Assembly (NCBI GenBank): GCA_007133195.1
Contig: SLNH01000048.1
Coordinates: 1 to 59,161, forward strand
Length of the DNA stretch: 59,161 bases
Source of the DNA: Nannocystineae bacterium
GTDB taxonomy: Bacteria > Myxococcota_A > Polyangia > Haliangiales > Haliangiaceae
Reading direction: 5' to 3'
Below are positions 1 through 59,161 of the stretch, one piece after another (position 1 is the stretch's first letter; each line of letters opens with the position of its first letter). The translations under genes were made by a program, and so were the position numbers. The notes under the pieces are model-generated. The model made no database searches. It saw only the letters and a list, made by a program, of their open reading frames with translations, and was not told where the DNA came from.

Positions 1-127
1 CCCCCGCAAGCCGCGCCAAGAGCTCGAGGAGCGACTCGATCTCCGCCGGGCTCACCTCCCCGTCGGCCCGGGCCACCGCGCAGCACATGGCCACGACGGC
101 CCTTTGTTGATCATCGCTTAGTACCAC
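1..127 (-). CDS. TerB-like domain protein, N-terminal end only
   Basis: The minus strand is open from a GTG at 127 off the left edge of the window. The visible ~42 residues contain AVARADGEVSPAEIESLLE, the helical ARADGxxxxxE pattern of the TerB/tellurite-resistance-like (DnaJ-associated) fold, whose acidic positions can bind metal. Upstream of 127 the frame turns into proline/arginine-rich non-coding-like sequence, so GTG 127 with a weak GGACGG ahead is the most likely start. No in-frame ATG precedes it. Only a fragment is visible, so full length and function cannot be judged. Confidence 0.45.
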   Translation of the reverse strand, partial: MVLSDDQQRAVVAMCCAVARADGEVSPAEIESLLELLARLAG

Positions 128-363
128 CCGTCCATCATCGCAGAGCCGGCCGCCGATCCCCAGCCCCGCGTTGCGTTTCGACCGGGGGCTCGGCCTCCGC
201 GGTGCGCCGCTCGGCGGCCACGAACGGGTTGGATCGACCGTGGCCCCGTCCGTCGCGGATGTGCCGTTTGTATGGGGCGCGCGCGGCATGGTACCAACCG
301 CGGCGAATCGACTATCGAATCCGTGCCGCCATCGGGCGGCGGCCAGGCGAGCGGAGAGCCACG

Positions 364-1551
364 ATGCCGATCGACCTCGAGCGCGTGCGCGCCGACACCC
401 CCGGCTGCGCCGATATCATTCACCTCAACAACGCCGGCGCCGCTCTCCCGCCGCGACCCGTCACGCGGGCCGTGATCGACCACCTCGAGCGGGAGGCGGC
501 GATCGGCGGATACGAGGCGGCGGCCGAGGCGGCTGACGCGGTGGAACGAACTTATGAGTCGATCGCGCGCATGCTGAGCTGCGCGCCGGAGGAGATCGCC
601 GTGGTGGACAGCGCCACGCGCGCTTGGGATATGGCGTTTTACGCGTTTGACTTTCGCCGTGGCGACCGGATCCTCACCGGCGTCGCCGAGTACGCGTCCA
701 ACTACCTGGCCTTCTTGCAAGTGGCGCGCAAGACCGGCGCGGTAATCGAAACGATTCCGGACGACGCGTTCGGCCAGCTCGACCTCGGCGCGCTGGAGGA
801 GGCACTGAGCTCTGACCGGGGACCGGTGCGGCTCATCGCGGTGACCCACGTCCCCACGAACGGCGGGCTCGTAAACCCCGCCGCAGGCATAGGCCGGCTC
901 GCCCGCGAACACGACGTGCCGTTTTTGCTCGACGCGTGCCAGTCAGCCGGGCAAATGCCGCTCGATGTGCAAACCCTGGGCTGCACGATGCTGAGCGCCA
1001 CGGGCCGCAAGTTTCTGCGCGGCCCGCGCGGGACCGGCTTTTTGTACATCGACCGCGCGTGGGCGCGCCGGCTCGAGCCGCCGCTCATCGATATGCGCGC
1101 CGCCACCTGGACCGCGCTGGATCGCTTCGAGCTTCGGGACGACGCGCGGAGGTTCGAAAGCTGGGAGAAAAACGTGGCGGCGCACATCGGGCTCGGCGTG
1201 GCCGCAGACTACGCCCAGGAGGTCGGCCTGGACGCGATACGCGGCCGGGTCGGCTATCTCGCGACCCGGACGCGCACGCGGCTCGAGGCGAGCCCCCGCC
1301 TCTTGGTGCTCGACAAAGGCCTCGCCAAGTGCGGCATCGTCACGTTCGTCCACATCGGCGAGGAGCCCGCCGAAACCCGGCGCAGGCTGTCCGCGGCCGG
1401 CATCAACGTGTCGGTGAGCCCGCGCGCCTCCACGCGCCTGGACATGGAGGAGCGCGACCTCGACGATGTGGTGCGCGCGTCGGTCCACTACTACAACACC
1501 GAAAGCGAGATCGAACGGCTCGCCCAGGTCGCCGAGGACCGCGGCGCCTGA
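364..1551 (+). CDS. class V aminotransferase (PLP-dependent, cysteine desulfurase-like fold)
   Basis: A 395-residue PLP enzyme of fold type I. The start is the ATG at 364 behind GGAGAG; the open frame continues upstream to 202 but that part is not protein-like. Seen: HLNNAGAA near residues 20-27 (substrate loop), an Asp at ~190 in LLDACQSAGQ (pairs with the PLP nitrogen), and the PLP lysine at ~216 in SATGRKFLRGPRGTGFLY. The RGPRGTGFLY form is typical of the isopenicillin-epimerase/selenocysteine-lyase-like branch of class V rather than of NifS/IscS, and there is no catalytic-loop cysteine in a SufS/IscS context. The substrate is unknown. The gene stands alone, followed by the TetR/SDR pair. 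Confidence 0.88.
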   Translation: MPIDLERVRADTPGCADIIHLNNAGAALPPRPVTRAVIDHLEREAAIGGYEAAAEAADAVERTYESIARMLSCAPEEIAVVDSATRAWDMAFYAFDFRRGDRILTGVAEYASNYLAFLQVARKTGAVIETIPDDAFGQLDLGALEEALSSDRGPVRLIAVTHVPTNGGLVNPAAGIGRLAREHDVPFLLDACQSAGQMPLDVQTLGCTMLSATGRKFLRGPRGTGFLYIDRAWARRLEPPLIDMRAATWTALDRFELRDDARRFESWEKNVAAHIGLGVAADYAQEVGLDAIRGRVGYLATRTRTRLEASPRLLVLDKGLAKCGIVTFVHIGEEPAETRRRLSAAGINVSVSPRASTRLDMEERDLDDVVRASVHYYNTESEIERLAQVAEDRGA

Positions 1552-1702
1552 AGGCGGCGGCTCGGTGGAAAAAAAAAACCGCTAAATCCATGCCTTGGAC
1601 GCGAGCAAGGCCGGTGTGTCGGGTTGACTGCGCGCCGGACTCGCCGGCGCCGGGCGTCGCGAGCAGTGAGCGGATGCAGCTTTTCCCTTGACGCCGAGGG
1701 CT

Positions 1703-1720
1703 GGAATGAATATTCATTCC
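1703..1720. promoter_or_regulatory. 18-bp palindromic TetR operator overlapping the tetR start codon
   Basis: GGAATGAATATTCATTCC is a perfect palindrome. The tetR ATG (1706) lies inside the left arm, so a bound repressor would block both transcription and translation initiation. The core GAATGAATATTCATTC matches the published Bacillus subtilis FadR (TetR family) operator consensus TGAATGAATANTCATTCA except at the outermost base of each side. Autoregulation is inferred. Confidence 0.75.
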
Positions 1721-2311
1721 CATGTGGCGACGCAAACCGCACAACCCGCCCGCGAAGACAAGCGGCAGGCAATCCTCGACGCCGCGCTGGAGCTGTTCGT
1801 CGAGCGCGGCTATCACGGAACGGCGGTACCCGAAGTCGCCGTCCGCGCCCGGGTAGGCGCAGGCACGATCTACCGCTATTTCGCGAGCAAGGAGGCGCTC
1901 GTAAACCAGCTGTACCGCGAGCGCAAACAGGAGCTCGGAACCCGGCTCCTCGAGGGATTCCCGGCCCGCGCACCGGCCCGGGACCAGTTCGGCGAGCTGT
2001 GGCGCCGCATGATGGCGTTTGCCCGCGAAAATCCGCGCGCGTGGGCGTTTTTGGAGCTCCATCACCACGCCGATTACCTCGACGAACAAAGCCGCGCGAT
2101 CGAGCGCCAGATCGACCAGGGCGCCGAAGCGCTGTTGCGGAGCGTCCAGGCGCGCGGCGAGGTCAAAAACCTTGAGCCGTCGCTCCTCGTCGGCATCGTC
2201 CTCGGCGCCTTCGTGGGCGTCGTCCGAGCCGCCTGGGAAGGGCGCATCCCCCTGTCCGACGACCAGGTGGCGGCGGCGGAAGCCTGCTGCTGGGAGGCCA
2301 TCCGCGCGTAA
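1706..2311 (+). CDS. TetR/AcrR-family transcriptional repressor, FadR-like site
   Basis: A 201-residue TetR regulator. The N-terminal helix-turn-helix shows the hallmark KRQAILDAALELF, the recognition helix GAGTIYRYFASKEAL and a linker into an all-helical ligand-binding domain (residues ~70-200) that is not conserved enough to name a ligand. ATG 1706 is chosen because GAGGG lies 5 nt upstream; a GTG at 1724 is an alternative. A perfect 18-bp palindrome covers this start, and a near-identical copy precedes the next gene (an SDR oxidoreductase), so the protein probably represses itself and the SDR. The operator resembles that of acyl-CoA-responsive FadR, which makes a fatty-acyl effector a reasonable guess. 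Confidence 0.9.
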   Translation: MNIHSHVATQTAQPAREDKRQAILDAALELFVERGYHGTAVPEVAVRARVGAGTIYRYFASKEALVNQLYRERKQELGTRLLEGFPARAPARDQFGELWRRMMAFARENPRAWAFLELHHHADYLDEQSRAIERQIDQGAEALLRSVQARGEVKNLEPSLLVGIVLGAFVGVVRAAWEGRIPLSDDQVAAAEACCWEAIRA

Positions 2312-2351
2312 CCTCCCGGCGAAACATCGTGCCGTTCGTCTCGTCACAGAT

Positions 2352-2369
2352 GGAATGAACGTTCATTCC
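2352..2369. promoter_or_regulatory. second 18-bp palindromic TetR operator, upstream of the SDR gene
   Basis: GGAATGAACGTTCATTCC is a perfect palindrome that differs from the site at 1703-1720 only in its two central bases (CG for TA). It lies 41 bp after the tetR stop and 53 bp before the SDR start, so the SDR gene has its own repressed promoter instead of, or besides, read-through from tetR. Confidence 0.75.
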
Positions 2370-2422
2370 TTAACCTCATCACTTCACAGCCCAGTTACCA
2401 AGTCGCCTGAAAGGAGCCACGT

Positions 2423-3346
2423 ATGCCCCGCCCCCAGAACATCCTCATCACTGGCGCCACCTCCGGTATCGGCCGCGCCGCCGCGCTCGACCTAGCCGCC
2501 GCCGGCCACCGCGTGTTCGCCGCCGGTCGCAATCAGCGCGCGCTCGACGAACTGAGCGCCACCGCCAATGTGAGCGCCCACCGCCTCGACGTGACCGACG
2601 AGAGCTCGATTTCTGCCCTCCGCGACGAGGTGTTCGAGCAGACCGACGGCTACGGCGTGGACGTCCTCGTCAACAACGCCGGCTACGGGCTGGCGGCGCC
2701 GATGACGGAGGTCGATCAGGACGATCTGCGTCACCAGTTCGAAACCAACGTGTTCGGGCTCGTCGCGGTTACCCGCGCCTTCGTCCCCGCGATGCAAGCG
2801 CGCCGCACCGGCACCGTCATCAACGTGAGCAGCACCGGCGGCAGGATCTCGTTTCCGTTTTTCGGCCCCTACACGGGCACCAAGTTCGCCGTCGAGGCCA
2901 TGTCCGATGCGCTGCGCGTGGAGCTCCGGGGCTTCGGCGTCCGCGTGTCCGTCATCGAACCCGGCCCGATCCACACGGGCTTCGCCGACACCACCATGGC
3001 CGGCGTCAACCGCTATCGCGATCCGAGCTCTCCGTACGCCTCCGCCTACGCGAACGCCGATGCGGCCCGCGCTCGGGCGGACCGGATGGCCGGCAGCGTG
3101 GACGATGTCACCCGCGTTATCGCCCGCATCATCCGATCGAAAAGGCCCGCCCCCCGCTACGTGGTCCCGTTTAGCTCGAGGCTCATGCTGCTGGCGAGCC
3201 GGTTCGTCCCGACTCGGCTTCTCGACGCCCTCCTCGCGCGCTTCCTCGGCCTCACGCCGAAACAGCTCCCGAGCGCCTCACCGAGCGCCTCGGGCAGCGC
3301 CGAGCCGTCGCCGAGTAGCTCTTACGGCGAAGCGCAGGCGAGCTGA
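2423..3346 (+). CDS. short-chain dehydrogenase/reductase (SDR), classical type
   Basis: A 307-residue NAD(P)-dependent oxidoreductase. Seen: TGATSGIG dinucleotide-binding loop at ~10-17, an Arg in AAGRNQRALDEL (NADPH preference likely), NNAG at 84-87, Ser ~137 and the YTGTK catalytic pair Tyr150/Lys154, then PGPIHTGF. The length beyond ~270 residues comes from a C-terminal extension with hydrophobic LMLLASRFVPTRLLDALLARFLG, as in membrane-associated SDRs acting on lipids, and a Ser/Pro-rich tail. ATG 2423 has GAAAGGAG 7 nt upstream. A TetR-type operator lies just upstream, so the enzyme probably belongs to a lipid- or xenobiotic-responsive unit. The substrate is unknown. Confidence 0.9.
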   Translation: MPRPQNILITGATSGIGRAAALDLAAAGHRVFAAGRNQRALDELSATANVSAHRLDVTDESSISALRDEVFEQTDGYGVDVLVNNAGYGLAAPMTEVDQDDLRHQFETNVFGLVAVTRAFVPAMQARRTGTVINVSSTGGRISFPFFGPYTGTKFAVEAMSDALRVELRGFGVRVSVIEPGPIHTGFADTTMAGVNRYRDPSSPYASAYANADAARARADRMAGSVDDVTRVIARIIRSKRPAPRYVVPFSSRLMLLASRFVPTRLLDALLARFLGLTPKQLPSASPSASGSAEPSPSSSYGEAQAS

Positions 3347-3360
3347 TCACGCCCCTCCCT

Positions 3361-3447
3361 GTGGTATCCACGAGCCGCGGATGTTTTGCGAGCTCCACCC
3401 CCGGGCTCGAACTCGTGGAGCTCGACTACGAGTTCAAGCCGGCGTGA
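3361..3447 (+). other. intergenic inverted repeats with two mutually exclusive stems
   Basis: Between the convergent SDR and reductase genes (3347-3587) GAGCTCCAC (3390-3398) pairs with GTGGAGCTC (3415-3423), while GAACTCGT (3408-3415) pairs with ACGAGTTC (3428-3435). The stems share bases and cannot form together. Neither is followed by a clear T tract, so this may be a terminator region or a structured RNA. A 28-codon frame (GTG 3361 to TGA 3447, ending ELDYEFKPA) covers both stems but has no ribosome binding site. The rest of the gap holds nothing recognisable. Confidence 0.4.
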
Positions 3448-3587
3448 TGCTCGCCACGGCAAAGTAGGAGCCGGGCGCGGCACCGCGCCGCCGCTGTCCC
3501 TACGCATACCGCGCCCATCGGGGCCGGCTCCGAGCGAGGGCGCCGCGCGAACCTCGGTGCCAGGGGCGGGCGGCCTCATCGAGGCGT

Positions 3588-4784
3588 TTAGCCTCGGATG
3601 GCGATGTCGAACTCAGCGGCGCGGAGCCTGTCTACGAGCGGCGTACCGAGCGCTGTCGCCGGCGTAAGCACGCCGCCGCGTCCGGATCCGCCTGGAAGTT
3701 CGGCGCGCGGCGTGAGAGCGAGGAGGAGCGCCGACTCGCAAAGGGTGGCGGTGGTGACGCGGTTGCCGGGATCGCCCCGGCGGCTCAGGGTCGAGACCAC
3801 CTTGCGGCCCGTCTCCGACGTCGCGATGAACCGCGCGCGAAAAAATCCGGCGTCCATCTTCCGCTCCGACGGCCCCTGCCCGGGTTTCGGCCCGAGCTTT
3901 CGGAGCGCGGCCCGGCCCCGCGGGCTCGCCAACAACTTCAAGAACGCCGCGGTGCCCGCCGCCATCGCCCACGCCTTGGTTCGGCTCGACCTATCGAACG
4001 CCTCGTCGTAGCGAAATCCCTCCCCGTACGATTCGCCGTCGGCGGCGGCGAGCGCGGCGCTGCGGCGAACGACGCGGGTGTTGATGGGCGCCATGATGAA
4101 CGGCGTGAGCCACGCGCCGTGGTCCGGATCCCATTCCACGCTGCGGCGATCGGGCGCGCTTTGCTGGTCGCCCTGGCTGCCCTCGGGATTCAGCAGAAAC
4201 GGATCCTTGACGAGCGCGCGAAGCTCGCCCCGTTCGGCTCCGGCCACGATCGTAGCCATGGTTCCGCCGTTTAGCCCACCCCGGCCGTTGAACGAGCCGC
4301 TAACGCTTCGCGTGCCCTCGCCGTGCTCGCGGCGTAGGTGATCCACGGCGAGGAGCGTCCCGATGTCCGAGGGGACGGAGTCGAAACCGCAAAACGCCAC
4401 GATGCGGACACCGGCTGCCGCGGCGCGGTCGTGGTGGGCGATGATCATGTCCCGCACCCACGACGGCTCACCAGTGATGTCGACGTAGTCCACGCCCTGG
4501 CCTACGCACGCCTCCACCACCGGGGTGCCGTGGCGCGAAAACGGCCCGGCCGTCGTCGCCACGACGCGACTGCGCCGCACCATCTCGCGCACCGATTCGG
4601 GTCTGCTGCTATCCGCCTCGATGATCGCCGCAGCCCCAGTTTCGGCTGCGAGCGCTTCCAGGCGCTCCGGCGCGCGCCCCGCGATCGCAAACCGAACGCC
4701 CGACGCGGCGTTTCCGAGGTAGCGCGCGCCCTGCCGCCCCGTAAAGCCCGTAGCTCCGTACAACGTAATATCGAACTCAGCCAC
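3588..4784 (-). CDS. saccharopine dehydrogenase-like / trans-acting enoyl reductase family protein
   Basis: A 398-residue protein with an N-terminal Rossmann fold: LYGATGFTGRQGARYL at ~8-23, then AGRAPERLEAL, and VVATTAGPFSRHGTPVVEACV, DYVDITGEP, FCGFDSVPSDIG. This order is that of the saccharopine-dehydrogenase NADP-binding family that includes the mycobacterial trans-acting enoyl reductase (Rv2953 type) and related lipid enzymes, not true lysine-pathway enzymes. GTG 4784 is the start. It is convergent with the SDR gene. The physiological substrate is unknown; a role in reducing an unsaturated acyl or isoprenoid chain is inference. Confidence 0.82.
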   Translation of the reverse strand: MAEFDITLYGATGFTGRQGARYLGNAASGVRFAIAGRAPERLEALAAETGAAAIIEADSSRPESVREMVRRSRVVATTAGPFSRHGTPVVEACVGQGVDYVDITGEPSWVRDMIIAHHDRAAAAGVRIVAFCGFDSVPSDIGTLLAVDHLRREHGEGTRSVSGSFNGRGGLNGGTMATIVAGAERGELRALVKDPFLLNPEGSQGDQQSAPDRRSVEWDPDHGAWLTPFIMAPINTRVVRRSAALAAADGESYGEGFRYDEAFDRSSRTKAWAMAAGTAAFLKLLASPRGRAALRKLGPKPGQGPSERKMDAGFFRARFIATSETGRKVVSTLSRRGDPGNRVTTATLCESALLLALTPRAELPGGSGRGGVLTPATALGTPLVDRLRAAEFDIAIRG

Positions 4785-5177
4785 GAGCCGGTCTTACCAC
4801 GGAGCCCCCTCCTTGTTGGTCCGATGAAACAGGCAGTAGACGAATGATTGCGCACGCTAGCCGGGGTTTCGCGGTGATCGCGCTCGGTCGCACGAGCTCC
4901 GGGAGCTCGGCGAATCCGCCGCATTCGCTGCGCGACGATCGCGTCGCCCGCAATATTTTCACCCTCGCCGCGTGATTCGTGCGCGGCACGCGATCGGGAG
5001 GATCGCTGCAGCGGCCCAGCCAGCACAGCGCTCGCGCCTGTGCGCCGACTATCGGTTCGCGAGCCCGCGCACGATACCCATGGGATTCGCGCGGTTAGGC
5101 GACGCCGCGGCGGTGCGATCCGAGCGGATCACGAGGGGAGTTCAGGGAATTACATTGCGCTGCAGTTACGGCCGGCA
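4785..5177. other. 393-bp intergenic region without a gene
   Basis: No convincing reading frame. It separates two divergent genes. A palindrome GATCCG-AG-CGGATC (5117-5130) lies about 48 bp upstream of the sigma-54 promoter and is a candidate activator site. The remainder has no repeat or hairpin I can support. Confidence 0.4.
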
Positions 5178-5193
5178 TGGCACGACATATGCT
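5178..5193 (+). promoter_or_regulatory. sigma-54 (RpoN) promoter of the repeat lipoprotein gene
   Basis: TGGCACGACATATGCT matches the -24/-12 consensus TGGCACG-N4-TTGCW except for A instead of T at the first base of the -12 box. The invariant GG (5179-5180) and GC (5191-5192) are separated by exactly 10 bp. Transcription would begin near 5204, leaving a ~16-nt leader that contains the AAAGGAGA ribosome binding site (5207-5214) before GTG 5220. Confidence 0.65.
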
Positions 5194-5219
5194 CTTTCGC
5201 CGCGCCAAAGGAGACTCTC

Positions 5220-5897
5220 GTGGCACGAAAATGGTTTTCTCTCACAGTCGTCGCGCTGAGCGCGCTGCTCGTCGCCTCGAGCTGCACAGTGCAGGGACAG
5301 GTGCACGCCAGCTACCGCGGCGCGCAGGTGATCGAGCTCGTAGAGCTCCGCCCGGGCCTGTGGGTCGCAGTGGACTACCCGCGGCCGGTGTTTTTCTCCA
5401 ACGGGTACTACTGGATGTACCGGAACGGCCAGTGGCTGCGCTCGTACACCTACTACTCGGGCGACTGGGTGATCGTCCACTACCGCTACGTTCCCCCGAC
5501 GCTGCGTTATCTCGATCGCCCGCCCCGCTACTACGTCCGCTACCAGCCGCGCCCCGAGCGCCCGCGCTATGTGGCGCCGCGCGTCCGCGATCACCGAACG
5601 GAGGAAGCGCGAGCGCCGCAGCCCCGCGTGCGCGATCACCGCGGCACCGATCGGGATGAGCGGCCCCGCGTGCGCGACCATCGAGGTGGCGAGCCGAGCG
5701 ACCGGGCGCGCGAGAGGCCCAGCGGCGAGCGCGACGAGCCGCGCGTGCGCGACCACCGAGAGCGAGGCGACGATCGGGACACGAGGAGCCGCCAGCGCGG
5801 GCGAGAGGGCGACGACGAGCCGCGCGTGCGCGACCACCGAGGGCGAGACGACGATCGGAACACGAGGAGCCGCCAGCGCGGGCGGGATCGCGACTGA
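5220..5897 (+). CDS. lipoprotein with aromatic domain and PRVRDHR-repeat tail
   Basis: 225 residues starting at GTG 5220 behind AAAGGAGA; the longer upstream frame is rejected because the signal peptide begins here. A lipoprotein signal (MARKWFSLTVVALSALLVASSC, Cys22) is followed by a Tyr/Trp-rich domain (~25-105, with GYYWMYRNGQW and YYSGDWVIVHYRYVPP) and then a disordered, charged Arg/Asp/Glu tail with five PRVRDHR motifs. The last two 27-residue units are an exact-length tandem duplication. It is probably anchored in the outer membrane or periplasm. The polyampholyte tail could bind polyanions or the wall. A sigma-54 promoter sits just upstream. No enzymatic motif is seen and the function is unknown. 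Confidence 0.75.
   Translation: MARKWFSLTVVALSALLVASSCTVQGQVHASYRGAQVIELVELRPGLWVAVDYPRPVFFSNGYYWMYRNGQWLRSYTYYSGDWVIVHYRYVPPTLRYLDRPPRYYVRYQPRPERPRYVAPRVRDHRTEEARAPQPRVRDHRGTDRDERPRVRDHRGGEPSDRARERPSGERDEPRVRDHRERGDDRDTRSRQRGREGDDEPRVRDHRGRDDDRNTRSRQRGRDRD
5733..5894 (+). repeat. two tandem 81-bp in-frame repeats
   Basis: Units 5733-5813 and 5814-5894 each encode 27 residues starting DEPRVRDHR and containing TRSRQRGR. They differ at a handful of positions, and the second ends at the stop codon. They mark a recent in-frame duplication in the lipoprotein tail. Confidence 0.8.
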
Positions 5898-5911
5898 GAT
5901 TCGTATAAGGC

Positions 5912-6967
5912 TCAGTAGCCGAAGTTTTGGACCCAGTACCCCTGGTAGTGGCCGACGCCGAGCGTCCGCAGGTCGGGGTCGAGGAGGTTTCGGCGATGGC
6001 CCTCGCTGCCCAGCCACTGCTCCACCACCCGTTCGGCCCGTTCCGTTCGATTGAAGGCGATGTTCTCGGCCATTCCGCCCGAGATGCCGAAGGCTCGCGC
6101 CCTCTGCTGCGCGCTCATCACATGTTCGAGGTCGCCGTCGACGCCCGGGGCGTAGGTGTCGTGCGAAAAATAGCCATGGCTGGCCATATCGGCAGCGTGA
6201 TGCCGGGCCGCCTGCCCGAGCTCTCGGCTCCACGAAACGGGCTCTAGGTCATGCTGGCGACGGACCTCGTTCGTGATCTCGAAAATCTCCCGCTCGAGGT
6301 GGGCGAGGTCGCCGCCGATATGCTCGATGTCCGCGCCCCTCCGTGTGGCCTCGGCCTCCTCGGGAACGCGCGTATGTCGATCACGTGCGTCGCTCTCGGC
6401 CGCCGGAGCCCCTCCGCTGCGCTCTCGTTGTGACGTGCGCGCGTCGCCGCCCCGGCGGAGCTCGCGGCGCTCCCCGAACCACGCGCGAGCCCGCTCGTGA
6501 CCACGCTCATCGCGCCGAACATCTCGCCGGCTGCGCACCGCTGGCTGGGTTCGGTCGCGTTCGTATCCCGGCCGATGCGCATCCTCGTCTTCGGCGTGAC
6601 TCGATTGCCCAGGCGCGTTGGCACGATGCTCACCAAGACGGCCGAGTCCGCGTTCGGGGCGAGGATCCCGATCCTGCCGAACGACGCAGGTCGCGCTCGC
6701 CTCGTCTTGCGCCCGGGGCGCGGGCCGGTCCCACTCGCTCTTTCGATCCGCATCGGCGGCGACGGCGAGGGGGATCAGCATCACCGCCGCGCCGGCGGCG
6801 AGCGATACGAACGTTCGCCCCGGCGACGTGCGTCCGAACCCTCGCTGTTTGAACGGGGATGTTTTTGGCTTCGCTGCGCACTGTCCCATGGCTGTTGAGA
6901 CGCGAATACCGTCAGGGGATTCAACCGGGCCGGGGATGAGTTGCGGCCCGAGGGAGTCGTATCGCAT
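5912..6967 (-). CDS. secreted CAP/SCP-domain protein with long disordered linker
   Basis: Up to 351 residues (ATG 6967; ATG 6889 is an alternative start). A hydrophobic segment TFVSLAAGAAVMLIPLAVAADA near residue 52-73 acts as signal or anchor, then ~150 residues of Arg/Glu/Asp-rich low-complexity sequence, then a C-terminal CAP domain (~225-351). The CAP domain shows ITNEVRRQHDLEPVSWSREL, ARHHAADMASHGYFSHD with the cavity His, GGMAENIAFN, and HRRNLLDPDLRTLGVGHY. Bacterial CAP proteins of the YkwD type are extracytoplasmic; their activity is poorly defined. It is tail-to-tail with the charged-repeat lipoprotein, 14 bp apart, and both have unusual Arg/Asp-rich linkers. Confidence 0.85.
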   Translation of the reverse strand: MRYDSLGPQLIPGPVESPDGIRVSTAMGQCAAKPKTSPFKQRGFGRTSPGRTFVSLAAGAAVMLIPLAVAADADRKSEWDRPAPRAQDEASATCVVRQDRDPRPERGLGRLGEHRANAPGQSSHAEDEDAHRPGYERDRTQPAVRSRRDVRRDERGHERARAWFGERRELRRGGDARTSQRERSGGAPAAESDARDRHTRVPEEAEATRRGADIEHIGGDLAHLEREIFEITNEVRRQHDLEPVSWSRELGQAARHHAADMASHGYFSHDTYAPGVDGDLEHVMSAQQRARAFGISGGMAENIAFNRTERAERVVEQWLGSEGHRRNLLDPDLRTLGVGHYQGYWVQNFGY

Positions 6968-7007
6968 GCTGTGCGCGCTCGATTTGTAGTCAAAGGTGTG
7001 TTTGTCA

Positions 7008-7817
7008 ATGTCGAACCTCCACGTTGCCGGTGAATCCCTGCACGTCCTCGACTCGGGCGGAGGCGAGGCGGCCGTCGTATTCGTTCACGGAAACTCGCTG
7101 TCCGCGGTCTCGTGGGAACATCAGCTCGAGGCGCCGGAGCTTTCGCGGTGGCGGCGCATCGCGCTCGATCTGCCCGGCCATGGACAATCTGCGCCCTCGC
7201 CCGAGCCGGAGACTCGCTACGCCCTGCCCGGATACGGTGTGACGCTGAAATCGCTCGTCGAGCTTTTCGGCCTGTCCCGCGTCGTGATCGTCGGGCACAG
7301 CATGGGCGGGCACATCGCGATGGAGGTCGCGCGCGAGCTGCCCCAGCTCGCCGGACTCTGTGTTCTTGGCGCGCCGCCCCTGCGAAGCCCCGCCGACATC
7401 GCGCGCGGCTTCGTCGATACGCCGCTCATCCGGTTTATCGGCGCCGGCGAGCTCAGCGAGGCCGAGGCCGCCGAGTGGGCGCGGGGGATGTTCGGGCCGA
7501 ATGTCGAGCCGCCCGCCTGGGCCGCCGAGTCGATCCTCAGGGTCGATCCCAAGGCGCGGCCAAGTTTGGGCGAGAGCCTCGCCCAAGCGCGCATGGCCGA
7601 CGAGGTGGCGGCGCTCGAGGCCATGTCACCCCCGGCCGGGCTCGTTCACGGTGAGCTCGACGACATGGTGAGTCTCGACTACGTACGCGGACTGGATGCG
7701 CCGATGTGGCGCGGCGGTGTGCACGTCGTGGACGGAGCGGGGCACATGCCACAGTGGGAGCGACCCGCGGTCTTCAACGCGCTCTTAAGGGATTACCTCG
7801 AGGAGATCGGCTGGTGA
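7008..7817 (+). CDS. alpha/beta hydrolase
   Basis: 269 residues from ATG 7008. The canonical fold is clear: VVFVHGNSLSAVSW (oxyanion loop), DLPGHGQS, nucleophile elbow GHSMGG with Ser98, acid region GELDDMVS, and the catalytic His in DGAGHMPQWERP. It resembles the small esterase/acyltransferase-like hydrolases of broad substrate range. No partner gene shows the pathway. Confidence 0.9.
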   Translation: MSNLHVAGESLHVLDSGGGEAAVVFVHGNSLSAVSWEHQLEAPELSRWRRIALDLPGHGQSAPSPEPETRYALPGYGVTLKSLVELFGLSRVVIVGHSMGGHIAMEVARELPQLAGLCVLGAPPLRSPADIARGFVDTPLIRFIGAGELSEAEAAEWARGMFGPNVEPPAWAAESILRVDPKARPSLGESLAQARMADEVAALEAMSPPAGLVHGELDDMVSLDYVRGLDAPMWRGGVHVVDGAGHMPQWERPAVFNALLRDYLEEIGW

Positions 7818-7877
7818 TCGCGATGCGGGCGACGCTGACTGCGCTCCAAGCGCGCAGCTCGTCCCCGCCGCCGCTGG

Positions 7878-7899
7878 CGGTAGCCGGTTTTCGCTACCG
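7878..7899. terminator. bidirectional hairpin terminator
   Basis: CGGTAGC (7878-7884) pairs with GCTACCG (7893-7899) around an 8-base T-rich loop, between two convergent genes and overlapping the stop codon of the minus-strand gene. There is no long T tract, so efficiency is uncertain. Confidence 0.5.
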
Positions 7900-8466
7900 A
7901 GTTCCGCGGGCGTCTTTGCCGGCTTGTCGGACGGCCTGAGCGAGCTCCGCTTTCGTCATTCGGCTTCGCCCGTGGATGCCGAGCGCGCGCGCGCGCCGGT
8001 AGAGCGCCGCCTTGGTCGTGGCGTCGTCTTCGCTTCCGAGCTCCCGCATCGCCTGCCGAACCGGAGCCGGCCAAGGCACATGGGTGCGCCCGCGTGCCTC
8101 GGCGCGGGCCTTCGTCCGCTCAGCCTCGCGCCGCTCGCTCTCGCTCAAGCGATGCCAGACTTGGCGCGGGAGATAGCGGCGCGTCCCGGCCGGCGTGCGC
8201 GCCCGCGGCGCACCGCTGCGTGTCGACCACTCCTGGGCTGTCCAGCGCTCGAGCGAGCGAGCCGCACGATCCTTGCCCCCGCGGTAACCGCCGCCCCGAC
8301 GCTCATACTCCTGAACCAAAAACTGGCTTTTCCGCGCGCTCCACTGTCCCGGGCGCCCGCCCTTATCCGACGCTTTGATCTCCGCCTTCAGTCGCTCGCG
8401 CAGATCGGGATCCGTGTAGCGGTTTCGACGCCCGTCACGTGCCACATCTCCGGTGATGCATGGCAC
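7894..8466 (-). CDS. DUF5872-like protein with SAP/HeH-like C-terminus
   Basis: 190 residues. The conserved block RYTDPDLRERLKAEI, ASDKGGRPGQWSARKSQFL, REYERRGGGY-type sequence, RSLERWTAQEW and RRYLPRQVW is the DUF5872 family pattern as I recall it. The C-terminus (about 150-185; LGIHGRSRMTKAELAQAV) resembles SAP/HeH or Rho-N helix-extended-loop motifs used for nucleic-acid binding. The protein is very basic. A GTG at 8445 is an alternative start, in which case the palindromic sequence at 8446-8473 would be upstream control sequence. The function is unknown; DNA binding or a small chromatin-associated role is inference. Confidence 0.72.
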   Translation of the reverse strand: MPCITGDVARDGRRNRYTDPDLRERLKAEIKASDKGGRPGQWSARKSQFLVQEYERRGGGYRGGKDRAARSLERWTAQEWSTRSGAPRARTPAGTRRYLPRQVWHRLSESERREAERTKARAEARGRTHVPWPAPVRQAMRELGSEDDATTKAALYRRARALGIHGRSRMTKAELAQAVRQAGKDARGTR

Positions 8467-8473
8467 GTGCCAC
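8436..8473. repeat. CACGTGCCAC direct repeat and TGGCACGTGCCA palindrome
   Basis: CACGTGCCAC occurs at 8436-8445 and 8464-8473, 28 bp apart, and the second copy lies in a perfect 12-bp palindrome (8461-8472). The element covers the start region of the DUF5872-like gene and could be its operator. Confidence 0.4.
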
Positions 8474-8584
8474 CAGAGATCGCGCCGCGGTGTATCGACG
8501 CAGCGGAAATCCGCAGATTCCCGCAGCGCGCGGTTGTGGGCTGAACCACTTCTACCGGGGGCCGAATGTAGTTAGGCTGCGCTC

Positions 8585-8716
8585 GTGGTCGGCACCAACG
8601 TCGGCAGCTATGAGCTGGTGAGCAGGCTCGGCCAGTCGCACCAGCGACGCCGATTCCAACAACGAGGACGACGAGGAGCCTTTGGCAGCCGCCGCCGAGA
8701 CGCCCGTTCCAGGTAG
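8585..8716 (+). pseudogene. 5' stump of a Ser/Thr protein kinase gene
   Basis: From GTG 8585 the frame reads VVGTNVGSYELVSRLG, which is how myxobacterial Hanks-type kinases begin just before the glycine-rich loop. It then runs into unrelated basic residues and stops at 8714-8716. The overlapping +1 frame from ~8630 reads SDADSNNEDDEEPLAAAAETPVPG, an acidic linker that would suit the far end of a kinase and leads straight into the next gene. The picture fits an internal deletion that removed the kinase domain and joined both ends out of frame. Confidence 0.55.
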
Positions 8717-8723
8717 TAGGGTC

Positions 8724-9740
8724 GTGATCGTCATGGCTTTCGCCGTCGTCGCCGGCCTTGCCGCGCCCGCCCGCGCCGATGAAACGGAGGCGGAGAAAGC
8801 CTTTGCGGAGGGTCGCGAGCTTTTGGAGCGCGGCACATACGCCGAAGCCTGCGAGGCGTTCGCGCGCAGCCAGCGCCTCGATCCAGCGCTGGGCACGCTC
8901 TTGAACCTCGGACTCTGCCACGAGCGGCTCGGACAGCTCGCCACCTCTCACGCGAAGTTCCGCGCGGCCGCCGACCTCGCGGCGCGGGAGGACGACGAAA
9001 CCCGAAAGCGCGTCGCGCAGGAGCGGGCAAAGGCACTCGAGCCGCGCCTCATAAAGCTCAAAATCGAGCTCGAAGGCACACCTCCACCCGGGCTCGAAGT
9101 CGCCGTGGACGATCGCGACGTGACTCGGGAGCTCGGCGAGGCCCATCCGGTCGATCCGGGCCGCTACGAGCTCGAAGTCGCGGCGCCTGGACGCCAGGCG
9201 TGGCAGCGAACCATCCGCCTGTTCGGGGAAGGGACGACGGAGATCGTGACGATCCCCGAGCTCGAAGAGAAACCCGATGATGCCGGAACCGAGGCGCGCG
9301 AGCCCGAAGGCGAGTCGGCTCGCGACGGGGCCGGCGCGGCGCCGCCCGGCCCCGAACCGCCCGGCCCACCCGAAGCGCCGAGTGGGCGAGGACAGGGCTG
9401 GCGCGTGGGCGGGATGACCACGGCGGGGGCCGGCGTGGTCGCTGCCGCGACTGGGCTTGCATTCGGGCTTCACGCGCGATCGACCTGGCGACGGTCGAAG
9501 GACTATTGCGACGGAGACCGCGTCTGCAGCAGCCGAGGCAGCGCTCTCGCCGCCCGCGCCGAGCGCTCCGCGGATCTCTCCACGCTCCTCGTAGGCGCGG
9601 GGGTCGCAGCCGCCGCGACGGGCGCGCTCCTTTGGCTAACCGCCCCCTCGTCCGATCCCGCGTCGCCCTCCTCGTCGGCTCGAGTCGTGCCCGAGGCTTC
9701 CAGGGAGAGCATGGGCGTATCGATCCGCGGACGCTTCTGA
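8724..9740 (+). CDS. TPR and PEGA-like domain envelope protein
   Basis: About 338 residues from GTG 8724 (ATG 8733 possible). A hydrophobic signal segment ends APARA-DE; TPR-like repeats follow (AEKAFAEGRELLERGTYAEA, FARSQRLDPALGTLLNLGL, CHERLGQLATSHAKF). After them comes a PEGA-like beta module (VDPGRYELEVAAPGRQAW), a Pro/Glu/Gly-rich linker, and two C-terminal hydrophobic helices flanking a Cys pair (KDYCDGDRVCSSRG). This architecture is common next to Ser/Thr kinases in myxobacteria; here the kinase is only a stump. It probably spans or attaches to the inner membrane. Confidence 0.75.
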   Translation: MIVMAFAVVAGLAAPARADETEAEKAFAEGRELLERGTYAEACEAFARSQRLDPALGTLLNLGLCHERLGQLATSHAKFRAAADLAAREDDETRKRVAQERAKALEPRLIKLKIELEGTPPPGLEVAVDDRDVTRELGEAHPVDPGRYELEVAAPGRQAWQRTIRLFGEGTTEIVTIPELEEKPDDAGTEAREPEGESARDGAGAAPPGPEPPGPPEAPSGRGQGWRVGGMTTAGAGVVAAATGLAFGLHARSTWRRSKDYCDGDRVCSSRGSALAARAERSADLSTLLVGAGVAAAATGALLWLTAPSSDPASPSSSARVVPEASRESMGVSIRGRF

Positions 9741-9773
9741 GCGACCTCCGCGGCGACAAAGGTACCGAAAGCG

Positions 9774-10805
9774 ATGTGCGTGTCCAAAACCCAACTCATC
9801 TGCCTCACCGCGGCGCTCGCCGTCGGTGCGGGGTGCCGTCAGGTCCTGGGCATCGATGAGGTGGTCCGCACGTCCTGGAGCGAGGCGACGCCGGACGCGG
9901 AGTCGCCTTCCCCCAGAAACAGCCACGCCCTTTCGTACGACGCCGCGCGCCAGCGCGTCGTCCTGTTCGGCGGTCGGAGCGAGGATGACGACGAGCTCCA
10001 AGACACGTGGGAGTGGGACGGCGCGTCGTGGAGCGAGGCGGCGACCAGCGCCGGCGCCCCGCCGGCGCGCCGCGCTCACGCGCTCGCCTATGACGCCGCG
10101 CGCGAGCAGGTCGTCCTGTTCGGCGGCCTGGGCGAAGGCGATGACGAGCTCAGCGACACCTGGACGTGGGACGGAGCGGCTTGGACCGACGTCACGCCGG
10201 ACGAGGGCTCTCCCGCTGCGCGGCAGGGCCACGCGCTCGCCTACGACGCTGTCCGCGAGCGGGTCGTCCTGTTCGGGGGCATTGCAGAGCCTTTGAATTT
10301 CTTCGGCGACACGTGGACGTGGGACGGGGAGACATGGGAGGAGGTCACCCCGCCTTCGGGTTCGCCCGAAGCCCGGGAAAGCCACGCGCTCACCTACGAC
10401 GACTTGCGCGAACGCGTCGTTCTGTTCGGCGGCAGCGATGAGCCCTTGAACCTCTTGAACGATACCTGGGAGTGGGATGGATCGGAGTGGAGCCAGATCG
10501 AGCCTGCGGGGCAGTCACCCGAAGCCAGGGGCCTGCACGCGCTCACCTACGACCCGACACGCAGCCGCGTCGTCCTGTTCGGAGGGCTGCCCGACGATTT
10601 GCTGTTGCGTCGCCTAGACGATACCTGGGAGTGGGACGGCGCAGCTTGGACCGAAAGCGAACCGGACCTAGCCGCGCCTGCCGCGAGATCCGGACACGCG
10701 CTCGCGTACGAGGGGGCCTCTCGGCGGGTGCTGCTGTTTGGCGGCTACGATGGTTCGGACAGGTTCGCCGATACCTGGCTCGAAGGGCCTCCGCTCGGGG
10801 AGTGA
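9774..10805 (+). CDS. kelch-repeat lipoprotein
   Basis: 343 residues. A short signal (LICLTAALAVGAGC) is followed by CRQVLGIDEV, a motif seen after the lipobox of many myxobacterial surface lipoproteins. The body has six kelch-type beta-propeller blades with the recurring pattern HALxYDxxRxRVVLFGG then DTWEWDGxxW, about 55 residues apart. AAAGG lies upstream of ATG 9774. It starts 33 bp after the TPR gene on the same strand and may be co-transcribed. It is likely a surface-exposed propeller that binds a ligand; no catalytic residues of galactose oxidase are evident. Confidence 0.85.
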   Translation: MCVSKTQLICLTAALAVGAGCRQVLGIDEVVRTSWSEATPDAESPSPRNSHALSYDAARQRVVLFGGRSEDDDELQDTWEWDGASWSEAATSAGAPPARRAHALAYDAAREQVVLFGGLGEGDDELSDTWTWDGAAWTDVTPDEGSPAARQGHALAYDAVRERVVLFGGIAEPLNFFGDTWTWDGETWEEVTPPSGSPEARESHALTYDDLRERVVLFGGSDEPLNLLNDTWEWDGSEWSQIEPAGQSPEARGLHALTYDPTRSRVVLFGGLPDDLLLRRLDDTWEWDGAAWTESEPDLAAPAARSGHALAYEGASRRVLLFGGYDGSDRFADTWLEGPPLGE

Positions 10806-10825
10806 ACCCGAGCGCCGGCGGTAGA

Positions 10826-11248
10826 TCACTCGGTGATGAGCACCGGCTCCTCGCCCTCGGGCACGTGCTTCATCGACACCGAGTTGATGCAGTAGCGCAG
10901 TCCCGTCGGCGGCGGTCCGTCCGGGAAGACGTGACCTAGGTGCCCGTCGCAGCGCGCGCAGCGCACCTCCGTCCGCACCATGCCGAACGAGTGATCTTGG
11001 TATTCCGCGATCGCCTGATCCGACAGCGGCTCAGTGAACGAAGGCCAACCCGTACCGGACTCGAATTTTTCGCCGGACCGAAACAGGGGATTACCGCACC
11101 CCGCGCACGCGTAGATTCCTGGCTCCAGGGTGCCCAGAAAGCAGCCGCTGCCCGGGGGCTCGGTGCCGTGGCCGCGCAGCACGCGGTACTCCTCGGGGGT
11201 GAGCCTTCTCCGCCACTCCTCGTCGGTAAGCTCCAGCTTGTCAGTCAT
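10826..11248 (-). CDS. msrB: peptide-methionine (R)-S-oxide reductase MsrB
   Basis: 140 residues from ATG 11248, chosen for AAAGGAG 8 nt upstream. It reduces methionine-R-sulfoxide in proteins with thioredoxin. Seen: zinc-binding CxxC pairs Cys48/Cys51 (CAGC) and Cys97/Cys100 (CARC), the substrate segment SGTGWPSF, and the catalytic cysteine Cys120 in RYCINSVS. The Cys-Gly-Asn motif variants all fit the zinc-containing branch. There is no signal peptide, so it is cytoplasmic. It is convergent with the kelch gene. Confidence 0.96.
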
Positions 11249-11364
11249 CGATTCGCTCCTTTGCAAAACCTAGCACGCCGCCGCGTCACCCGGCAGCGCG
11301 CGACCCCCACGAGGCGTACCCTCGGCGTCCAACCGCGCGGGCTCACCCCACCGAATCGTGACGC

Positions 11365-12543
11365 CTAAAAAGCCCGGCGGGTAAGGAACTCGCCTTGTGA
11401 GGTATGGACCCAGATGGTTCCGTCTGGGTGCGCAGCTGCGCCCGTGACGTCGCAGTCGCAGGTCGTGTCGCGGTAGCCCACAGCGAAGCTCTCACCGCCG
11501 TCGGTGGACTCGTAAATTCCGATCCCCACGCCACCGGAGCCTTCGTAAACCCCGGCGACGACCACGTGGCTTCCGCTCGCCGCGACCGCTCGAAAATCAC
11601 CAAAGCCGTCCGGAACGCCGCCTATCTGGTCGAAACTGCCACCGCCCGCGCTGTGGTATAGTTGGCGGTTTGGTCCCGCGGCCCAGATGGCGCCCTCCTC
11701 GGTTACGACGATGCTCACGAGCCTGCCGCCTTCGCCATCGTGAGCCTCGTCCGTGAGGTCTTGCGTAACCCAATTTTCGCCAAAGTCCGTAGAGACGGCG
11801 ACGTTGGCGTCATCGGCCTGTCCCGACAGCGGTCCTCCCACGGCGGCGAGGGTGCCGGCTGCGTAGTCGAGATCCGTGATCCCCGGAAATCCCGTTCCCA
11901 GCTCGCGGCGCTCCCACACCTGTCCGCCATCCTCGGTCGTAAACACGTGGTCACTGCTGTCGCTGGCGACGGCCGCCGCGGCTTCACTCGCAGCCGCGAG
12001 CCCGCGGAGCGTCCCGCCGCCCGGCTGCTCCTCCGGCTCCGCGAACGGCTCCCCTCCCGAGCTCACCCACATCCTTTCGATTCCGCCCGCGAGCACCCAT
12101 GCGCTGTCATCGGACCCCGCCGCGACGTCGCGGGGCGAAACCGGAAAGCCGTGGTCGGCCCAGGTATCGCCGCCGTCGTCGCTCCGCCAAAGGAAATCCA
12201 GCTCCGCCGCCATCCACCCATAGGATGGTGAAAAGTCCATCGCCCGAGCGACGGCGCCGGAAGGACCGCCCTTCGTTGCCCAGCCGGTGAGGCCGCTGTC
12301 GGCATCGACTGCCCCGTCTCCGGAGCCGGCGTCGCCGCCGCCTCCTGATGCGCCGGCATCAGAGCCAGGCTGTGTTCCTTGCGAGTAACACACGCCCTCG
12401 ATGCATTCCTGGCCGTCTGGGCAGCCGCGATCCGCGCACGCGAGCCCCGCCGGCGGCTCTGGCGGATCGAAACAGCCAAGCAGCCCCCACACGACGACCG
12501 CCGCCGCGGCTGCGACGGCCCTTGTGTACACGGCGGCGCTCAC
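11365..12543 (-). CDS. lipoprotein with Asp-box (BNR/sialidase-like) propeller
   Basis: About 392 residues from GTG 12543 (GTG 12531 also possible). A lipoprotein signal (AAAAAVVVWGLLGC) is followed by a small Cys-rich module (CADRGCPDGQECIEGVCY), an Asp/Gly/Ser linker, and a propeller with repeated Asp-boxes: SDDGGDTW, TEDGGQVW, STDFGENW and STDGGESF. These resemble sialidase/photosystem-assembly-type propellers, but the catalytic Arg triad of sialidases is not visible. It is probably a surface binding protein. It is separated from the next upstream gene by ~157 bp without features. Confidence 0.8.
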   Translation of the reverse strand: MSAAVYTRAVAAAAAVVVWGLLGCFDPPEPPAGLACADRGCPDGQECIEGVCYSQGTQPGSDAGASGGGGDAGSGDGAVDADSGLTGWATKGGPSGAVARAMDFSPSYGWMAAELDFLWRSDDGGDTWADHGFPVSPRDVAAGSDDSAWVLAGGIERMWVSSGGEPFAEPEEQPGGGTLRGLAAASEAAAAVASDSSDHVFTTEDGGQVWERRELGTGFPGITDLDYAAGTLAAVGGPLSGQADDANVAVSTDFGENWVTQDLTDEAHDGEGGRLVSIVVTEEGAIWAAGPNRQLYHSAGGGSFDQIGGVPDGFGDFRAVAASGSHVVVAGVYEGSGGVGIGIYESTDGGESFAVGYRDTTCDCDVTGAAAHPDGTIWVHTSQGEFLTRRAF

Positions 12544-12700
12544 GGCGCGGAAGTATAGGGCTCCTTCGGAGAAGCCGAAATACCGAAAGCCTCCAAGGCC
12601 GCCTCGAGGCGCCGCCGGCGCGAGGCGAAGCACACGAATCCCGCTACTTCCGCCGCGCCCTCACAACCGCGGCGACGCCGCGAAACCGGTGGGCACGGAG

Positions 12701-13705
12701 CTATGCGCCTCGCCCGAACCACCGCGGGATGATCGCGACATAAATGACCATCCCGCACAGCTCGATGAGCGATTGCAGTACCACCACCGCGACCGCCACC
12801 TCGGCCAGCCCGGGCCACGCGAGGATGAGCGGCAACATGACGAATGAGTTTCGCGAGCCCAGACTGAACACCAGCGTGCGTGAAGCTCTCGCCTCCAGTC
12901 GTGCGAGCCGCGCGGCGGCCGCGGCGATGAAGGGAACGGCGACGAGGTAGGCCACGAAGAGCAAAGCCACGCGGGCGAGCTCGCCCGTGGATCCAGCGAG
13001 CCCGTGCGCCTCGGAGGCCGCGACGACAAACAGCACCAGCGCGAGGAGCGGTATCGGCAGGACATCGGTCTTCGATACCGCGCGCTCGAGCCTCGCGCGT
13101 GAACTGGCGACGGCGCGGATACCCAGCGCCAAAACGAGCGGCAGGACGATAATGCCGAGGAGCGCGCGGACAAACGGCTCCGCTCGTAAGCCGTCCGAGA
13201 TCTCCGGCCCCACCATCACGACGAGAAAAATGGGCAAAAGCAGCATCTGCGCGACCAGCACGACCGGCGTCGCCGCGGTCGACAGGTGTGCGTCGCCCTT
13301 GCCGAGGTGCGAAAACGTGTTGAACCAGTCGATACACGGCGCGAGCAGAACGAGCAGAAACGCGAGCCGAATCGAGGGATCGTCGGGAAGGAGCCAGGAC
13401 AGGCCCCACACGACGACGGGCACCGCGGCGAAGTTGGCCGCTAGCACCGCGGCGAAGAACCTGCGGTGAGCGAGCGCGCGCCGTACTCCCCCCACCGAGA
13501 TCTGCAAAAACGTGGCAAACAGGAGCGCCGCGAGGAGCGGCCAGACGAACGGACCGAGCGCATCGCCAAGCGCGGGCTGGTAGAGGCCGAGAAACAGGCC
13601 GGCGGCGACGGCGGCGGCGTACACCACCACCTGCCAGCGTTCGAGGCGCGCCCTCCCCGCGGACCATTGTGGTTCGGCGGGCGGGCGCTGCCAGTTAAAG
13701 CCCAT
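12701..13705 (-). CDS. arsenite/ACR3-type efflux transporter (bile acid:sodium symporter superfamily)
   Basis: 334 residues with about ten transmembrane helices. APCIDWFNTFSHLGKGD near residues 122-138 carries the membrane-embedded Cys (124) and the HLGKGD segment like the CT(A)MxxxWSHLxKGD motif of ACR3 arsenite permeases. The C-terminal half has FSLGSRNSFVMLPLILAWPG, also typical of the family. It would export arsenite or a related oxyanion across the inner membrane. No arsR or arsC lies nearby, so substrate assignment is tentative. It starts 37 bp downstream of the RF-1-like gene and is probably co-transcribed with it. Confidence 0.82.
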   Translation of the reverse strand: MGFNWQRPPAEPQWSAGRARLERWQVVVYAAAVAAGLFLGLYQPALGDALGPFVWPLLAALLFATFLQISVGGVRRALAHRRFFAAVLAANFAAVPVVVWGLSWLLPDDPSIRLAFLLVLLAPCIDWFNTFSHLGKGDAHLSTAATPVVLVAQMLLLPIFLVVMVGPEISDGLRAEPFVRALLGIIVLPLVLALGIRAVASSRARLERAVSKTDVLPIPLLALVLFVVAASEAHGLAGSTGELARVALLFVAYLVAVPFIAAAAARLARLEARASRTLVFSLGSRNSFVMLPLILAWPGLAEVAVAVVVLQSLIELCGMVIYVAIIPRWFGRGA

Positions 13706-13742
13706 CCGTGTCCTCGCTTCTCCGCTCGATCGTTGCTTTTGG

Positions 13743-14132
13743 CTAGGACGTCGGATCGTCGCGGCGGATCGCCTTTTTGCGGGCGTGCCGCTTCTTCGAC
13801 TCGAGACGCCGCCTCTGCGAGCCTCGCGTGGGGCGGGTCGGCTTGCGCGGCTTTTGCGCTCGCGCCAGATCGGCGAGCGCAGCTCGGAGCCTGGCGAGGG
13901 CGGTGGCCCGATTTTGCGCCTGGCTGCGCCGCTCGGTCGCCGTTACGGAGACGCCGCTCGGGGGATGAACGAGCCGCACGCCGGTCTCTCGGCGATTGCG
14001 GTGTTGTCCGCCCGGACCGCTTGCCGCGAAAAACGTCTCCTCGCATTCGGCGAGGAGGTCGCCGTCGTCGAGGAGTTTCGCCCGCCTCGCTGCCTGCCGT
14101 GTGGGAACATCGACCGCCATCCGCTCGCCCAT
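13743..14132 (-). CDS. RF-1 domain (GGQ) peptidyl-tRNA hydrolase-like protein, ArfB/PrfH type
   Basis: About 129 residues from ATG 14132 (ATG 14120 also possible). The catalytic GGQ loop of class I release factors is present as SGPGGQHRNRRETGVRL (GGQ ~41-43), followed by ERRSQAQNRATALARL and a highly basic C-terminal tail (RRRLESKKRHARKKAI) like the ribosome-entering tail of ArfB/YaeJ. There is no codon-recognition domain. A role in hydrolysing peptidyl-tRNA on stalled ribosomes is inferred from the family. It lies immediately upstream of the transporter gene. Confidence 0.85.
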   Translation of the reverse strand: MGERMAVDVPTRQAARRAKLLDDGDLLAECEETFFAASGPGGQHRNRRETGVRLVHPPSGVSVTATERRSQAQNRATALARLRAALADLARAQKPRKPTRPTRGSQRRRLESKKRHARKKAIRRDDPTS

Positions 14133-14239
14133 GGTGCGTCGCCGCGAAAGCGCCTGCAAGCCCGCTCAAGCCTCTCGCGGCGCAACGGGACACGACGAGG
14201 CATCGAAGCGGCGGTATCGCGCCCCCTCGACTCTTCACC

Positions 14240-14812
14240 TCACGACGGGCTCGGCGCGGCGCCTTGTGGCGCGGGCGGGATGCGGCCACGTTGGCTCATG
14301 GCAGCCGCGGCGGCTCGGCGGTGGCGCGGCCGATCGCGCAGCTCGCGCTCCGTGCCCACATAAGGCACCCGCGTTCCCATCACGTGATCGAACCATGGGT
14401 GCGTCACGCACCAGTTCGCATCTTGCTTCGGCCCCATGTGATGATCGTAGTGCCACGGCAGATGCCGGCGCGCCCATTCCGGATCCTGGTGGGCGCGTTT
14501 GTGCTTGCGGTAGTAGTTGGCCGCGCTGTAGATGACGGTGCCCGCGAAAAACGGCGCCACCGGCAAAAGCGGTACCGCCGCCAATCCGACCGCGGTGAGG
14601 CCGAGCGCCTCCTTGCCCTGACCGTGCCACCCCCATACCGAGCGATCGTAGCTCGGATCGAAATGGCCGTGGCGACGGACGTTGCGGTGGTGATCGTGCC
14701 AGTGAAAGGACCACTCGCTCTGCTTGTTCTTGCCGAGCCCGTGTAGCACGTGCTTATGAATGATCCATTCGCCGGCGTTCGCGAACGCGAGGCCCAAGGG
14801 AATGCCTATCAT
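14240..14812 (-). CDS. fatty-acid-hydroxylase-like di-iron membrane protein
   Basis: 190 residues from ATG 14812, chosen because GGGAGGAG lies just upstream; the in-frame extension is not protein-like. Histidine clusters that would hold two irons are present: HKHVLH (19-24), HWHDHH (37-42) with HGH soon after, then HYDHH and HPWFDH near 135-155. There are two hydrophobic spans between clusters. This is the fatty acid hydroxylase/sterol desaturase pattern. It is divergent from a TetR gene with a palindrome in the 71-bp gap, so lipid modification is probably controlled by that regulator. Confidence 0.82.
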   Translation of the reverse strand: MIGIPLGLAFANAGEWIIHKHVLHGLGKNKQSEWSFHWHDHHRNVRRHGHFDPSYDRSVWGWHGQGKEALGLTAVGLAAVPLLPVAPFFAGTVIYSAANYYRKHKRAHQDPEWARRHLPWHYDHHMGPKQDANWCVTHPWFDHVMGTRVPYVGTERELRDRPRHRRAAAAAMSQRGRIPPAPQGAAPSPS

Positions 14813-14847
14813 CGCGCGCTCCTCCCGTAACGGACAGCTTGAATAAC

Positions 14848-14863
14848 GTGACCGCTTAGTCAC
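14848..14863. promoter_or_regulatory. palindromic operator between hydroxylase and tetR genes
   Basis: GTGACCGCTTAGTCAC has 5-bp inverted arms GTGAC/GTCAC with a 6-bp spacer, in the middle of the 71-bp divergent gap. Position and symmetry fit a TetR-family operator that controls both genes. Confidence 0.55.
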
Positions 14864-14883
14864 CATTCTACCCCCCGCCCGAT

Positions 14884-15570
14884 ATGTCAAGTCGAAAACC
14901 GCCACCGCCCCGCGTGGAGCCCCCAAACGTCCCTCGGGAGCGTCCGGGCCCCGCCGGAGGCCGCCGCGATGCGAACCGCCGCAGACGCCTCGCCGAGCTG
15001 TGCGCCGCCGCCGAGGAGCTGTTTTTGGCCGAAGGCATCGCCGCGGTGACCGTCGATCAAATCGTGGCCCGCGCCGGCGTGGCCAAGGGCAGCTTTTACC
15101 GCTACGTACGCGACACCGAAGAGCTCGTGGCCACGATGATCCAGCCGCTCGCAGACGCCATGCGCGCCGCGATCACATGCGCACACGCGGCGCTCGAAAG
15201 CGCCGACGCCGCCGCCACGCTCACCGCGATCTACCGAGACCTCGCCGCGCAGCTCGCCGACGCCGCGCTGGCGCACCCGGGTTTGACGACCATTTATCTC
15301 CAGGAGGCGCGCGCGCCGCGTGTGGGTCCGCGCCGTCCGATCTGCGCGCTATCCGACGAGGTCGAGCGCGCCGCGGTCACGCTCACCCGCGCCGCCCGGG
15401 ACCACGGGCTCCTTCGCACCGACTACGACCTTCGCGTGAGCGCGCTCGCCGCGATCGGCGCGGCAGATCGCATCCTCTTCGCCCATCTGTCGGACGAGTT
15501 TTCCGGCGATCCGCGCGATACCGTCACCGATCTCGTGAGCGTCATCCTCGACGGCGTCCGCAGCCGCTAA
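14884..15570 (+). CDS. TetR/AcrR-family transcriptional regulator
   Basis: 228 residues. A Pro/Arg-rich N-terminal 30 residues precede the helix-turn-helix (RLAELCAAAEELFLAEG, VDQIVARAGVAKGSFYRYV), then a C-terminal ligand domain that looks like the TetR_C type with LQEARAPRV. A later in-frame start is possible because the first 25 residues look poorly conserved. It is divergent from the di-iron hydroxylase gene, which it presumably represses through the palindrome at 14848-14863. Confidence 0.9.
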   Translation: MSSRKPPPPRVEPPNVPRERPGPAGGRRDANRRRRLAELCAAAEELFLAEGIAAVTVDQIVARAGVAKGSFYRYVRDTEELVATMIQPLADAMRAAITCAHAALESADAAATLTAIYRDLAAQLADAALAHPGLTTIYLQEARAPRVGPRRPICALSDEVERAAVTLTRAARDHGLLRTDYDLRVSALAAIGAADRILFAHLSDEFSGDPRDTVTDLVSVILDGVRSR

Positions 15571-15700
15571 CCAGCCGACACCGAATCGCAACACGACGAA
15601 ATCCCTGCGAGACCACGACTCTCACCTCGTCGGGCGAGCGTTTTCCCGCGGGGCGAGCGCACCGCGCCTGTGAACCGATGGCGGCGCACCGCGACCGTCG

Positions 15701-15728
15701 TTGACCTTTTGGGAAAGGGCTATAAACT
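15701..15728 (+). promoter_or_regulatory. putative sigma-70-type promoter of rnk
   Basis: TTGACC (15701-15706) and TAAACT (15723-15728) with 16 bp between, 42 bp before the rnk start codon. It is unusually AT-rich for this region. Confidence 0.5.
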
Positions 15729-15770
15729 GGCTGATTGTGCGCCGCCTTGCGGTGCGAAAGGAGTGCCTCC

Positions 15771-16208
15771 ATGCACGCGTTCGAAGCCCCGAACTCCGAG
15801 CTGCCCGAAATTCACGTCACCGAGCAGGACCTTCGTCGGCTCCGGGCGGTCGTCGATCAGTACGCGCACGGGGAGCTCGCCGAGAGCGCCGACGCGCTCG
15901 ACTTCGAGCTCGAACGCGCCCGCATCGTGGCGCAACGAGAGGTCCCCAGCGACGTCGTCACCATGCGCTCGCGAGCGGTCTTCGAGAACCTCCAAACGGG
16001 GCGCCGGCGGGAGCTCGAGCTCGTGTACCCGAATGAGGCCGATCCGTCGGCCGGCAAGGTCTCCATCCTCGCTCCAGCCGGGGTGGCGCTTCTCGGGCTG
16101 CGCGTCGGCAGCACCATCTCCTGGCCGATGGGCGGCGGCCGCTCGGCCAGACTCAAGCTCATCGAAGTCTTGTACCAGCCGGAGCTCGCCGGCGAGCTGG
16201 ATCGGTAG
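15771..16208 (+). CDS. rnk: Rnk-like nucleoside diphosphate kinase regulator (GreA/GreB C-terminal fold)
   Basis: 145 residues from ATG 15771, behind AAAGGAG. An N-terminal helical segment (VTEQDLRRLRAVVDQY) is followed by ELERARIVAQREVPSDVVTMRSRAVFENLQTG and the GreA/B C-terminal-like FKBP fold ending SILAPAGVALLGLRVGSTISWPMGGG. This is the Rnk order. Rnk proteins bind RNA polymerase in the secondary channel and affect NDP kinase level; the short coiled coil suggests binding without cleavage stimulation. It is preceded by a recognisable promoter and followed by a strong hairpin. Confidence 0.9.
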   Translation: MHAFEAPNSELPEIHVTEQDLRRLRAVVDQYAHGELAESADALDFELERARIVAQREVPSDVVTMRSRAVFENLQTGRRRELELVYPNEADPSAGKVSILAPAGVALLGLRVGSTISWPMGGGRSARLKLIEVLYQPELAGELDR

Positions 16209-16233
16209 GTAGGTCGTTCGCCCGCGCGGCGAG

Positions 16234-16280
16234 CCGGCGAGCGCCCAGCCGAAAATCGGGCTGGACGCGCGACTCGCCGG
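16234..16280. terminator. large bidirectional hairpin terminator
   Basis: Outer arms CCGGCGAG (16234-16241) and CTCGCCGG (16273-16280) enclose inner arms CCAGCC/GGCTGG with an AAAA-containing loop. It fills the gap between convergent rnk and the TPR lipoprotein gene. Confidence 0.65.
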
Positions 16281-16284
16281 AGCT

Positions 16285-17880
16285 CTAGGGCGAGCCGCCC
16301 AGCTCGCCCGACGCGGCGTCGGCGGCGCGCTCTGCGCCGATCAGCGCGAGCCTGCGGTTTGGCGTTCGCTCGAGCGAAGCCTGAAACGCGGCGTGCGCCT
16401 CCTCGGCGCGGCCCTCGAGGAGGAGGAGCTCGCCGTAAAGCTCGCGCACGGGGAGCACCTCACCCGGCGTGATCGGATGCTTGTCCATCGATTCCTCGAG
16501 ATCGGCTGCTTCCTCCATGAGCGCCACCGCCTCGTCTGCGCGCCCGCGCTCGTAGAGCACCCAGGCCCCGACGGCGTCCGCGAGCGCCTCGGTCATATAC
16601 GCCCAGTAAAGATCGCCCTCGGCGCGAAGCGCCGCCACGCGCGCCTCGATGTTTTCCCGCTCGGCGTCGGCCTGCTCGAGATCACCCGTGCGGGCGGCGC
16701 CGAGACCGCGCGCGTAGTGAAACAGCGCTTCGGCCGCGGGAAACGCCTCCCAATCCAGCGCCTCGGGGATCCCGGGCTCTAGCCCCGCGGCCTCCTCCCA
16801 CAGGCGCTGCTCGAGCACGTAGCGCGCCTGAGGCGCGGCGAGGCCGTAGGCGGACGCGAAGTCGGGTTGCGCGGCATCGATGTCCCACACCGCCTCGAGC
16901 GTCTCGCGCGCGGCTTCGCTCTCCCCGAGTTGGAGGTAGGCGTACATCATGTAATCCAGCGCGTGCGGATAGTGGATCGAGACCCTGCCGTTCACCGGGT
17001 GATGGAGCGCCGCCTCGGCGGCGCGCTCGTTTAGCTCCGCGGTCTCCTCCCACTCGCCGAGCCGCACCAAAATATGGCTCGGCATGTGAAGCGCGTGCGT
17101 GGTCTCCGGCGCGAGCTCGTCGTAGGCCCGGGCTACCGCCTCCGCCCGGTGCGCGAGCTCGGGGCTGTCGTAGGCGTGGATCAGATAGTGGTAGAGCCCC
17201 GGGTGCTCGGGGTGATCCTCGAAATAGCGCTCGAGCAGGGCTCCGGCCCGCCGCTCGCGCGCGTAATCGTGCTCCTCTTCGGGCGAAAACTGTGTCATCG
17301 CATAAGCGACTTCCGACAGCGCATAAAGCGCGGCAGCGTCCACGTCCTCCGGGTAGCGCTCGTGGAGCTCTCGCTGCGCCGCCTTCCAAGCCTCGATCCG
17401 GCGCTCGTGATCGGTGGGCCGATCGGGGGCGGGCGGCTCGGGATCCGTGAAAAACGCCCGCGCGGCGGCGATGTAGCCGCGTTCCCGCGCGGTGGGCGCG
17501 CCGATGCGCTGCGCGGCGTCGATGGCGGCCTTGCCCCGCGCCATGTCCTCGTCTCGGGTCGGGTGCCAAAGCGGCTGAAAGCTCGCCATCGCGATGCCCC
17601 AGTGGGCCATCGCGCACTCGCTGTCCGCCTCGGCCGCGGCTTGAAACTGCGGCAAGGCGTGCTCGTACATCATGTGGTGAAGCTGGGCGAGTCCGGTTTC
17701 GAACGCCTCCCGCGCCTCATCGTCACAGGAGATCGGAAACTCCACCTCGCCGAGCTCAGCCTGCTGGTGCTCGTGCTCGGCCTCCGTGGCCAACTCGGCC
17801 CCCGTCCCGGCCCCGCCGCGCGCGCACGCCGAGAGCAAGAGCACGCTGAAAACGCCCACGCTCGCCCATCTGTACAACAT
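16285..17880 (-). CDS. TPR-repeat lipoprotein
   Basis: 531 residues from ATG 17880, behind GGAGA. A lipoprotein signal (MLYRWASVGVFSVLLLSAC, Cys19) is followed by helical TPR-like repeats over most of the length. The conserved CAMAHWGIAMASFQPLWHP and HALHMPSHILVRLGEW blocks identify a widespread bacterial TPR family of ~550 residues with unknown role. No catalytic motif is seen. It is probably attached to the outer membrane, facing the periplasm, as a scaffold. Confidence 0.85.
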   Translation of the reverse strand: MLYRWASVGVFSVLLLSACARGGAGTGAELATEAEHEHQQAELGEVEFPISCDDEAREAFETGLAQLHHMMYEHALPQFQAAAEADSECAMAHWGIAMASFQPLWHPTRDEDMARGKAAIDAAQRIGAPTARERGYIAAARAFFTDPEPPAPDRPTDHERRIEAWKAAQRELHERYPEDVDAAALYALSEVAYAMTQFSPEEEHDYARERRAGALLERYFEDHPEHPGLYHYLIHAYDSPELAHRAEAVARAYDELAPETTHALHMPSHILVRLGEWEETAELNERAAEAALHHPVNGRVSIHYPHALDYMMYAYLQLGESEAARETLEAVWDIDAAQPDFASAYGLAAPQARYVLEQRLWEEAAGLEPGIPEALDWEAFPAAEALFHYARGLGAARTGDLEQADAERENIEARVAALRAEGDLYWAYMTEALADAVGAWVLYERGRADEAVALMEEAADLEESMDKHPITPGEVLPVRELYGELLLLEGRAEEAHAAFQASLERTPNRRLALIGAERAADAASGELGGSP

Positions 17881-18034
17881 GGTGTGTCTCCTCGGCACCG
17901 AACTGGTCGTGCTCAGTTGATGCCGGAGCGGGGACACACGTCGCGGAAATCAGCCGATTTTCTGGCGCGGCGCGGGCACGATTTGGCCGAGGCGCTTACG
18001 GCGGAGCGCCGAGACTCGTTTGCCGGGCGGACGT

Positions 18035-18436
18035 TTAGCGAGCCGCTTCCATGGCGAGCGCCGCCAACATGAGCACCCGGCGCATGGGATCGCTCTCCAC
18101 GTTCGCCGCGAGGTATTCGAGCACGGCGGGCTGCTTGTCCTTGAGCGAGGCCTCGCGGTCGTCGGTCGCCACCCGGTCGAGCTCCTCGAAGCTTATCTCC
18201 GGGAGATCCTTTTCCTGGGCCCGCGCAAAGCACACGCCGACCACGGCGGCGTGAAAGATCGCGTGCACGACCCCCTCGGGCCCGCCGAGTTCGTCGGCGT
18301 GGGCGCTGATGTACTGCGCGACCGCAGATTGCTCCTGGACGAAGCCGCCCACGAGGACCGAGGTATAGTTCGGATCTGACATCTTTTCCGAGACGTCCTT
18401 GACCACGTCGGCGATGGTGGATTCGGCGACTTGCAC
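18035..18436 (-). CDS. conserved hypothetical protein, all-helical
   Basis: 133 residues, no signal peptide, predicted mostly helical (VVKDVSEKM, EGVVHAIFHAAVVGVCFARAQ, EELDRVATDD, AVLEYLAANVES). It looks coding by its even composition and acidic/hydrophobic periodicity. I recognise no family. It ends 154 bp downstream of the TPR lipoprotein start on the same strand, so it is upstream in any shared transcript. Confidence 0.7.
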   Translation of the reverse strand: MQVAESTIADVVKDVSEKMSDPNYTSVLVGGFVQEQSAVAQYISAHADELGGPEGVVHAIFHAAVVGVCFARAQEKDLPEISFEELDRVATDDREASLKDKQPAVLEYLAANVESDPMRRVLMLAALAMEAAR

Positions 18437-18514
18437 GGCGGTTGCCTCCTGGCTCCTTGGCTTCGCCCTCTCCTGCTAGCCTATGCGAGGGTCTAAAACC
18501 AGGCTACCCGCTCC

Positions 18515-20098
18515 GTGCCCAAGAGCTCTACCCCCAGACGGATGGCCGCCTCGATCGCGGCCTCGCTCGCGCTTCACGCCCTCGCCGTCGCGCTCGCGTC
18601 GCTGCTTTCGCTCCCGAACGGCGAACGCGCGGCCTCCGAGGCGATGCCCGACGAGGACGACGACGGCGGGCGCGAGGAGCTCGTGCACGTGGACATCGAT
18701 ATCGAGGAGCCGCCCGAGGCCCCCGAGGCGCACGCCCCGGAGGCTCCCGAGGACCCGGCGACGGTCGAGCCATCTCCGCCTGACGAGCCCAGCGCGGAGC
18801 TGGTCGCCGAACCACCGCCGCCCGACGCGGGGGCATATGAAGCGCGCTCAGACGCGGCGCTCGCCGATCCGCCGCCCGATGCCGGTGTCGCTATCGATGC
18901 CTCCGACGCCGGGGCGCCTGGCGAGGACGCGCAGCCGCCCGACGCCGGCGCGCCACGTCGCGATGCGGGCCCAACGGACCCGGTCTACGCCGCGGAGACG
19001 AAGGACGCGGGCCCGGCCGCCGACGACGCGACGCCGCCCGCGGACGCCGGGGCCGCAGAGCTTGCCGCCGCGAGCGCCGCGGTCGCCGCCGCCGAGGGTG
19101 ACGGTGACGGTGAACCGCCGCCTCCGGGCGCGGCGGCCGACCTCGCCCGCTACGCCCCAGAAGACGATGTGCTCACGCTCCTCCTCCGGCTCGACCGCCT
19201 GCGCGGCACGCCCTGGGAGGACCGCGTGCGCGCCATCCTCGAGCCCATGCCCGACTATCGGGCGATCATCGGCGGGCGCGACATCGCCCTCACTGACCAC
19301 CTAGACCTCCTCCTCATCTCGTCGCACCGGCCCGAGTCGGTCACGGCGACCACCCTCGCCGCCAAAAGCCGCGACCCGGCGGAGGCGCTGCGTGAGCTGC
19401 TGAACCACGAGGGCGCCCCGGTGTCGTGGCGCGAGCGGCCGGGCGGCACCTTGGGGGAGCGGCGCGCGGGGGCGAATCACCATCCGGCCGACCCGCGCGT
19501 CTACGTGCTGCCGAGCGAGCTCGAAAATTGGCTGGTTCTCGCCCACCCAGACGATGTGGACACGCTCGTCACCCCTTCGGGCGACGATCCCGAGCTCCCC
19601 GGATGGCTCGCCGCGAGCCCCGAGCTCGCCGCCGAGGCCGGTGCGGGGAGCGAGCCCGAAGACGGCCCCATGGCGGTGGTGTCCGCGAGCGGGTTTTCGC
19701 GAACGCTGCGCGTCCCCGGCGTGGGCGGGATCCCCGCGCCGCACCACCTCGCCGCGGCCATCGAGATCGATCCGCAGGGATTTCGGCTGCGCGGCACGCT
19801 CACGTTCGAGGACGAAGAACGGGCCCGCGAGTTCGAAGAGATCGCCACCCGCGAGCTAGATGACTTTCTGGCCGCGCCCTACGGACGGGCCATCCTGCGC
19901 CAGATGAACGCCTACAACGCCGCGCGCGGCCTGTCCCTGAGCCGCGTGGGTAGGCGAATCGGCTACGCCACGTCGGTGAGCGTCGCAGACGGCAGGGCCG
20001 CGCTCGACTTCGCGGCCGCGTGGACGGCCCGCTACTTCCGCGTTCCGAACGATGCTCCCGATGACGGCGACGGGAATCCCGGCAGCGGGCGCCCATAA
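18515..20098 (+). CDS. hypothetical protein with TonB-like N-terminus and acidic linker
   Basis: 527 residues from GTG 18515. An N-terminal transmembrane helix (RMAASIAASLALHALAVALASLLSL, TonB/TolA-like) is followed by ~175 residues of Pro/Asp/Ala/Glu-rich linker with repeated PPDAG motifs, and a globular C-terminal domain (~210-510) that starts with DDVLTLLLRLDRLRGTPWEDRV. The layout resembles myxobacterial gliding/secretion-type proteins with a TonB-like anchor, but the C-terminal domain matches nothing I know. It is likely inner-membrane-anchored with a periplasmic domain. Confidence 0.75.
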   Translation: MPKSSTPRRMAASIAASLALHALAVALASLLSLPNGERAASEAMPDEDDDGGREELVHVDIDIEEPPEAPEAHAPEAPEDPATVEPSPPDEPSAELVAEPPPPDAGAYEARSDAALADPPPDAGVAIDASDAGAPGEDAQPPDAGAPRRDAGPTDPVYAAETKDAGPAADDATPPADAGAAELAAASAAVAAAEGDGDGEPPPPGAAADLARYAPEDDVLTLLLRLDRLRGTPWEDRVRAILEPMPDYRAIIGGRDIALTDHLDLLLISSHRPESVTATTLAAKSRDPAEALRELLNHEGAPVSWRERPGGTLGERRAGANHHPADPRVYVLPSELENWLVLAHPDDVDTLVTPSGDDPELPGWLAASPELAAEAGAGSEPEDGPMAVVSASGFSRTLRVPGVGGIPAPHHLAAAIEIDPQGFRLRGTLTFEDEERAREFEEIATRELDDFLAAPYGRAILRQMNAYNAARGLSLSRVGRRIGYATSVSVADGRAALDFAAAWTARYFRVPNDAPDDGDGNPGSGRP

Positions 20099-20210
20099 CC
20101 TGCCTCGGGCACGAAGCGCGCTCCATCGCGCCCCATCCACACCAAGGCCACGCCAGCGGCCGGCGGACCTCGCGCGAGCTCTTGGACGCTAAAGGGATGG
20201 ACGACCCGCC

Positions 20211-20798
20211 CTAGGCCTCGGGGCGCTGCTCGCCGGCGCCAGCCTGCGCCGGCCCTTGCACGCGCAGATCGATATCCACGCCGGACAGCAGGGTGTTGTA
20301 GGTCGGAGAGAACTCCGCGAGGCTCTTCAGTGTTTCGCTATCCGCGTCGGACTTGGCTTGGAAGGTCACGCGGATGTTCTGAAAGCCCTTGGGGACGTCG
20401 TTTTCGAGGCCGAAGAATCCGCGAAGGTCGATATCGCCCTCGATGTCGCACTCGAGCTCCTCGATCTCGATACCCCGGACGGCTGCGTGCGCCACCATGC
20501 TGGTGGTGACGCACGTGGCGAGCGAGTTCAGCAAGTGCTCAACGGGATTTGGCGCCTCGTCTCGCCCAGCGAGCATTGGCGGTTCGTCAGCATCGAGCTG
20601 AAACGGTGTTTGATGCGAATTTTCCTGCTTGCCGGCGTAAAAGCTTTCGATGGTCGTCCGGCTGTGGTCGCCGTCGATCCATTGGTTGTGGACGCGGAAC
20701 TGACATCGGGCGAAGTCAGGATCTTGCTGCATCGCTTTCACGGTTTCCTGGACCACGCTGAGATCGATTCCGTTCGTGCTCATGTGTACAGTCGCCAT
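20211..20798 (-). CDS. OsmC/Ohr-family protein
   Basis: 195 residues from ATG 20798, chosen for AAAGGAG 6 nt upstream; the longer frame is not protein-like. Family pattern: GRDEAPNPVEHLLNSLATCVTTSMVAHAAVRG (one Cys in the central helix), then EIEELECDIEGDIDLRGFFG and a C-terminal SPTYNTL. OsmC proteins reduce organic hydroperoxides with a Cys pair; here the second Cys lies in ELECDIEGD, so peroxidase activity is possible but the usual spacing is not assured. It is divergent from the SCP2-like/hydrolase pair. Confidence 0.88.
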   Translation of the reverse strand: MATVHMSTNGIDLSVVQETVKAMQQDPDFARCQFRVHNQWIDGDHSRTTIESFYAGKQENSHQTPFQLDADEPPMLAGRDEAPNPVEHLLNSLATCVTTSMVAHAAVRGIEIEELECDIEGDIDLRGFFGLENDVPKGFQNIRVTFQAKSDADSETLKSLAEFSPTYNTLLSGVDIDLRVQGPAQAGAGEQRPEA

Positions 20799-20996
20799 TG
20801 CCTTCTCCTTTGGCTGAACTGCCGAAAACGAAGTTGCAGCCCACGTGCCAGCCGCGGGCGCCTTCGTACGAGGTGGCCGCCACCGACAGGCCGCAGCTTG
20901 CGCGGTTGGCGCGCGCGGTGCATCGCCCATGGTGACCGTTTCGGACGCGGAAGCGCGCCGAACGCGGCGGACACGTCAAACGCGGAAACGCGACGA

Positions 20997-21017
20997 CGCG
21001 TTGAACGCGTCAACGCG
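20997..21017. promoter_or_regulatory. palindromic operator upstream of the SCP2-like gene
   Basis: CGCGTTGA-ACGCG-TCAACGCG: perfect 8-bp arms around a 5-bp spacer, ending 15 bp before the ATG at 21033. The ~70 bp before it repeats ACGCG-containing units (20945-20995), which may be extra half-sites. It lies in the divergent region between osmC-like and SCP2-like genes. Confidence 0.5.
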
Positions 21018-21032
21018 CAGAGAGGAGGGGCC

Positions 21033-21428
21033 ATGTCATCTCAAAATCCAGACCAGTGGGCCGAGGCATTTCGCCGCGCGGTTGATTCGGACACGGAGCT
21101 CCGCGCTCACGGCCGCGAATACACCTGTTCATACCTGCTCGACATGGACGAGCATCAGGTCGCGGTCGATATCTACAAGGGCAAAGTCGACGAGGTCGCC
21201 TTCGATCCCGGACCGCTCGATCGCCGTTACCAGTTCGCCGTGCGCGCCAGCGCGGAGACCTGGAGGCAATTTTCCGAGCCGACCCCCGCGCCGATGTATC
21301 ACGGGATCTGGGCCGCGACGTTTCGGCGCGACATGCGCCTCGAGGGCGATGTCTTGGTCATGATGCAGAACCTGCGCTGCTTCACCCGCAACCTCGAGCT
21401 CCTGCGGCACGTGGGCGTGCCGGTTTGA
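21033..21428 (+). CDS. SCP2 sterol-carrier-like domain protein
   Basis: 131 residues from ATG 21033, behind AGAGGAGG. A free-standing SCP2-type alpha/beta fold is suggested by the HGREYTCSYLLDMDEHQVAVDIYKG beta strands, the VRASAETWRQFSEPTPAP segment and the helical end. SCP2 domains bind lipids or acyl-CoA. The stop codon is followed after 29 bp by the alpha/beta hydrolase gene, so the two probably form one operon acting on a hydrophobic ester. Confidence 0.78.
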   Translation: MSSQNPDQWAEAFRRAVDSDTELRAHGREYTCSYLLDMDEHQVAVDIYKGKVDEVAFDPGPLDRRYQFAVRASAETWRQFSEPTPAPMYHGIWAATFRRDMRLEGDVLVMMQNLRCFTRNLELLRHVGVPV

Positions 21429-21457
21429 GCCCGCCGCACGGAAGGAGAACGACGATC

Positions 21458-22378
21458 ATGGCACATGTTTCACCGGTCACCGGACACTACGTCACCTTCG
21501 AGATAGACGGTGACGAGTACAAAGTGTTTTATCTCGAAAACGGCTCAGGGCGGCCGCTCGTCTGCCAGCACACCGCGGGCTGCCACAACCACCAGTGGCG
21601 GTATCTCCTGGAGGACCGAGAGATCACCGACCAATACCGCGTCATCGCCTACGATCTCGTCAGGCACGGCAAGACGGATCCTCCGAGCACCCGGGAATGG
21701 TGGAAGGAGGAGTATCTGCTCACGGCCGATTTCTACACGCGGTTTATCGTGTCGTTTTGCGACGCGCTCGAGCTGCAGGACCCAATCTTCATGGGATGCT
21801 CGTTCGGCGGCAACGAGGCGCTCCAGCTCGCCTACAAGCACCCCGACCGTTTCGCCGGCATCGTGTCGCTCGAGGGGGCCGACTACTCTCCCGGGTTCTT
21901 CCTCGACTGGTGGCAACACACCCACGCGAACGCCGCGCAAGTGTGTGCGAGCGGCGTCTGGGACCTCATGGCCCCGCAGTCGCCAGACCGCGATCGCTGG
22001 GCCACCTGGTTTTATTACAGTCAAGGCGCCGAGGCGTTCCGGGGTGACCTCTACTTTTACTCCGTGGATCACGACCTCCGCGGCTCGCTCGCGGACATCG
22101 ATGGCGAGCGCTGCCCGCTCGTTTTGCTCACGGGCGAGTACGACTACCTCACCACGCCCGAGGACAGCCGGCGGACGGCTTCGCAGATCAGGGGCGCCGA
22201 GTTCGTGGAGATGGAGGGCATCGGCCACTTCCCGATGAGTGAAAACTACCCGGTGTTTCGGAACTACGTCATCCCCGCGCTCGAGCGGCTCGAGGAGCGC
22301 ATCGCCGACAGCGCCGCCCGCGCCGCGTCCCACCCGGGCCCCGGGCCCGAAGCGCCCACGTCGGGTCCCACGGCGTAG
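21458..22378 (+). CDS. alpha/beta hydrolase paired with the SCP2-like gene
   Basis: 306 residues from ATG 21458, behind GGAAGGAG. Seen: lid-less fold with LVCQHTAGCHNHQW, AYDLVRHGKTDPP, nucleophile elbow GCSFGG (Ser115), acid region LLTGEYDYLTTPED and catalytic His in EGIGHFPMSENYP. The hydrophobic/aromatic lid (WWKEEYLLTADFY, FFLDWWQHTH) suggests a bulky substrate. With the upstream SCP2-like protein it would hydrolyse a carried lipid or ring-cleavage product; that is inference. Confidence 0.88.
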   Translation: MAHVSPVTGHYVTFEIDGDEYKVFYLENGSGRPLVCQHTAGCHNHQWRYLLEDREITDQYRVIAYDLVRHGKTDPPSTREWWKEEYLLTADFYTRFIVSFCDALELQDPIFMGCSFGGNEALQLAYKHPDRFAGIVSLEGADYSPGFFLDWWQHTHANAAQVCASGVWDLMAPQSPDRDRWATWFYYSQGAEAFRGDLYFYSVDHDLRGSLADIDGERCPLVLLTGEYDYLTTPEDSRRTASQIRGAEFVEMEGIGHFPMSENYPVFRNYVIPALERLEERIADSAARAASHPGPGPEAPTSGPTA

Positions 22379-22498
22379 CGAACCCCGCGCCCGCGCGACG
22401 CCGGCTGTCATGTCATGGCGGGGCTCGCCATCCGCGCCATGAACGCGGCCGCGCGTGGCGTCGCGGCGCTTTGCGCCCGCCGCTCTACGCTTCCGCCG

Positions 22499-24109
22499 CT
22501 ATAGACGGGCCGCCGGCGGGATTGCGGCGCCGGGCAAAAACGCCGGCCGCCCATCGGCCGACGCCAGCGCGGCCGTGATCACAAACGCGAGCTGCGCGTC
22601 TAAGACCATGCCGCGAAAATCCCACTCCGCGGTGAGCCGGTCGGTCGGCCGGTGGTAGTGATCCCGAATCCACGCCGACACGGTCTCTTCGCCCCAGCCG
22701 GGCGGCCGGCCGATGAAGTCAGTCCCCGACTCGAACCAGATCGACGGAATTCCAGCCCTCGCGAAGCTCCACTGGTCCGAGCGGTAGTACCAGCCGGTTT
22801 CGGGCTCGGGGTCCGGCGCGACCTCGCGGCCCTGCCGCCGCGCCGCGATCGTTACGAGCTCTTCGATCGTGGTCTTGCCCGCTCCGCGGATCACCACGTC
22901 GCGCGTCGGTCCCCAAATGTTGCCCATCTCGAAATTGACGTTGGCGACGAGCTCATCGCGCGGCACGGTCGGGTGCCGCGCGAAGTGCGCCGAGCCCAAA
23001 AGCCCCTGCTCCTCGGCGCCGACCAGCGCGACCACGACGCTCCGGCGCGGCCGCTCGGGCAACGCGGCGATCGCGCGGGCCACCGCGAGCGCCTGCGCCA
23101 CGCCCGCGCCGTTATCGCGCGCGCCGGCGTAGATCTCGCCGTGCTCGCCCCGTCCGAGGTGATCGTGATGCGCCGAGAGCACGATCGCCTCATCGCCGAT
23201 CTCGGGATCGCGCCCCGGCAGGCGCCCGACGACATTCGCGGTGTGGGCTCGCGAGAGCTCGTTTTCGAGCGCGATCGACGTGGTGAGCCCGAGCGGCACC
23301 GGGCGAAACTCGTCGCTTCGCGCCGCGGCGACGAGCTCGTCTAGGTCGTGCCCGGCGAGCCGGCACAGCGCCCGCGCCGCGTCCTCGGTCACCCAGCTGC
23401 GAAGCTGTGCGCGCGGCTCGTCGCCCGCCGGCAGCTCGAAGCGCGGACCGCTAAACGAGCGCTGCACGACCTGCCACGGATACCCGGCGGACGCGGTCGT
23501 GTGAATCAAAATCGCCCCTGCAGCCCCCTCGCGCGCCGCGCTCTCGAACTTGTACGTCCACCGGCCGTAAAACTGGCGGGCCTTGCCGCCGAACCGGCCG
23601 GGATCCCAATCGGGATCGCCGTTCAGCATGACGAGGACCTTGCCGCGCACATCGGCGCCCTCGAAGTCGTTCCAACCCTCCTCGGGCGCGCGGATGCCGT
23701 AGCCGACGAACACGAGCTCCGCGTCCTCGACGATCGCCGTGGGCGCTTGAACCCCGCTCGCCGCGATGAACTCATCAAAATGGCCTAGCCGGCGCTCGTC
23801 ACCGCCAGGCGACCGAAACGCCCATGACCGCGGCGGAGACGCGCGCACGCCGACCATCGAAAATGGCTGCTCGTAGCCCACCTCCCCAGCCGGTTCGAAC
23901 CCCATATCGGCAAGGGCGCGCGCCAGATAGCTCCGCGCCGCGGCGTCGCCCGGGGTACCGGGACGGCGTCCCTCGTAGCCATCGGATTCGAGCTCGGCGA
24001 CCACGTCGTACAGCGCACGCTCGTCGATCCGAGCGGTCGCATCGTCTAGGCCAGCGGGTAAGCCGAGATCGGCGGCCTCGGTATCGCCCGTGTCGCGTTC
24101 AAAAGCCAT
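22499..24109 (-). CDS. M28-family zinc aminopeptidase with inserted PA domain
   Basis: 536 residues from ATG 24109. The di-zinc catalytic residues are present in order: AHHDHLG (His ligand), GARDNGAG (bridging Asp), GAEEQG (catalytic Glu and Glu ligand), NFEMGN (acidic ligand), and DHYHRPTD (His ligand). The middle (~130-270) matches a PA insert, with VFVGYGI, GKVLVMLNGDPDW and GAAGAILIHTT. No classical N-terminal signal is visible, so it could be cytoplasmic. Most M28 enzymes of this size with PA inserts are exported aminopeptidases, so a missed upstream start is possible. It is convergent with the hydrolase gene. Confidence 0.9.
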   Translation of the reverse strand: MAFERDTGDTEAADLGLPAGLDDATARIDERALYDVVAELESDGYEGRRPGTPGDAAARSYLARALADMGFEPAGEVGYEQPFSMVGVRASPPRSWAFRSPGGDERRLGHFDEFIAASGVQAPTAIVEDAELVFVGYGIRAPEEGWNDFEGADVRGKVLVMLNGDPDWDPGRFGGKARQFYGRWTYKFESAAREGAAGAILIHTTASAGYPWQVVQRSFSGPRFELPAGDEPRAQLRSWVTEDAARALCRLAGHDLDELVAAARSDEFRPVPLGLTTSIALENELSRAHTANVVGRLPGRDPEIGDEAIVLSAHHDHLGRGEHGEIYAGARDNGAGVAQALAVARAIAALPERPRRSVVVALVGAEEQGLLGSAHFARHPTVPRDELVANVNFEMGNIWGPTRDVVIRGAGKTTIEELVTIAARRQGREVAPDPEPETGWYYRSDQWSFARAGIPSIWFESGTDFIGRPPGWGEETVSAWIRDHYHRPTDRLTAEWDFRGMVLDAQLAFVITAALASADGRPAFLPGAAIPPAARL

Positions 24110-24277
24110 GGCCGGGAACCTACCGCACGGGCGCACGCCGCGGGGGCCGCGAACGGCACTGGAGCGTTGACTCCATCCGCCGGCCTACACATCATACGAC
24201 AAGGGATGGCGAAGGCTGTGAACACGGATGTGCCTTCCACGGCGCCGCGTACAGCCCATCCCCGTGTCACACCCTGC

Positions 24278-25123
24278 ATGCGTGCGGACGACATTCAGCC
24301 TCCGCGCGCGCAATCCCGTCGGTCTCGTCATAGCCGAGCCGCCGCGGCGGCCGTTTTCGCTGCGATCGGGGTGCTATGCGCGGCGCCCGAGGCGGCCTTC
24401 GCCGATGAGCTGGCTCCCGGCGTCGAGTACTCGCAGCTGCGGACCGACGCGCCGCAGGACATCTACGTCGCCGAAATCGACATCACGCGAGACGACATCG
24501 CGATCCGCGCCACCGAGCCCGGCGACGCCGGGATGACGACGAGCCGCTTCGCCTCCGAATACGACTGCGAGATCGCGGTAAATGGGGACTTTTACGATAC
24601 GAGCCTGCGGCCCATCGGGCTCGCGGTGGGCGGGGGAAGGTCGTGGCCGGGTACCACGGATTCGCCCCGTCACGGCGTCGTCGTCACGACACCTGAAGGG
24701 CGCGTAGACATCCGCCACCCCACCGATGTCACCCGACCGGCGCCCGGTGAGATCCGAGACGCCGTCGGCGGAACACCGCTTCTCGTTTGGGACGGGGAGC
24801 CTATTCGGCGCGCGGACTGCGGCGCGTTTTGCGCAAGGCACCCGCGCACCGCCGTGGGCGTGAGCGAAGACGGCGATCGTTTGCTGCTCGTGGTGGTAGA
24901 CGGCCGCTCGGAGGCCTCGAAAGGGGCCACGCTCATCGAGCTCGCGGCGATCATGGCCCGGCTCGGCGCGCACCGGGCGCTAGGCCTCGACGGCGGCGGA
25001 TCGAGCACGATGTACGTAAAGTCCCAGGGCGGGGTGGTAAACCGCCCGTCCGGCGGCTTCGAACGCCCGGCCGCCAACCACCTGGGCGTGTGCAGAGGCG
25101 AGCGCGGTCACGCCGATGGTTAG
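24278..25123 (+). CDS. phosphodiester glycosidase (NAGPA/DUF2233) domain protein, secreted
   Basis: About 281 residues from ATG 24278; the frame is open upstream to 24167 and ATG 24206 is an alternative. A signal peptide (RRSRHSR then AAAAAVFAAIGVLCAAPEAAFA) ends before DEL. The domain has the NAGPA-family blocks VNGDFYDTS, VGGTPLLVWDG, RTAVGVSEDGDRLLLVVVDGR, LGLDGGGSSTMYVK and VNRPSGGFERPAANHLGV. Family members cleave GlcNAc-1-phosphodiesters or related surface glycans. It acts in the periplasm or outside. It is divergent from M28. Confidence 0.88.
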   Translation: MRADDIQPPRAQSRRSRHSRAAAAAVFAAIGVLCAAPEAAFADELAPGVEYSQLRTDAPQDIYVAEIDITRDDIAIRATEPGDAGMTTSRFASEYDCEIAVNGDFYDTSLRPIGLAVGGGRSWPGTTDSPRHGVVVTTPEGRVDIRHPTDVTRPAPGEIRDAVGGTPLLVWDGEPIRRADCGAFCARHPRTAVGVSEDGDRLLLVVVDGRSEASKGATLIELAAIMARLGAHRALGLDGGGSSTMYVKSQGGVVNRPSGGFERPAANHLGVCRGERGHADG

Positions 25124-25220
25124 CGCCGGTGCGGCGGCCTACAGGAGGGGCGCTTGGCGCGAGGACCAACGCCGGACAGGCGACCGCCCCGCGCGCGCTG
25201 CGTGGTAAAGTGCGCCTCTC

Positions 25221-26645
25221 ATGTCCTCTGCCGCCCCCGGCCGCCTCACCACGATCATTTGCACCATCGGCCCCGCCACGGGAAGCAAGCCAAAGCTCGC
25301 GGAGCTCGCGCGCGCGGGCATGCAGGTCGCCCGCTTCAACATGTCGCACGGCGACCACGGCGCCCACCTGCAGGTGGCTCGCAACATCAAGAGCTTGAAC
25401 CAAGAGCTCCCCGGCCCCATCGCGATCCTCGTCGATCTTCAGGGGCCGGAAATTCGGACAGGGGAGCTCGCCGAGAGCCTCGATCTCGAGCCCGGGGAGG
25501 TGTTTACCTTCACCGTGCTGCCCGACGACGCGGAGGAGCGAAGCGTCCACGTCAATTACCGAGACATCGTGAGCGACCTCCGCGTGGGTCAGCGCGTCAC
25601 CGTCGATAACGGCCTGATCAACCTCGAGGTCCTCGAGCTCTCCGACCACAGGCTCAAATGTCGCGTCCTCGACGGCGGCACGCTCGGCTCGCGAAAGCAC
25701 ATAAACCTCCCCGGCGTGCGCGTGAATTTGCCGTCGCTCACCACCAAAGACCGCCAGGACATCGCCTTCGCCCTCGAGCACGACCTCGACTTCATCGCGC
25801 TGTCATTCGTGCGGAGCGCCGAGGATGTGTTCACCGCCCGCGCCTTGGTCGACGAAGCGGGCGGCCATCAGCGACTCATCGCGAAGATCGAAAACCAGGA
25901 GGGGGTGGACAACTTCGACGCGATCCTCGCCGCCGCCGACGCGATCATGATCGCCCGCGGCGACCTCGGCGTCGAGGTGCCGTACCAAGAGCTCCCCGTG
26001 CTCCAGCGCGACCTCGTCCATCGCTGCGCCGTCGCGGGAAAGCCGGTGATCGTGGCGACGCACCTCCTCGAGTCGATGATCGATGCCCCGCAGCCGACGC
26101 GCGCCGAGGTCACGGACGTGGCCAACGCCGTCTACGAGCAGGTCGACGCCCTCATGCTCAGCGGAGAAACCGCCACCGGGCGCTACCCGGTGCGCTGCGT
26201 CGAGACCCTCGACACCATCGCCCGCCGGATCGAAGCGGAGCCCGGCCAGGGCTTTTACCGGAGCCGCCCGCACCCGACGAGCCGCCATGAGCACCTCGCG
26301 CAAAGTGCCAGCCGCCTCGCCGACTCCGTGGGCGCGAGCGCGATCATCGTCATCACCCGGCGCGGCTTCCTCGCCCACCTCGTATCGAGCTATCGCCCCC
26401 ACCGGGCGATGATCTACGCATTTACGAACATGAGCACCACGCGCCGCAAGCTCCTGCTCGAGCGCGGCATCGTGTCCTACCGCATGAACCTGTCGCGCGA
26501 GCCGGCGAAAACCATCGAAAATGCGCTCGAGCGCCTGCGCGCGGAGAAGGTGGTCGGCGCCGGCGAGCCCGTGGTGGTCGTCTCCGACGTCGCCACCGCC
26601 ACGGGATCCCAGGTCTCCGCAGTTCAGATCCGCAACTTCGAGTGA
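25221..26645 (+). CDS. pyk: pyruvate kinase
   Basis: 474 residues, full length for the family. It converts phosphoenolpyruvate and ADP to pyruvate and ATP in glycolysis. Seen: TTIICTIGPATGS at the start, substrate segments RFNMSHGDH and DLQGPEIRTG, IAKIENQEGVDNFD with the catalytic Lys/Glu, MIARGDLGVEV, and SGETATGRYP. The usual ATQMLESM is ATHLLESM here. The C-terminal regulatory domain is present and ends VSAVQIRNFE. ATG 25221 has no clear Shine-Dalgarno. It is preceded by the glycosidase gene on the same strand, 97 bp apart. Confidence 0.97.
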   Translation: MSSAAPGRLTTIICTIGPATGSKPKLAELARAGMQVARFNMSHGDHGAHLQVARNIKSLNQELPGPIAILVDLQGPEIRTGELAESLDLEPGEVFTFTVLPDDAEERSVHVNYRDIVSDLRVGQRVTVDNGLINLEVLELSDHRLKCRVLDGGTLGSRKHINLPGVRVNLPSLTTKDRQDIAFALEHDLDFIALSFVRSAEDVFTARALVDEAGGHQRLIAKIENQEGVDNFDAILAAADAIMIARGDLGVEVPYQELPVLQRDLVHRCAVAGKPVIVATHLLESMIDAPQPTRAEVTDVANAVYEQVDALMLSGETATGRYPVRCVETLDTIARRIEAEPGQGFYRSRPHPTSRHEHLAQSASRLADSVGASAIIVITRRGFLAHLVSSYRPHRAMIYAFTNMSTTRRKLLLERGIVSYRMNLSREPAKTIENALERLRAEKVVGAGEPVVVVSDVATATGSQVSAVQIRNFE

Positions 26646-26753
26646 GCTTTCGCGGCGAGACGGCGGGCGGGCGACGCGATGCCCGCGGGCGGCGCGAAGG
26701 TCGCGACGGGTTATCGAGCCGGCCACCAGCACAGGCACAGCGAAAGGCGAGGC

Positions 26754-27797
26754 ATGATGGGAAGCGGAACGCTCGCAAACGCGACCTCGTCGCGGACGGC
26801 TCGCGAGACTCGGCCAGCGCGGGTGCGGACGAAAAACACCGCGCTCGTCGCCGGCGCGCTCGCCCTGGCCCTGCCGGCGGCCGCGGCGGCCTCGGACAGT
26901 CACTCGGACGGGCCTGCCCCGAGCGAGGAGGCCGCACCGAGCGGGGACGCTGCGCCAAGCGGCGCCTCTTTGGGTCATTCGGCGAGCGGCGCCGACGGCC
27001 CTGCCGATGACGCGCCCGTCGTCGCGTCCCCGGCGGCGCTCGACCCGTGCGGGCGCGAGTCTTCCGCGCTGGCGACGGGACCGCTCCCTGTGAGCGTGTT
27101 CGAGGGCGACGTGGGCACGGCCGCGCGCGCGTGCCCGCGGAGTGAGCTGCAGATCGGGCCTAGCGCGAGCGCCGTGGGCGGAGACCGGCACTTCGCCACC
27201 ATGGACGCGGCGCTTCGGCTCGGCGGCAGCTTTCGGTACGCGTCGTCCGGGGAAGCCTTCGCCTCGCTGGAGATCCCGCGCTATCGCGTGGCGCGGGGGC
27301 GAGACTTGCGCAGCTCGAATCTTAGCCCTGGGTGGGCGAGCGTCGGCGCGGCTCAAACGGTGTTTCGCCGAGCACCGGTGCGGATCGCGGCCACGGCCCG
27401 ATTTTCGACGCCGGCCGGCCCGGGTCTGTCCCAGCAGCCGGGCTGGCCCGCTTACGGCGAGCTCGGCGCCGCCGCTGCGTACCGGGCGACGGGCGATGTG
27501 GTGGTGCACGCGTACGCCGGCGCGCTCGGAGGCACGTTCGGCGGCGGCTACGCGGGCTTTCGCGCCGCCGCACAAGCGCGCGCGGGCGTCGCGTGGCGCA
27601 TCGCCCCGGTCGATGTGCTGCTCGATGCCGGCGCCAGCATGGGTTACGGCGCCGCCCTCGACAGCTTCGATCTGGCGCCCGGGCTTCGGTTTTCGATCTG
27701 GCGCGACATCGCCGGCGAGGCCGGCGTCTCCCTTCCCGTCGCGGGCAGCACGGCCACGGACCTCGCAGGGACGTTTCGCCTCACGTGGAGACTCTGA
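26754..27797 (+). CDS. probable outer-membrane beta-barrel protein
   Basis: 347 residues from ATG 26754 (ATG 26757 also possible). A signal peptide (ALVAGALALALPAAAAA) is followed by an acidic Ala/Pro/Ser linker of ~75 residues. The domain from ~130 has alternating aromatic/small strands (FRYASSGEAFASLEIPRY, LGLxPGLRFSIWRDIAGEAGVSLPV) and ends TFRLTWRL. The alternation and the terminal aromatic-rich strand fit a beta-barrel of about ten to twelve strands. No family is recognised. Confidence 0.7.
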   Translation: MMGSGTLANATSSRTARETRPARVRTKNTALVAGALALALPAAAAASDSHSDGPAPSEEAAPSGDAAPSGASLGHSASGADGPADDAPVVASPAALDPCGRESSALATGPLPVSVFEGDVGTAARACPRSELQIGPSASAVGGDRHFATMDAALRLGGSFRYASSGEAFASLEIPRYRVARGRDLRSSNLSPGWASVGAAQTVFRRAPVRIAATARFSTPAGPGLSQQPGWPAYGELGAAAAYRATGDVVVHAYAGALGGTFGGGYAGFRAAAQARAGVAWRIAPVDVLLDAGASMGYGAALDSFDLAPGLRFSIWRDIAGEAGVSLPVAGSTATDLAGTFRLTWRL

Positions 27798-28030
27798 ATC
27801 CCTTCGCGCGCGCGAGGGCTCGCCCCCACGTGAAAGCGAAACCCACGCGATCCCCGAGATAACTGGGGGAGCACGAACAACATCGGCGTGCCGTACCCTG
27901 CGCGATCCGCAGGAAGTCGGTCACGAGCCGCTGCCGGCGCGGATGCAGTAAAGCCTGAGCGAAGTACCGCATCTCGTCATTACGGTGAAGGTGGGGCCCC
28001 GGCCGGGCCGCGCTGGCTGTATCTGCACGT
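27798..28030. other. intergenic region, no supported gene
   Basis: The 388-bp gap between the barrel gene and the comEA operon holds the activator repeats and sigma-54 promoter listed separately. The first 230 bp contain one minus-strand frame (27781-28095) without a ribosome binding site or recognisable domain. Confidence 0.4.
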
Positions 28031-28087
28031 GTCCGGGAGCGTCCGGGAGTGTCCGGCGACTTTGCGTCCCGTGTCCGGCCGCCGGAC
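28031..28087 (+). promoter_or_regulatory. phased GTCCGG repeats (upstream activating sequence)
   Basis: GTCCGGGAG at 28031-28039 and 28041-28049 and GTCCGGCGA at 28051-28059 repeat with an exact 10-bp period, then GTCCGG-CCG-CCGGAC (28073-28087) forms a palindrome. All lie 32-88 bp upstream of the -24 box, on one helical face, as expected for an enhancer-binding protein of the NtrC type. Confidence 0.6.
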
Positions 28088-28118
28088 GGGATCACGAGAG
28101 AATCTCACCACTTGGCGC

Positions 28119-28134
28119 TGGCACCCGGCTTGCT
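28119..28134 (+). promoter_or_regulatory. sigma-54 (RpoN) promoter of the 82-aa/comEA operon
   Basis: TGGCACCCGGCTTGCT is a perfect -24/-12 element (TGGCAC-N5-TTGCT): GG at 28120-28121 and GC at 28132-28133 with 10 bp between. The start would be near 28145, 40 nt before GTG 28186. Confidence 0.8.
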
Positions 28135-28185
28135 TTTACCGGCGACGCACGCGGCGCTGCCGCAAACGCCACGAAAGGAGAAGCC

Positions 28186-28434
28186 GTGAACTCGCAACGT
28201 CTCAAGGTGCTCTGTCCCATGGAAAACGAAAAGAGCGGAAAGACGTATTGGATGCGTATCGGTACCGCGTTTTCGAACGCCGACGGATCCACGAACATCC
28301 TCCTCGACGCGCTTCCGGTAAACCGCAAGCTCCACGTCCGTGAGCTCGACGAGCGCGACCGCGCCGCGCGGTCTGGCTCTCCGGCCGCCGGGGACGACGG
28401 CGCGCAGGCCGGGCCCGGCAGCGTGCCGTTCTAG
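28186..28434 (+). CDS. conserved small protein (82 aa) in the comEA operon
   Basis: Starts at GTG 28186 behind AAAGGAG. The sequence begins NSQRLKVLCPMENEKSGKTYWMRIGTAF, continues with a short strand-turn pattern SNADGSTNILLDALPVNRKLHVRELD, then an acidic/Gly tail. The strand-rich N-terminus with conserved GKTYWMRIGTAF and LDALPVNRKL resembles a small beta-sheet protein family that I have seen annotated as uncharacterised in proteobacteria; I cannot name it. No signal peptide. Position between a sigma-54 promoter and comEA suggests a role with DNA handling, as inference. Confidence 0.75.
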   Translation: MNSQRLKVLCPMENEKSGKTYWMRIGTAFSNADGSTNILLDALPVNRKLHVRELDERDRAARSGSPAAGDDGAQAGPGSVPF

Positions 28435-28452
28435 CCGCGAAGGGACCCGGAG

Positions 28453-29010
28453 ATGCTCGCCCGCGGCCTACTTGCCATCGCGAGCGCTGCCCCTCGAATC
28501 CTTTTGTGGGCGGCGCACTCGGCCTTCGTCGCCATGGTCACGGCTTCGTGGATCGCCGCGAAGCCGGTGAGCGCCGAAGTTCCGCCAGGCGAGGCGCTGG
28601 GGACCCCGCGCACGACGGCGGCGGAAAATCAAAAATCCGGCTCCGCGGAGGGCGGAGCGTGGATGGACGAGGGCGGGCCCGCGCTCGGCCCGCCGGCCCC
28701 GCGGTCGGCGGGCCCCTCCTCCGGTGATCCGGAGGCGCGCGGGGATGCGGCGACGACTGGCCGCGTGCGGATCAACATCAACCGCGCGCCTGCGCGAAAG
28801 CTCCAGCGCCTACCCGGGATCGGCGAGGCCATTTCCGAACGCATCGTCACCTGGCGGGAGCAAAACCAGGACTTTGGCCGCATCGCGGACCTGCGGCGCG
28901 TGCCCGGTATCGGTCCCAAGACGCTGGCGGACCTTCGGCCCTACATCGCCGTCTCCGGGCCCACGACGTCGCCCGCTCCCGACAGTGACGGCTCCGGCGC
29001 CCCTCGATAA
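28453..29010 (+). CDS. comEA: ComEA-like helix-hairpin-helix DNA-binding protein
   Basis: 185 residues. An N-terminal membrane helix (ILLWAAHSAFVAMVTASWIAA, ~16-36) is followed by a ~65-residue disordered linker and a ComEA-type double HhH domain (~105-165): INRAPARKLQRLPGIGEAISERIV, then IADLRRVPGIGPKTLADLRPY. This is the ComEA pattern (N-x-A, LPGIG, RVPGIG). Family members bind DNA on the outer face of the inner membrane during competence. It starts 18 bp after the 82-residue gene and is read from the same sigma-54 promoter. Confidence 0.9.
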   Translation: MLARGLLAIASAAPRILLWAAHSAFVAMVTASWIAAKPVSAEVPPGEALGTPRTTAAENQKSGSAEGGAWMDEGGPALGPPAPRSAGPSSGDPEARGDAATTGRVRININRAPARKLQRLPGIGEAISERIVTWREQNQDFGRIADLRRVPGIGPKTLADLRPYIAVSGPTTSPAPDSDGSGAPR

Positions 29011-29019
29011 AGTCGAGCC

Positions 29020-30432
29020 ATGGAAGGAGCTGCCGTCCACGGAACCGCCGACGGGGCAACCGCCCTGGGTGACGAGGCGCTGGAGATCTGCCAAGCCCTG
29101 TTGCGGATCGACACGACGAATCCGCCCGGCAACGAGCGCCCTGCCGCCGACTTGCTCGATCGCCGGCTTCGCGACGCCGGCTACGAGCCGGCCATCCTCG
29201 AGAGCGCACCGGGCAGGGCGAACCTCGTGTGCCGGTTTCGGGGGAGCGGCGAGAAGCCACCGCTCCTTCTCGCCTGTCACCTCGACGTCGTGGAAGCCGC
29301 AGCGGACAGGTGGCGCTACCCACCGTTTTCCGGCGAGATCGCCGAAGGCTGCCTTTGGGGTCGCGGCGCCATCGACATGAAGAACATGGCAGCCATGTCC
29401 GCCGCGGTGATGCGGAAGCTCGCTCGGGATCGGGTGAAGCTCACGCGCGACGTGATCTTCGCAGCGGTCGCCGACGAAGAGGCGGGTTGCGACCAAGGCT
29501 CGCGCTGGCTCGTCGAAAACCACCCCGAGCTCGTGCGCGCCGAGTACGCCCTCGGCGAAGTGGGCGGGTTTTCGCTCCACCTGGGCAAGGCCAGTTACTA
29601 CCCGGTGCAGGTCGCCGAAAAAGGAAGCTGTTGGATCCGTGCTCGCGTGCGCGGAGAGCCTGGCCACGGCTCGATGCCCCGCCCCGACAGCGCCGTCGTC
29701 AAGCTCGGAGAGGCCATCTCGCGCCTCGGCAAAGCCAGGCTCCCGACGTTCCCCACCGCCACCGCTCGCGACTTCTTCCGTCATGTCGCAGCCCACCAAC
29801 CGCGGCTCATGCGACCGCTCGCGCGCGCGTTCGCGCGCCCCGAGCTCCTCGGCAGGCTGCTCCGGCTCGCGCCGAACGAGGCGACGAGCCGCGGCGTACA
29901 AGCTCTTTTGGCCAACACCGCGACGCCCACGGTGGCGCGCGCCGGCAGGAAGGTCAATGTGATCCCCGAGGTCGCCGAATTCCAGATCGACGGGCGCACG
30001 CTCCCGGGTCAAAGCGACGACGATCTGCTCGCTCAGCTGCGCGATGTGTTGGGCCCGGACGTGGAGCTCGAGATCATGCGCTCGGCGCCCCCGGTTGTGA
30101 CCGAACCCTATGAATCGCCGTTATACGACGTCATTCGGAGCGAGATCGAAACGCGCGAGCCGAGCGCGCGCGTGGTGCCCTACCTCACGCCCGGATACAC
30201 CGACGCCAAGCATTTCTCGAAGCTCGGCACGCGGTGGTACGGGTTTTCGCCGGTGAAGATCGAAAAGGAGAGCGGCATCCGATTCGCCGACATGTTCCAT
30301 GGCGACAACGAGCGCGTGCCCATCGCCGGGCTAAGGTGGGGAGCCGACGTTTTGTACTCCGTGGTCACCCGGTTTTGCGCCGCGGGCCGAGGAGCGACCG
30401 TCGACGTAGACAACCGTCGCCCACCCGAATGA
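29020..30432 (+). CDS. M20/M25/M40-family zinc peptidase or acylase
   Basis: 470 residues from ATG 29020, 9 bp after the comEA stop, so probably co-transcribed. Family residues: ACHLDVVE (His ligand), GRGAIDMKN (bridging Asp), VADEEAG (catalytic Glu and Glu ligand), dimerisation domain with RGEPGHGSMPRP, and C-terminal MFHGDNERV (His ligand). It resembles succinyl-diaminopimelate-desuccinylase-like or carnosinase-like amidohydrolases. Substrate unknown. No signal peptide is seen. Confidence 0.9.
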   Translation: MEGAAVHGTADGATALGDEALEICQALLRIDTTNPPGNERPAADLLDRRLRDAGYEPAILESAPGRANLVCRFRGSGEKPPLLLACHLDVVEAAADRWRYPPFSGEIAEGCLWGRGAIDMKNMAAMSAAVMRKLARDRVKLTRDVIFAAVADEEAGCDQGSRWLVENHPELVRAEYALGEVGGFSLHLGKASYYPVQVAEKGSCWIRARVRGEPGHGSMPRPDSAVVKLGEAISRLGKARLPTFPTATARDFFRHVAAHQPRLMRPLARAFARPELLGRLLRLAPNEATSRGVQALLANTATPTVARAGRKVNVIPEVAEFQIDGRTLPGQSDDDLLAQLRDVLGPDVELEIMRSAPPVVTEPYESPLYDVIRSEIETREPSARVVPYLTPGYTDAKHFSKLGTRWYGFSPVKIEKESGIRFADMFHGDNERVPIAGLRWGADVLYSVVTRFCAAGRGATVDVDNRRPPE

Positions 30433-30437
30433 CGACA

Positions 30438-32126
30438 TCACGGGGCCCGAGCTTCGTCAGCCCCGTCCTCGCCCTCGGACTCGTTAGCGCTCTCCGTCGC
30501 GTCGTCCTCCGCGCCCTGTTCAGGCGCTGAGGCCGGGCGGTCGTGGTCGCCGCCCTCCTCGGCCTCGCTCGCCGCCTCGCCGGCGCCCGGCGCCGAGCCC
30601 TCCGTATTGGCGCCGGGGGCCTGCACTTCGAAGAAAGCGCTCGCGATGAAAAACGCGCTCACGCCAACCGCGACGGCAGCGATGACCAGCCCCAGCCAAG
30701 CGCCGCGCGATCCGCCGCCGCGCGCTGCTCGCGGCGCGCTTTCCAAAACCGGAGCCCCAGAGACATCCCCACGGCCGTCCTGTGCACTGATTAAAGGCTC
30801 CCCACCCGGAGCGATCGGCGGCTTGGCCCAGGCCGCGTCCTCACCGGCGACTGCCGGCGCGCCCACCTGGACGGTGGCGGAGCGAGAATCTGCCCGCTCG
30901 GGTTGCCCGTGCGCGGCTCCGCCGCCACCTCGCTCGTCGACTTCGTCGCCTGCTCCGTCCGCGTCAGCAGGCGACAGCGTCATGATTCGGGTCTCGGCGT
31001 CGTCCTCGCCGGGGTCGGCGGCGGCCATCTCGCCCGAATCGCCCTGGGCCATGAGCGCCATTGGATCCATCTGGACGGCGCGGGTCTCCTCCTCGAACGC
31101 ATCGATCACCGCCCTGGCCTTTTCGAGCTCCCCCCGGCCCGGGCCTTGCGCGCCCGCGAAGTCCGCCGCCGACTGCAAGCGCACGACCGTATGCTCCCTG
31201 GGGGCGGCGCCGGCATCCGCGTCGGCGTCGTAGCGGCCCAGGATCGAGGAGAGCTCCGAGGCGGGATCGCCCGCGGTCGACAGCGCTCGATAGCGGTAGC
31301 CGCGCAGCTCGGTCCCGAACGCGCTGGCGCTCGCGAATCGCTGCTCGGGATCGTGCGCCAGCGCCGACATGAGGATCTCCTCGAGATCGGATGGCAGCGA
31401 GGCGTCGATCTCGCGCGGCGGTTTGACGCGTCCGTCGAGCACGGCTTGCAGGGCTTTGAAATCTGGGAGCTGTGAAAACAGCCGATGCCCGAGCACGAGC
31501 TCGTACAAAACGACCCCGAGCGAAAACACGTCGCTTCGGCCGTCGACCGGCTTGCTCGACGCCTGCTCGGGAGAGATATAGGCGAACTTTCCCCTCACCC
31601 CACCATGGCCTGTGTGCTCCTCCATCCGCTTGGCGATCCCGAAGTCGGTGAGCTTCACTTCGCCGCTTCGCGACAAAAGCACGTTGGACGGAGAGATGTC
31701 GCGATGCACGAGCCCGAGCGGCTTGCCGTCTGAACCGCGTACGCGGTGGGCGTGGTCGAGCGCCTCGCACACTTCGGCGCCGATGTGAAGCGCGACCTCG
31801 AGCGGCAGCCGCTTACCCCGCGCCTCGAGCGCGTCGTAGAGCTTGCCGAGGTTGACCCCGTCCACGTACTCCATGACCAGGAAGTACTGGTCGTCATCGC
31901 CCAGCCCCACGTCGTAGATCTGCACGATGTTTCGGTGCCGAAGGTGCGAGAGAAACTTCGCCTCGGCCATGAGGAGCTCGACGAAGCGCTCATCCTCGCC
32001 GAGATGCGGCAGGATCCGCTTGATCGCCACGGGCTTTTCGAAGCCGCCCGCAGCGACGGCAACACCGCGGAACACCTCCGCCATGCCGCCGAAGCCGATG
32101 CGCTCGACGAGCTCGTACCGCGTCAT
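30438..32126 (-). CDS. membrane-anchored Ser/Thr protein kinase (Hanks type)
   Basis: 562 residues from ATG 32126; upstream frame is not protein-like. The N-terminal kinase (1-270) has GFGGMAEVFRG (Gly loop), VAIKRI with Lys36, Glu in MAEAKFLSHLRH, HRDISPSN (Asp143), DFGIAKR (161-163) and YISPEQASS; HRDISPSN is the form typical of myxobacteria. A long acidic linker follows, then one membrane helix (AWLGLVIAAVAVGVSAFFIASAFFEV) and a Glu/Ala-rich periplasmic tail of ~70 residues without a domain. It probably senses through partner proteins. It is convergent with M20. Confidence 0.93.
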   Translation of the reverse strand: MTRYELVERIGFGGMAEVFRGVAVAAGGFEKPVAIKRILPHLGEDERFVELLMAEAKFLSHLRHRNIVQIYDVGLGDDDQYFLVMEYVDGVNLGKLYDALEARGKRLPLEVALHIGAEVCEALDHAHRVRGSDGKPLGLVHRDISPSNVLLSRSGEVKLTDFGIAKRMEEHTGHGGVRGKFAYISPEQASSKPVDGRSDVFSLGVVLYELVLGHRLFSQLPDFKALQAVLDGRVKPPREIDASLPSDLEEILMSALAHDPEQRFASASAFGTELRGYRYRALSTAGDPASELSSILGRYDADADAGAAPREHTVVRLQSAADFAGAQGPGRGELEKARAVIDAFEEETRAVQMDPMALMAQGDSGEMAAADPGEDDAETRIMTLSPADADGAGDEVDERGGGGAAHGQPERADSRSATVQVGAPAVAGEDAAWAKPPIAPGGEPLISAQDGRGDVSGAPVLESAPRAARGGGSRGAWLGLVIAAVAVGVSAFFIASAFFEVQAPGANTEGSAPGAGEAASEAEEGGDHDRPASAPEQGAEDDATESANESEGEDGADEARAP

Positions 32127-32295
32127 GCCGCCGGCAGCGTAGCACACGGGCGCCCGCGGCCGAGGAGCCCAAAAGCCGGAAATCTCGCGGTTCGCGGCGC
32201 CGCGGCCCCCCCGGTGGTAGGGTGAGGACATCGATCCATCCATCACGACCATTCTCGAGCGCGGAGTCCTCGCCGGTGTCATCCCGGGCGGCGCG

Positions 32296-33348
32296 GTGGT
32301 CGCCGGCGAGGGCGAGGCCGTCCCTGCGGAGGCGGCGGCGGGCTGGCTGTCCGCACCCGCGAGCGGAGGCGGCAAGCGCCTGCGCGCGGAGCCGAGCGCG
32401 CTTTACGATGCCGCGTCGCTCACCAAGCCGCTCGCCACCGCCGCCTGCGCGATGAAGCTCACCGAGGCCGGCGACCTGGACATCGATGGTCCCGCCTGGC
32501 CGTGGCTCCCCGAGCTCCCCGACGGCCCCGCGCGACGCATCCGTTTTCGCCACCTTTTGGGCCACGCGTCCGGCTTGCCGGCCCACGTCCCGTTTTACCG
32601 GCGCCTGTGGATGGGCGAGCGCGAGGGAGCGAGTTCGAGGCGCGAAGCGCTTTTGCGCATGGCGGCGCGCACGCCGCTCGAAGCCGAGCCAGGCAGGCGC
32701 GTCACCTACAGCGACCTGGGTTTCATCTTGCTCGGATTCGCACTCGAACGGATCGCCGGCGCGCGCCTCGACGCGCTCGCGAGCAGGCTGATTTTCAGCC
32801 CGCTCGGCATGGCGAGCACCCGGTACGTGGACCTCGATGCGCTGTCTCGCCCCGATCCCGTGGCGCCGACGGAGCTCTGCCCCGTGCGGGGCCTGGTCCG
32901 CGGCGAGGTGCACGACGAAAACGCCCACGCGGCGGGCGGCGTGTGCGGCCACGCAGGCGTGTTTTCCACCGCCCGCGACGTGGCGACCTTCGCCCGCGCG
33001 CTGTGCCGAGCCGCCGCCGGCGATGAAAACGGCCACTTCGCCCCCGAGATCGTGCGCCGGTTTTTTGGGCAGTCCGGAGGCCCCGCGTCCACGTGGCGGC
33101 TCGGGTGGGACACACCGGCGCCCGAGCCCGGAACGTCGAGCGCCGGCGATCGCTTCCCCCGCACCGGGGTCGGCCATCTCGGATTCACGGGGACCTCGCT
33201 GTGGCTCCATCCGGACAGCGGGCGCTACGTCGTCATCCTTGCGAATCGCGTTCACCCCACGCGCGAACGCCTCGGGATTCGCCCCCTTCGGCGCGCCCTC
33301 ATGGACGCCGCGTGGGAGGTGCTCGCGCCGGGCAGCGCGCCCCTTTGA
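32296..33348 (+). CDS. beta-lactamase-family serine hydrolase (class C-like)
   Basis: 350 residues from the first canonical start, GTG 32296, but homology-like sequence (PSITTILERGVLAGVIPGGA) continues upstream in frame to 32230, where TAG 32218 ends the frame and no ATG, GTG or TTG occurs. Seen: SLTK (Ser nucleophile and Lys), GHASGLPAH, TYSDLGF (Tyr-x-Asp in place of YxN), and GHLGFTGTSLW as the third box. The family includes esterases and D-aminopeptidases. A TTG or ATG start may be lost, or ATC/ATT is used. It is divergent from the kinase. Confidence 0.82.
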   Translation: MVAGEGEAVPAEAAAGWLSAPASGGGKRLRAEPSALYDAASLTKPLATAACAMKLTEAGDLDIDGPAWPWLPELPDGPARRIRFRHLLGHASGLPAHVPFYRRLWMGEREGASSRREALLRMAARTPLEAEPGRRVTYSDLGFILLGFALERIAGARLDALASRLIFSPLGMASTRYVDLDALSRPDPVAPTELCPVRGLVRGEVHDENAHAAGGVCGHAGVFSTARDVATFARALCRAAAGDENGHFAPEIVRRFFGQSGGPASTWRLGWDTPAPEPGTSSAGDRFPRTGVGHLGFTGTSLWLHPDSGRYVVILANRVHPTRERLGIRPLRRALMDAAWEVLAPGSAPL

Positions 33349-33444
33349 CACCTCGAGCGAGGCCCGACTACGTTTGGCCTCCACCGCCGCCGCGAGCGCC
33401 CGTCGGCGCCGCGCGCTGGCCCCAACCAGCGAGGACGAGCCGCC

Positions 33445-35019
33445 GTGTCATCCAGCGAAAGCAATAGGTCCGCCCCCCTCGAGAAGCTGTCCGAAATGGA
33501 GGCCGAGGCAGCCCTCGGCGGCGGCGAGCGTCGCATCGAAAAACAACACAGCGCCGGGAAGCTCACTGCCCGCGAGCGCATCGACGCGCTGCTCGACGAC
33601 GGCAGCTTCGTGGAGATGGACAAGTTCGTCACCCACCGCTGCGTCGACTTCGGCATGGACGAGCAGAAGATCCTCGGCGACGGGGTGGTCACCGGCTACG
33701 GCAAGGTCGAGGGACGTACGGTCTGCGTCTTCGCTCAGGACTTCACCGTGTTCGGGGGCTCGCTGTCGAGCGCCTTCGCCGAGAAGATCTGCAAGGTCAT
33801 GGATCTGGCCACCAAGATCGGCGCCCCCGTCGTCGGCCTCAACGACTCGGGCGGCGCCCGCATTCAGGAGGGCGTCGAGTCTTTAGCCGGGTACGCGGAC
33901 ATCTTCCGGCGAAACGTCCTCGCGTCCGGCGTCGTCCCTCAGATCTCGGCAGTGATGGGCCCCTGCGCCGGCGGCGCCGTGTATTCACCGGCGATGACCG
34001 ACTTCATCTTCATGGTCGAGTCCACCTCGTATATGTTCATCACCGGGCCGGACGTCATTCGTACGGTCACCCACGAAGAAGTCACCAAAGAGGAGCTCGG
34101 CGGCGCCCGCACCCACGCCACGCGCTCCGGCGTCGCGCACTTCAACTCTCCCGACGAGCTCACCTGCCTGCAGGGAATCCGTGAGCTCCTGTCGTTTTTG
34201 CCGCCCAACAACATGGAGGATCCTCCGGTCGCCAAGACCGCCGATCCGCCGTCGCGGCAGGACGAAGCGCTCGACTCCTTGGTTCCGCTCGAGCCGCACC
34301 GTCCCTACGACATCAAGGACATCATCCAGGGCGTGGTCGACGAGCGACATTTCTTCGAGGTCGCCCCTGACAACGCCAAGAACATCGTGGTGGGCTACGC
34401 CAGGATCGGCGGCTCGCCGGTGGGCATCGTCGCCAACCAACCCGCGCACCTCGCCGGCTGTCTCGACATCGACGCGTCGATCAAGGCCGCGCGGTTCGTG
34501 CGGTTTTGCGACTGCTTCAACATCCCGCTCGTCACCTTCGTCGACGTCCCCGGCTTCCTCCCGGGCACCAGCCAGGAATACGGCGGCATCATCAAGCACG
34601 GAGCCAAGCTCCTGTACGCGTTCACCGAGGCCACGGTTCCGAAGATCACGGTGATCACGCGCAAGGCCTACGGCGGCGCGTACGACGTCATGGCGTCGAA
34701 GCACATCCGCGCCGACATGAATTTCGCCTATCCCTCCGCCGAAATCGCGGTCATGGGACCGGAGGGCGCGGTGAACATCGTGCGGCGCACGGAGCTCGAC
34801 CGGATCGAAGATCCCGAGGAGCGCGAGCGCGCCCGCGCCCAGTTCATCGATGAATACAAAGACCGGTTCGCCAACCCGTACAAGGCGGCGTCCCTCGGCT
34901 ACATCGACGAGATCATCCGCCCGAAAGACACGCGCCAAGTCCTCGTGCGCGCCCTGGAGACGCTCCGCAACAAGCGCAGCGACAATCCACCGCGCAAGCA
35001 CGGCAACATCCCGCTTTGA
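33445..35019 (+). CDS. pccB: acyl-CoA (propionyl-CoA type) carboxylase beta subunit
   Basis: 524 residues, full length. It is the carboxyltransferase that moves CO2 from biotin to propionyl- or acetyl-CoA. Seen: [114 protein letters not shown] and [17 protein letters not shown] 33445 start. No biotin-carboxylase gene lies nearby; the alpha subunit must be elsewhere. It may feed methylmalonyl-CoA formation. Confidence 0.95.
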
Positions 35020-35104
35020 CCGGCCACCCCACCGGCCCCGCTCCGCGCGCGAGCCCGCGCGTGGCGACCGTGCTATCGTCGGCGAAGACAAGGCCCACGA
35101 AGCC

Positions 35105-35428
35105 ATGCTCCCCAAGCTCATGCGCCGTTGCCTGATGTTCGCGCTCGCCCCGGCGGCGACTTTGGTTTTCGCCTGCTCGGACGCTCCGTCGGCGGAGCAG
35201 TGCGAAGAGCTCCTCGCCCACGTGGTGGAAATCGAGTCCGAGGCGGCCGCCGGGACCGCCTCCGCGGGCGGTGAGGGCGACGACACCGAGCGGCGAAAGG
35301 GGGAGATCCTCGAGTACCTCGGCGAAGAATACGTCGAGCTGTGCCGCGATACCTACAGCCGCGAGCGCGTCGAGTGTGCGCTCGAGGCCTCGAGCTACGA
35401 ACAGCTGATCAGTTGCCACGACGGCTGA
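35105..35428 (+). CDS. small hypothetical lipoprotein
   Basis: 107 residues from ATG 35105. A lipoprotein signal (RRCLMFALAPAATLVFAC) is followed by an acidic helical domain with three Cys (EQCEELLAHVVEIESEA, CRDTYSRERVECALEASSYEQLISC). The Cys spacing suggests disulfide-bonded helices, as in myxobacterial lipoproteins of unknown role. It is 86 bp after pccB; co-transcription is unproven. Confidence 0.7.
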   Translation: MLPKLMRRCLMFALAPAATLVFACSDAPSAEQCEELLAHVVEIESEAAAGTASAGGEGDDTERRKGEILEYLGEEYVELCRDTYSRERVECALEASSYEQLISCHDG

Positions 35429-35485
35429 CCGAGTGGCGGTGGCGAGGACGGCGCTCCCTCGGCGCGCGGCGCGCGGCGCTTCGCG

Positions 35486-36604
35486 TTACTCGGCGCGAGC
35501 GTCGTCGGCGGCCCGCCCACCGAGCCGGTTGCAGATCGCGGTCGCCGCGTCTTCGCCGATCGCTTGGCTGGCCGTCGCGCCGTGGCCACCGAGCCCGGCG
35601 ACCCAGAACAGGCCCGGCACCTCGGGATCCCAGTCGATGAGCGGGCGGCGGTCGGGCGTGAAGGTGCGCTGGCACGCCCAGATCCTGGCCACGCCGAGCT
35701 CGGCGAGTGCCGGGGCGGCGTGAGCCAACGTTTCGGCGGTGCGCTCGACCACCGAGGGAACGACGGACACCGCGCCGGGCTCCGTGATCGCCTCGTCGCA
35801 GCCCGACAAGAGCAGCCCCGCTCCCTCCGGGCGCGCGTAATACTCCCTGGCGCCGAGGTGCCAGACGAACGGTGCCATCGGATCGATGCTCGGCACGGGC
35901 GCGGTGACGAGCAGGTGACGCCGAATCGGCGACAGGCCCGGATCGCGCGCCCCGGCCAGCCCCGCGACGCGAGCCGTCCAGGCGCCGCCGGCGACCACGA
36001 CGCAGCGCGCGCGAACCGAGCGCCGCCTCGTGCCCACGACAAAGTCCCCCGCGCCGTGGTTCTCGCGCTCGATGAACGAGACCTCGGCGCCCAGCTCGAC
36101 GGACGCGCCCCGCCGCGTCGCTCCGCGCAGATACCCCATGAGGAGCCCGTGGACGTCGATGACGCCGTCTCCCGGCACATAGATCCCACCGGCGCCGGCG
36201 GCGCCGTCGAGCAGCGGAAATCGCTGTGCCGCCTCGGCCATCGAAACGCGCTCGTGCGCGATGCTCCGGTTTTCCGCGCGACCCGCGAGCGCGCGGGCGT
36301 CCGCTTCCGAGTCGGCGAGAAGAAGCGAGCCCACGGGTGACCACAGCCTCGTGTCCGAAAAAGACGGTTCCGGGTCGCGGAGAAACGCCGCGCCCCGCAA
36401 CGTGAGGTCCGTGACCCGTTCGTCGTCGACGAGCTGCCGGCCGAGCGCAGCGTTTCGCCCGCTCGCGTGATGCCCGGGGCCCCGTTCGCGCTCGAGCAAA
36501 ACGACGCTCGGTGCGCCGGGCCGGCGGGAGAGCGCATAGGCCGTGGCCGCGCCGGCGAAACCGCCGCCCACGATGACCACGTCTGCCCGGGCAGGGAGCG
36601 TCAA
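35486..36604 (-). CDS. FAD-dependent oxidoreductase, DAO/glycine oxidase family
   Basis: 372 residues from TTG 36604. It has the ADVVIVGGGFAGAATAYAL FAD-binding motif (~8-26), an Arg in LLERERGPGHHASGRN, VVAGGAWTARVAGLAG, and the C-terminal WACQRTFTPDRRPLIDWDP with PGLFWVAGLGGHGATAS. This is the D-amino-acid-oxidase/sarcosine-oxidase family; the substrate amine is unknown. The gene has no signal peptide. It is convergent with the small lipoprotein gene. Confidence 0.9.
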   Translation of the reverse strand: MTLPARADVVIVGGGFAGAATAYALSRRPGAPSVVLLERERGPGHHASGRNAALGRQLVDDERVTDLTLRGAAFLRDPEPSFSDTRLWSPVGSLLLADSEADARALAGRAENRSIAHERVSMAEAAQRFPLLDGAAGAGGIYVPGDGVIDVHGLLMGYLRGATRRGASVELGAEVSFIERENHGAGDFVVGTRRRSVRARCVVVAGGAWTARVAGLAGARDPGLSPIRRHLLVTAPVPSIDPMAPFVWHLGAREYYARPEGAGLLLSGCDEAITEPGAVSVVPSVVERTAETLAHAAPALAELGVARIWACQRTFTPDRRPLIDWDPEVPGLFWVAGLGGHGATASQAIGEDAATAICNRLGGRAADDARAE

Positions 36605-36691
36605 GGACCGAGACTTACCACGCCCACCCGAGGCCTCGCACCACCGGCTGGCGCAGCCCGCGCCCCCGCACCGCCCGCGCCAGCGCGGCCG

Positions 36692-36997
36692 CTAGTTGAG
36701 CACGCGATCGCGGACGTAGCGGCCCTCTTTGAGCTCGTCGAAGAAGACCTCGACGAGGGGATGCTCCACCGGCTGCCCCGTCGGGTCGAGCTCGAGGTGG
36801 CGATCGGCGACGTACGTCTCGTTTTTCGAGTCGTGTACGAGGACGTGATACCAGGGCTGATCTTTCGGCGGTCGCGATCGCGCCACTTGCTCGTACCACA
36901 TATCGGTCCCCTGGAACGTCTCATCCACCGATACTACGACGCCCCGGTAGCCGAACTTCCGATGCCGAACCAGCTGCCCAGACTCGAATCGCGCCAT
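36692..36997 (-). CDS. hspQ: heat-shock protein HspQ (YccV family)
   Basis: 101 residues from ATG 36997, behind TTAGGAGG. Family blocks: FESGQLVRHRKFGYRGVVVSVD, WYEQVARSRPPKDQPWYHVLVHDS and TYVADRHLELD. HspQ (YccV) is reported to bind hemimethylated DNA and to act as a specificity enhancer of the Lon protease. Cytoplasmic. It is divergent from the UXS-like gene; no heat-shock promoter is obvious. Confidence 0.93.
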   Translation of the reverse strand: MARFESGQLVRHRKFGYRGVVVSVDETFQGTDMWYEQVARSRPPKDQPWYHVLVHDSKNETYVADRHLELDPTGQPVEHPLVEVFFDELKEGRYVRDRVLN

Positions 36998-37194
36998 CGA
37001 ACCCTCCTAAGAACACGCACCACCCAGCCGAAACATGCACATTATGGGCGCTCGAGCCCGACCCTCGCAAATTTTCCGGGGTCGAGCCGCCGGTCCCGGC
37101 AGGCTCGCGTGGACCGGGCCGACGGGACAGGGCGCCCGGAAACTCGGCCGTGAATTTGCGGCCGGCATCGCGCTGAGCGGGTAAGGTCATGGGC

Positions 37195-38139
37195 ATGCGC
37201 GCGCTGGTCACCGGGGGCGCCGGGTTCATTGGCTCCCATCTATGCGACGGCCTGGCCGCCGCCGGCTACGAAGTGGTGTGCATCGACGACCTGTCCTCGG
37301 GCTGCCCCGAAAACCTCGCGGCCCTGCTCGCGGATGGGCGCGCCGAACTCCGCGTAGCCGACGCGCGCGACCCGGTCGCGGTCGCCGCCGCGGGCCGAGT
37401 CGATCGCGTGTTTCACCTCGCCGCGCCCGCTTCTCCCCCGCGCTACCTGGGCCGCCCCGTAGACACCATCTCCACCTGTTTCGAAGCCACCCTGCGCGCG
37501 CTCGAGCTCGCGGACAAAACCGGCGCCCGCGTCGTCGTCGCGTCGAGCTCCGAGGTCTACGGCGAGCCGGACGAGCATCCGCAGCGCGAGGAGACGTTGG
37601 GCCGCGTCGATCCCGTCGGTCCGAGGGCCTGTTATCAAGAGGGAAAGCGCGCAGCCGAGGCCCTGGCCACCAGCTTCGCCGGCGCCGGCCGCGCCGACGT
37701 GCGCATCGCGCGGATCTTCAACACATACGGTCCACGAATGCGCGAGGACGACGGACGCGTGATCTCGAGCTTCGCCGCGCGCGCCGTGCGCGGCGAGCCC
37801 CTCGAGGTCGCGGGCGACGGACGCCAGACCCGCTCGTTTTGCTACGTGACCGACATGGTGCGCGGCCTCCTCGCGCTCGCCGACGCCCCGAACGCGGGCG
37901 CCGGCCCCGTAAACCTCGGCAACCCCGAGGAGGTCGAGATTTTGGCCCTCGCCAACCGCGTCATCGCCGTCGCCGACAGCTCGTCCGAGATCGTGTTCGG
38001 CGCCCCCGCCCCCGGCGACCCGACCCGGCGCAAGCCCGACACCTCCCGCGCGCGCCGCCTACTTGGCTTCGCTCCCGAGATCGATCTCGAAACCGGCCTC
38101 GCCCACACCCTGGCCGCGCTCACCGGGCGAGTTCTCTGA
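37195..38139 (+). CDS. NAD-dependent epimerase/dehydratase, UDP-glucuronate decarboxylase-like
   Basis: 314 residues from ATG 37195, chosen because TAAGG lies 8 nt upstream (ATG 37189 is the other option). Extended SDR: GGAGFIGS (7-14), LAAPASPPRYLGRPVDT, SSSEVYGE, and GPRACYQEGKR with Tyr147/Lys151. PASPPRYxxxPxxT and GPRACYxEGKR are hallmarks of the UXS group, which makes UDP-xylose. RIFNTYGPRMREDDGRV and DGRQTRSFCYVTDMV also fit. It would supply sugar nucleotides for surface polysaccharide. Confidence 0.9.
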   Translation: MRALVTGGAGFIGSHLCDGLAAAGYEVVCIDDLSSGCPENLAALLADGRAELRVADARDPVAVAAAGRVDRVFHLAAPASPPRYLGRPVDTISTCFEATLRALELADKTGARVVVASSSEVYGEPDEHPQREETLGRVDPVGPRACYQEGKRAAEALATSFAGAGRADVRIARIFNTYGPRMREDDGRVISSFAARAVRGEPLEVAGDGRQTRSFCYVTDMVRGLLALADAPNAGAGPVNLGNPEEVEILALANRVIAVADSSSEIVFGAPAPGDPTRRKPDTSRARRLLGFAPEIDLETGLAHTLAALTGRVL

Positions 38140-38428
38140 CGCGACGGAGCACCACGAGCGCATCGTCGACCGTGGCGTGATGACAGTCGCGCGACGCCGG
38201 CAAGGAGTCCGGAGGCCGGACCGGTGGGCGAGGGAGCCCTTTAACGCGCGGGCGTGAGATTCGTCGCGAAGATCGAGACGGCCCGCGGACCGCCCCTGGC
38301 TGGGGAGCTCGACGCTGGCGATCGGGCTGCCGCAGGGGCGCTTGGCGCTTGGCGCAGCCCCCACCGGTAGGCGACAATTTGTGAGCGACCGCCGCCCTTT
38401 TCAGCCGCGTTCCGCTTCTGGTGGCACG

Positions 38429-39256
38429 ATGACCTACACCTACGAATTCCCCGCTTCATCCACTTCCCGCGCCCCCACGTGGCTCCTCGGCGTCGCGCTC
38501 GCTGCAGCCCTCGCGGCCGGCTGCACCGTCGACGCGAGCGGGGAGCCCGACGCCAGCCTCGAAATCGGCCCAGACGCCGAAGCCGACAACGGCAACGGGA
38601 ATGGCAACGGCACTGGGAACGGTGATAACGGCAACGGCAACGGCAATGGGAACGGCAACGGGAATGGGAACGGGAATAACGGCAACGGCAACGGCGCCGC
38701 CGACTGCACCCCTGAGGGCGAGGAACTGCTCGACAACGCCGGCTTCGACGATTCAGACACCAGCGTCGCCCCGTGGGAATCGCAAGACCAAGTTAATCTA
38801 ATCGGAGACGCTCAACACAACTGCGACCCCGACGTAGAAGGGTGCTTTCCGTCCGAGAGCGCCCCCAACAGCGTAGGCCTACTCGGCGGCGACGGAGGCG
38901 CTCCCGGCAGCGCACGATTGTCCCAAGAGGTGACCATCCCAACTGGAACCACCTCCTTGACCCTTACCTTTTATAGATGCTTTGAGCGCGCGGACTCTGT
39001 CGTTGGCACCGCCGCGCCGAACGAGCTCACGATCTCTATGGAGGCTTCGGGCGGTGCGGTGGATGAATTCGCGAGCTTTAATTCCGACGAGGACGGCGTC
39101 GAAGGCTGCGGTTGGGAGCTGGAGCAGTTTCAGGTCGATCCCGCTGGCGACTACGACGGCGGGCCGGCCGACCTGGTTATGTTCGGCGAGACTGCGGAAA
39201 GTCGCATCGACACGCTTTTCCTGGATACCTTTTCGCTCGTCGCCTCCTGCCCCTAA
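38429..39256 (+). CDS. Gly-Asn-repeat lipoprotein with carbohydrate-module-like domain
   Basis: 275 residues from ATG 38429. A lipoprotein signal (WLLGVALAAALAAGC) is followed by an Asp-rich segment, then ~37 residues of Gly-Asn repeats (N-G-N-G), then a Cys-rich beta domain (CTPEGEELLDNAGFDDSD, TIPTGTTSLTLTFYRC, DLVMFGETAESRIDTLFLDTFSLVASC). The ordering of LLDNAGFD, WE and LSQEVTIP-type strands resembles carbohydrate-binding-module or jelly-roll domains. Surface function is inferred; no catalytic residues seen. Codon use is ordinary. Confidence 0.75.
   Translation: MTYTYEFPASSTSRAPTWLLGVALAAALAAGCTVDASGEPDASLEIGPDAEADNGNGNGNGTGNGDNGNGNGNGNGNGNGNGNNGNGNGAADCTPEGEELLDNAGFDDSDTSVAPWESQDQVNLIGDAQHNCDPDVEGCFPSESAPNSVGLLGGDGGAPGSARLSQEVTIPTGTTSLTLTFYRCFERADSVVGTAAPNELTISMEASGGAVDEFASFNSDEDGVEGCGWELEQFQVDPAGDYDGGPADLVMFGETAESRIDTLFLDTFSLVASCP
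38588..38695 (+). repeat. imperfect AAYGGN hexanucleotide repeat (Gly-Asn)
   Basis: About 18 hexamer-like units of AAC/AAT-GGC/GGG encode the Asn-Gly linker of the lipoprotein. Slippage could change its length. Confidence 0.8.
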
Positions 39257-39346
39257 CCCAGGCCGCTGTGGCCCCTTCGCCTGCAGGCGACGAGCGTGAG
39301 CATCGGCCACGGGCGGCGAACGCGCGGCGGCAGCGCGGCTGCCCGG

Positions 39347-40144
39347 CTACGGCGCTTGCTCGAGCTCGGCGTGGGCTCGCTCGAGGGTCGCGCGATCGAT
39401 GAGGCCGCTGTGGTGCATGGCGCGGACGAGGCGTCGCGCGCGGCGGACGAGATGTGGCGCATCCGACGCCGGCGATCGGGTGTGCGGGTTCGGCAGCGCG
39501 ACGGCGAGGCGGGCGGCCTGACTTGGCGTGAGCTCGTCGGCGGAGCGCCCGAACCAGTGACGCGCGGCCGCCTCGGCGCCGAACACGCCCGGCCCCCACT
39601 CGGCGATGTTGAGGTAGATCGCGAGGATCCGGCGTTTGCTAAGCTCTGCTTCGAGCCTGCGCGTTATCAGCAGCTCGCGCAGCTTGCGCAGCGGGCTCCT
39701 CGACGGCGACAGATACAGATTCTTGGCCACCTGCTGGCTGATCGTGCTAGCACCGCGGACAAGCGCCTTCGCCTCCCAATTCTCCTTGGCGGCGTTTTCT
39801 ACCGCATCCCAGTCCACGCCGTCGTGGTCCCAAAACCGGGCGTCCTCGGAGACCACCACGGCCCGCTGAAGGTAGGGAGAGATCTCGGGCAGCCGGCGCC
39901 AGCTCCACCGGAGCTCGAACGGCTCGCCGGCTTCCTCGGCCTGGCGCTCGCGGAGCTCGATGAACGCCGTGGTGTCCGGGTTTTCGTCGGCGAGGTAGCC
40001 GACGTCCGGGATCGAGGCCCACAGCACCGCCGCGCCCGCGACGGCGAGGACCGCGAGCACGAGCACGACCCGCCCGACCCGCGCCACGCACCGCCCGCGG
40101 CGGCGCGCGTTCGAACGACGTTTGCGTCCAGCCGCTTTCGCCAC
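39347..40144 (-). CDS. mtgA: monofunctional biosynthetic peptidoglycan transglycosylase
   Basis: 265 residues. A basic N-terminus and one membrane helix (VVLVLAVLAVAGAAVLWASI, ~26-45) precede a GT51 domain that polymerises lipid II: AVVVSEDARFWDHDGVDWDA (catalytic Glu), RGASTISQQVAKNLYLSPSRS, and RRILAIYLNIAEWGPGVFGAEAAARHWFGRSA. There is no transpeptidase domain. These are all GT51 motifs. It acts in the periplasm. Confidence 0.96.
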   Translation of the reverse strand: MAKAAGRKRRSNARRRGRCVARVGRVVLVLAVLAVAGAAVLWASIPDVGYLADENPDTTAFIELRERQAEEAGEPFELRWSWRRLPEISPYLQRAVVVSEDARFWDHDGVDWDAVENAAKENWEAKALVRGASTISQQVAKNLYLSPSRSPLRKLRELLITRRLEAELSKRRILAIYLNIAEWGPGVFGAEAAARHWFGRSADELTPSQAARLAVALPNPHTRSPASDAPHLVRRARRLVRAMHHSGLIDRATLERAHAELEQAP

Positions 40145-40460
40145 GCCGCGCCGACTCTATTTCGCGCCGCGGTCCCGCGCCAGTTTCCGGCCCGATCGCA
40201 GCCGCGCCGGGCGCAACCTCGCCTCCACGAGCTACCCCCGGCGCCGACCCCAGCGCAAAACCGACGCGGCGGCGCCTGGGCGCCGCCGCTGCCAGCTCCT
40301 AGCTCGTGCCTCGAGCCAGCCGTTGTGACCCGTTCGGCGGCCTTCTCATGCGTCTCGCTGGTCGCTCATCAGTCACGTATGTCAATACGCTGCTTCTTCG
40401 CTTCCTGCGATCGGCGCGATGTGGCTCGCGCGCTCGAATCATGACACCTGGGTCGAGACA
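40145..40460. other. 316-bp intergenic region, no gene, one strong hairpin
   Basis: No reading frame with support. It contains the hairpin at 40266-40289 listed next. The rest is mixed sequence without repeats. Confidence 0.45.
40266..40289 (-). terminator. 11-bp GC hairpin, possible terminator of katG
   Basis: Arms 40266-40276 and 40279-40289 (GCGGCGGCGCC and its exact complement) with a 2-base centre. It lies ~170 bp downstream of the katG stop and upstream of mtgA on the minus strand. No T tract follows, so it may slow rather than stop transcription. Confidence 0.4.
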
Positions 40461-42982
<2,522 letters not shown>

Positions 42983-43092
42983 ATCATTTAGCAGCAGCTG
43001 TCAAGCACGGCGGCAGGTTTCCCACCACAGGCCGAGCGCGCTTGACAGCTAGCCCCGGGGAGCGTGGCGGACCGGGTCCACCGCTCACGGAG

Positions 43093-43869
43093 TTAGCCCG
43101 TGGGCTTGGGTGCCGGCGAGCGCATCTTTTGGGCGCCCGACATGTCGATGATGCCGAGGCGCTGCAACAGCAGCATGCCGAGGTAGGTGGTGTCGATCTC
43201 CCACCAGCGGGAGGCGAAATTCGGGCTCATGGGGTATTTGTGATGGTTGTTCTGGTAAAGCTCACCACCCACGAGCACATCGACCGGCAGCGTGTTCCTC
43301 GACTCATCGGGCAGATCGAAGTTGCGGTAGCCGTAGCGGTGGCCGCCCCAGTTCACGATCGCCCCGTGGATCGCCCCCATCAGCCAGTGGCTCGGCAACA
43401 GCAGCCACTGCCACCAGGCGGTTGCGAAGAACCAGTAGAACAGGAAAAAGGCAGCGCCGAACGCGAGGCGCACCGCCCAGCTCTTCCCCATCCAATCGAG
43501 CGTCGGTGAGTGCGGGAAGCGTCCCTCGAAGCGCGGCTCGGGATCCTCTTCGCGATAGGCGTAGGTGTGATAGGTGCGCTTGGTCTTCCACATCATCTGG
43601 AAGAGCCCCGGCACCACGGCGTCGTACGCGGTGGGGGTATGCGGATCCTTGTCCGTGTCGCTGTAGGCGTGGTGCATCCGGTGCAGGATCGCGTAGCCGC
43701 GCGGGTTGAGGTAGCTCGAGTTTTGCGAGGCGAAGGTCAGGTAGTTGAAAAAGCGCACCCAGCCGGGCGACATCGAAAATTGCCCGTGGGCGGCGTAGCG
43801 GTGCAGAAAGAAGCTCTGGCAAAACAGCGACACCTGCCAGTGCACGAAAAACAAGATGAGAACCGCCAT
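43093..43869 (-). CDS. fatty acid desaturase, acyl-lipid type
   Basis: 258 residues from ATG 43869 (AGGG 8 nt upstream; GTG 43878 is possible). Di-iron membrane desaturase: histidine boxes HRYAAH, HRMHHAYSD and QNNHHKYP are in order, with hydrophobic segments between (VLILFFVHWQVSLF, FGAAFFLFYWFFATAWWQWLLLP). QNNHH and the HRxxxH box fit stearoyl-CoA-desaturase-like/acyl-lipid enzymes that insert a double bond. The N-terminus is short, with one hydrophobic span before the first box. Inner membrane. A role in membrane fluidity is inferred. Confidence 0.88.
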   Translation of the reverse strand: MAVLILFFVHWQVSLFCQSFFLHRYAAHGQFSMSPGWVRFFNYLTFASQNSSYLNPRGYAILHRMHHAYSDTDKDPHTPTAYDAVVPGLFQMMWKTKRTYHTYAYREEDPEPRFEGRFPHSPTLDWMGKSWAVRLAFGAAFFLFYWFFATAWWQWLLLPSHWLMGAIHGAIVNWGGHRYGYRNFDLPDESRNTLPVDVLVGGELYQNNHHKYPMSPNFASRWWEIDTTYLGMLLLQRLGIIDMSGAQKMRSPAPKPTG

Positions 43870-44161
43870 GGCCGGCACCCTAAACCGACGGCGCGCACCG
43901 TGTCGTCATGGCTCTGTCACGACTCGGCCAGTGATTGGCGGTGCGCTATTTCACCTTGCGCGCAGACCCTCGCGGCTGTCGCGCCGGGCATAAGATGGTG
44001 CGCTCCTGCGCGCAACCGGTCGGCGACAGGTTTGGACGCGGTGCGGCGACGGAGCCGCCGGGCTCCTGGGATGCGTAGGTGGCTGTCGCACCCTTGGCCG
44101 ACAGGTGGTCGAACCGCAGATCGATCGCAACGGCCGGCTTTGATAGGCTAGGCTCGGACCG

Positions 44162-44767
44162 TTGAGCAGGCTGCACACGATATTCGTAATTCTGGCCACG
44201 ATCGCAGCGGCGGCCTGTGGGCGCGAGCCTTTGGACTGGGCCTGCCCGGACGTCGGGCCAGGGGAGCTCATTTTAACGGAGATACGCGGTCCGCAAACGG
44301 GCTCCGAGGCGCAGGACTGGTTCGAGTTCTACAACGCCAGCGGGCAGGAGCTCGATCTGTACGGCGCGCAGTTCTTCATCCGCCGGCTCGACGGTAGCAA
44401 TCCCCGCACGATCATCGTGCGCGAGCCGGGTGTCATGGTGGAGGCGGGGGACTATTTCGTGCTCGGCAACGCGGCGCCTGGGGACGAGCCCGATCACGTC
44501 GATTACGGGTACGCCCGGGACTTCCCCGTAGACCTCTACGACACCGCCGCCATCGACATCACAGCTTGCGGCGAGCAGATCGACCAAGTGGTCTACCGCA
44601 ACCTGCCCCGCGAAGGCACGCTGTCGTTCGACGGCGCTCGCGAGCCCAGCGGCGAAGCCAACAGCGACGCGGCGCTGTGGTGCCCCGATGTCCAGCTAAG
44701 CGGCGACAGCGGGCTCGTCGGCACGCCCGGCGCCCCGAACCGAGAATGCCCGGCGGACGACGACTGA
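44162..44767 (+). CDS. lamin-tail-domain (LTD) lipoprotein
   Basis: 201 residues from TTG 44162. A lipoprotein signal (TIFVILATIAAAAC, Cys19) precedes one LTD: GELILTEIRGPQTGSEAQDWFEFYNASGQELDLYGAQFF, then VMVEAGDYFVLGNAAPG and the closing GTPGAPNREC. The EIxxxPxxG, WxEFYN and VLGN motifs are the Ig-like LTD signature found in bacterial surface proteins and nuclear lamins. Ca2+/surface roles are unknown. It is first of three same-strand genes. Confidence 0.85.
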   Translation: MSRLHTIFVILATIAAAACGREPLDWACPDVGPGELILTEIRGPQTGSEAQDWFEFYNASGQELDLYGAQFFIRRLDGSNPRTIIVREPGVMVEAGDYFVLGNAAPGDEPDHVDYGYARDFPVDLYDTAAIDITACGEQIDQVVYRNLPREGTLSFDGAREPSGEANSDAALWCPDVQLSGDSGLVGTPGAPNRECPADDD

Positions 44768-44904
44768 GCCATGCCGACCACAGCCCCGCGCAAAGGCACA
44801 TTCGAGGCCCAGGCGGCCCGGCGTGCTGGGCGCCCCGAGCAATTTGCGCTGTCCGAGACGCCCCATATCGACCGGCCGGCGACGGCCGCCACCGGAGAGA
44901 GATT

Positions 44905-46878
44905 ATGAACGCTCCTCGCTTATCCTGCCGTATCGCGCCGCCCGCCCTCGCGCTGTCGCTCGCGTCGTTCGCCTGCTCGGGTGACGACAGCGGCGGGGGC
45001 GGCGCCGGGTCGTGCGAAGCCGACATGACTCCAGGGGACATCGTGATCAGCGAGGTGATGGCGAACCCCATCGGCCAGAGCGCGGGCAAAGAGTGGATCG
45101 AAATCTACAACGCCTCCTCGGACACCATCCAACTCGAGGGAGCGCTCCTCGTAAACGGCGAGGGTACAGGCGCGGCCACCCACGAGATGGGGGAGCTCGA
45201 GATCGGCGCGGGCGAATACGCGGTGCTCGGCAACGTGGAGCCCGACTTCATGGAGGACTACCACGACTACGCCTACGAAGATGATCTCGGCTCGCTACCC
45301 AACGGCGGTGGCCACATCTCGATCGAGTGCGACGGCGACCTCGTGGACTCGGCGAACTACCCCGAGATGAGCGAAGGCGTGGCCATGGGCTTCGACGGTG
45401 CGCTCGAGCCCGACCACACCCTCAACACGGATCCCGACAACTGGTGCGAGGCCGAACAGGAGTTCGACGCCGACGGCTCGCTCGGCACACCCGGGGAACG
45501 GAACGACGCCTGCGGCGCGGTGTCTCAGGACACCTGCAACGACAATGGGGAGCAGCGCGAGGTCATCGAGCCCGAGGAGGGTGACCTCGTGATCTCCGAG
45601 GTCATGGCTCAAACAGTCCCCGAGGTGAATTACCTCGAGGGCGAGTGGTTCGCCGTGTACGTGGCGGCCGAAGGCGGCGTGGATCTCAACGGCCTCCAGA
45701 TCGGCCGCTACTTTCCCGACAGCGATCCGGATCAAGAGCCCGGACCGCGAGAAGTCGGCCACACGCTAGGATCCGCCGCTTGTCTCCACCACGACGAGGG
45801 GAGCCACGTCCTCTTCGCTCGCAGCGAGGACCCCGAGCTAAACGGAGGCCTGCCCGACGTCGACTATATCTTCAATCTGGACCATCCCTCGGCGGGCCTG
45901 GCCTCCGACCACGGTGGGGTTTACGTCGGTTTTGGCATCGACGATGTCGAGGTCGCAACCGACGACATCCTCGACTATGTCACGTGGGAGCGGCCGTGGC
46001 GCTCGGGATGCGGAGCGGGGCACAACTACTGCGGCGCGTCCATCGTCCTCGATCCGAGTCACCTAAACACCGAGGCCAACAAGGACCCGAGCAACTGGTG
46101 CCACTCCGCCGATCGATTCTCCGAGCACGGCCGCGGCACGCCAGGAGAGCAAAACGCCGCGTGCTTCGCCGGTGGCCCTTGCCTCGATCCTGACAGCGGC
46201 GAGATTCGGGCCGCCCAATCCCCCGAAGAGGGTGATCTCGTCATTACGGAGGTGCTTCCCAACACGCAGGACGGCGTTAGCGGTCGCCAAGGTGGCTGGT
46301 TCGAAGTGCTTATCAAGGACGACGCTGATCTTAATGCCCTCCAGATCGGCCGATACGACCCCGAGGAGGACCACGCCGAGGAAATTCAGAACACGCTCGC
46401 GTTCAGGGAGTGCCTCTTCCACGAAGGGGGAAGCCACATCTTGTTCGCCCTCGAGACGGACCAGGGCGTCTTTGATCCGATTTACGGAACGGATATCGAG
46501 GTTGACTACCGATTCAATTTCCGAGGTGCCGGCGGCTTCCAGCTCACGCAGAGCGATGATGGCTTGTTTCTCACCTTCGACAACGATCGCGAAGACCTGG
46601 CCGAGCACATGACCTGGGAGAGCTCAGAGAGCGGGCTGAGCCTGAGCCTGGACTGTGGCGAGGACGATACCGAACCGGAGTGCAGCTCCGACCTCGACAA
46701 CTGGTGCGAGGCCGACGAACTCAAGGTCGAGGATGAGCTCGAGCCGTACTTCTGCTGTGGTGGGGATGGCGAGGACGAGTGCCCCGACCCAGATGACGGC
46801 AGCGGCGAGGGGTGCAGCTTCGGCACGCCGGGCGAGGAGAACCCCGCGTGTGAGGATGATGAGGATGAAAACGGCTAG
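44905..46878 (+). CDS. lipoprotein with three lamin-tail domains
   Basis: 657 residues from ATG 44905, behind GGAGAG. After a lipoprotein signal (PPALALSLASFAC) come three LTD-type modules: at ~45-200 (GDIVISEVMANP, KEWIEIYNASSD, YAVLGNVEP), at ~220-425 (GDLVISEVMAQ, GEWFAVYVAAEG, HVLFARSE) and at ~435-640 (GDLVITEVLPN, GGWFEVLIKDD, HILFALET). Each ends with NWC and GTPGxxN. The first module is closest to typical LTD, the last two are more divergent and share DLNxLQIGRY. C-terminal Asp/Glu tail. It is followed after 39 bp by the HhH-barrel gene. It is expected on the cell surface. Confidence 0.85.
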   Translation: MNAPRLSCRIAPPALALSLASFACSGDDSGGGGAGSCEADMTPGDIVISEVMANPIGQSAGKEWIEIYNASSDTIQLEGALLVNGEGTGAATHEMGELEIGAGEYAVLGNVEPDFMEDYHDYAYEDDLGSLPNGGGHISIECDGDLVDSANYPEMSEGVAMGFDGALEPDHTLNTDPDNWCEAEQEFDADGSLGTPGERNDACGAVSQDTCNDNGEQREVIEPEEGDLVISEVMAQTVPEVNYLEGEWFAVYVAAEGGVDLNGLQIGRYFPDSDPDQEPGPREVGHTLGSAACLHHDEGSHVLFARSEDPELNGGLPDVDYIFNLDHPSAGLASDHGGVYVGFGIDDVEVATDDILDYVTWERPWRSGCGAGHNYCGASIVLDPSHLNTEANKDPSNWCHSADRFSEHGRGTPGEQNAACFAGGPCLDPDSGEIRAAQSPEEGDLVITEVLPNTQDGVSGRQGGWFEVLIKDDADLNALQIGRYDPEEDHAEEIQNTLAFRECLFHEGGSHILFALETDQGVFDPIYGTDIEVDYRFNFRGAGGFQLTQSDDGLFLTFDNDREDLAEHMTWESSESGLSLSLDCGEDDTEPECSSDLDNWCEADELKVEDELEPYFCCGGDGEDECPDPDDGSGEGCSFGTPGEENPACEDDEDENG

Positions 46879-46917
46879 GCGCGCTCCCAACCCGTGGGCT
46901 GTTCTGGAGGACGTGAC

Positions 46918-49074
46918 GTGCGCCGACTGATCGCTGGCGTCTTCGCCGCGGGGATGCTGTGGGCGACGACCGCCGACGCCGCGCGCTACGAGACGTTCAT
47001 CGAGATCGAGGCCGAGGAAGACCTCTACGATCTGTTCGCGGCCGACGAGATCAGCGAAGACACCTTCGACACGCTCATCGAGCTTTATCAGCGCGGCGTC
47101 GATCTCAACGAGGCCTCGCGCGAGGAGCTCTACACGCTTCCGAACCTCACCTATGACGAAGTGGACGCGATCCTCGATTACCGGGACGAGGCGGCGCACA
47201 TCGACGATCCCGCCGCGCTCGTGACAAGCGGCATCATCTCCCAGCGCAAGCTCGTGGCGATGGCGCCGTTTTTGATCGTCCGATCTCGCGACGTCGAGCG
47301 CTACGATACGACCGGCTGGGTCCGAATGCCCACCCGGTGGAGTCCCCTAGACCGGGGCATCCCTCCGACGTCGCTGCGCGCCCGCGTCGATACTCTCGAC
47401 CACCTCACCGTCGGCGTTGCGGCGGCCCTGATGCGCCAGCGCCTAGGGAGCGTGGCCTACGATCCCAACCGCGGAGCGCTGTCGGCCGAGTCGCCGTCCC
47501 CCGGCCTCGAGGTGCCCAAGGTTTACGCGGCGTGGGACACGCCCGAATACGAGCTGATCGCCGGCACCTACCGCATCGGTTTCGGGCAGCGCCTCACCTT
47601 CGACAACACCTCGCAGCTCACGCCCCACGGGATCTACGCCGACGACGAGCTTTCCCGGGTGACCCAGCTCACCCGCGAATGCAAGGAGTCGGCGGGCGAG
47701 CTGGACGCTTCGCCGTGCACGGGCGATGCGCGCTACCGTCGCGTGACGCCCGATTTTCGCTGGCGCACCGGCCTCATGGGCGTCGCCGGCGGGCTCAAGG
47801 ACGTCGAGGTCGGCGAGGGGACCGCCCAGCTCTATGCGTTCGCGTCGCACCAGCCCCACTCGATCTATCAATACCAATTTTTCGACCGCGACGAGTGCGA
47901 CGATCCCGGCGAGTGCTCGGCGCCCAGCATCTTCGTGCGCGACTCGGACGAGCCGCTCGCGCCCACGTCGACGCACTCGTTTCAAACCCTGCCGAACATG
48001 TACACCGAGTCGACGCTGGGCGCGAACGCGACGTATCAGTTCTCGCAAGGACGGCACGTGGGCGTAACCGGCTACGGTTCCACGATTCGCTGGCTCGTGG
48101 ACGACATGAATCTGGACTTTCAAGACTGGGCGCGCGTCCCCTACGGCGGACCGTTCGGGGCCGTGGGCATCGACGGCGGCTACAGCCTCGGCTCGCTGAA
48201 CCTGTTCGGCGAGGTGACGCGCAGCTTCGACTCGATGAACAGCCTGGAGGCCGTGGACGAAGGTGGGGGCGGGTTCGGGGCGCTCGTCCGCGCCGTGCAC
48301 ACCTGGGACGATCACGAGCTCGAGTCGTCGCTGCGCTACTACGATACGGACTTCGCCAACCCCCACGCGCGCGGCATTTCGGCTGCGACCCGCTACGACG
48401 GACTGCGCGCCCGGGACGAGATGGGAACCCAGCTCCGCTACTCCGGCGACCTCACTGACGACTTGAGCCTGCGCAGCACCCTCGATCTGTACTACCAGCA
48501 CTCTGAAGACATCTATCAGGGGGCCATCTTCGCGCGCACCGACTACGATCTGAGCGACCTATTCGACATCGGCTACTGGACGCAATACCGGGATCGCGAC
48601 TTCAGCCGTCGCGGGCGCAGCGAATGTTATGCAACGCGCGACGAGACCGACGAGATCACGGGCCGCCCCATCCCGTGCGCGGGGGAGCAGTTCCGAAACG
48701 CAGGAAATGTCCGCATCCGCCCACACGACGATTACACGATCACCACCCAGCTCCAGCATCAGTTCCTCGACAGTCGCCGCTACGACGACCAGTTCCGCCA
48801 GGACGTCTCCACCTGGCTTACGCTCACCGCCCGCCCGCGAGACGATCTCCGCCTCAGCCTGCGCAGCCGCTACCTGTTCGAGGATTTGCACAACAACGCG
48901 TCTCGCGAGCAGTCGTTTTGGAACTACGTCGACGTCACCTACGGCGTCGCCGAGGGACACGATCTGCGCATGCGTTACGACCTGCTCACCTATTTGGACG
49001 AACGCGAATCGTCGAACCTCCAGGAGCCAAGTCCCGAGCACTGGGTATGGCTCGAGCTCCATTCGCGCTTTTAA
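46918..49074 (+). CDS. HhH-domain outer-membrane beta-barrel protein
   Basis: 718 residues from GTG 46918 (GGAGG just upstream); a signal peptide ends TTADAARYE. Residues ~58-120 form a ComEA-like helix-hairpin-helix module (GVDLNEASREELYTLPNLTYDEVDAILDYRDEA, then SGIISQRKLVAM). The remaining ~590 residues alternate short beta strands with Tyr/Arg/Asp-rich turns (GTYRIGFGQRLTFDNTS, YDLLTYLDERESS) and end HWVWLELHSRF, with a terminal Phe like Omp signatures. It resembles large HhH/barrel proteins known from Bacteroidetes. The HhH suggests DNA binding at the outer membrane; that is inference. Confidence 0.8.
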   Translation: MRRLIAGVFAAGMLWATTADAARYETFIEIEAEEDLYDLFAADEISEDTFDTLIELYQRGVDLNEASREELYTLPNLTYDEVDAILDYRDEAAHIDDPAALVTSGIISQRKLVAMAPFLIVRSRDVERYDTTGWVRMPTRWSPLDRGIPPTSLRARVDTLDHLTVGVAAALMRQRLGSVAYDPNRGALSAESPSPGLEVPKVYAAWDTPEYELIAGTYRIGFGQRLTFDNTSQLTPHGIYADDELSRVTQLTRECKESAGELDASPCTGDARYRRVTPDFRWRTGLMGVAGGLKDVEVGEGTAQLYAFASHQPHSIYQYQFFDRDECDDPGECSAPSIFVRDSDEPLAPTSTHSFQTLPNMYTESTLGANATYQFSQGRHVGVTGYGSTIRWLVDDMNLDFQDWARVPYGGPFGAVGIDGGYSLGSLNLFGEVTRSFDSMNSLEAVDEGGGGFGALVRAVHTWDDHELESSLRYYDTDFANPHARGISAATRYDGLRARDEMGTQLRYSGDLTDDLSLRSTLDLYYQHSEDIYQGAIFARTDYDLSDLFDIGYWTQYRDRDFSRRGRSECYATRDETDEITGRPIPCAGEQFRNAGNVRIRPHDDYTITTQLQHQFLDSRRYDDQFRQDVSTWLTLTARPRDDLRLSLRSRYLFEDLHNNASREQSFWNYVDVTYGVAEGHDLRMRYDLLTYLDERESSNLQEPSPEHWVWLELHSRF

Positions 49075-49089
49075 AAACTCAGCGCGCGA

Positions 49090-50223
49090 TCAGTCGTCGT
49101 CTTCGGCTTCCGGCGCCTCGATGGCGTTCGCGATCGCGGCGCCGTCGTAAAGGAGCCAGGCTCTCGTGACGGCGCCGTCGGCTACCTCCAAGAGCGCAGC
49201 CCCGGGGACGTCGAAGCGCGCCCCGGAGGCCCGGGCGCGAATCCTGCGCCACGTTCCGTCGTGCGCCCCGCTCAGCTCGTACGTGGCCGCCACGTAGTCC
49301 CCTGCGCCCCAGAGTTCGAGGCGCCTCACCTCGAGCGCTGGGAAGGCTTGTCGGAGCGACGAGGCGTGGCCCGCGATCGCACCTCGGCCCGTGGCGTCTT
49401 GCGAAGCCGACCCGTCGTGGAGCACGCCGTCTGGGGAAAACGCGGCGCCGAACGCCTGACTGTCCCCCGCGCTCAGCGCCTCGAACACGGCGGCCGCGGC
49501 CTTTCGTGCGCTCGCGGCGGGCGCGCCGTCGCCGGATTCCGCATGCACCACGGCGTCACCGACCTCCGCGCGCGCGGGCGGCGCGCGGGCGGCGATGTCC
49601 CTGCGCTGCATCTGCGCCTGAATGTTTAGCGCGTCGGCGTAGACCTCCTGGCGCGTAATCAGGCCCCGCGTATCGACGAACGTTCGCCAAATTTCCGCGC
49701 GATAGAGGCGCGCGCCCGTGGGCTCGATCCCTAAGATCTCGCCCGTATGCTCACCGCGGACGTCAGCGACCACGACGACCTCGCCGTCTCGCGCGATCAC
49801 GACGCGCGGATCGCGCTCGCGGTCGCCGATCGCGGCGGCGCGCAGCTCGAAGTGGCGCTCGATTTCCGCCCGTCCGGACGCAGCCACCGCGCCTCCGAGG
49901 ACGAGCTCCGCGCCGTCGGCGTACAGCGCGATGACGTCGTCCGCGGCCCCTCGCTCGAGCGCGCGCTCCCAGTCCTTCCATGTCGAGAGCGCCGTGTCCG
50001 CCGGCGCCATGCGATCGTCGTCGTGGCCCGGCGCTTCGCCCTCGCCACGGCGGTCCCCGCGCGGAGCTTGCGCCGGGTCTTCGCCGCGAGCACTTCCGTC
50101 ATCTTCCCCAGCCTCGCTTCGTCCTTCGCGATCCGCGGCCTGGCGATCGTCATCGCCGCCGCACGCCGAAGCGGCCCCTGCGCACGAAAACGCCACGACA
50201 AGCGCGACCGAGCGAAGCCCCAT
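49090..50223 (-). CDS. lipoprotein with two SnoaL/NTF2-like domains
   Basis: 377 residues from ATG 50223. A lipoprotein signal (SVALVVAFSCAGAASAC) is followed by a Glu/Asp/Gly linker, then two SnoaL-like cone folds (~80-200: WERALERGAADDVIALYADGAELVLGG, EIWRTFVDTRG; ~235-370: VFEALSAGDSQAFGAAFSPDGVLHDGS, VTRAWLLYDG). Such domains bind small ligands or dimerise. No catalytic His-Asp pair is evident. It lies 75 bp downstream of the sigma-operon lipoprotein and may be its last gene. Confidence 0.8.
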   Translation of the reverse strand: MGLRSVALVVAFSCAGAASACGGDDDRQAADREGRSEAGEDDGSARGEDPAQAPRGDRRGEGEAPGHDDDRMAPADTALSTWKDWERALERGAADDVIALYADGAELVLGGAVAASGRAEIERHFELRAAAIGDRERDPRVVIARDGEVVVVADVRGEHTGEILGIEPTGARLYRAEIWRTFVDTRGLITRQEVYADALNIQAQMQRRDIAARAPPARAEVGDAVVHAESGDGAPAASARKAAAAVFEALSAGDSQAFGAAFSPDGVLHDGSASQDATGRGAIAGHASSLRQAFPALEVRRLELWGAGDYVAATYELSGAHDGTWRRIRARASGARFDVPGAALLEVADGAVTRAWLLYDGAAIANAIEAPEAEDDD

Positions 50224-50298
50224 ACCGGTATCATGCCACGCCGCCGGCCGACACGGGGCCACGCAACAGGCGCCCGCGCCCGCAAACGCGCGGGCCCG

Positions 50299-50535
50299 TC
50301 ACTCGCCTCGAGGCCCGCCCGGCGGGCCGTCCCGGTCCGGCGGGCCCCCGCCGGGCGATGCATCGAGGCCCGTAGACGCATCCACGACTTCAGCCGCGTC
50401 GATCTCCTCGATCGTCTCGGCGCGATCGATGCAGGCGAAGACGCTCGCCGCCCCGAGGCACGAGGAGGCCGAGAATACGGCCACGCCGAGCCAGCGAACG
50501 AGGCCGACGCCGGGTCGCGCGCGCGGAGGCGTCAC
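50299..50535 (-). CDS. small lipoprotein-like hypothetical protein in the sigma operon
   Basis: 78 residues; GTG start overlaps the stop of the upstream FecR/TPR gene by 4 bp (GTGA), so translation is coupled. A hydrophobic segment (VRWLGVAVFSASSCLGAASVFAC) with Cys resembles a lipoprotein signal, then an Asp/Pro/Gly tail without a domain. Function unknown. Confidence 0.55.
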   Translation of the reverse strand: MTPPRARPGVGLVRWLGVAVFSASSCLGAASVFACIDRAETIEEIDAAEVVDASTGLDASPGGGPPDRDGPPGGPRGE

Positions 50536-51869
50536 TCGCTTAGCTCCTCGAGGCGCCGCTCCGCGTCGGCGAAAAAGCGCCCGCTCGGGTAGCGATCCAA
50601 GTACTGCGAAAGCAGCGCGGTCGCGCGGTCGCGCCGCCCGCGCTCAGCCTCGATCCGAGCCGCCGCGAACAGCGCGTTTTCTCCCGCGCGGAGCTCGCTG
50701 TACCGCTCGGCGACTTCGAGATAGCGCGCGGCGGCCTCCGGCCGATCGCCGCCGACCAAGGCGGCCTCCGCGAGCAGAGTCTCGGCCTCGGCGCGCTCGA
50801 TCACGCTGAGCTCCAGCGCCCGAGCGTCCTCGATGAGCTCGCGCGCCGCGCCCACGCGCTCGCCAGCGAGCTCACCGCGCGCGCGCACGAGCAGCGTCGC
50901 GGCGCTCGCGGCCTCGGTGGCCTGGGGACCACCGGCTGGACCCTCGCGATCGGCGGCGTGATCCCCGGACGCCGCGCCGCCGGCTTCGGCCTGGTCACGC
51001 GCATCTTTCGAGCCCGGCAGCTGCCACGAATCGCCGGCCTCGAGCCGGTCGGCGAACACGTCGCCCTCGGGGCCCGTAACCTTCACCGCCCCCTGTTCGA
51101 CCTTCACCTCGGTTTCGGTCACCTCGAACACGGTGCCCAGGACATGAGCCGAAAACTCGTCGGTCTCGATTCGAAATCCCGAGTGGTCGCCGCGCCGAAC
51201 CTCGGCCCGCACCGTCCCGGCGTCCAGGCGCAGCATCTCCGCCTGTTCCGGCCACACCGCCAGCGAGCCGGCGGACAGCTCGAGCCGAGACAGCCCGACC
51301 TCGACCTTGGCCCCCTCGTCGGTCTCGAGCCGAGATCCCGGCTCCAGCGCGTCGCCGGGCTCGACCGGCACGCCGGCGGCGCGCAGATCGCCGGCGAAAA
51401 AGCGGGCCTCGGACGCCAAGTTAGCCTCGCCCGGGTCTGGCGCCGGCGGGCCCGCCGGCGCGGCCAGCGCGGCCGGCATCGCAGGCTCCTCCTCGCGCGG
51501 CTCGCTTGCCATCATCTCGCCGCCCCCGCCCCACCCGGCCCGATAACCGGCCACCCCGATCACCGCCGCCGCCGCGACCGCGCCGGCGAACACATACGGC
51601 ACGAAGCGCGGCGCGGCGGGCGTGGCCGGAAGCTGGGCCTCGCTGCCGGCGTTTAACACGCGCGTAATCGCGCGAGCGTGCCTCGTTGGGCGATAGCGGT
51701 CGGCATCCTCGGCTGCCATCGCGGCCACAGCATCGAGCGCCCGCGCCTCCTCGCGGCAGGGCGCGCACGCCGCCAGGTGCTCCTCGAGCCAAAGCTCCTC
51801 GGCCTCGCGGAGCCCCGAACGGCGGCTCGTGTGCAGCCGCCGCGCGCGCGCGCAGCCCAGCCGGATCAC
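50532..51869 (-). CDS. anti-sigma factor with zinc finger, FecR domain and TPR-like repeats
   Basis: 445 residues. The N-terminal HLAACAPC (His31, Cys35, Cys38) is the zinc-binding anti-sigma motif. A membrane helix (FVPYVFAGAVAAAAVIGVAGY, ~88-108) is followed by a FecR domain (~165-275: GVPVEPGDALEPGSRLETDEGAKVEVGL, FSAHVLGTVFEVTETEVKVEQGAVKV) and C-terminal TPR-like helices (~320-440). The zinc finger binds the sigma factor in the cytoplasm and the FecR part senses outside. Its GTG start overlaps the sigma gene stop by 4 bp. Confidence 0.9.
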   Translation of the reverse strand: MIRLGCARARRLHTSRRSGLREAEELWLEEHLAACAPCREEARALDAVAAMAAEDADRYRPTRHARAITRVLNAGSEAQLPATPAAPRFVPYVFAGAVAAAAVIGVAGYRAGWGGGGEMMASEPREEEPAMPAALAAPAGPPAPDPGEANLASEARFFAGDLRAAGVPVEPGDALEPGSRLETDEGAKVEVGLSRLELSAGSLAVWPEQAEMLRLDAGTVRAEVRRGDHSGFRIETDEFSAHVLGTVFEVTETEVKVEQGAVKVTGPEGDVFADRLEAGDSWQLPGSKDARDQAEAGGAASGDHAADREGPAGGPQATEAASAATLLVRARGELAGERVGAARELIEDARALELSVIERAEAETLLAEAALVGGDRPEAAARYLEVAERYSELRAGENALFAAARIEAERGRRDRATALLSQYLDRYPSGRFFADAERRLEELSE

Positions 51870-52624
51870 CGCGAGTCCTCCTCATCGACCACGAGATCGC
51901 GCAGGAGTGGATCGCGGCGCGCCTTCTTCACGAGCGCGCGCCGCGCCCAAAACACGCGGGACTTGGTGGCCGCGCGCGTGGTCCCCATGAGCGCCGCGAC
52001 CTCGTCTACCGGAAAGCCCTCGAACGCGTGGAGTACGAGAGCGAGCCGGCGCTTGGCCGGGATCTCTGCGAGATGATCGTAAACCCGCCCGAGCTGCCAC
52101 TTGCGGTGGACCTGCCGGTCGATCGACGGCTGGGGCGACGCATGGGTCGACGCGTGGTGCGCATGATCGGGGCTCGCCTCGTTTTCGCCGGGCACCAACG
52201 CCAAAACGACGCGGCGCGTCTTCGGCGTTCGCAGCGCATCGCAGGCCACGCGCACGGCAATTCGCGTCATCCACGTGCGCAGGCGCGCCTCGCCCCGATA
52301 GCGGGGAAAGGCCGCCACCACCGCCATGAGCGTTTCCTGAAGAACGTCGTCTACGTCGGCGCGCGGACCGATGAGGCGCACGATCAGGCGCTCGAGATCC
52401 GGGGTGTACCGGGTGAGCACCTGCTCGAGCGCGTCTCGGTCACCGCGCCGACACGCGTCGACGACTTCTTGGCTCGGTTCCGCCGGGGCGCCGCCCTGTG
52501 CGCCGGCGCTCACGGAGAGCGCGTCCCGCGCCTCGGGCTGTCGCGAATATGGGGGTTTCACTGCGCTCGTCACACGCGTCCGCTCCGGGCGTACCGATTC
52601 GGTACCATCGCCTCGATCCCTCAT
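51866..52624 (-). CDS. ECF-type RNA polymerase sigma factor
   Basis: 252 residues. Region 2 shows DVDDVLQETLMAVVAAFPRYRGEARLRTWMTRIAV (~90-125) and region 4 LAEIPAKRRLALVLHAFEGFPVDEVAALMGTTRAATKSRVFWARRAL (~187-233). An acidic/His-rich linker sits between them. The N-terminal ~40 residues are not conserved and a later start is possible. It directs RNA polymerase to target promoters and is held by the coupled anti-sigma protein. Confidence 0.93.
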   Translation of the reverse strand: MRDRGDGTESVRPERTRVTSAVKPPYSRQPEARDALSVSAGAQGGAPAEPSQEVVDACRRGDRDALEQVLTRYTPDLERLIVRLIGPRADVDDVLQETLMAVVAAFPRYRGEARLRTWMTRIAVRVACDALRTPKTRRVVLALVPGENEASPDHAHHASTHASPQPSIDRQVHRKWQLGRVYDHLAEIPAKRRLALVLHAFEGFPVDEVAALMGTTRAATKSRVFWARRALVKKARRDPLLRDLVVDEEDSR

Positions 52625-52654
52625 CGTAGCGAACGCGCGAGCGACATGGAAGCG

Positions 52655-53758
52655 TCACGGCCACAGCACCACGACGCCGAGGCGCACTCCGAGACGCACT
52701 CGGCCCATATCCGAGACGAGATTCCCGCGAATCGCAAACTGCTGCCGGCGCATGGCGACTTCCGCGGAGCCCGCCGCACGGAGGGCGACCTGTGGGCTCA
52801 AATCCCACCGAAGCTCTGGACCGAATCGCACCACGGGAACGAGTCGCCGCACCGAGCCGGTTTCGCCCGTCGCGGCCCGCGCGTGAGCCGAAATCCGGCT
52901 GAGCCAAAGCGAAGAATGACCGCCCGCCGACAGCTCACCTGCCGGAACCAGGTAACGCCCACCAACGCCCGCCGACACGCCCGAGATCGCCACGGTCCCG
53001 GCGGGCGCCTGCACTTCCGAAGGGCTCGGGCGCCCGAGCGCGGCCACGACCTCGAGGCGCCTCGGGCCGCGCGTTTGCGCCACCCCAGCGGCACCGATCA
53101 GTTCGACCAGCGCACCGATGTTGCCCCCGACGGGCGCCAGCCCGAGCCCCGTAGACACGAGCGCATGTGACCGGCGCCGTAACGAGTGCGCGGCTGCGCT
53201 GCGTTCGTCTCCACTCGCGCCGTCCGAAGACGCCGACTCCGAGGTGCTCCCGTCGTCGGCGTCGTCCTCTGCACGGCGGGTGCGCCGCGCGATCTCCCCC
53301 ATCGCCTCGCCGACGTCCAGGCCGAGCGCCCGCAGCGCCTCGGGTCCATCCCCGGCCGGGACCTTGGTCGTGCTCACGAGCTCCGGGTTTCCCCGCACCA
53401 AGCCCACGGCGTAGAGCGCGCGCTCGGCTGCCGGCGCGCCTTCCAAACCTTCCGGGGGCACATCGAGCCAAACCACCAGCCGCGCTCCTCGCCCAGAGGC
53501 CAGCCCCTTGGCCGACTCCACGCGCTCTTGCGGCGTGTGTCCGTCGAGCTCGGGGCCATCGGAGACCGCGGCGCGGCCCGAAAGCTGGATGGAGACCGTC
53601 TCGCCGAAGCCGGGTGGGGCCGGCACGTCGGGTGACGACGCGACGATCACGAGCGCCGAAGACGCCGCGGCGCTCGTCACCGAGCCGGCCGCCGCCACGA
53701 ACAAGACCGCAGCGACGATGTGAGCGGCCCTAAAGAGACGGAGGGGCACCACGATCAC
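52655..53758 (-). CDS. secreted hypothetical protein heading the sigma operon
   Basis: 367 residues from GTG 53758. A signal peptide (RAAHIVAAVLFVAAAGSVTSAAA) is followed by an alpha/beta-like domain (~35-170: ALVIVASSPDVPAPPGFGETVSIQLSG, ARLVVWLDVPPEGLEG, ALYAVGLVRG) and a glycine-rich C-terminal region (~210-367) with alternating strands that could be a small barrel. It is 30 bp upstream of the sigma gene on the same strand, probably in one operon. No known family; it may supply the outside signal for the anti-sigma protein. Confidence 0.7.
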   Translation of the reverse strand: MIVVPLRLFRAAHIVAAVLFVAAAGSVTSAAASSALVIVASSPDVPAPPGFGETVSIQLSGRAAVSDGPELDGHTPQERVESAKGLASGRGARLVVWLDVPPEGLEGAPAAERALYAVGLVRGNPELVSTTKVPAGDGPEALRALGLDVGEAMGEIARRTRRAEDDADDGSTSESASSDGASGDERSAAAHSLRRRSHALVSTGLGLAPVGGNIGALVELIGAAGVAQTRGPRRLEVVAALGRPSPSEVQAPAGTVAISGVSAGVGGRYLVPAGELSAGGHSSLWLSRISAHARAATGETGSVRRLVPVVRFGPELRWDLSPQVALRAAGSAEVAMRRQQFAIRGNLVSDMGRVRLGVRLGVVVLWP

Positions 53759-53911
53759 CTACATACCATCTCGAGTCGGCGGCGCGTAAACCCGCCGAGC
53801 CCCCACGCGCGCAGAGCTTCGTAGAGGCCAGCAGGCACGCAGGCTTTTCGTGACCCCGCCCGCGGCGAAGCAAGACTGAGGCGGCCTCGGCGCGCCGCCT
53901 GCCGATCGGCT

Positions 53912-54457
53912 ATGCTGGAGCCGGTGCGCGACGGAAACTGGATTTTCGGCTACGGCTCGCTGGTTTGGCGTCCCGCGTTTCGCTACGTCGAGCGCAGGCC
54001 GGGGCAGATTCGCGGGTATGCTCGCAGGTTTTGGCAAGCTTCGACCGATCACCGCGGCACCCCCGAAGCGCCCGGGCGCGTTTTGACCCTGGTCGAGGCC
54101 GAAGGTGAGCTGTGCGGCGGCATGGGCTACAGGGTCGATGACGCGGTGATGGCCGATGTTTTGACCGACCTCGATCACCGCGAAAAGAACGGCTATCAGC
54201 GCGTTTCGACCTCGCTTTATTTCGATCGCGAAAGCCGCGAGACCGCGGTCGCGCTCGTCTACATCGCCGGCCCGACGAACCCCCATTACACCGGGCCCGA
54301 GCCGGTCGAAGACATCGCGGCCATCGCGGCGCGCGCTCGCGGCCCGAGCGGCGAAAACCGGGAATACGTCCTCGAGCTCGCGCGCGCCCTCGAGCGGTAC
54401 GGCTACCGCGACGAGCACGTGGAAGCCGTGGCCCGCGTCATCACGAACCGCGGCTGA
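53912..54457 (+). CDS. gamma-glutamylcyclotransferase, ChaC family
   Basis: 181 residues. The N-terminal GNWIFGYGSLVWRPAF has the FGYGSLxW phosphate/substrate loop and DHREKNGYQR carries the catalytic Glu. It would degrade glutathione to 5-oxoproline and Cys-Gly. Typical length (~180). Cytoplasmic. Divergent from the sigma operon. Confidence 0.93.
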   Translation: MLEPVRDGNWIFGYGSLVWRPAFRYVERRPGQIRGYARRFWQASTDHRGTPEAPGRVLTLVEAEGELCGGMGYRVDDAVMADVLTDLDHREKNGYQRVSTSLYFDRESRETAVALVYIAGPTNPHYTGPEPVEDIAAIAARARGPSGENREYVLELARALERYGYRDEHVEAVARVITNRG

Positions 54458-54521
54458 GCTCAACCGGGCTGGCCGCTGGCTCGCCGTCCGGCGTCCCGGC
54501 CCGTCCCGGGGGCACACGAGC

Positions 54522-56102
54522 TCAGCGCAGCGCGCTCGCCGCCGCGTCGGCTATCCCGAACGTCGTGGGCAAACGCGCCCCGTCCACGCGCCGGAATCCC
54601 CCCTCGGGATCGGCCTGGTAAGCAGCTCGCGCCGCGTCAGGATCGGCGGCGAGCTCCCGCACGGCCGCCACGAACGCATCGACATCGTCGCGCGTGGAGT
54701 ACACGCCGAGGGACGCCCGGACCATCCCGGGCGTCTCGGCGGCCCGCCCCTGGGCGCGCTCGTCGGCGCACGCCTCGAGCTGGGCGCGATCGACCCGCAA
54801 AAGGGCCTGCACGTAGGGCTGGGCGCAAAAGCACCCGTTTCGCACCGCGATGTTGTGGCAGTCGTTCAAATACGCCGCCACGAGCCCGTGCGGCAGCCCC
54901 GCGACGTTGAACGCCACGACCCCGGCTCGCGGCACCTGCTTCATATCGGTGCTCGCGTAGATCTCGACCCCCGGCACCGCCTCCAGCTCGCGCAAAAGCG
55001 CTTGCGTGAGCGCCTCCTCCTTGTCGGCGACCGCCTGCATGCCGACGTTCATCAGCAGCTCGGCGACCAGGCCCATCGCGATCGAGCCTGGAATGTTCGG
55101 GGTCCCCGCCTCCTCCCGCGCCGTGACCTCGTCTTTGAGCTCGAAGTCCTCCATCGACACGTAGTCGACCATGCCGCCGCCGATGTCGGTGACACAGCGC
55201 CGCCCCTCGAGCGTCGACAGGCTGCCGATCAGCGCCCCGCGGCTCCCTGGCGCGTACATCTTGTGGCCCGACAGCACGAGATAATCGATATCCTCGGCCG
55301 CCCGGTCGGTGCGGATCGCGACCGGCGCGTGCGGAACCCACTGGGCGCCATCGACCAGGATCTCGGCCCCTACTTCATGAGCCATTCGCGCGATCTTGCG
55401 CACGGGGTTTACGACCCCGGTCACGTTGGAGACACCGGTGATGGCGACGAGCCGAACGCGATGCCCATCTTCCTCGAGGATCCGCGCGAGGGCCTCGAGG
55501 TCGAGGGCTCCACTGTCCGGGTCGACGCCGACATCACGCACGTTGTGACGGCCGACCGCCTCCACCCACGGAAGCAAGTTCGAGTGATGCTCCATGTGGG
55601 TCGTGACGACGAGTGGGCGCGAAAACATCGCCTCCATCGCCTCGGCGCCGGCGCCGCCGAGCGCCTCCTTGAACGCCGACACCACGGCCGGAGGCGCGCC
55701 GTCGCGGAAGCGCTTGACGAGAGGCCTAATTTCTGGCGGGAACAGCGCGCGAGCCAGAAAATTGATCGCTCCGGTCGCCCCGTTGGCCGTGAACAGGACC
55801 ACGTCTCGCGCGGGATCGTAGCCGACGAGCCGGCCGACGGCGTCGCGGCTGTCCTCGATCGCGCGCGTCGTGTCCCGCCCGGCCCGGTGAGCGTCGGTGT
55901 GGCTGTTGGCCGGCGCCGCTTCGAGATACGCCTCGAGTCCCCGCCACACGGCCCGCGGCATGAGCGCCGTCGCCGTCGTATCGAGGTAGACCCGCCTGCG
56001 CTCCTCGCTCCCGCCGCCCGGGCGAATCACGGGATCGCGCCGCTCCAAACTAAAGAAATCCCTCGAGAATGCCTCTAGGACCGATCGCTTTCGTGCCGTC
56101 AT
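54522..56102 (-). CDS. class V aminotransferase (cysteine desulfurase-like), long form
   Basis: 526 residues, longer than the ~400 of SufS. PLP lysine in VLSGHKMYAPGSRGALIG, VDGAQWVPHAPVAI, NANGATGA-type loop TANGATGAINF and THMEHHSNLLPW are visible. NGCFCAQPYV holds the usual catalytic-loop cysteine region. Extra residues include ~130-165 (PPEIRPLVKRFRDGAPPAVVSAFKEALGG), absent from SufS. It is probably a SufS-like paralogue with unknown substrate. It ends next to chaC. Confidence 0.9.
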   Translation of the reverse strand: MTARKRSVLEAFSRDFFSLERRDPVIRPGGGSEERRRVYLDTTATALMPRAVWRGLEAYLEAAPANSHTDAHRAGRDTTRAIEDSRDAVGRLVGYDPARDVVLFTANGATGAINFLARALFPPEIRPLVKRFRDGAPPAVVSAFKEALGGAGAEAMEAMFSRPLVVTTHMEHHSNLLPWVEAVGRHNVRDVGVDPDSGALDLEALARILEEDGHRVRLVAITGVSNVTGVVNPVRKIARMAHEVGAEILVDGAQWVPHAPVAIRTDRAAEDIDYLVLSGHKMYAPGSRGALIGSLSTLEGRRCVTDIGGGMVDYVSMEDFELKDEVTAREEAGTPNIPGSIAMGLVAELLMNVGMQAVADKEEALTQALLRELEAVPGVEIYASTDMKQVPRAGVVAFNVAGLPHGLVAAYLNDCHNIAVRNGCFCAQPYVQALLRVDRAQLEACADERAQGRAAETPGMVRASLGVYSTRDDVDAFVAAVRELAADPDAARAAYQADPEGGFRRVDGARLPTTFGIADAAASALR

Positions 56103-56333
56103 ACTGTCCTCTCGATGCGCTGCGCTCGTTCGAGCGACCGCCCGCCCCAGCGCGCCAAATCCCTATCACACATCCCAGCGCCGCGCGAAGCAGGCGGCTC
56201 ATCCCTGCGGCACGCACGCGGGCCGACCAGTCCCCGCGCACTCACGGCGGCGCCCGTTGCCCAGCGGAGGCACTGCGGGCCGCCCCCCGCAGATCGCGTT
56301 GCCCTTCCCGAGTGGAGGGGTTAGCGTGCGCCC

Positions 56334-56882
56334 ATGCTCCACCCATGGCACGACCTCCCGTCCGCCCCCGCGACTCCCGACGCTGGGTTTTACGCCGTGA
56401 TCGAGATCCCGCGCGGCTCGAAGGTGAAATACGAGCTCGACAAGGTCCACGGCGTGCTCAAGGTCGATCGGATCCTCCACAGCTCCGTGATTTACCCAGC
56501 GAATTACGGTTTCGTGCCCCGCACCTACTGCCCCGATTTCGACCCCCTCGACGTCCTCGTGCTCGCCAGCGAGCCCGTCGCGCCGCTTTCGATGCTCGAG
56601 GTGAGCGCGATAGGAGCACTCCGCATGCGCGACGAGGGCCTCGAGGACGACAAGTTGATCGCCGTCCACCTAGGTGATCCCGCGTTTTGCGACTACACGG
56701 ACATCTCCCAGCTCCCACGTCACGTCGGCCGCGAGATCCATCGCTTCTTCGAGGACTACAAGGCGCTCGAGAACAAGGAGGTCGTGGTGGATCAGCTCCT
56801 TGGCTCGCAGGTGGCGCTGTCCATCCTCAAAGACGCGATCGAATTGTACGACCAGCAAAAGGATCTGCTGCGCGGCGCCTGA
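56334..56882 (+). CDS. ppa: inorganic pyrophosphatase
   Basis: 182 residues. It hydrolyses PPi to phosphate with Mg2+. Active-site blocks: IEIPRGSKVKYELDK (Glu, Lys, Glu), SSVIYPANYGFVPRT, DFDPLDVLV (the three Asp of the family signature, with Phe for the usual Gly) and MRDEGLEDDKLIAV. HRFFEDYKALENK carries the Tyr-Lys pair. Family I, cytoplasmic. GGAGGGG precedes ATG 56334 by 13 nt. It is convergent with the retropepsin-like gene. Confidence 0.96.
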   Translation: MLHPWHDLPSAPATPDAGFYAVIEIPRGSKVKYELDKVHGVLKVDRILHSSVIYPANYGFVPRTYCPDFDPLDVLVLASEPVAPLSMLEVSAIGALRMRDEGLEDDKLIAVHLGDPAFCDYTDISQLPRHVGREIHRFFEDYKALENKEVVVDQLLGSQVALSILKDAIELYDQQKDLLRGA

Positions 56883-56946
56883 GGGGAAAAACCACGAGCC
56901 AACCCGCGCACAATTAGCTCTGCGTGGCCCGGCGCCCCTAAACGAT

Positions 56947-56965
56947 GACGCACAAGTTATGCGTC
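56947..56965. terminator. short hairpin between convergent genes
   Basis: GACGCA (56947-56952) and TGCGTC (56960-56965) around a 7-base loop, between the ppa and retropepsin-like stops. Weak, no T tract. Confidence 0.3.
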
Positions 56966-56979
56966 CTAGGCGTGCATGT

Positions 56980-57441
56980 CTAAACCTTGGGCCGCCTGCG
57001 CTTTTTCCGGCGCGACAAAAACGATCGCCCTGGATCGACGAGCGCCCGCCCGCGCAGCGCCTGCCTGCCGAGGAGCATGCGAAACCCCATGACGTCGCGG
57101 CGCGCCAGCGTGAGCTCGATCGACCACCGGGCGCGTGGGAGCTGGATGTGCGTGATGATAACCGGCCTAAGCTCCTGCTCTCCGCCCGAATTTCTGACCC
57201 AGCGCTCCCCGGCGAGCGGCGCATCTGCGACGACCGGCCGGCTCGAGTCCCGCTGATAGGGATAAATGGTGAAGCGAACCCTTTCCTCTCCGCTTCCGTC
57301 GCGCGTTCGTTCGAGGTCGAACGCGTGAAGCGCCGACGAGCGCGCCCCCGTGTCGAGCTTGGCCTTGATCCTGTGAACACCCAGGTCCGGAAGCGCGATC
57401 CATTCTCGCCACCCCAGCGTGAGCTCTGGCTGAGAACGCAT
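56980..57441 (-). CDS. retropepsin-like aspartic protease (RimB/RloA-type, DUF785)
   Basis: 153 residues. GWREWIALPDLGVHRIKAKLDTGARSSALHA has the DTGA active-site triad of pepsin-fold retropepsins, and MGFRMLLGRQALRGRALVDPGRSFL closes the family pattern. Often next to rimK or in trehalose/glutathione contexts; RimB-type proteins process peptide tags. Cytoplasmic. The C-terminus is Arg/Lys-rich. Confidence 0.88.
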   Translation of the reverse strand: MRSQPELTLGWREWIALPDLGVHRIKAKLDTGARSSALHAFDLERTRDGSGEERVRFTIYPYQRDSSRPVVADAPLAGERWVRNSGGEQELRPVIITHIQLPRARWSIELTLARRDVMGFRMLLGRQALRGRALVDPGRSFLSRRKKRRRPKV

Positions 57442-57542
57442 GCCCGGAGACTACCCCGAAGACCGTCGCCGCGCCGGTTCGCTGCGAGGACGCGTCGCGG
57501 GCGAGCCTTGGCAGCGGTGGCGAGGCATGACACCCTCCGCCC

Positions 57543-58226
57543 ATGCGCGCTGCGTACATGAGCGTTTTGTTCGTCTGGCTCACCGCCTGCGCCGGGGCGA
57601 CCGAAACCACATCCGAACCCGCACCATCGGCCGCGGCAGCGCCGCCGGAGGCCGCCGCCGAGTCCCAGCCGGGGACGGCGCGCGCAGACGACCGAGACCA
57701 CCGCGACGACGAGCCTGCCGCAGCGACCGCCCCGCAGCCCCAAGCTGAAGACTCGGCGCGCGGTGAGGCGAACGGGGAAGGTGGTGCCGGGGAACCAGGA
57801 GATCGAGCCTCGGTGACCGAGGGAGGCCAGGCCACGACCCACGAGTTCGAGTGTGAGGACGCCCCTTTGCCCGACAGGCTGCGGGTGAGCTTCGAGCCGG
57901 GCGACAGCGCCCGCGATCTCGCGCTGTGGTACGCGAAAACGACGTGCGAGGCCGTCGAAGCGCCTCGCGACGCGCTCGCCCGGACGACGCACACCCGAAC
58001 GGACGCGCTCGTGGGGCAGGGTGAGCTGTTTTCGTTTTTCGACTCCCTGCTGGCCGACGTGGGCATGGTCGCCCAGCCGAACCCAGACGGGGTCATTCTG
58101 AAAGACGACGGCGCCGGGGAGGCGCCGCGGCAGCGCGTGGTGCTGGCGCCCGCCGAGCGCGCTGGCGACGCGGCGGACGACGAGCCCGCGGACGACGACG
58201 ACCAGCAGGAGGAGGTGTCGCCGTGA
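57543..58226 (+). CDS. lipoprotein with secretin-N0-like domain
   Basis: 227 residues. A short lipoprotein signal (MSVLFVWLTAC) then ~85 residues of Ala/Glu/Asp-rich linker, then a domain (~105-180) reading RLRVSFEPGDSARDLALWYAKTTC and FSFFDSLLADVGMVAQPNPDGVILKDD. This strand-helix pattern resembles the N0/STN domain of secretins (GspD). There is no secretin channel here. Its stop overlaps the next start by 4 bp (GTGA), so the two are coupled. Confidence 0.65.
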   Translation: MRAAYMSVLFVWLTACAGATETTSEPAPSAAAAPPEAAAESQPGTARADDRDHRDDEPAAATAPQPQAEDSARGEANGEGGAGEPGDRASVTEGGQATTHEFECEDAPLPDRLRVSFEPGDSARDLALWYAKTTCEAVEAPRDALARTTHTRTDALVGQGELFSFFDSLLADVGMVAQPNPDGVILKDDGAGEAPRQRVVLAPAERAGDAADDEPADDDDQQEEVSP

Positions 58227-59131
58227 GCGCAGGTGCGCCGCCGCTTCCGAATTGGCTCGCGGCGCTTTTGCCCGCGGGCCTGTCCCGCGAGATCGTAGAC
58301 ACCGGCGGCGGCGGCATGCACGTCATGCAGCGCGGCGCCGGGCGGCCCGTGCTCATGCTGCACGGAAACCCCACCTGGGGTTTTCTGTATCGGCGGGTGG
58401 CCGAGGCCCTGGAGGGGGAGGATCTGCGCCTCGTGATTCCAGACCTCATCGGTCTGGGCTTTTCCGATAAGCCGCGGAGCGCGTCGTCCCACACCCTCGC
58501 GAATCACGCGACCTGGCTCGGCGAGCTCATCGACGCGCTCGACCTGCAGGACGTCGTCCTCGTGGTGCAGGACTGGGGCGGGCCGATCGGCCTCCGCGCC
58601 TTCGCCGACCGCCCCGATAGGCTCGCCTCGCTCGTGGTGCTGAACACGGTGGTGAGCGAGCCGAAGCCAAACTTTCGGCCCACCGCGTTTCACCGGTTCG
58701 CGCGCGCCCCCATCGTGAGCGACGCGGCGTTTCGGGTCCTCGGCTTTCCGCAGTCCGCGCTGTGGCTCGCCCAGGGCGATCGCCGCTCGATCCGCGGGCC
58801 GATCGCGCGCGCCTATCGCTACCCCCTGCGCCGCCTGCGCGACCGAGTCGCTCCGCTGGCGCTGGCGCGGATGGTGCCCGACTCGATGCGCCACCCCTCG
58901 TTGCCCGACCTCGCGCGCTGCGGCGAGCTGTTTACGTCGCTGCCCGGCCCGGTCGAGGTCGTGTGGGGCGATCGAGATCCGGTGCTCGGCCGGGGGCGCT
59001 CGCGCATCGAGAAGCTGCGGCCCGACGCCACCGTCACGCGGACGAACGCGGGCCACTTCCTGCAAGAGGAAGTGCCCGACGTCATCGGCGATGCGGTGCG
59101 CCGCGCAGCACGCGCGCCGAAGCGCGGCTAA
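58223..59131 (+). CDS. haloalkane-dehalogenase-like alpha/beta hydrolase
   Basis: 302 residues from GTG 58223, coupled to the preceding gene. HGNPTW (Asn49, halide-binding type), IPDLIGLGFSDKP, VVQDWGGPIG with Asp117 nucleophile followed by Trp118, and the C-terminal NAGHFLQEE His give the haloalkane dehalogenase set. Similar enzymes also act as epoxide hydrolases, which share the Asp. No signal peptide. The remaining 30 bp of the window are non-coding. Confidence 0.88.
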   Translation: MSAGAPPLPNWLAALLPAGLSREIVDTGGGGMHVMQRGAGRPVLMLHGNPTWGFLYRRVAEALEGEDLRLVIPDLIGLGFSDKPRSASSHTLANHATWLGELIDALDLQDVVLVVQDWGGPIGLRAFADRPDRLASLVVLNTVVSEPKPNFRPTAFHRFARAPIVSDAAFRVLGFPQSALWLAQGDRRSIRGPIARAYRYPLRRLRDRVAPLALARMVPDSMRHPSLPDLARCGELFTSLPGPVEVVWGDRDPVLGRGRSRIEKLRPDATVTRTNAGHFLQEEVPDVIGDAVRRAARAPKRG

Positions 59132-59161
59132 CGCGCGGCTGCGCCGGCGCGCCGCGCGACA

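Follow-up and report, generated by a model that had tools for sequence, protein, structure and literature searches.

The window analysed here, a stretch of 59,161 nucleotides from contig SLNH01000048.1 of a Nannocystineae bacterium (assembly GCA_007133195.1), carries a same-strand block of three open reading frames (genes A, B and C; Table 1), which an earlier note, made from the letters alone, had described as a one-LTD lipoprotein, a three-LTD lipoprotein and a 718-residue protein, a description that the ORFs confirm. A desaturase-like gene and a SnoaL-like gene, both assigned by eye, flank the block on the opposite strand, so that the trio stands alone. The window also encodes, on the reverse strand (40461-42977), a catalase-peroxidase-like protein with an apparent lipoprotein signal, which is possibly exported.

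Table 1. Genes, modules and intergenic gaps of the LTD-barrel locus (positions in the window)
Feature	Position	Strand	Basis or remark
Gene A, one-LTD lipoprotein	44162..44767	+	201 aa, TTG start; ORF and translation
LTD module of gene A	44258..44596	+	Pfam PF00932 match placed on the DNA
Gap A-B, site of the ~380-aa SNase lipoprotein gene in relatives	44768..44904	+	
Gene B, three-LTD lipoprotein	44905..46878	+	657 aa
LTD module 1 of gene B	45028..45360	+	Pfam match placed on the DNA
LTD module 2 of gene B	45580..46155	+	Motif positions, GDLVISEV ... NWC...GTPGEQN; beta-rich domain in the model
LTD module 3 of gene B	46231..46842	+	Motif positions, GDLVITEV ... NWC...GTPGEEN; beta-rich domain in the model
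Short gap B-C, site of the ~160-aa SNase lipoprotein gene in relatives	46879..46917	+	
Gene C, HhH and predicted outer-membrane beta-barrel	46918..49074	+	718 aa; GGAGG ahead of the GTG start; signal peptide; last residue Phe
Acidic, degenerate ComEA-like HhH module, predicted periplasmic side	47014..47271	+	Model helices 32-117; ComEA 8dss profile match
Predicted beta-barrel, ~24-25 strands, conserved lumen-side arginines	47311..49068	+	AlphaFold2, structure matches, charge survey

Genes A and B both encode a lipobox (...IAAAAC in A and ...SFAC in B, the ATG of the latter being preceded by GGAGAGAG), and the LTD proteins are lipoproteins across the relatives as well. Gene B exceeds the cut-off of the Pfam LTD model (PF00932; 56.9 bits against 34.3), scores 388 bits against the LTD3 profile, and is modelled by AlphaFold2 (pLDDT 83) as beta-rich modules whose best solved match in Foldseek is the Ig domain of lamin A/C (1ifr; TM 0.72 by target length). 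Gene A matches PF00932 below the curated cut-off (E 2.8e-4, 21.6 bits) and gives 206 bits against the family-specific LTD1 profile. Therefore, the assignment of LTD modules to both lipoproteins stands, through a match above the cut-off with a lamin Ig fold for B and a match below it for A. The NWC...GTPGxxN ending that every module was said to share is present three times in gene B, and was never found in 20,000 shuffles of that gene, but gene A reads LWC...GTPGxxN, once.

In gene C, the GTG at 46918, which has a good ribosome-binding site, gives exactly the 718 residues claimed, and its N-terminal module is homologous to ComEA (profile against 8dss, E 1.8e-7), with Pfam HHH_3 falling just under its cut-off (E 8.8e-6, residues 66-127 of a longer ORF of the gene) and TIGR01259 reaching only 13.7 bits against a cut-off of 152. 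Single-sequence matches of this helical region to designed TPR proteins in the PDB were judged spurious, because the family profile finds ComEA and EEPD1 instead. Both hairpins of the family lack the GhG motif and read PN[LV][TSD] and GVLS-like instead of PGIG, while the net charge of the HhH core is -4 in the family median and -9 in the window, and that of the whole stretch before the barrel is -13 and -20, respectively. For comparison, the window encodes, on the forward strand at 28453-29010 and about 15 kb from the trio, a secreted, stand-alone ComEA-like protein of the canonical kind, which has GIG hairpins, a basic charge of +6, an HHH_3 score of 68 bits and matches to TIGR00426 and TIGR01259. 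Judged by its residues, the HhH module of gene C is a doubtful candidate for classical DNA binding, since the canonical glycines are missing and the module is acidic; thus, of the DNA-binding ComEA-like module that had been proposed, the ComEA homology holds, but the DNA contacts appear to be partly lost.

The body of gene C is predicted to be a very large outer-membrane beta-barrel. Its AlphaFold2 model, built with 67 aligned relatives (pLDDT 90.9, pTM 0.88), places a helical HhH module at residues 32-117 before about 24-25 long strands that end on a C-terminal Phe, and a predicted closed barrel, a signal peptide and a terminal aromatic residue are thus all present. The top Foldseek matches are FimD/PapC ushers, MtrB, TonB-dependent receptors and porins, and VIA-align gives Z values of about 15-16 to AlgE, FimD and OprD-type porins, with several ushers superposing at 3.6-4.0 A over about 370 residues. 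The model speaks against a globular enzyme and for the beta-barrel-like body that had been read from the sequence; as no family stands out in the VIA ranking, we assign the barrel to no fold family and claim a large barrel, nothing finer. The likeness to ushers, MtrB and AlgE/OprD porins, which are also large outer-membrane barrels, is one of fold only, at 8-14% sequence identity and with no Pfam usher match for gene C, and the trio differs from the chaperone-usher and MtrB systems in lacking chaperone, pilin or cytochrome partner genes and in having LTD and, in relatives, nuclease genes as neighbours. With strand residues divided according to hydrophobic parity, the net charge facing the lumen has a family median of +9, the window barrel being the lowest of the family at +1, and K200, R457, R472, R504, R518, R539, R648 and R685 are near-invariant on that side. 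An acidic HhH domain that plugs, or docks at, a basic channel would be consistent with these charges.

Of 56 relatives, 29 have an orthologue of gene C, and 80 loci were fetched from genomes of Myxococcota type, among them those of Nannocystis, Enhygromyxa, Plesiocystis and Paraliomyxa. The gene order in most Myxococcota relatives is LTD1 - SNase - LTD3 - SNase - HhH-barrel, often with overlapping genes, so that the operon holds two genes more than the window, namely a lipoprotein of about 380 residues after LTD1 and one of about 160 residues after LTD3. Both are staphylococcal-nuclease homologues (PF00565, 9.2e-15 and 8.3e-20) and align with the S. aureus nuclease at the catalytic positions R35, D40, E43 and R87. 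In a few of the genes for the small SNase (SN4; L091, L095, L115, L118 and L130) an Asn, seen by eye, takes the D40 position, and one member of the SNase pair may have lost activity there. All four partners score in 41 of the 52 loci with at least 6.5 kb upstream, about 38 of them with a clearly separate LTD1 gene; among the 74 relatives with at least 900 bp upstream of the barrel, LTD3 adjoins it in 68 and an SNase is present in 66. The trio's genes are therefore conserved neighbours, as had been supposed, although the expected spread across Myxococcota and Bacteroidota was borne out for the former only: 84,980 species genomes, scanned with a pattern that finds fairly close relatives only, gave just records labelled Myxococcota, the old 'Deltaproteobacteria/Proteobacteria' or unnamed bacterium, and none labelled Bacteroidota.

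Set against this operon, the window trio is a reduced, nuclease-less form: the barrel and LTD genes adjoin on one strand as in relatives, and the two SNase genes are absent. Three-frame translation of the A-B gap revealed no SNase remnants, and no SNase match was seen anywhere in the window genome (99.2% complete), which rules out relocation of the genes. The barrel phylogeny groups the window with L064 and L066 as its sister clade (support 0.93); as these two retain the full operon, the nucleases were lost on the window lineage and the loss is derived. L089 and L117, placed elsewhere in the tree, also lack a local SNase. Such a loss, with both nucleases kept in the sister clade, together with the lowest lumen charge of the family, could mean that the trio is drifting without current function in this genome. 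We regard such decay as very unlikely, because the three ORFs are intact and retain signal sequences and family-invariant residues at the 40-49% identity that separates the orthologues, and long ORFs retained over that divergence point to selection.

Other genes of the window genome were surveyed as well. A lipoprotein on another contig (C319; L146, ~40500-40950, reverse strand) fuses a ComEC-like metallo-beta-lactamase (MBL) domain to HhH, and could be a secreted nuclease that supplies the missing activity. The PLD matches examined in this genome are cardiolipin-synthase-like and helicase-type proteins, not NucT-like lipoproteins. Two more secreted LTD proteins (L061 10709-11836 on C467 and L062 10429-12027 on C28) have neither barrels nor recognised nucleases adjacent.

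The nature of the nuclease was found to change in more distant families. A phylum-wide profile search, among whose weak matches (E ~1e-5) many were ordinary ComEA-like HhH proteins and were not counted as barrels, yielded 20 such loci. At 17 of them both an LTD gene and a nuclease gene lie no more than about 4 kb from the barrel and in its orientation. The nucleases are SNases at seven loci, NucT-like proteins of the PLD-HKD class at seven and proteins resembling the ComEC C-terminal domain (ComEC-CTD), of the MBL class, at four, one locus having both PLD and MBL. Pfam confirmed PLDc_2 and SNase among these partners and placed LTD three times in each of two LTD partners scanned, and NCBIfam ranked NucT first for the PLD partners and ComEC_Rec2 for the MBL partners, all below the equivalog cut-offs. 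By parsimony, the nuclease class switched at least three times on the barrel tree. At L151, in one relative, a single barrel is surrounded by an LTD gene, a PLD nuclease and an MBL nuclease, a state that may be a stage in the replacement of one nuclease by another. With only 0-4 SNase domains in each of the ten genomes checked, chance is a negligible explanation of the barrel-SNase adjacency. That unrelated nuclease folds replace one another beside a barrel and an LTD protein that stay constant is the best argument for a module acting on nucleic acid, and the nuclease genes within the relatives' operon (66 of the 79 loci in the first set and 17 of the 20 in the second) strongly favour the DNA-handling role that the earlier note had suggested.

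Based on these findings, we propose that the trio is the nuclease-less version of a module for processing nucleic acid at the cell surface with passage of the fragments through the barrel, a reading that we consider slightly better than an even bet. Its core, a myxobacterial envelope module, would consist of the giant outer-membrane barrel (C) and the tandem-LTD lipoproteins (A and B), and in relatives would be completed by a nuclease, lipid-anchored or secreted, that belongs to one of three unrelated folds. External DNA or RNA would be cut by the surface nucleases, nuclease and substrate being held at the barrel mouth by the LTD lipoproteins; the fragments would then cross the basic, arginine-lined lumen, with the acidic HhH module as plug or docking site at the periplasmic mouth. 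In the window genome, the nuclease may come from elsewhere, or the module may act on nucleic acid that is already degraded. Whereas the genes, their predicted folds, the conserved operon, the nuclease exchange and the loss in this genome come directly from the computations, surface exposure, physical assembly, gating, the direction of transport and the import of nucleic acid through the barrel are what we infer from this arrangement, the best fold matches, which include exporters (ushers, AlgE), being compatible with either direction. Several observations count against the processing reading: the window operon has no nuclease and its genome no SNase, the window barrel has the lowest lumen charge of the family, the HhH module seems unfit for classical DNA binding, the barrel is solitary in a few relatives (L137), and the operons showed no recognisable nucleotidase, transporter or energy partner of the TonB type. 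In its most specific form, that of a dedicated non-secretin channel of Myxococcota for DNA or oligonucleotides, in which an acidic HhH plug gates an arginine-lined barrel and LTD scaffolds assist it together with nucleases that can replace one another (SNase, PLD or ComEC-like MBL), the proposal is tentative, and we would sooner doubt it than rely on it.

The barrel might instead be an exporter or anchor that displays nucleases and LTD proteins for predation or matrix remodelling, with no import. Such secretion or display would be in line with best fold matches that include usher pores, AlgE and the MtrB conduit, with partners that are surface-type lipoproteins, and with the persistence of barrel and LTD where nucleases are lost (the window, L089 and L117), but a basic lumen suits an anionic substrate, and, to our knowledge, lipoproteins in known systems need no dedicated 24-strand channel; we therefore hold it unlikely.

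Natural transformation, in which the barrel would be a non-secretin port, HhH and nucleases would thread and trim DNA, and ComEC would take it across the inner membrane, appears similarly improbable. ComEC is present in the window genome, the canonical ComEA-like gene lies in the same window, and ComEC_Rec2 is the best-scoring model for the MBL partners, all of which such a pathway would explain, as it would the gene for a tandem-HhH ComEA-like protein (L135, 7133-7894) that immediately precedes a distant HhH-barrel gene lacking LTD and nuclease neighbours. Two SNases per operon, however, point to degradation more than to the uptake of long DNA, the hairpins of the barrel's HhH are degenerate, and the operon itself is without ComEC and ComEA. 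The locus thus shares ComEA-like HhH homology and, in some families, ComEC-CTD-like MBL partners with the ComEA/ComEC/PilQ competence system, from which it differs in that its HhH is fused to a giant barrel, degenerate and acidic; the operon also has no recognisable secretin or pilus genes. A precedent in favour of transformation comes from Riemerella anatipestifer, in which transformation depends on three proteins (RA0C_RS02645/RS04915/RS04920) unlike any known machinery, namely a predicted outer-membrane barrel, a protein with HhH and another surface protein (PMC8459023). There, HhH and barrel are separate proteins and no LTD or nuclease is described, the likeness to gene C being one of description.

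Every domain family in the module is already known, and the operon itself was not found described: no LTD-barrel-nuclease operon appeared in the literature searched, a scope outside which preprints and most subscription papers fall. The PLD partners score best against the models of H. pylori NucT, an envelope nuclease of the PLD family, far below the equivalog cut-offs, and we know of no NucT paired with a barrel and LTD proteins. Work on H. pylori implicates NucT both in the salvage of purines and in natural transformation (PMC5714352). LTD accompanies the extracellular nuclease ExeM, where its role was described as not yet elucidated (PMC6085458). The link of LTD to surface or secreted nucleases is thus shared with ExeM/Xds, whereas the trio's relatives encode LTD and nuclease as separate proteins, the latter of the SNase, PLD or MBL type and not EEP.

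In conclusion, the operon gives bacterial lamin tail domains a concrete setting, and it is directly testable, since Nannocystis, Enhygromyxa, Plesiocystis and Paraliomyxa are cultured carriers of its complete form. The type IV pilus/PilQ route accounts for most of what is known about the entry of nucleic acid across the Gram-negative outer membrane. A phylum-wide barrel that keeps its LTD partner while exchanging nuclease folds might represent a second route across this membrane, or an unrecognised nucleic-acid-eating apparatus of predatory soil and marine bacteria.
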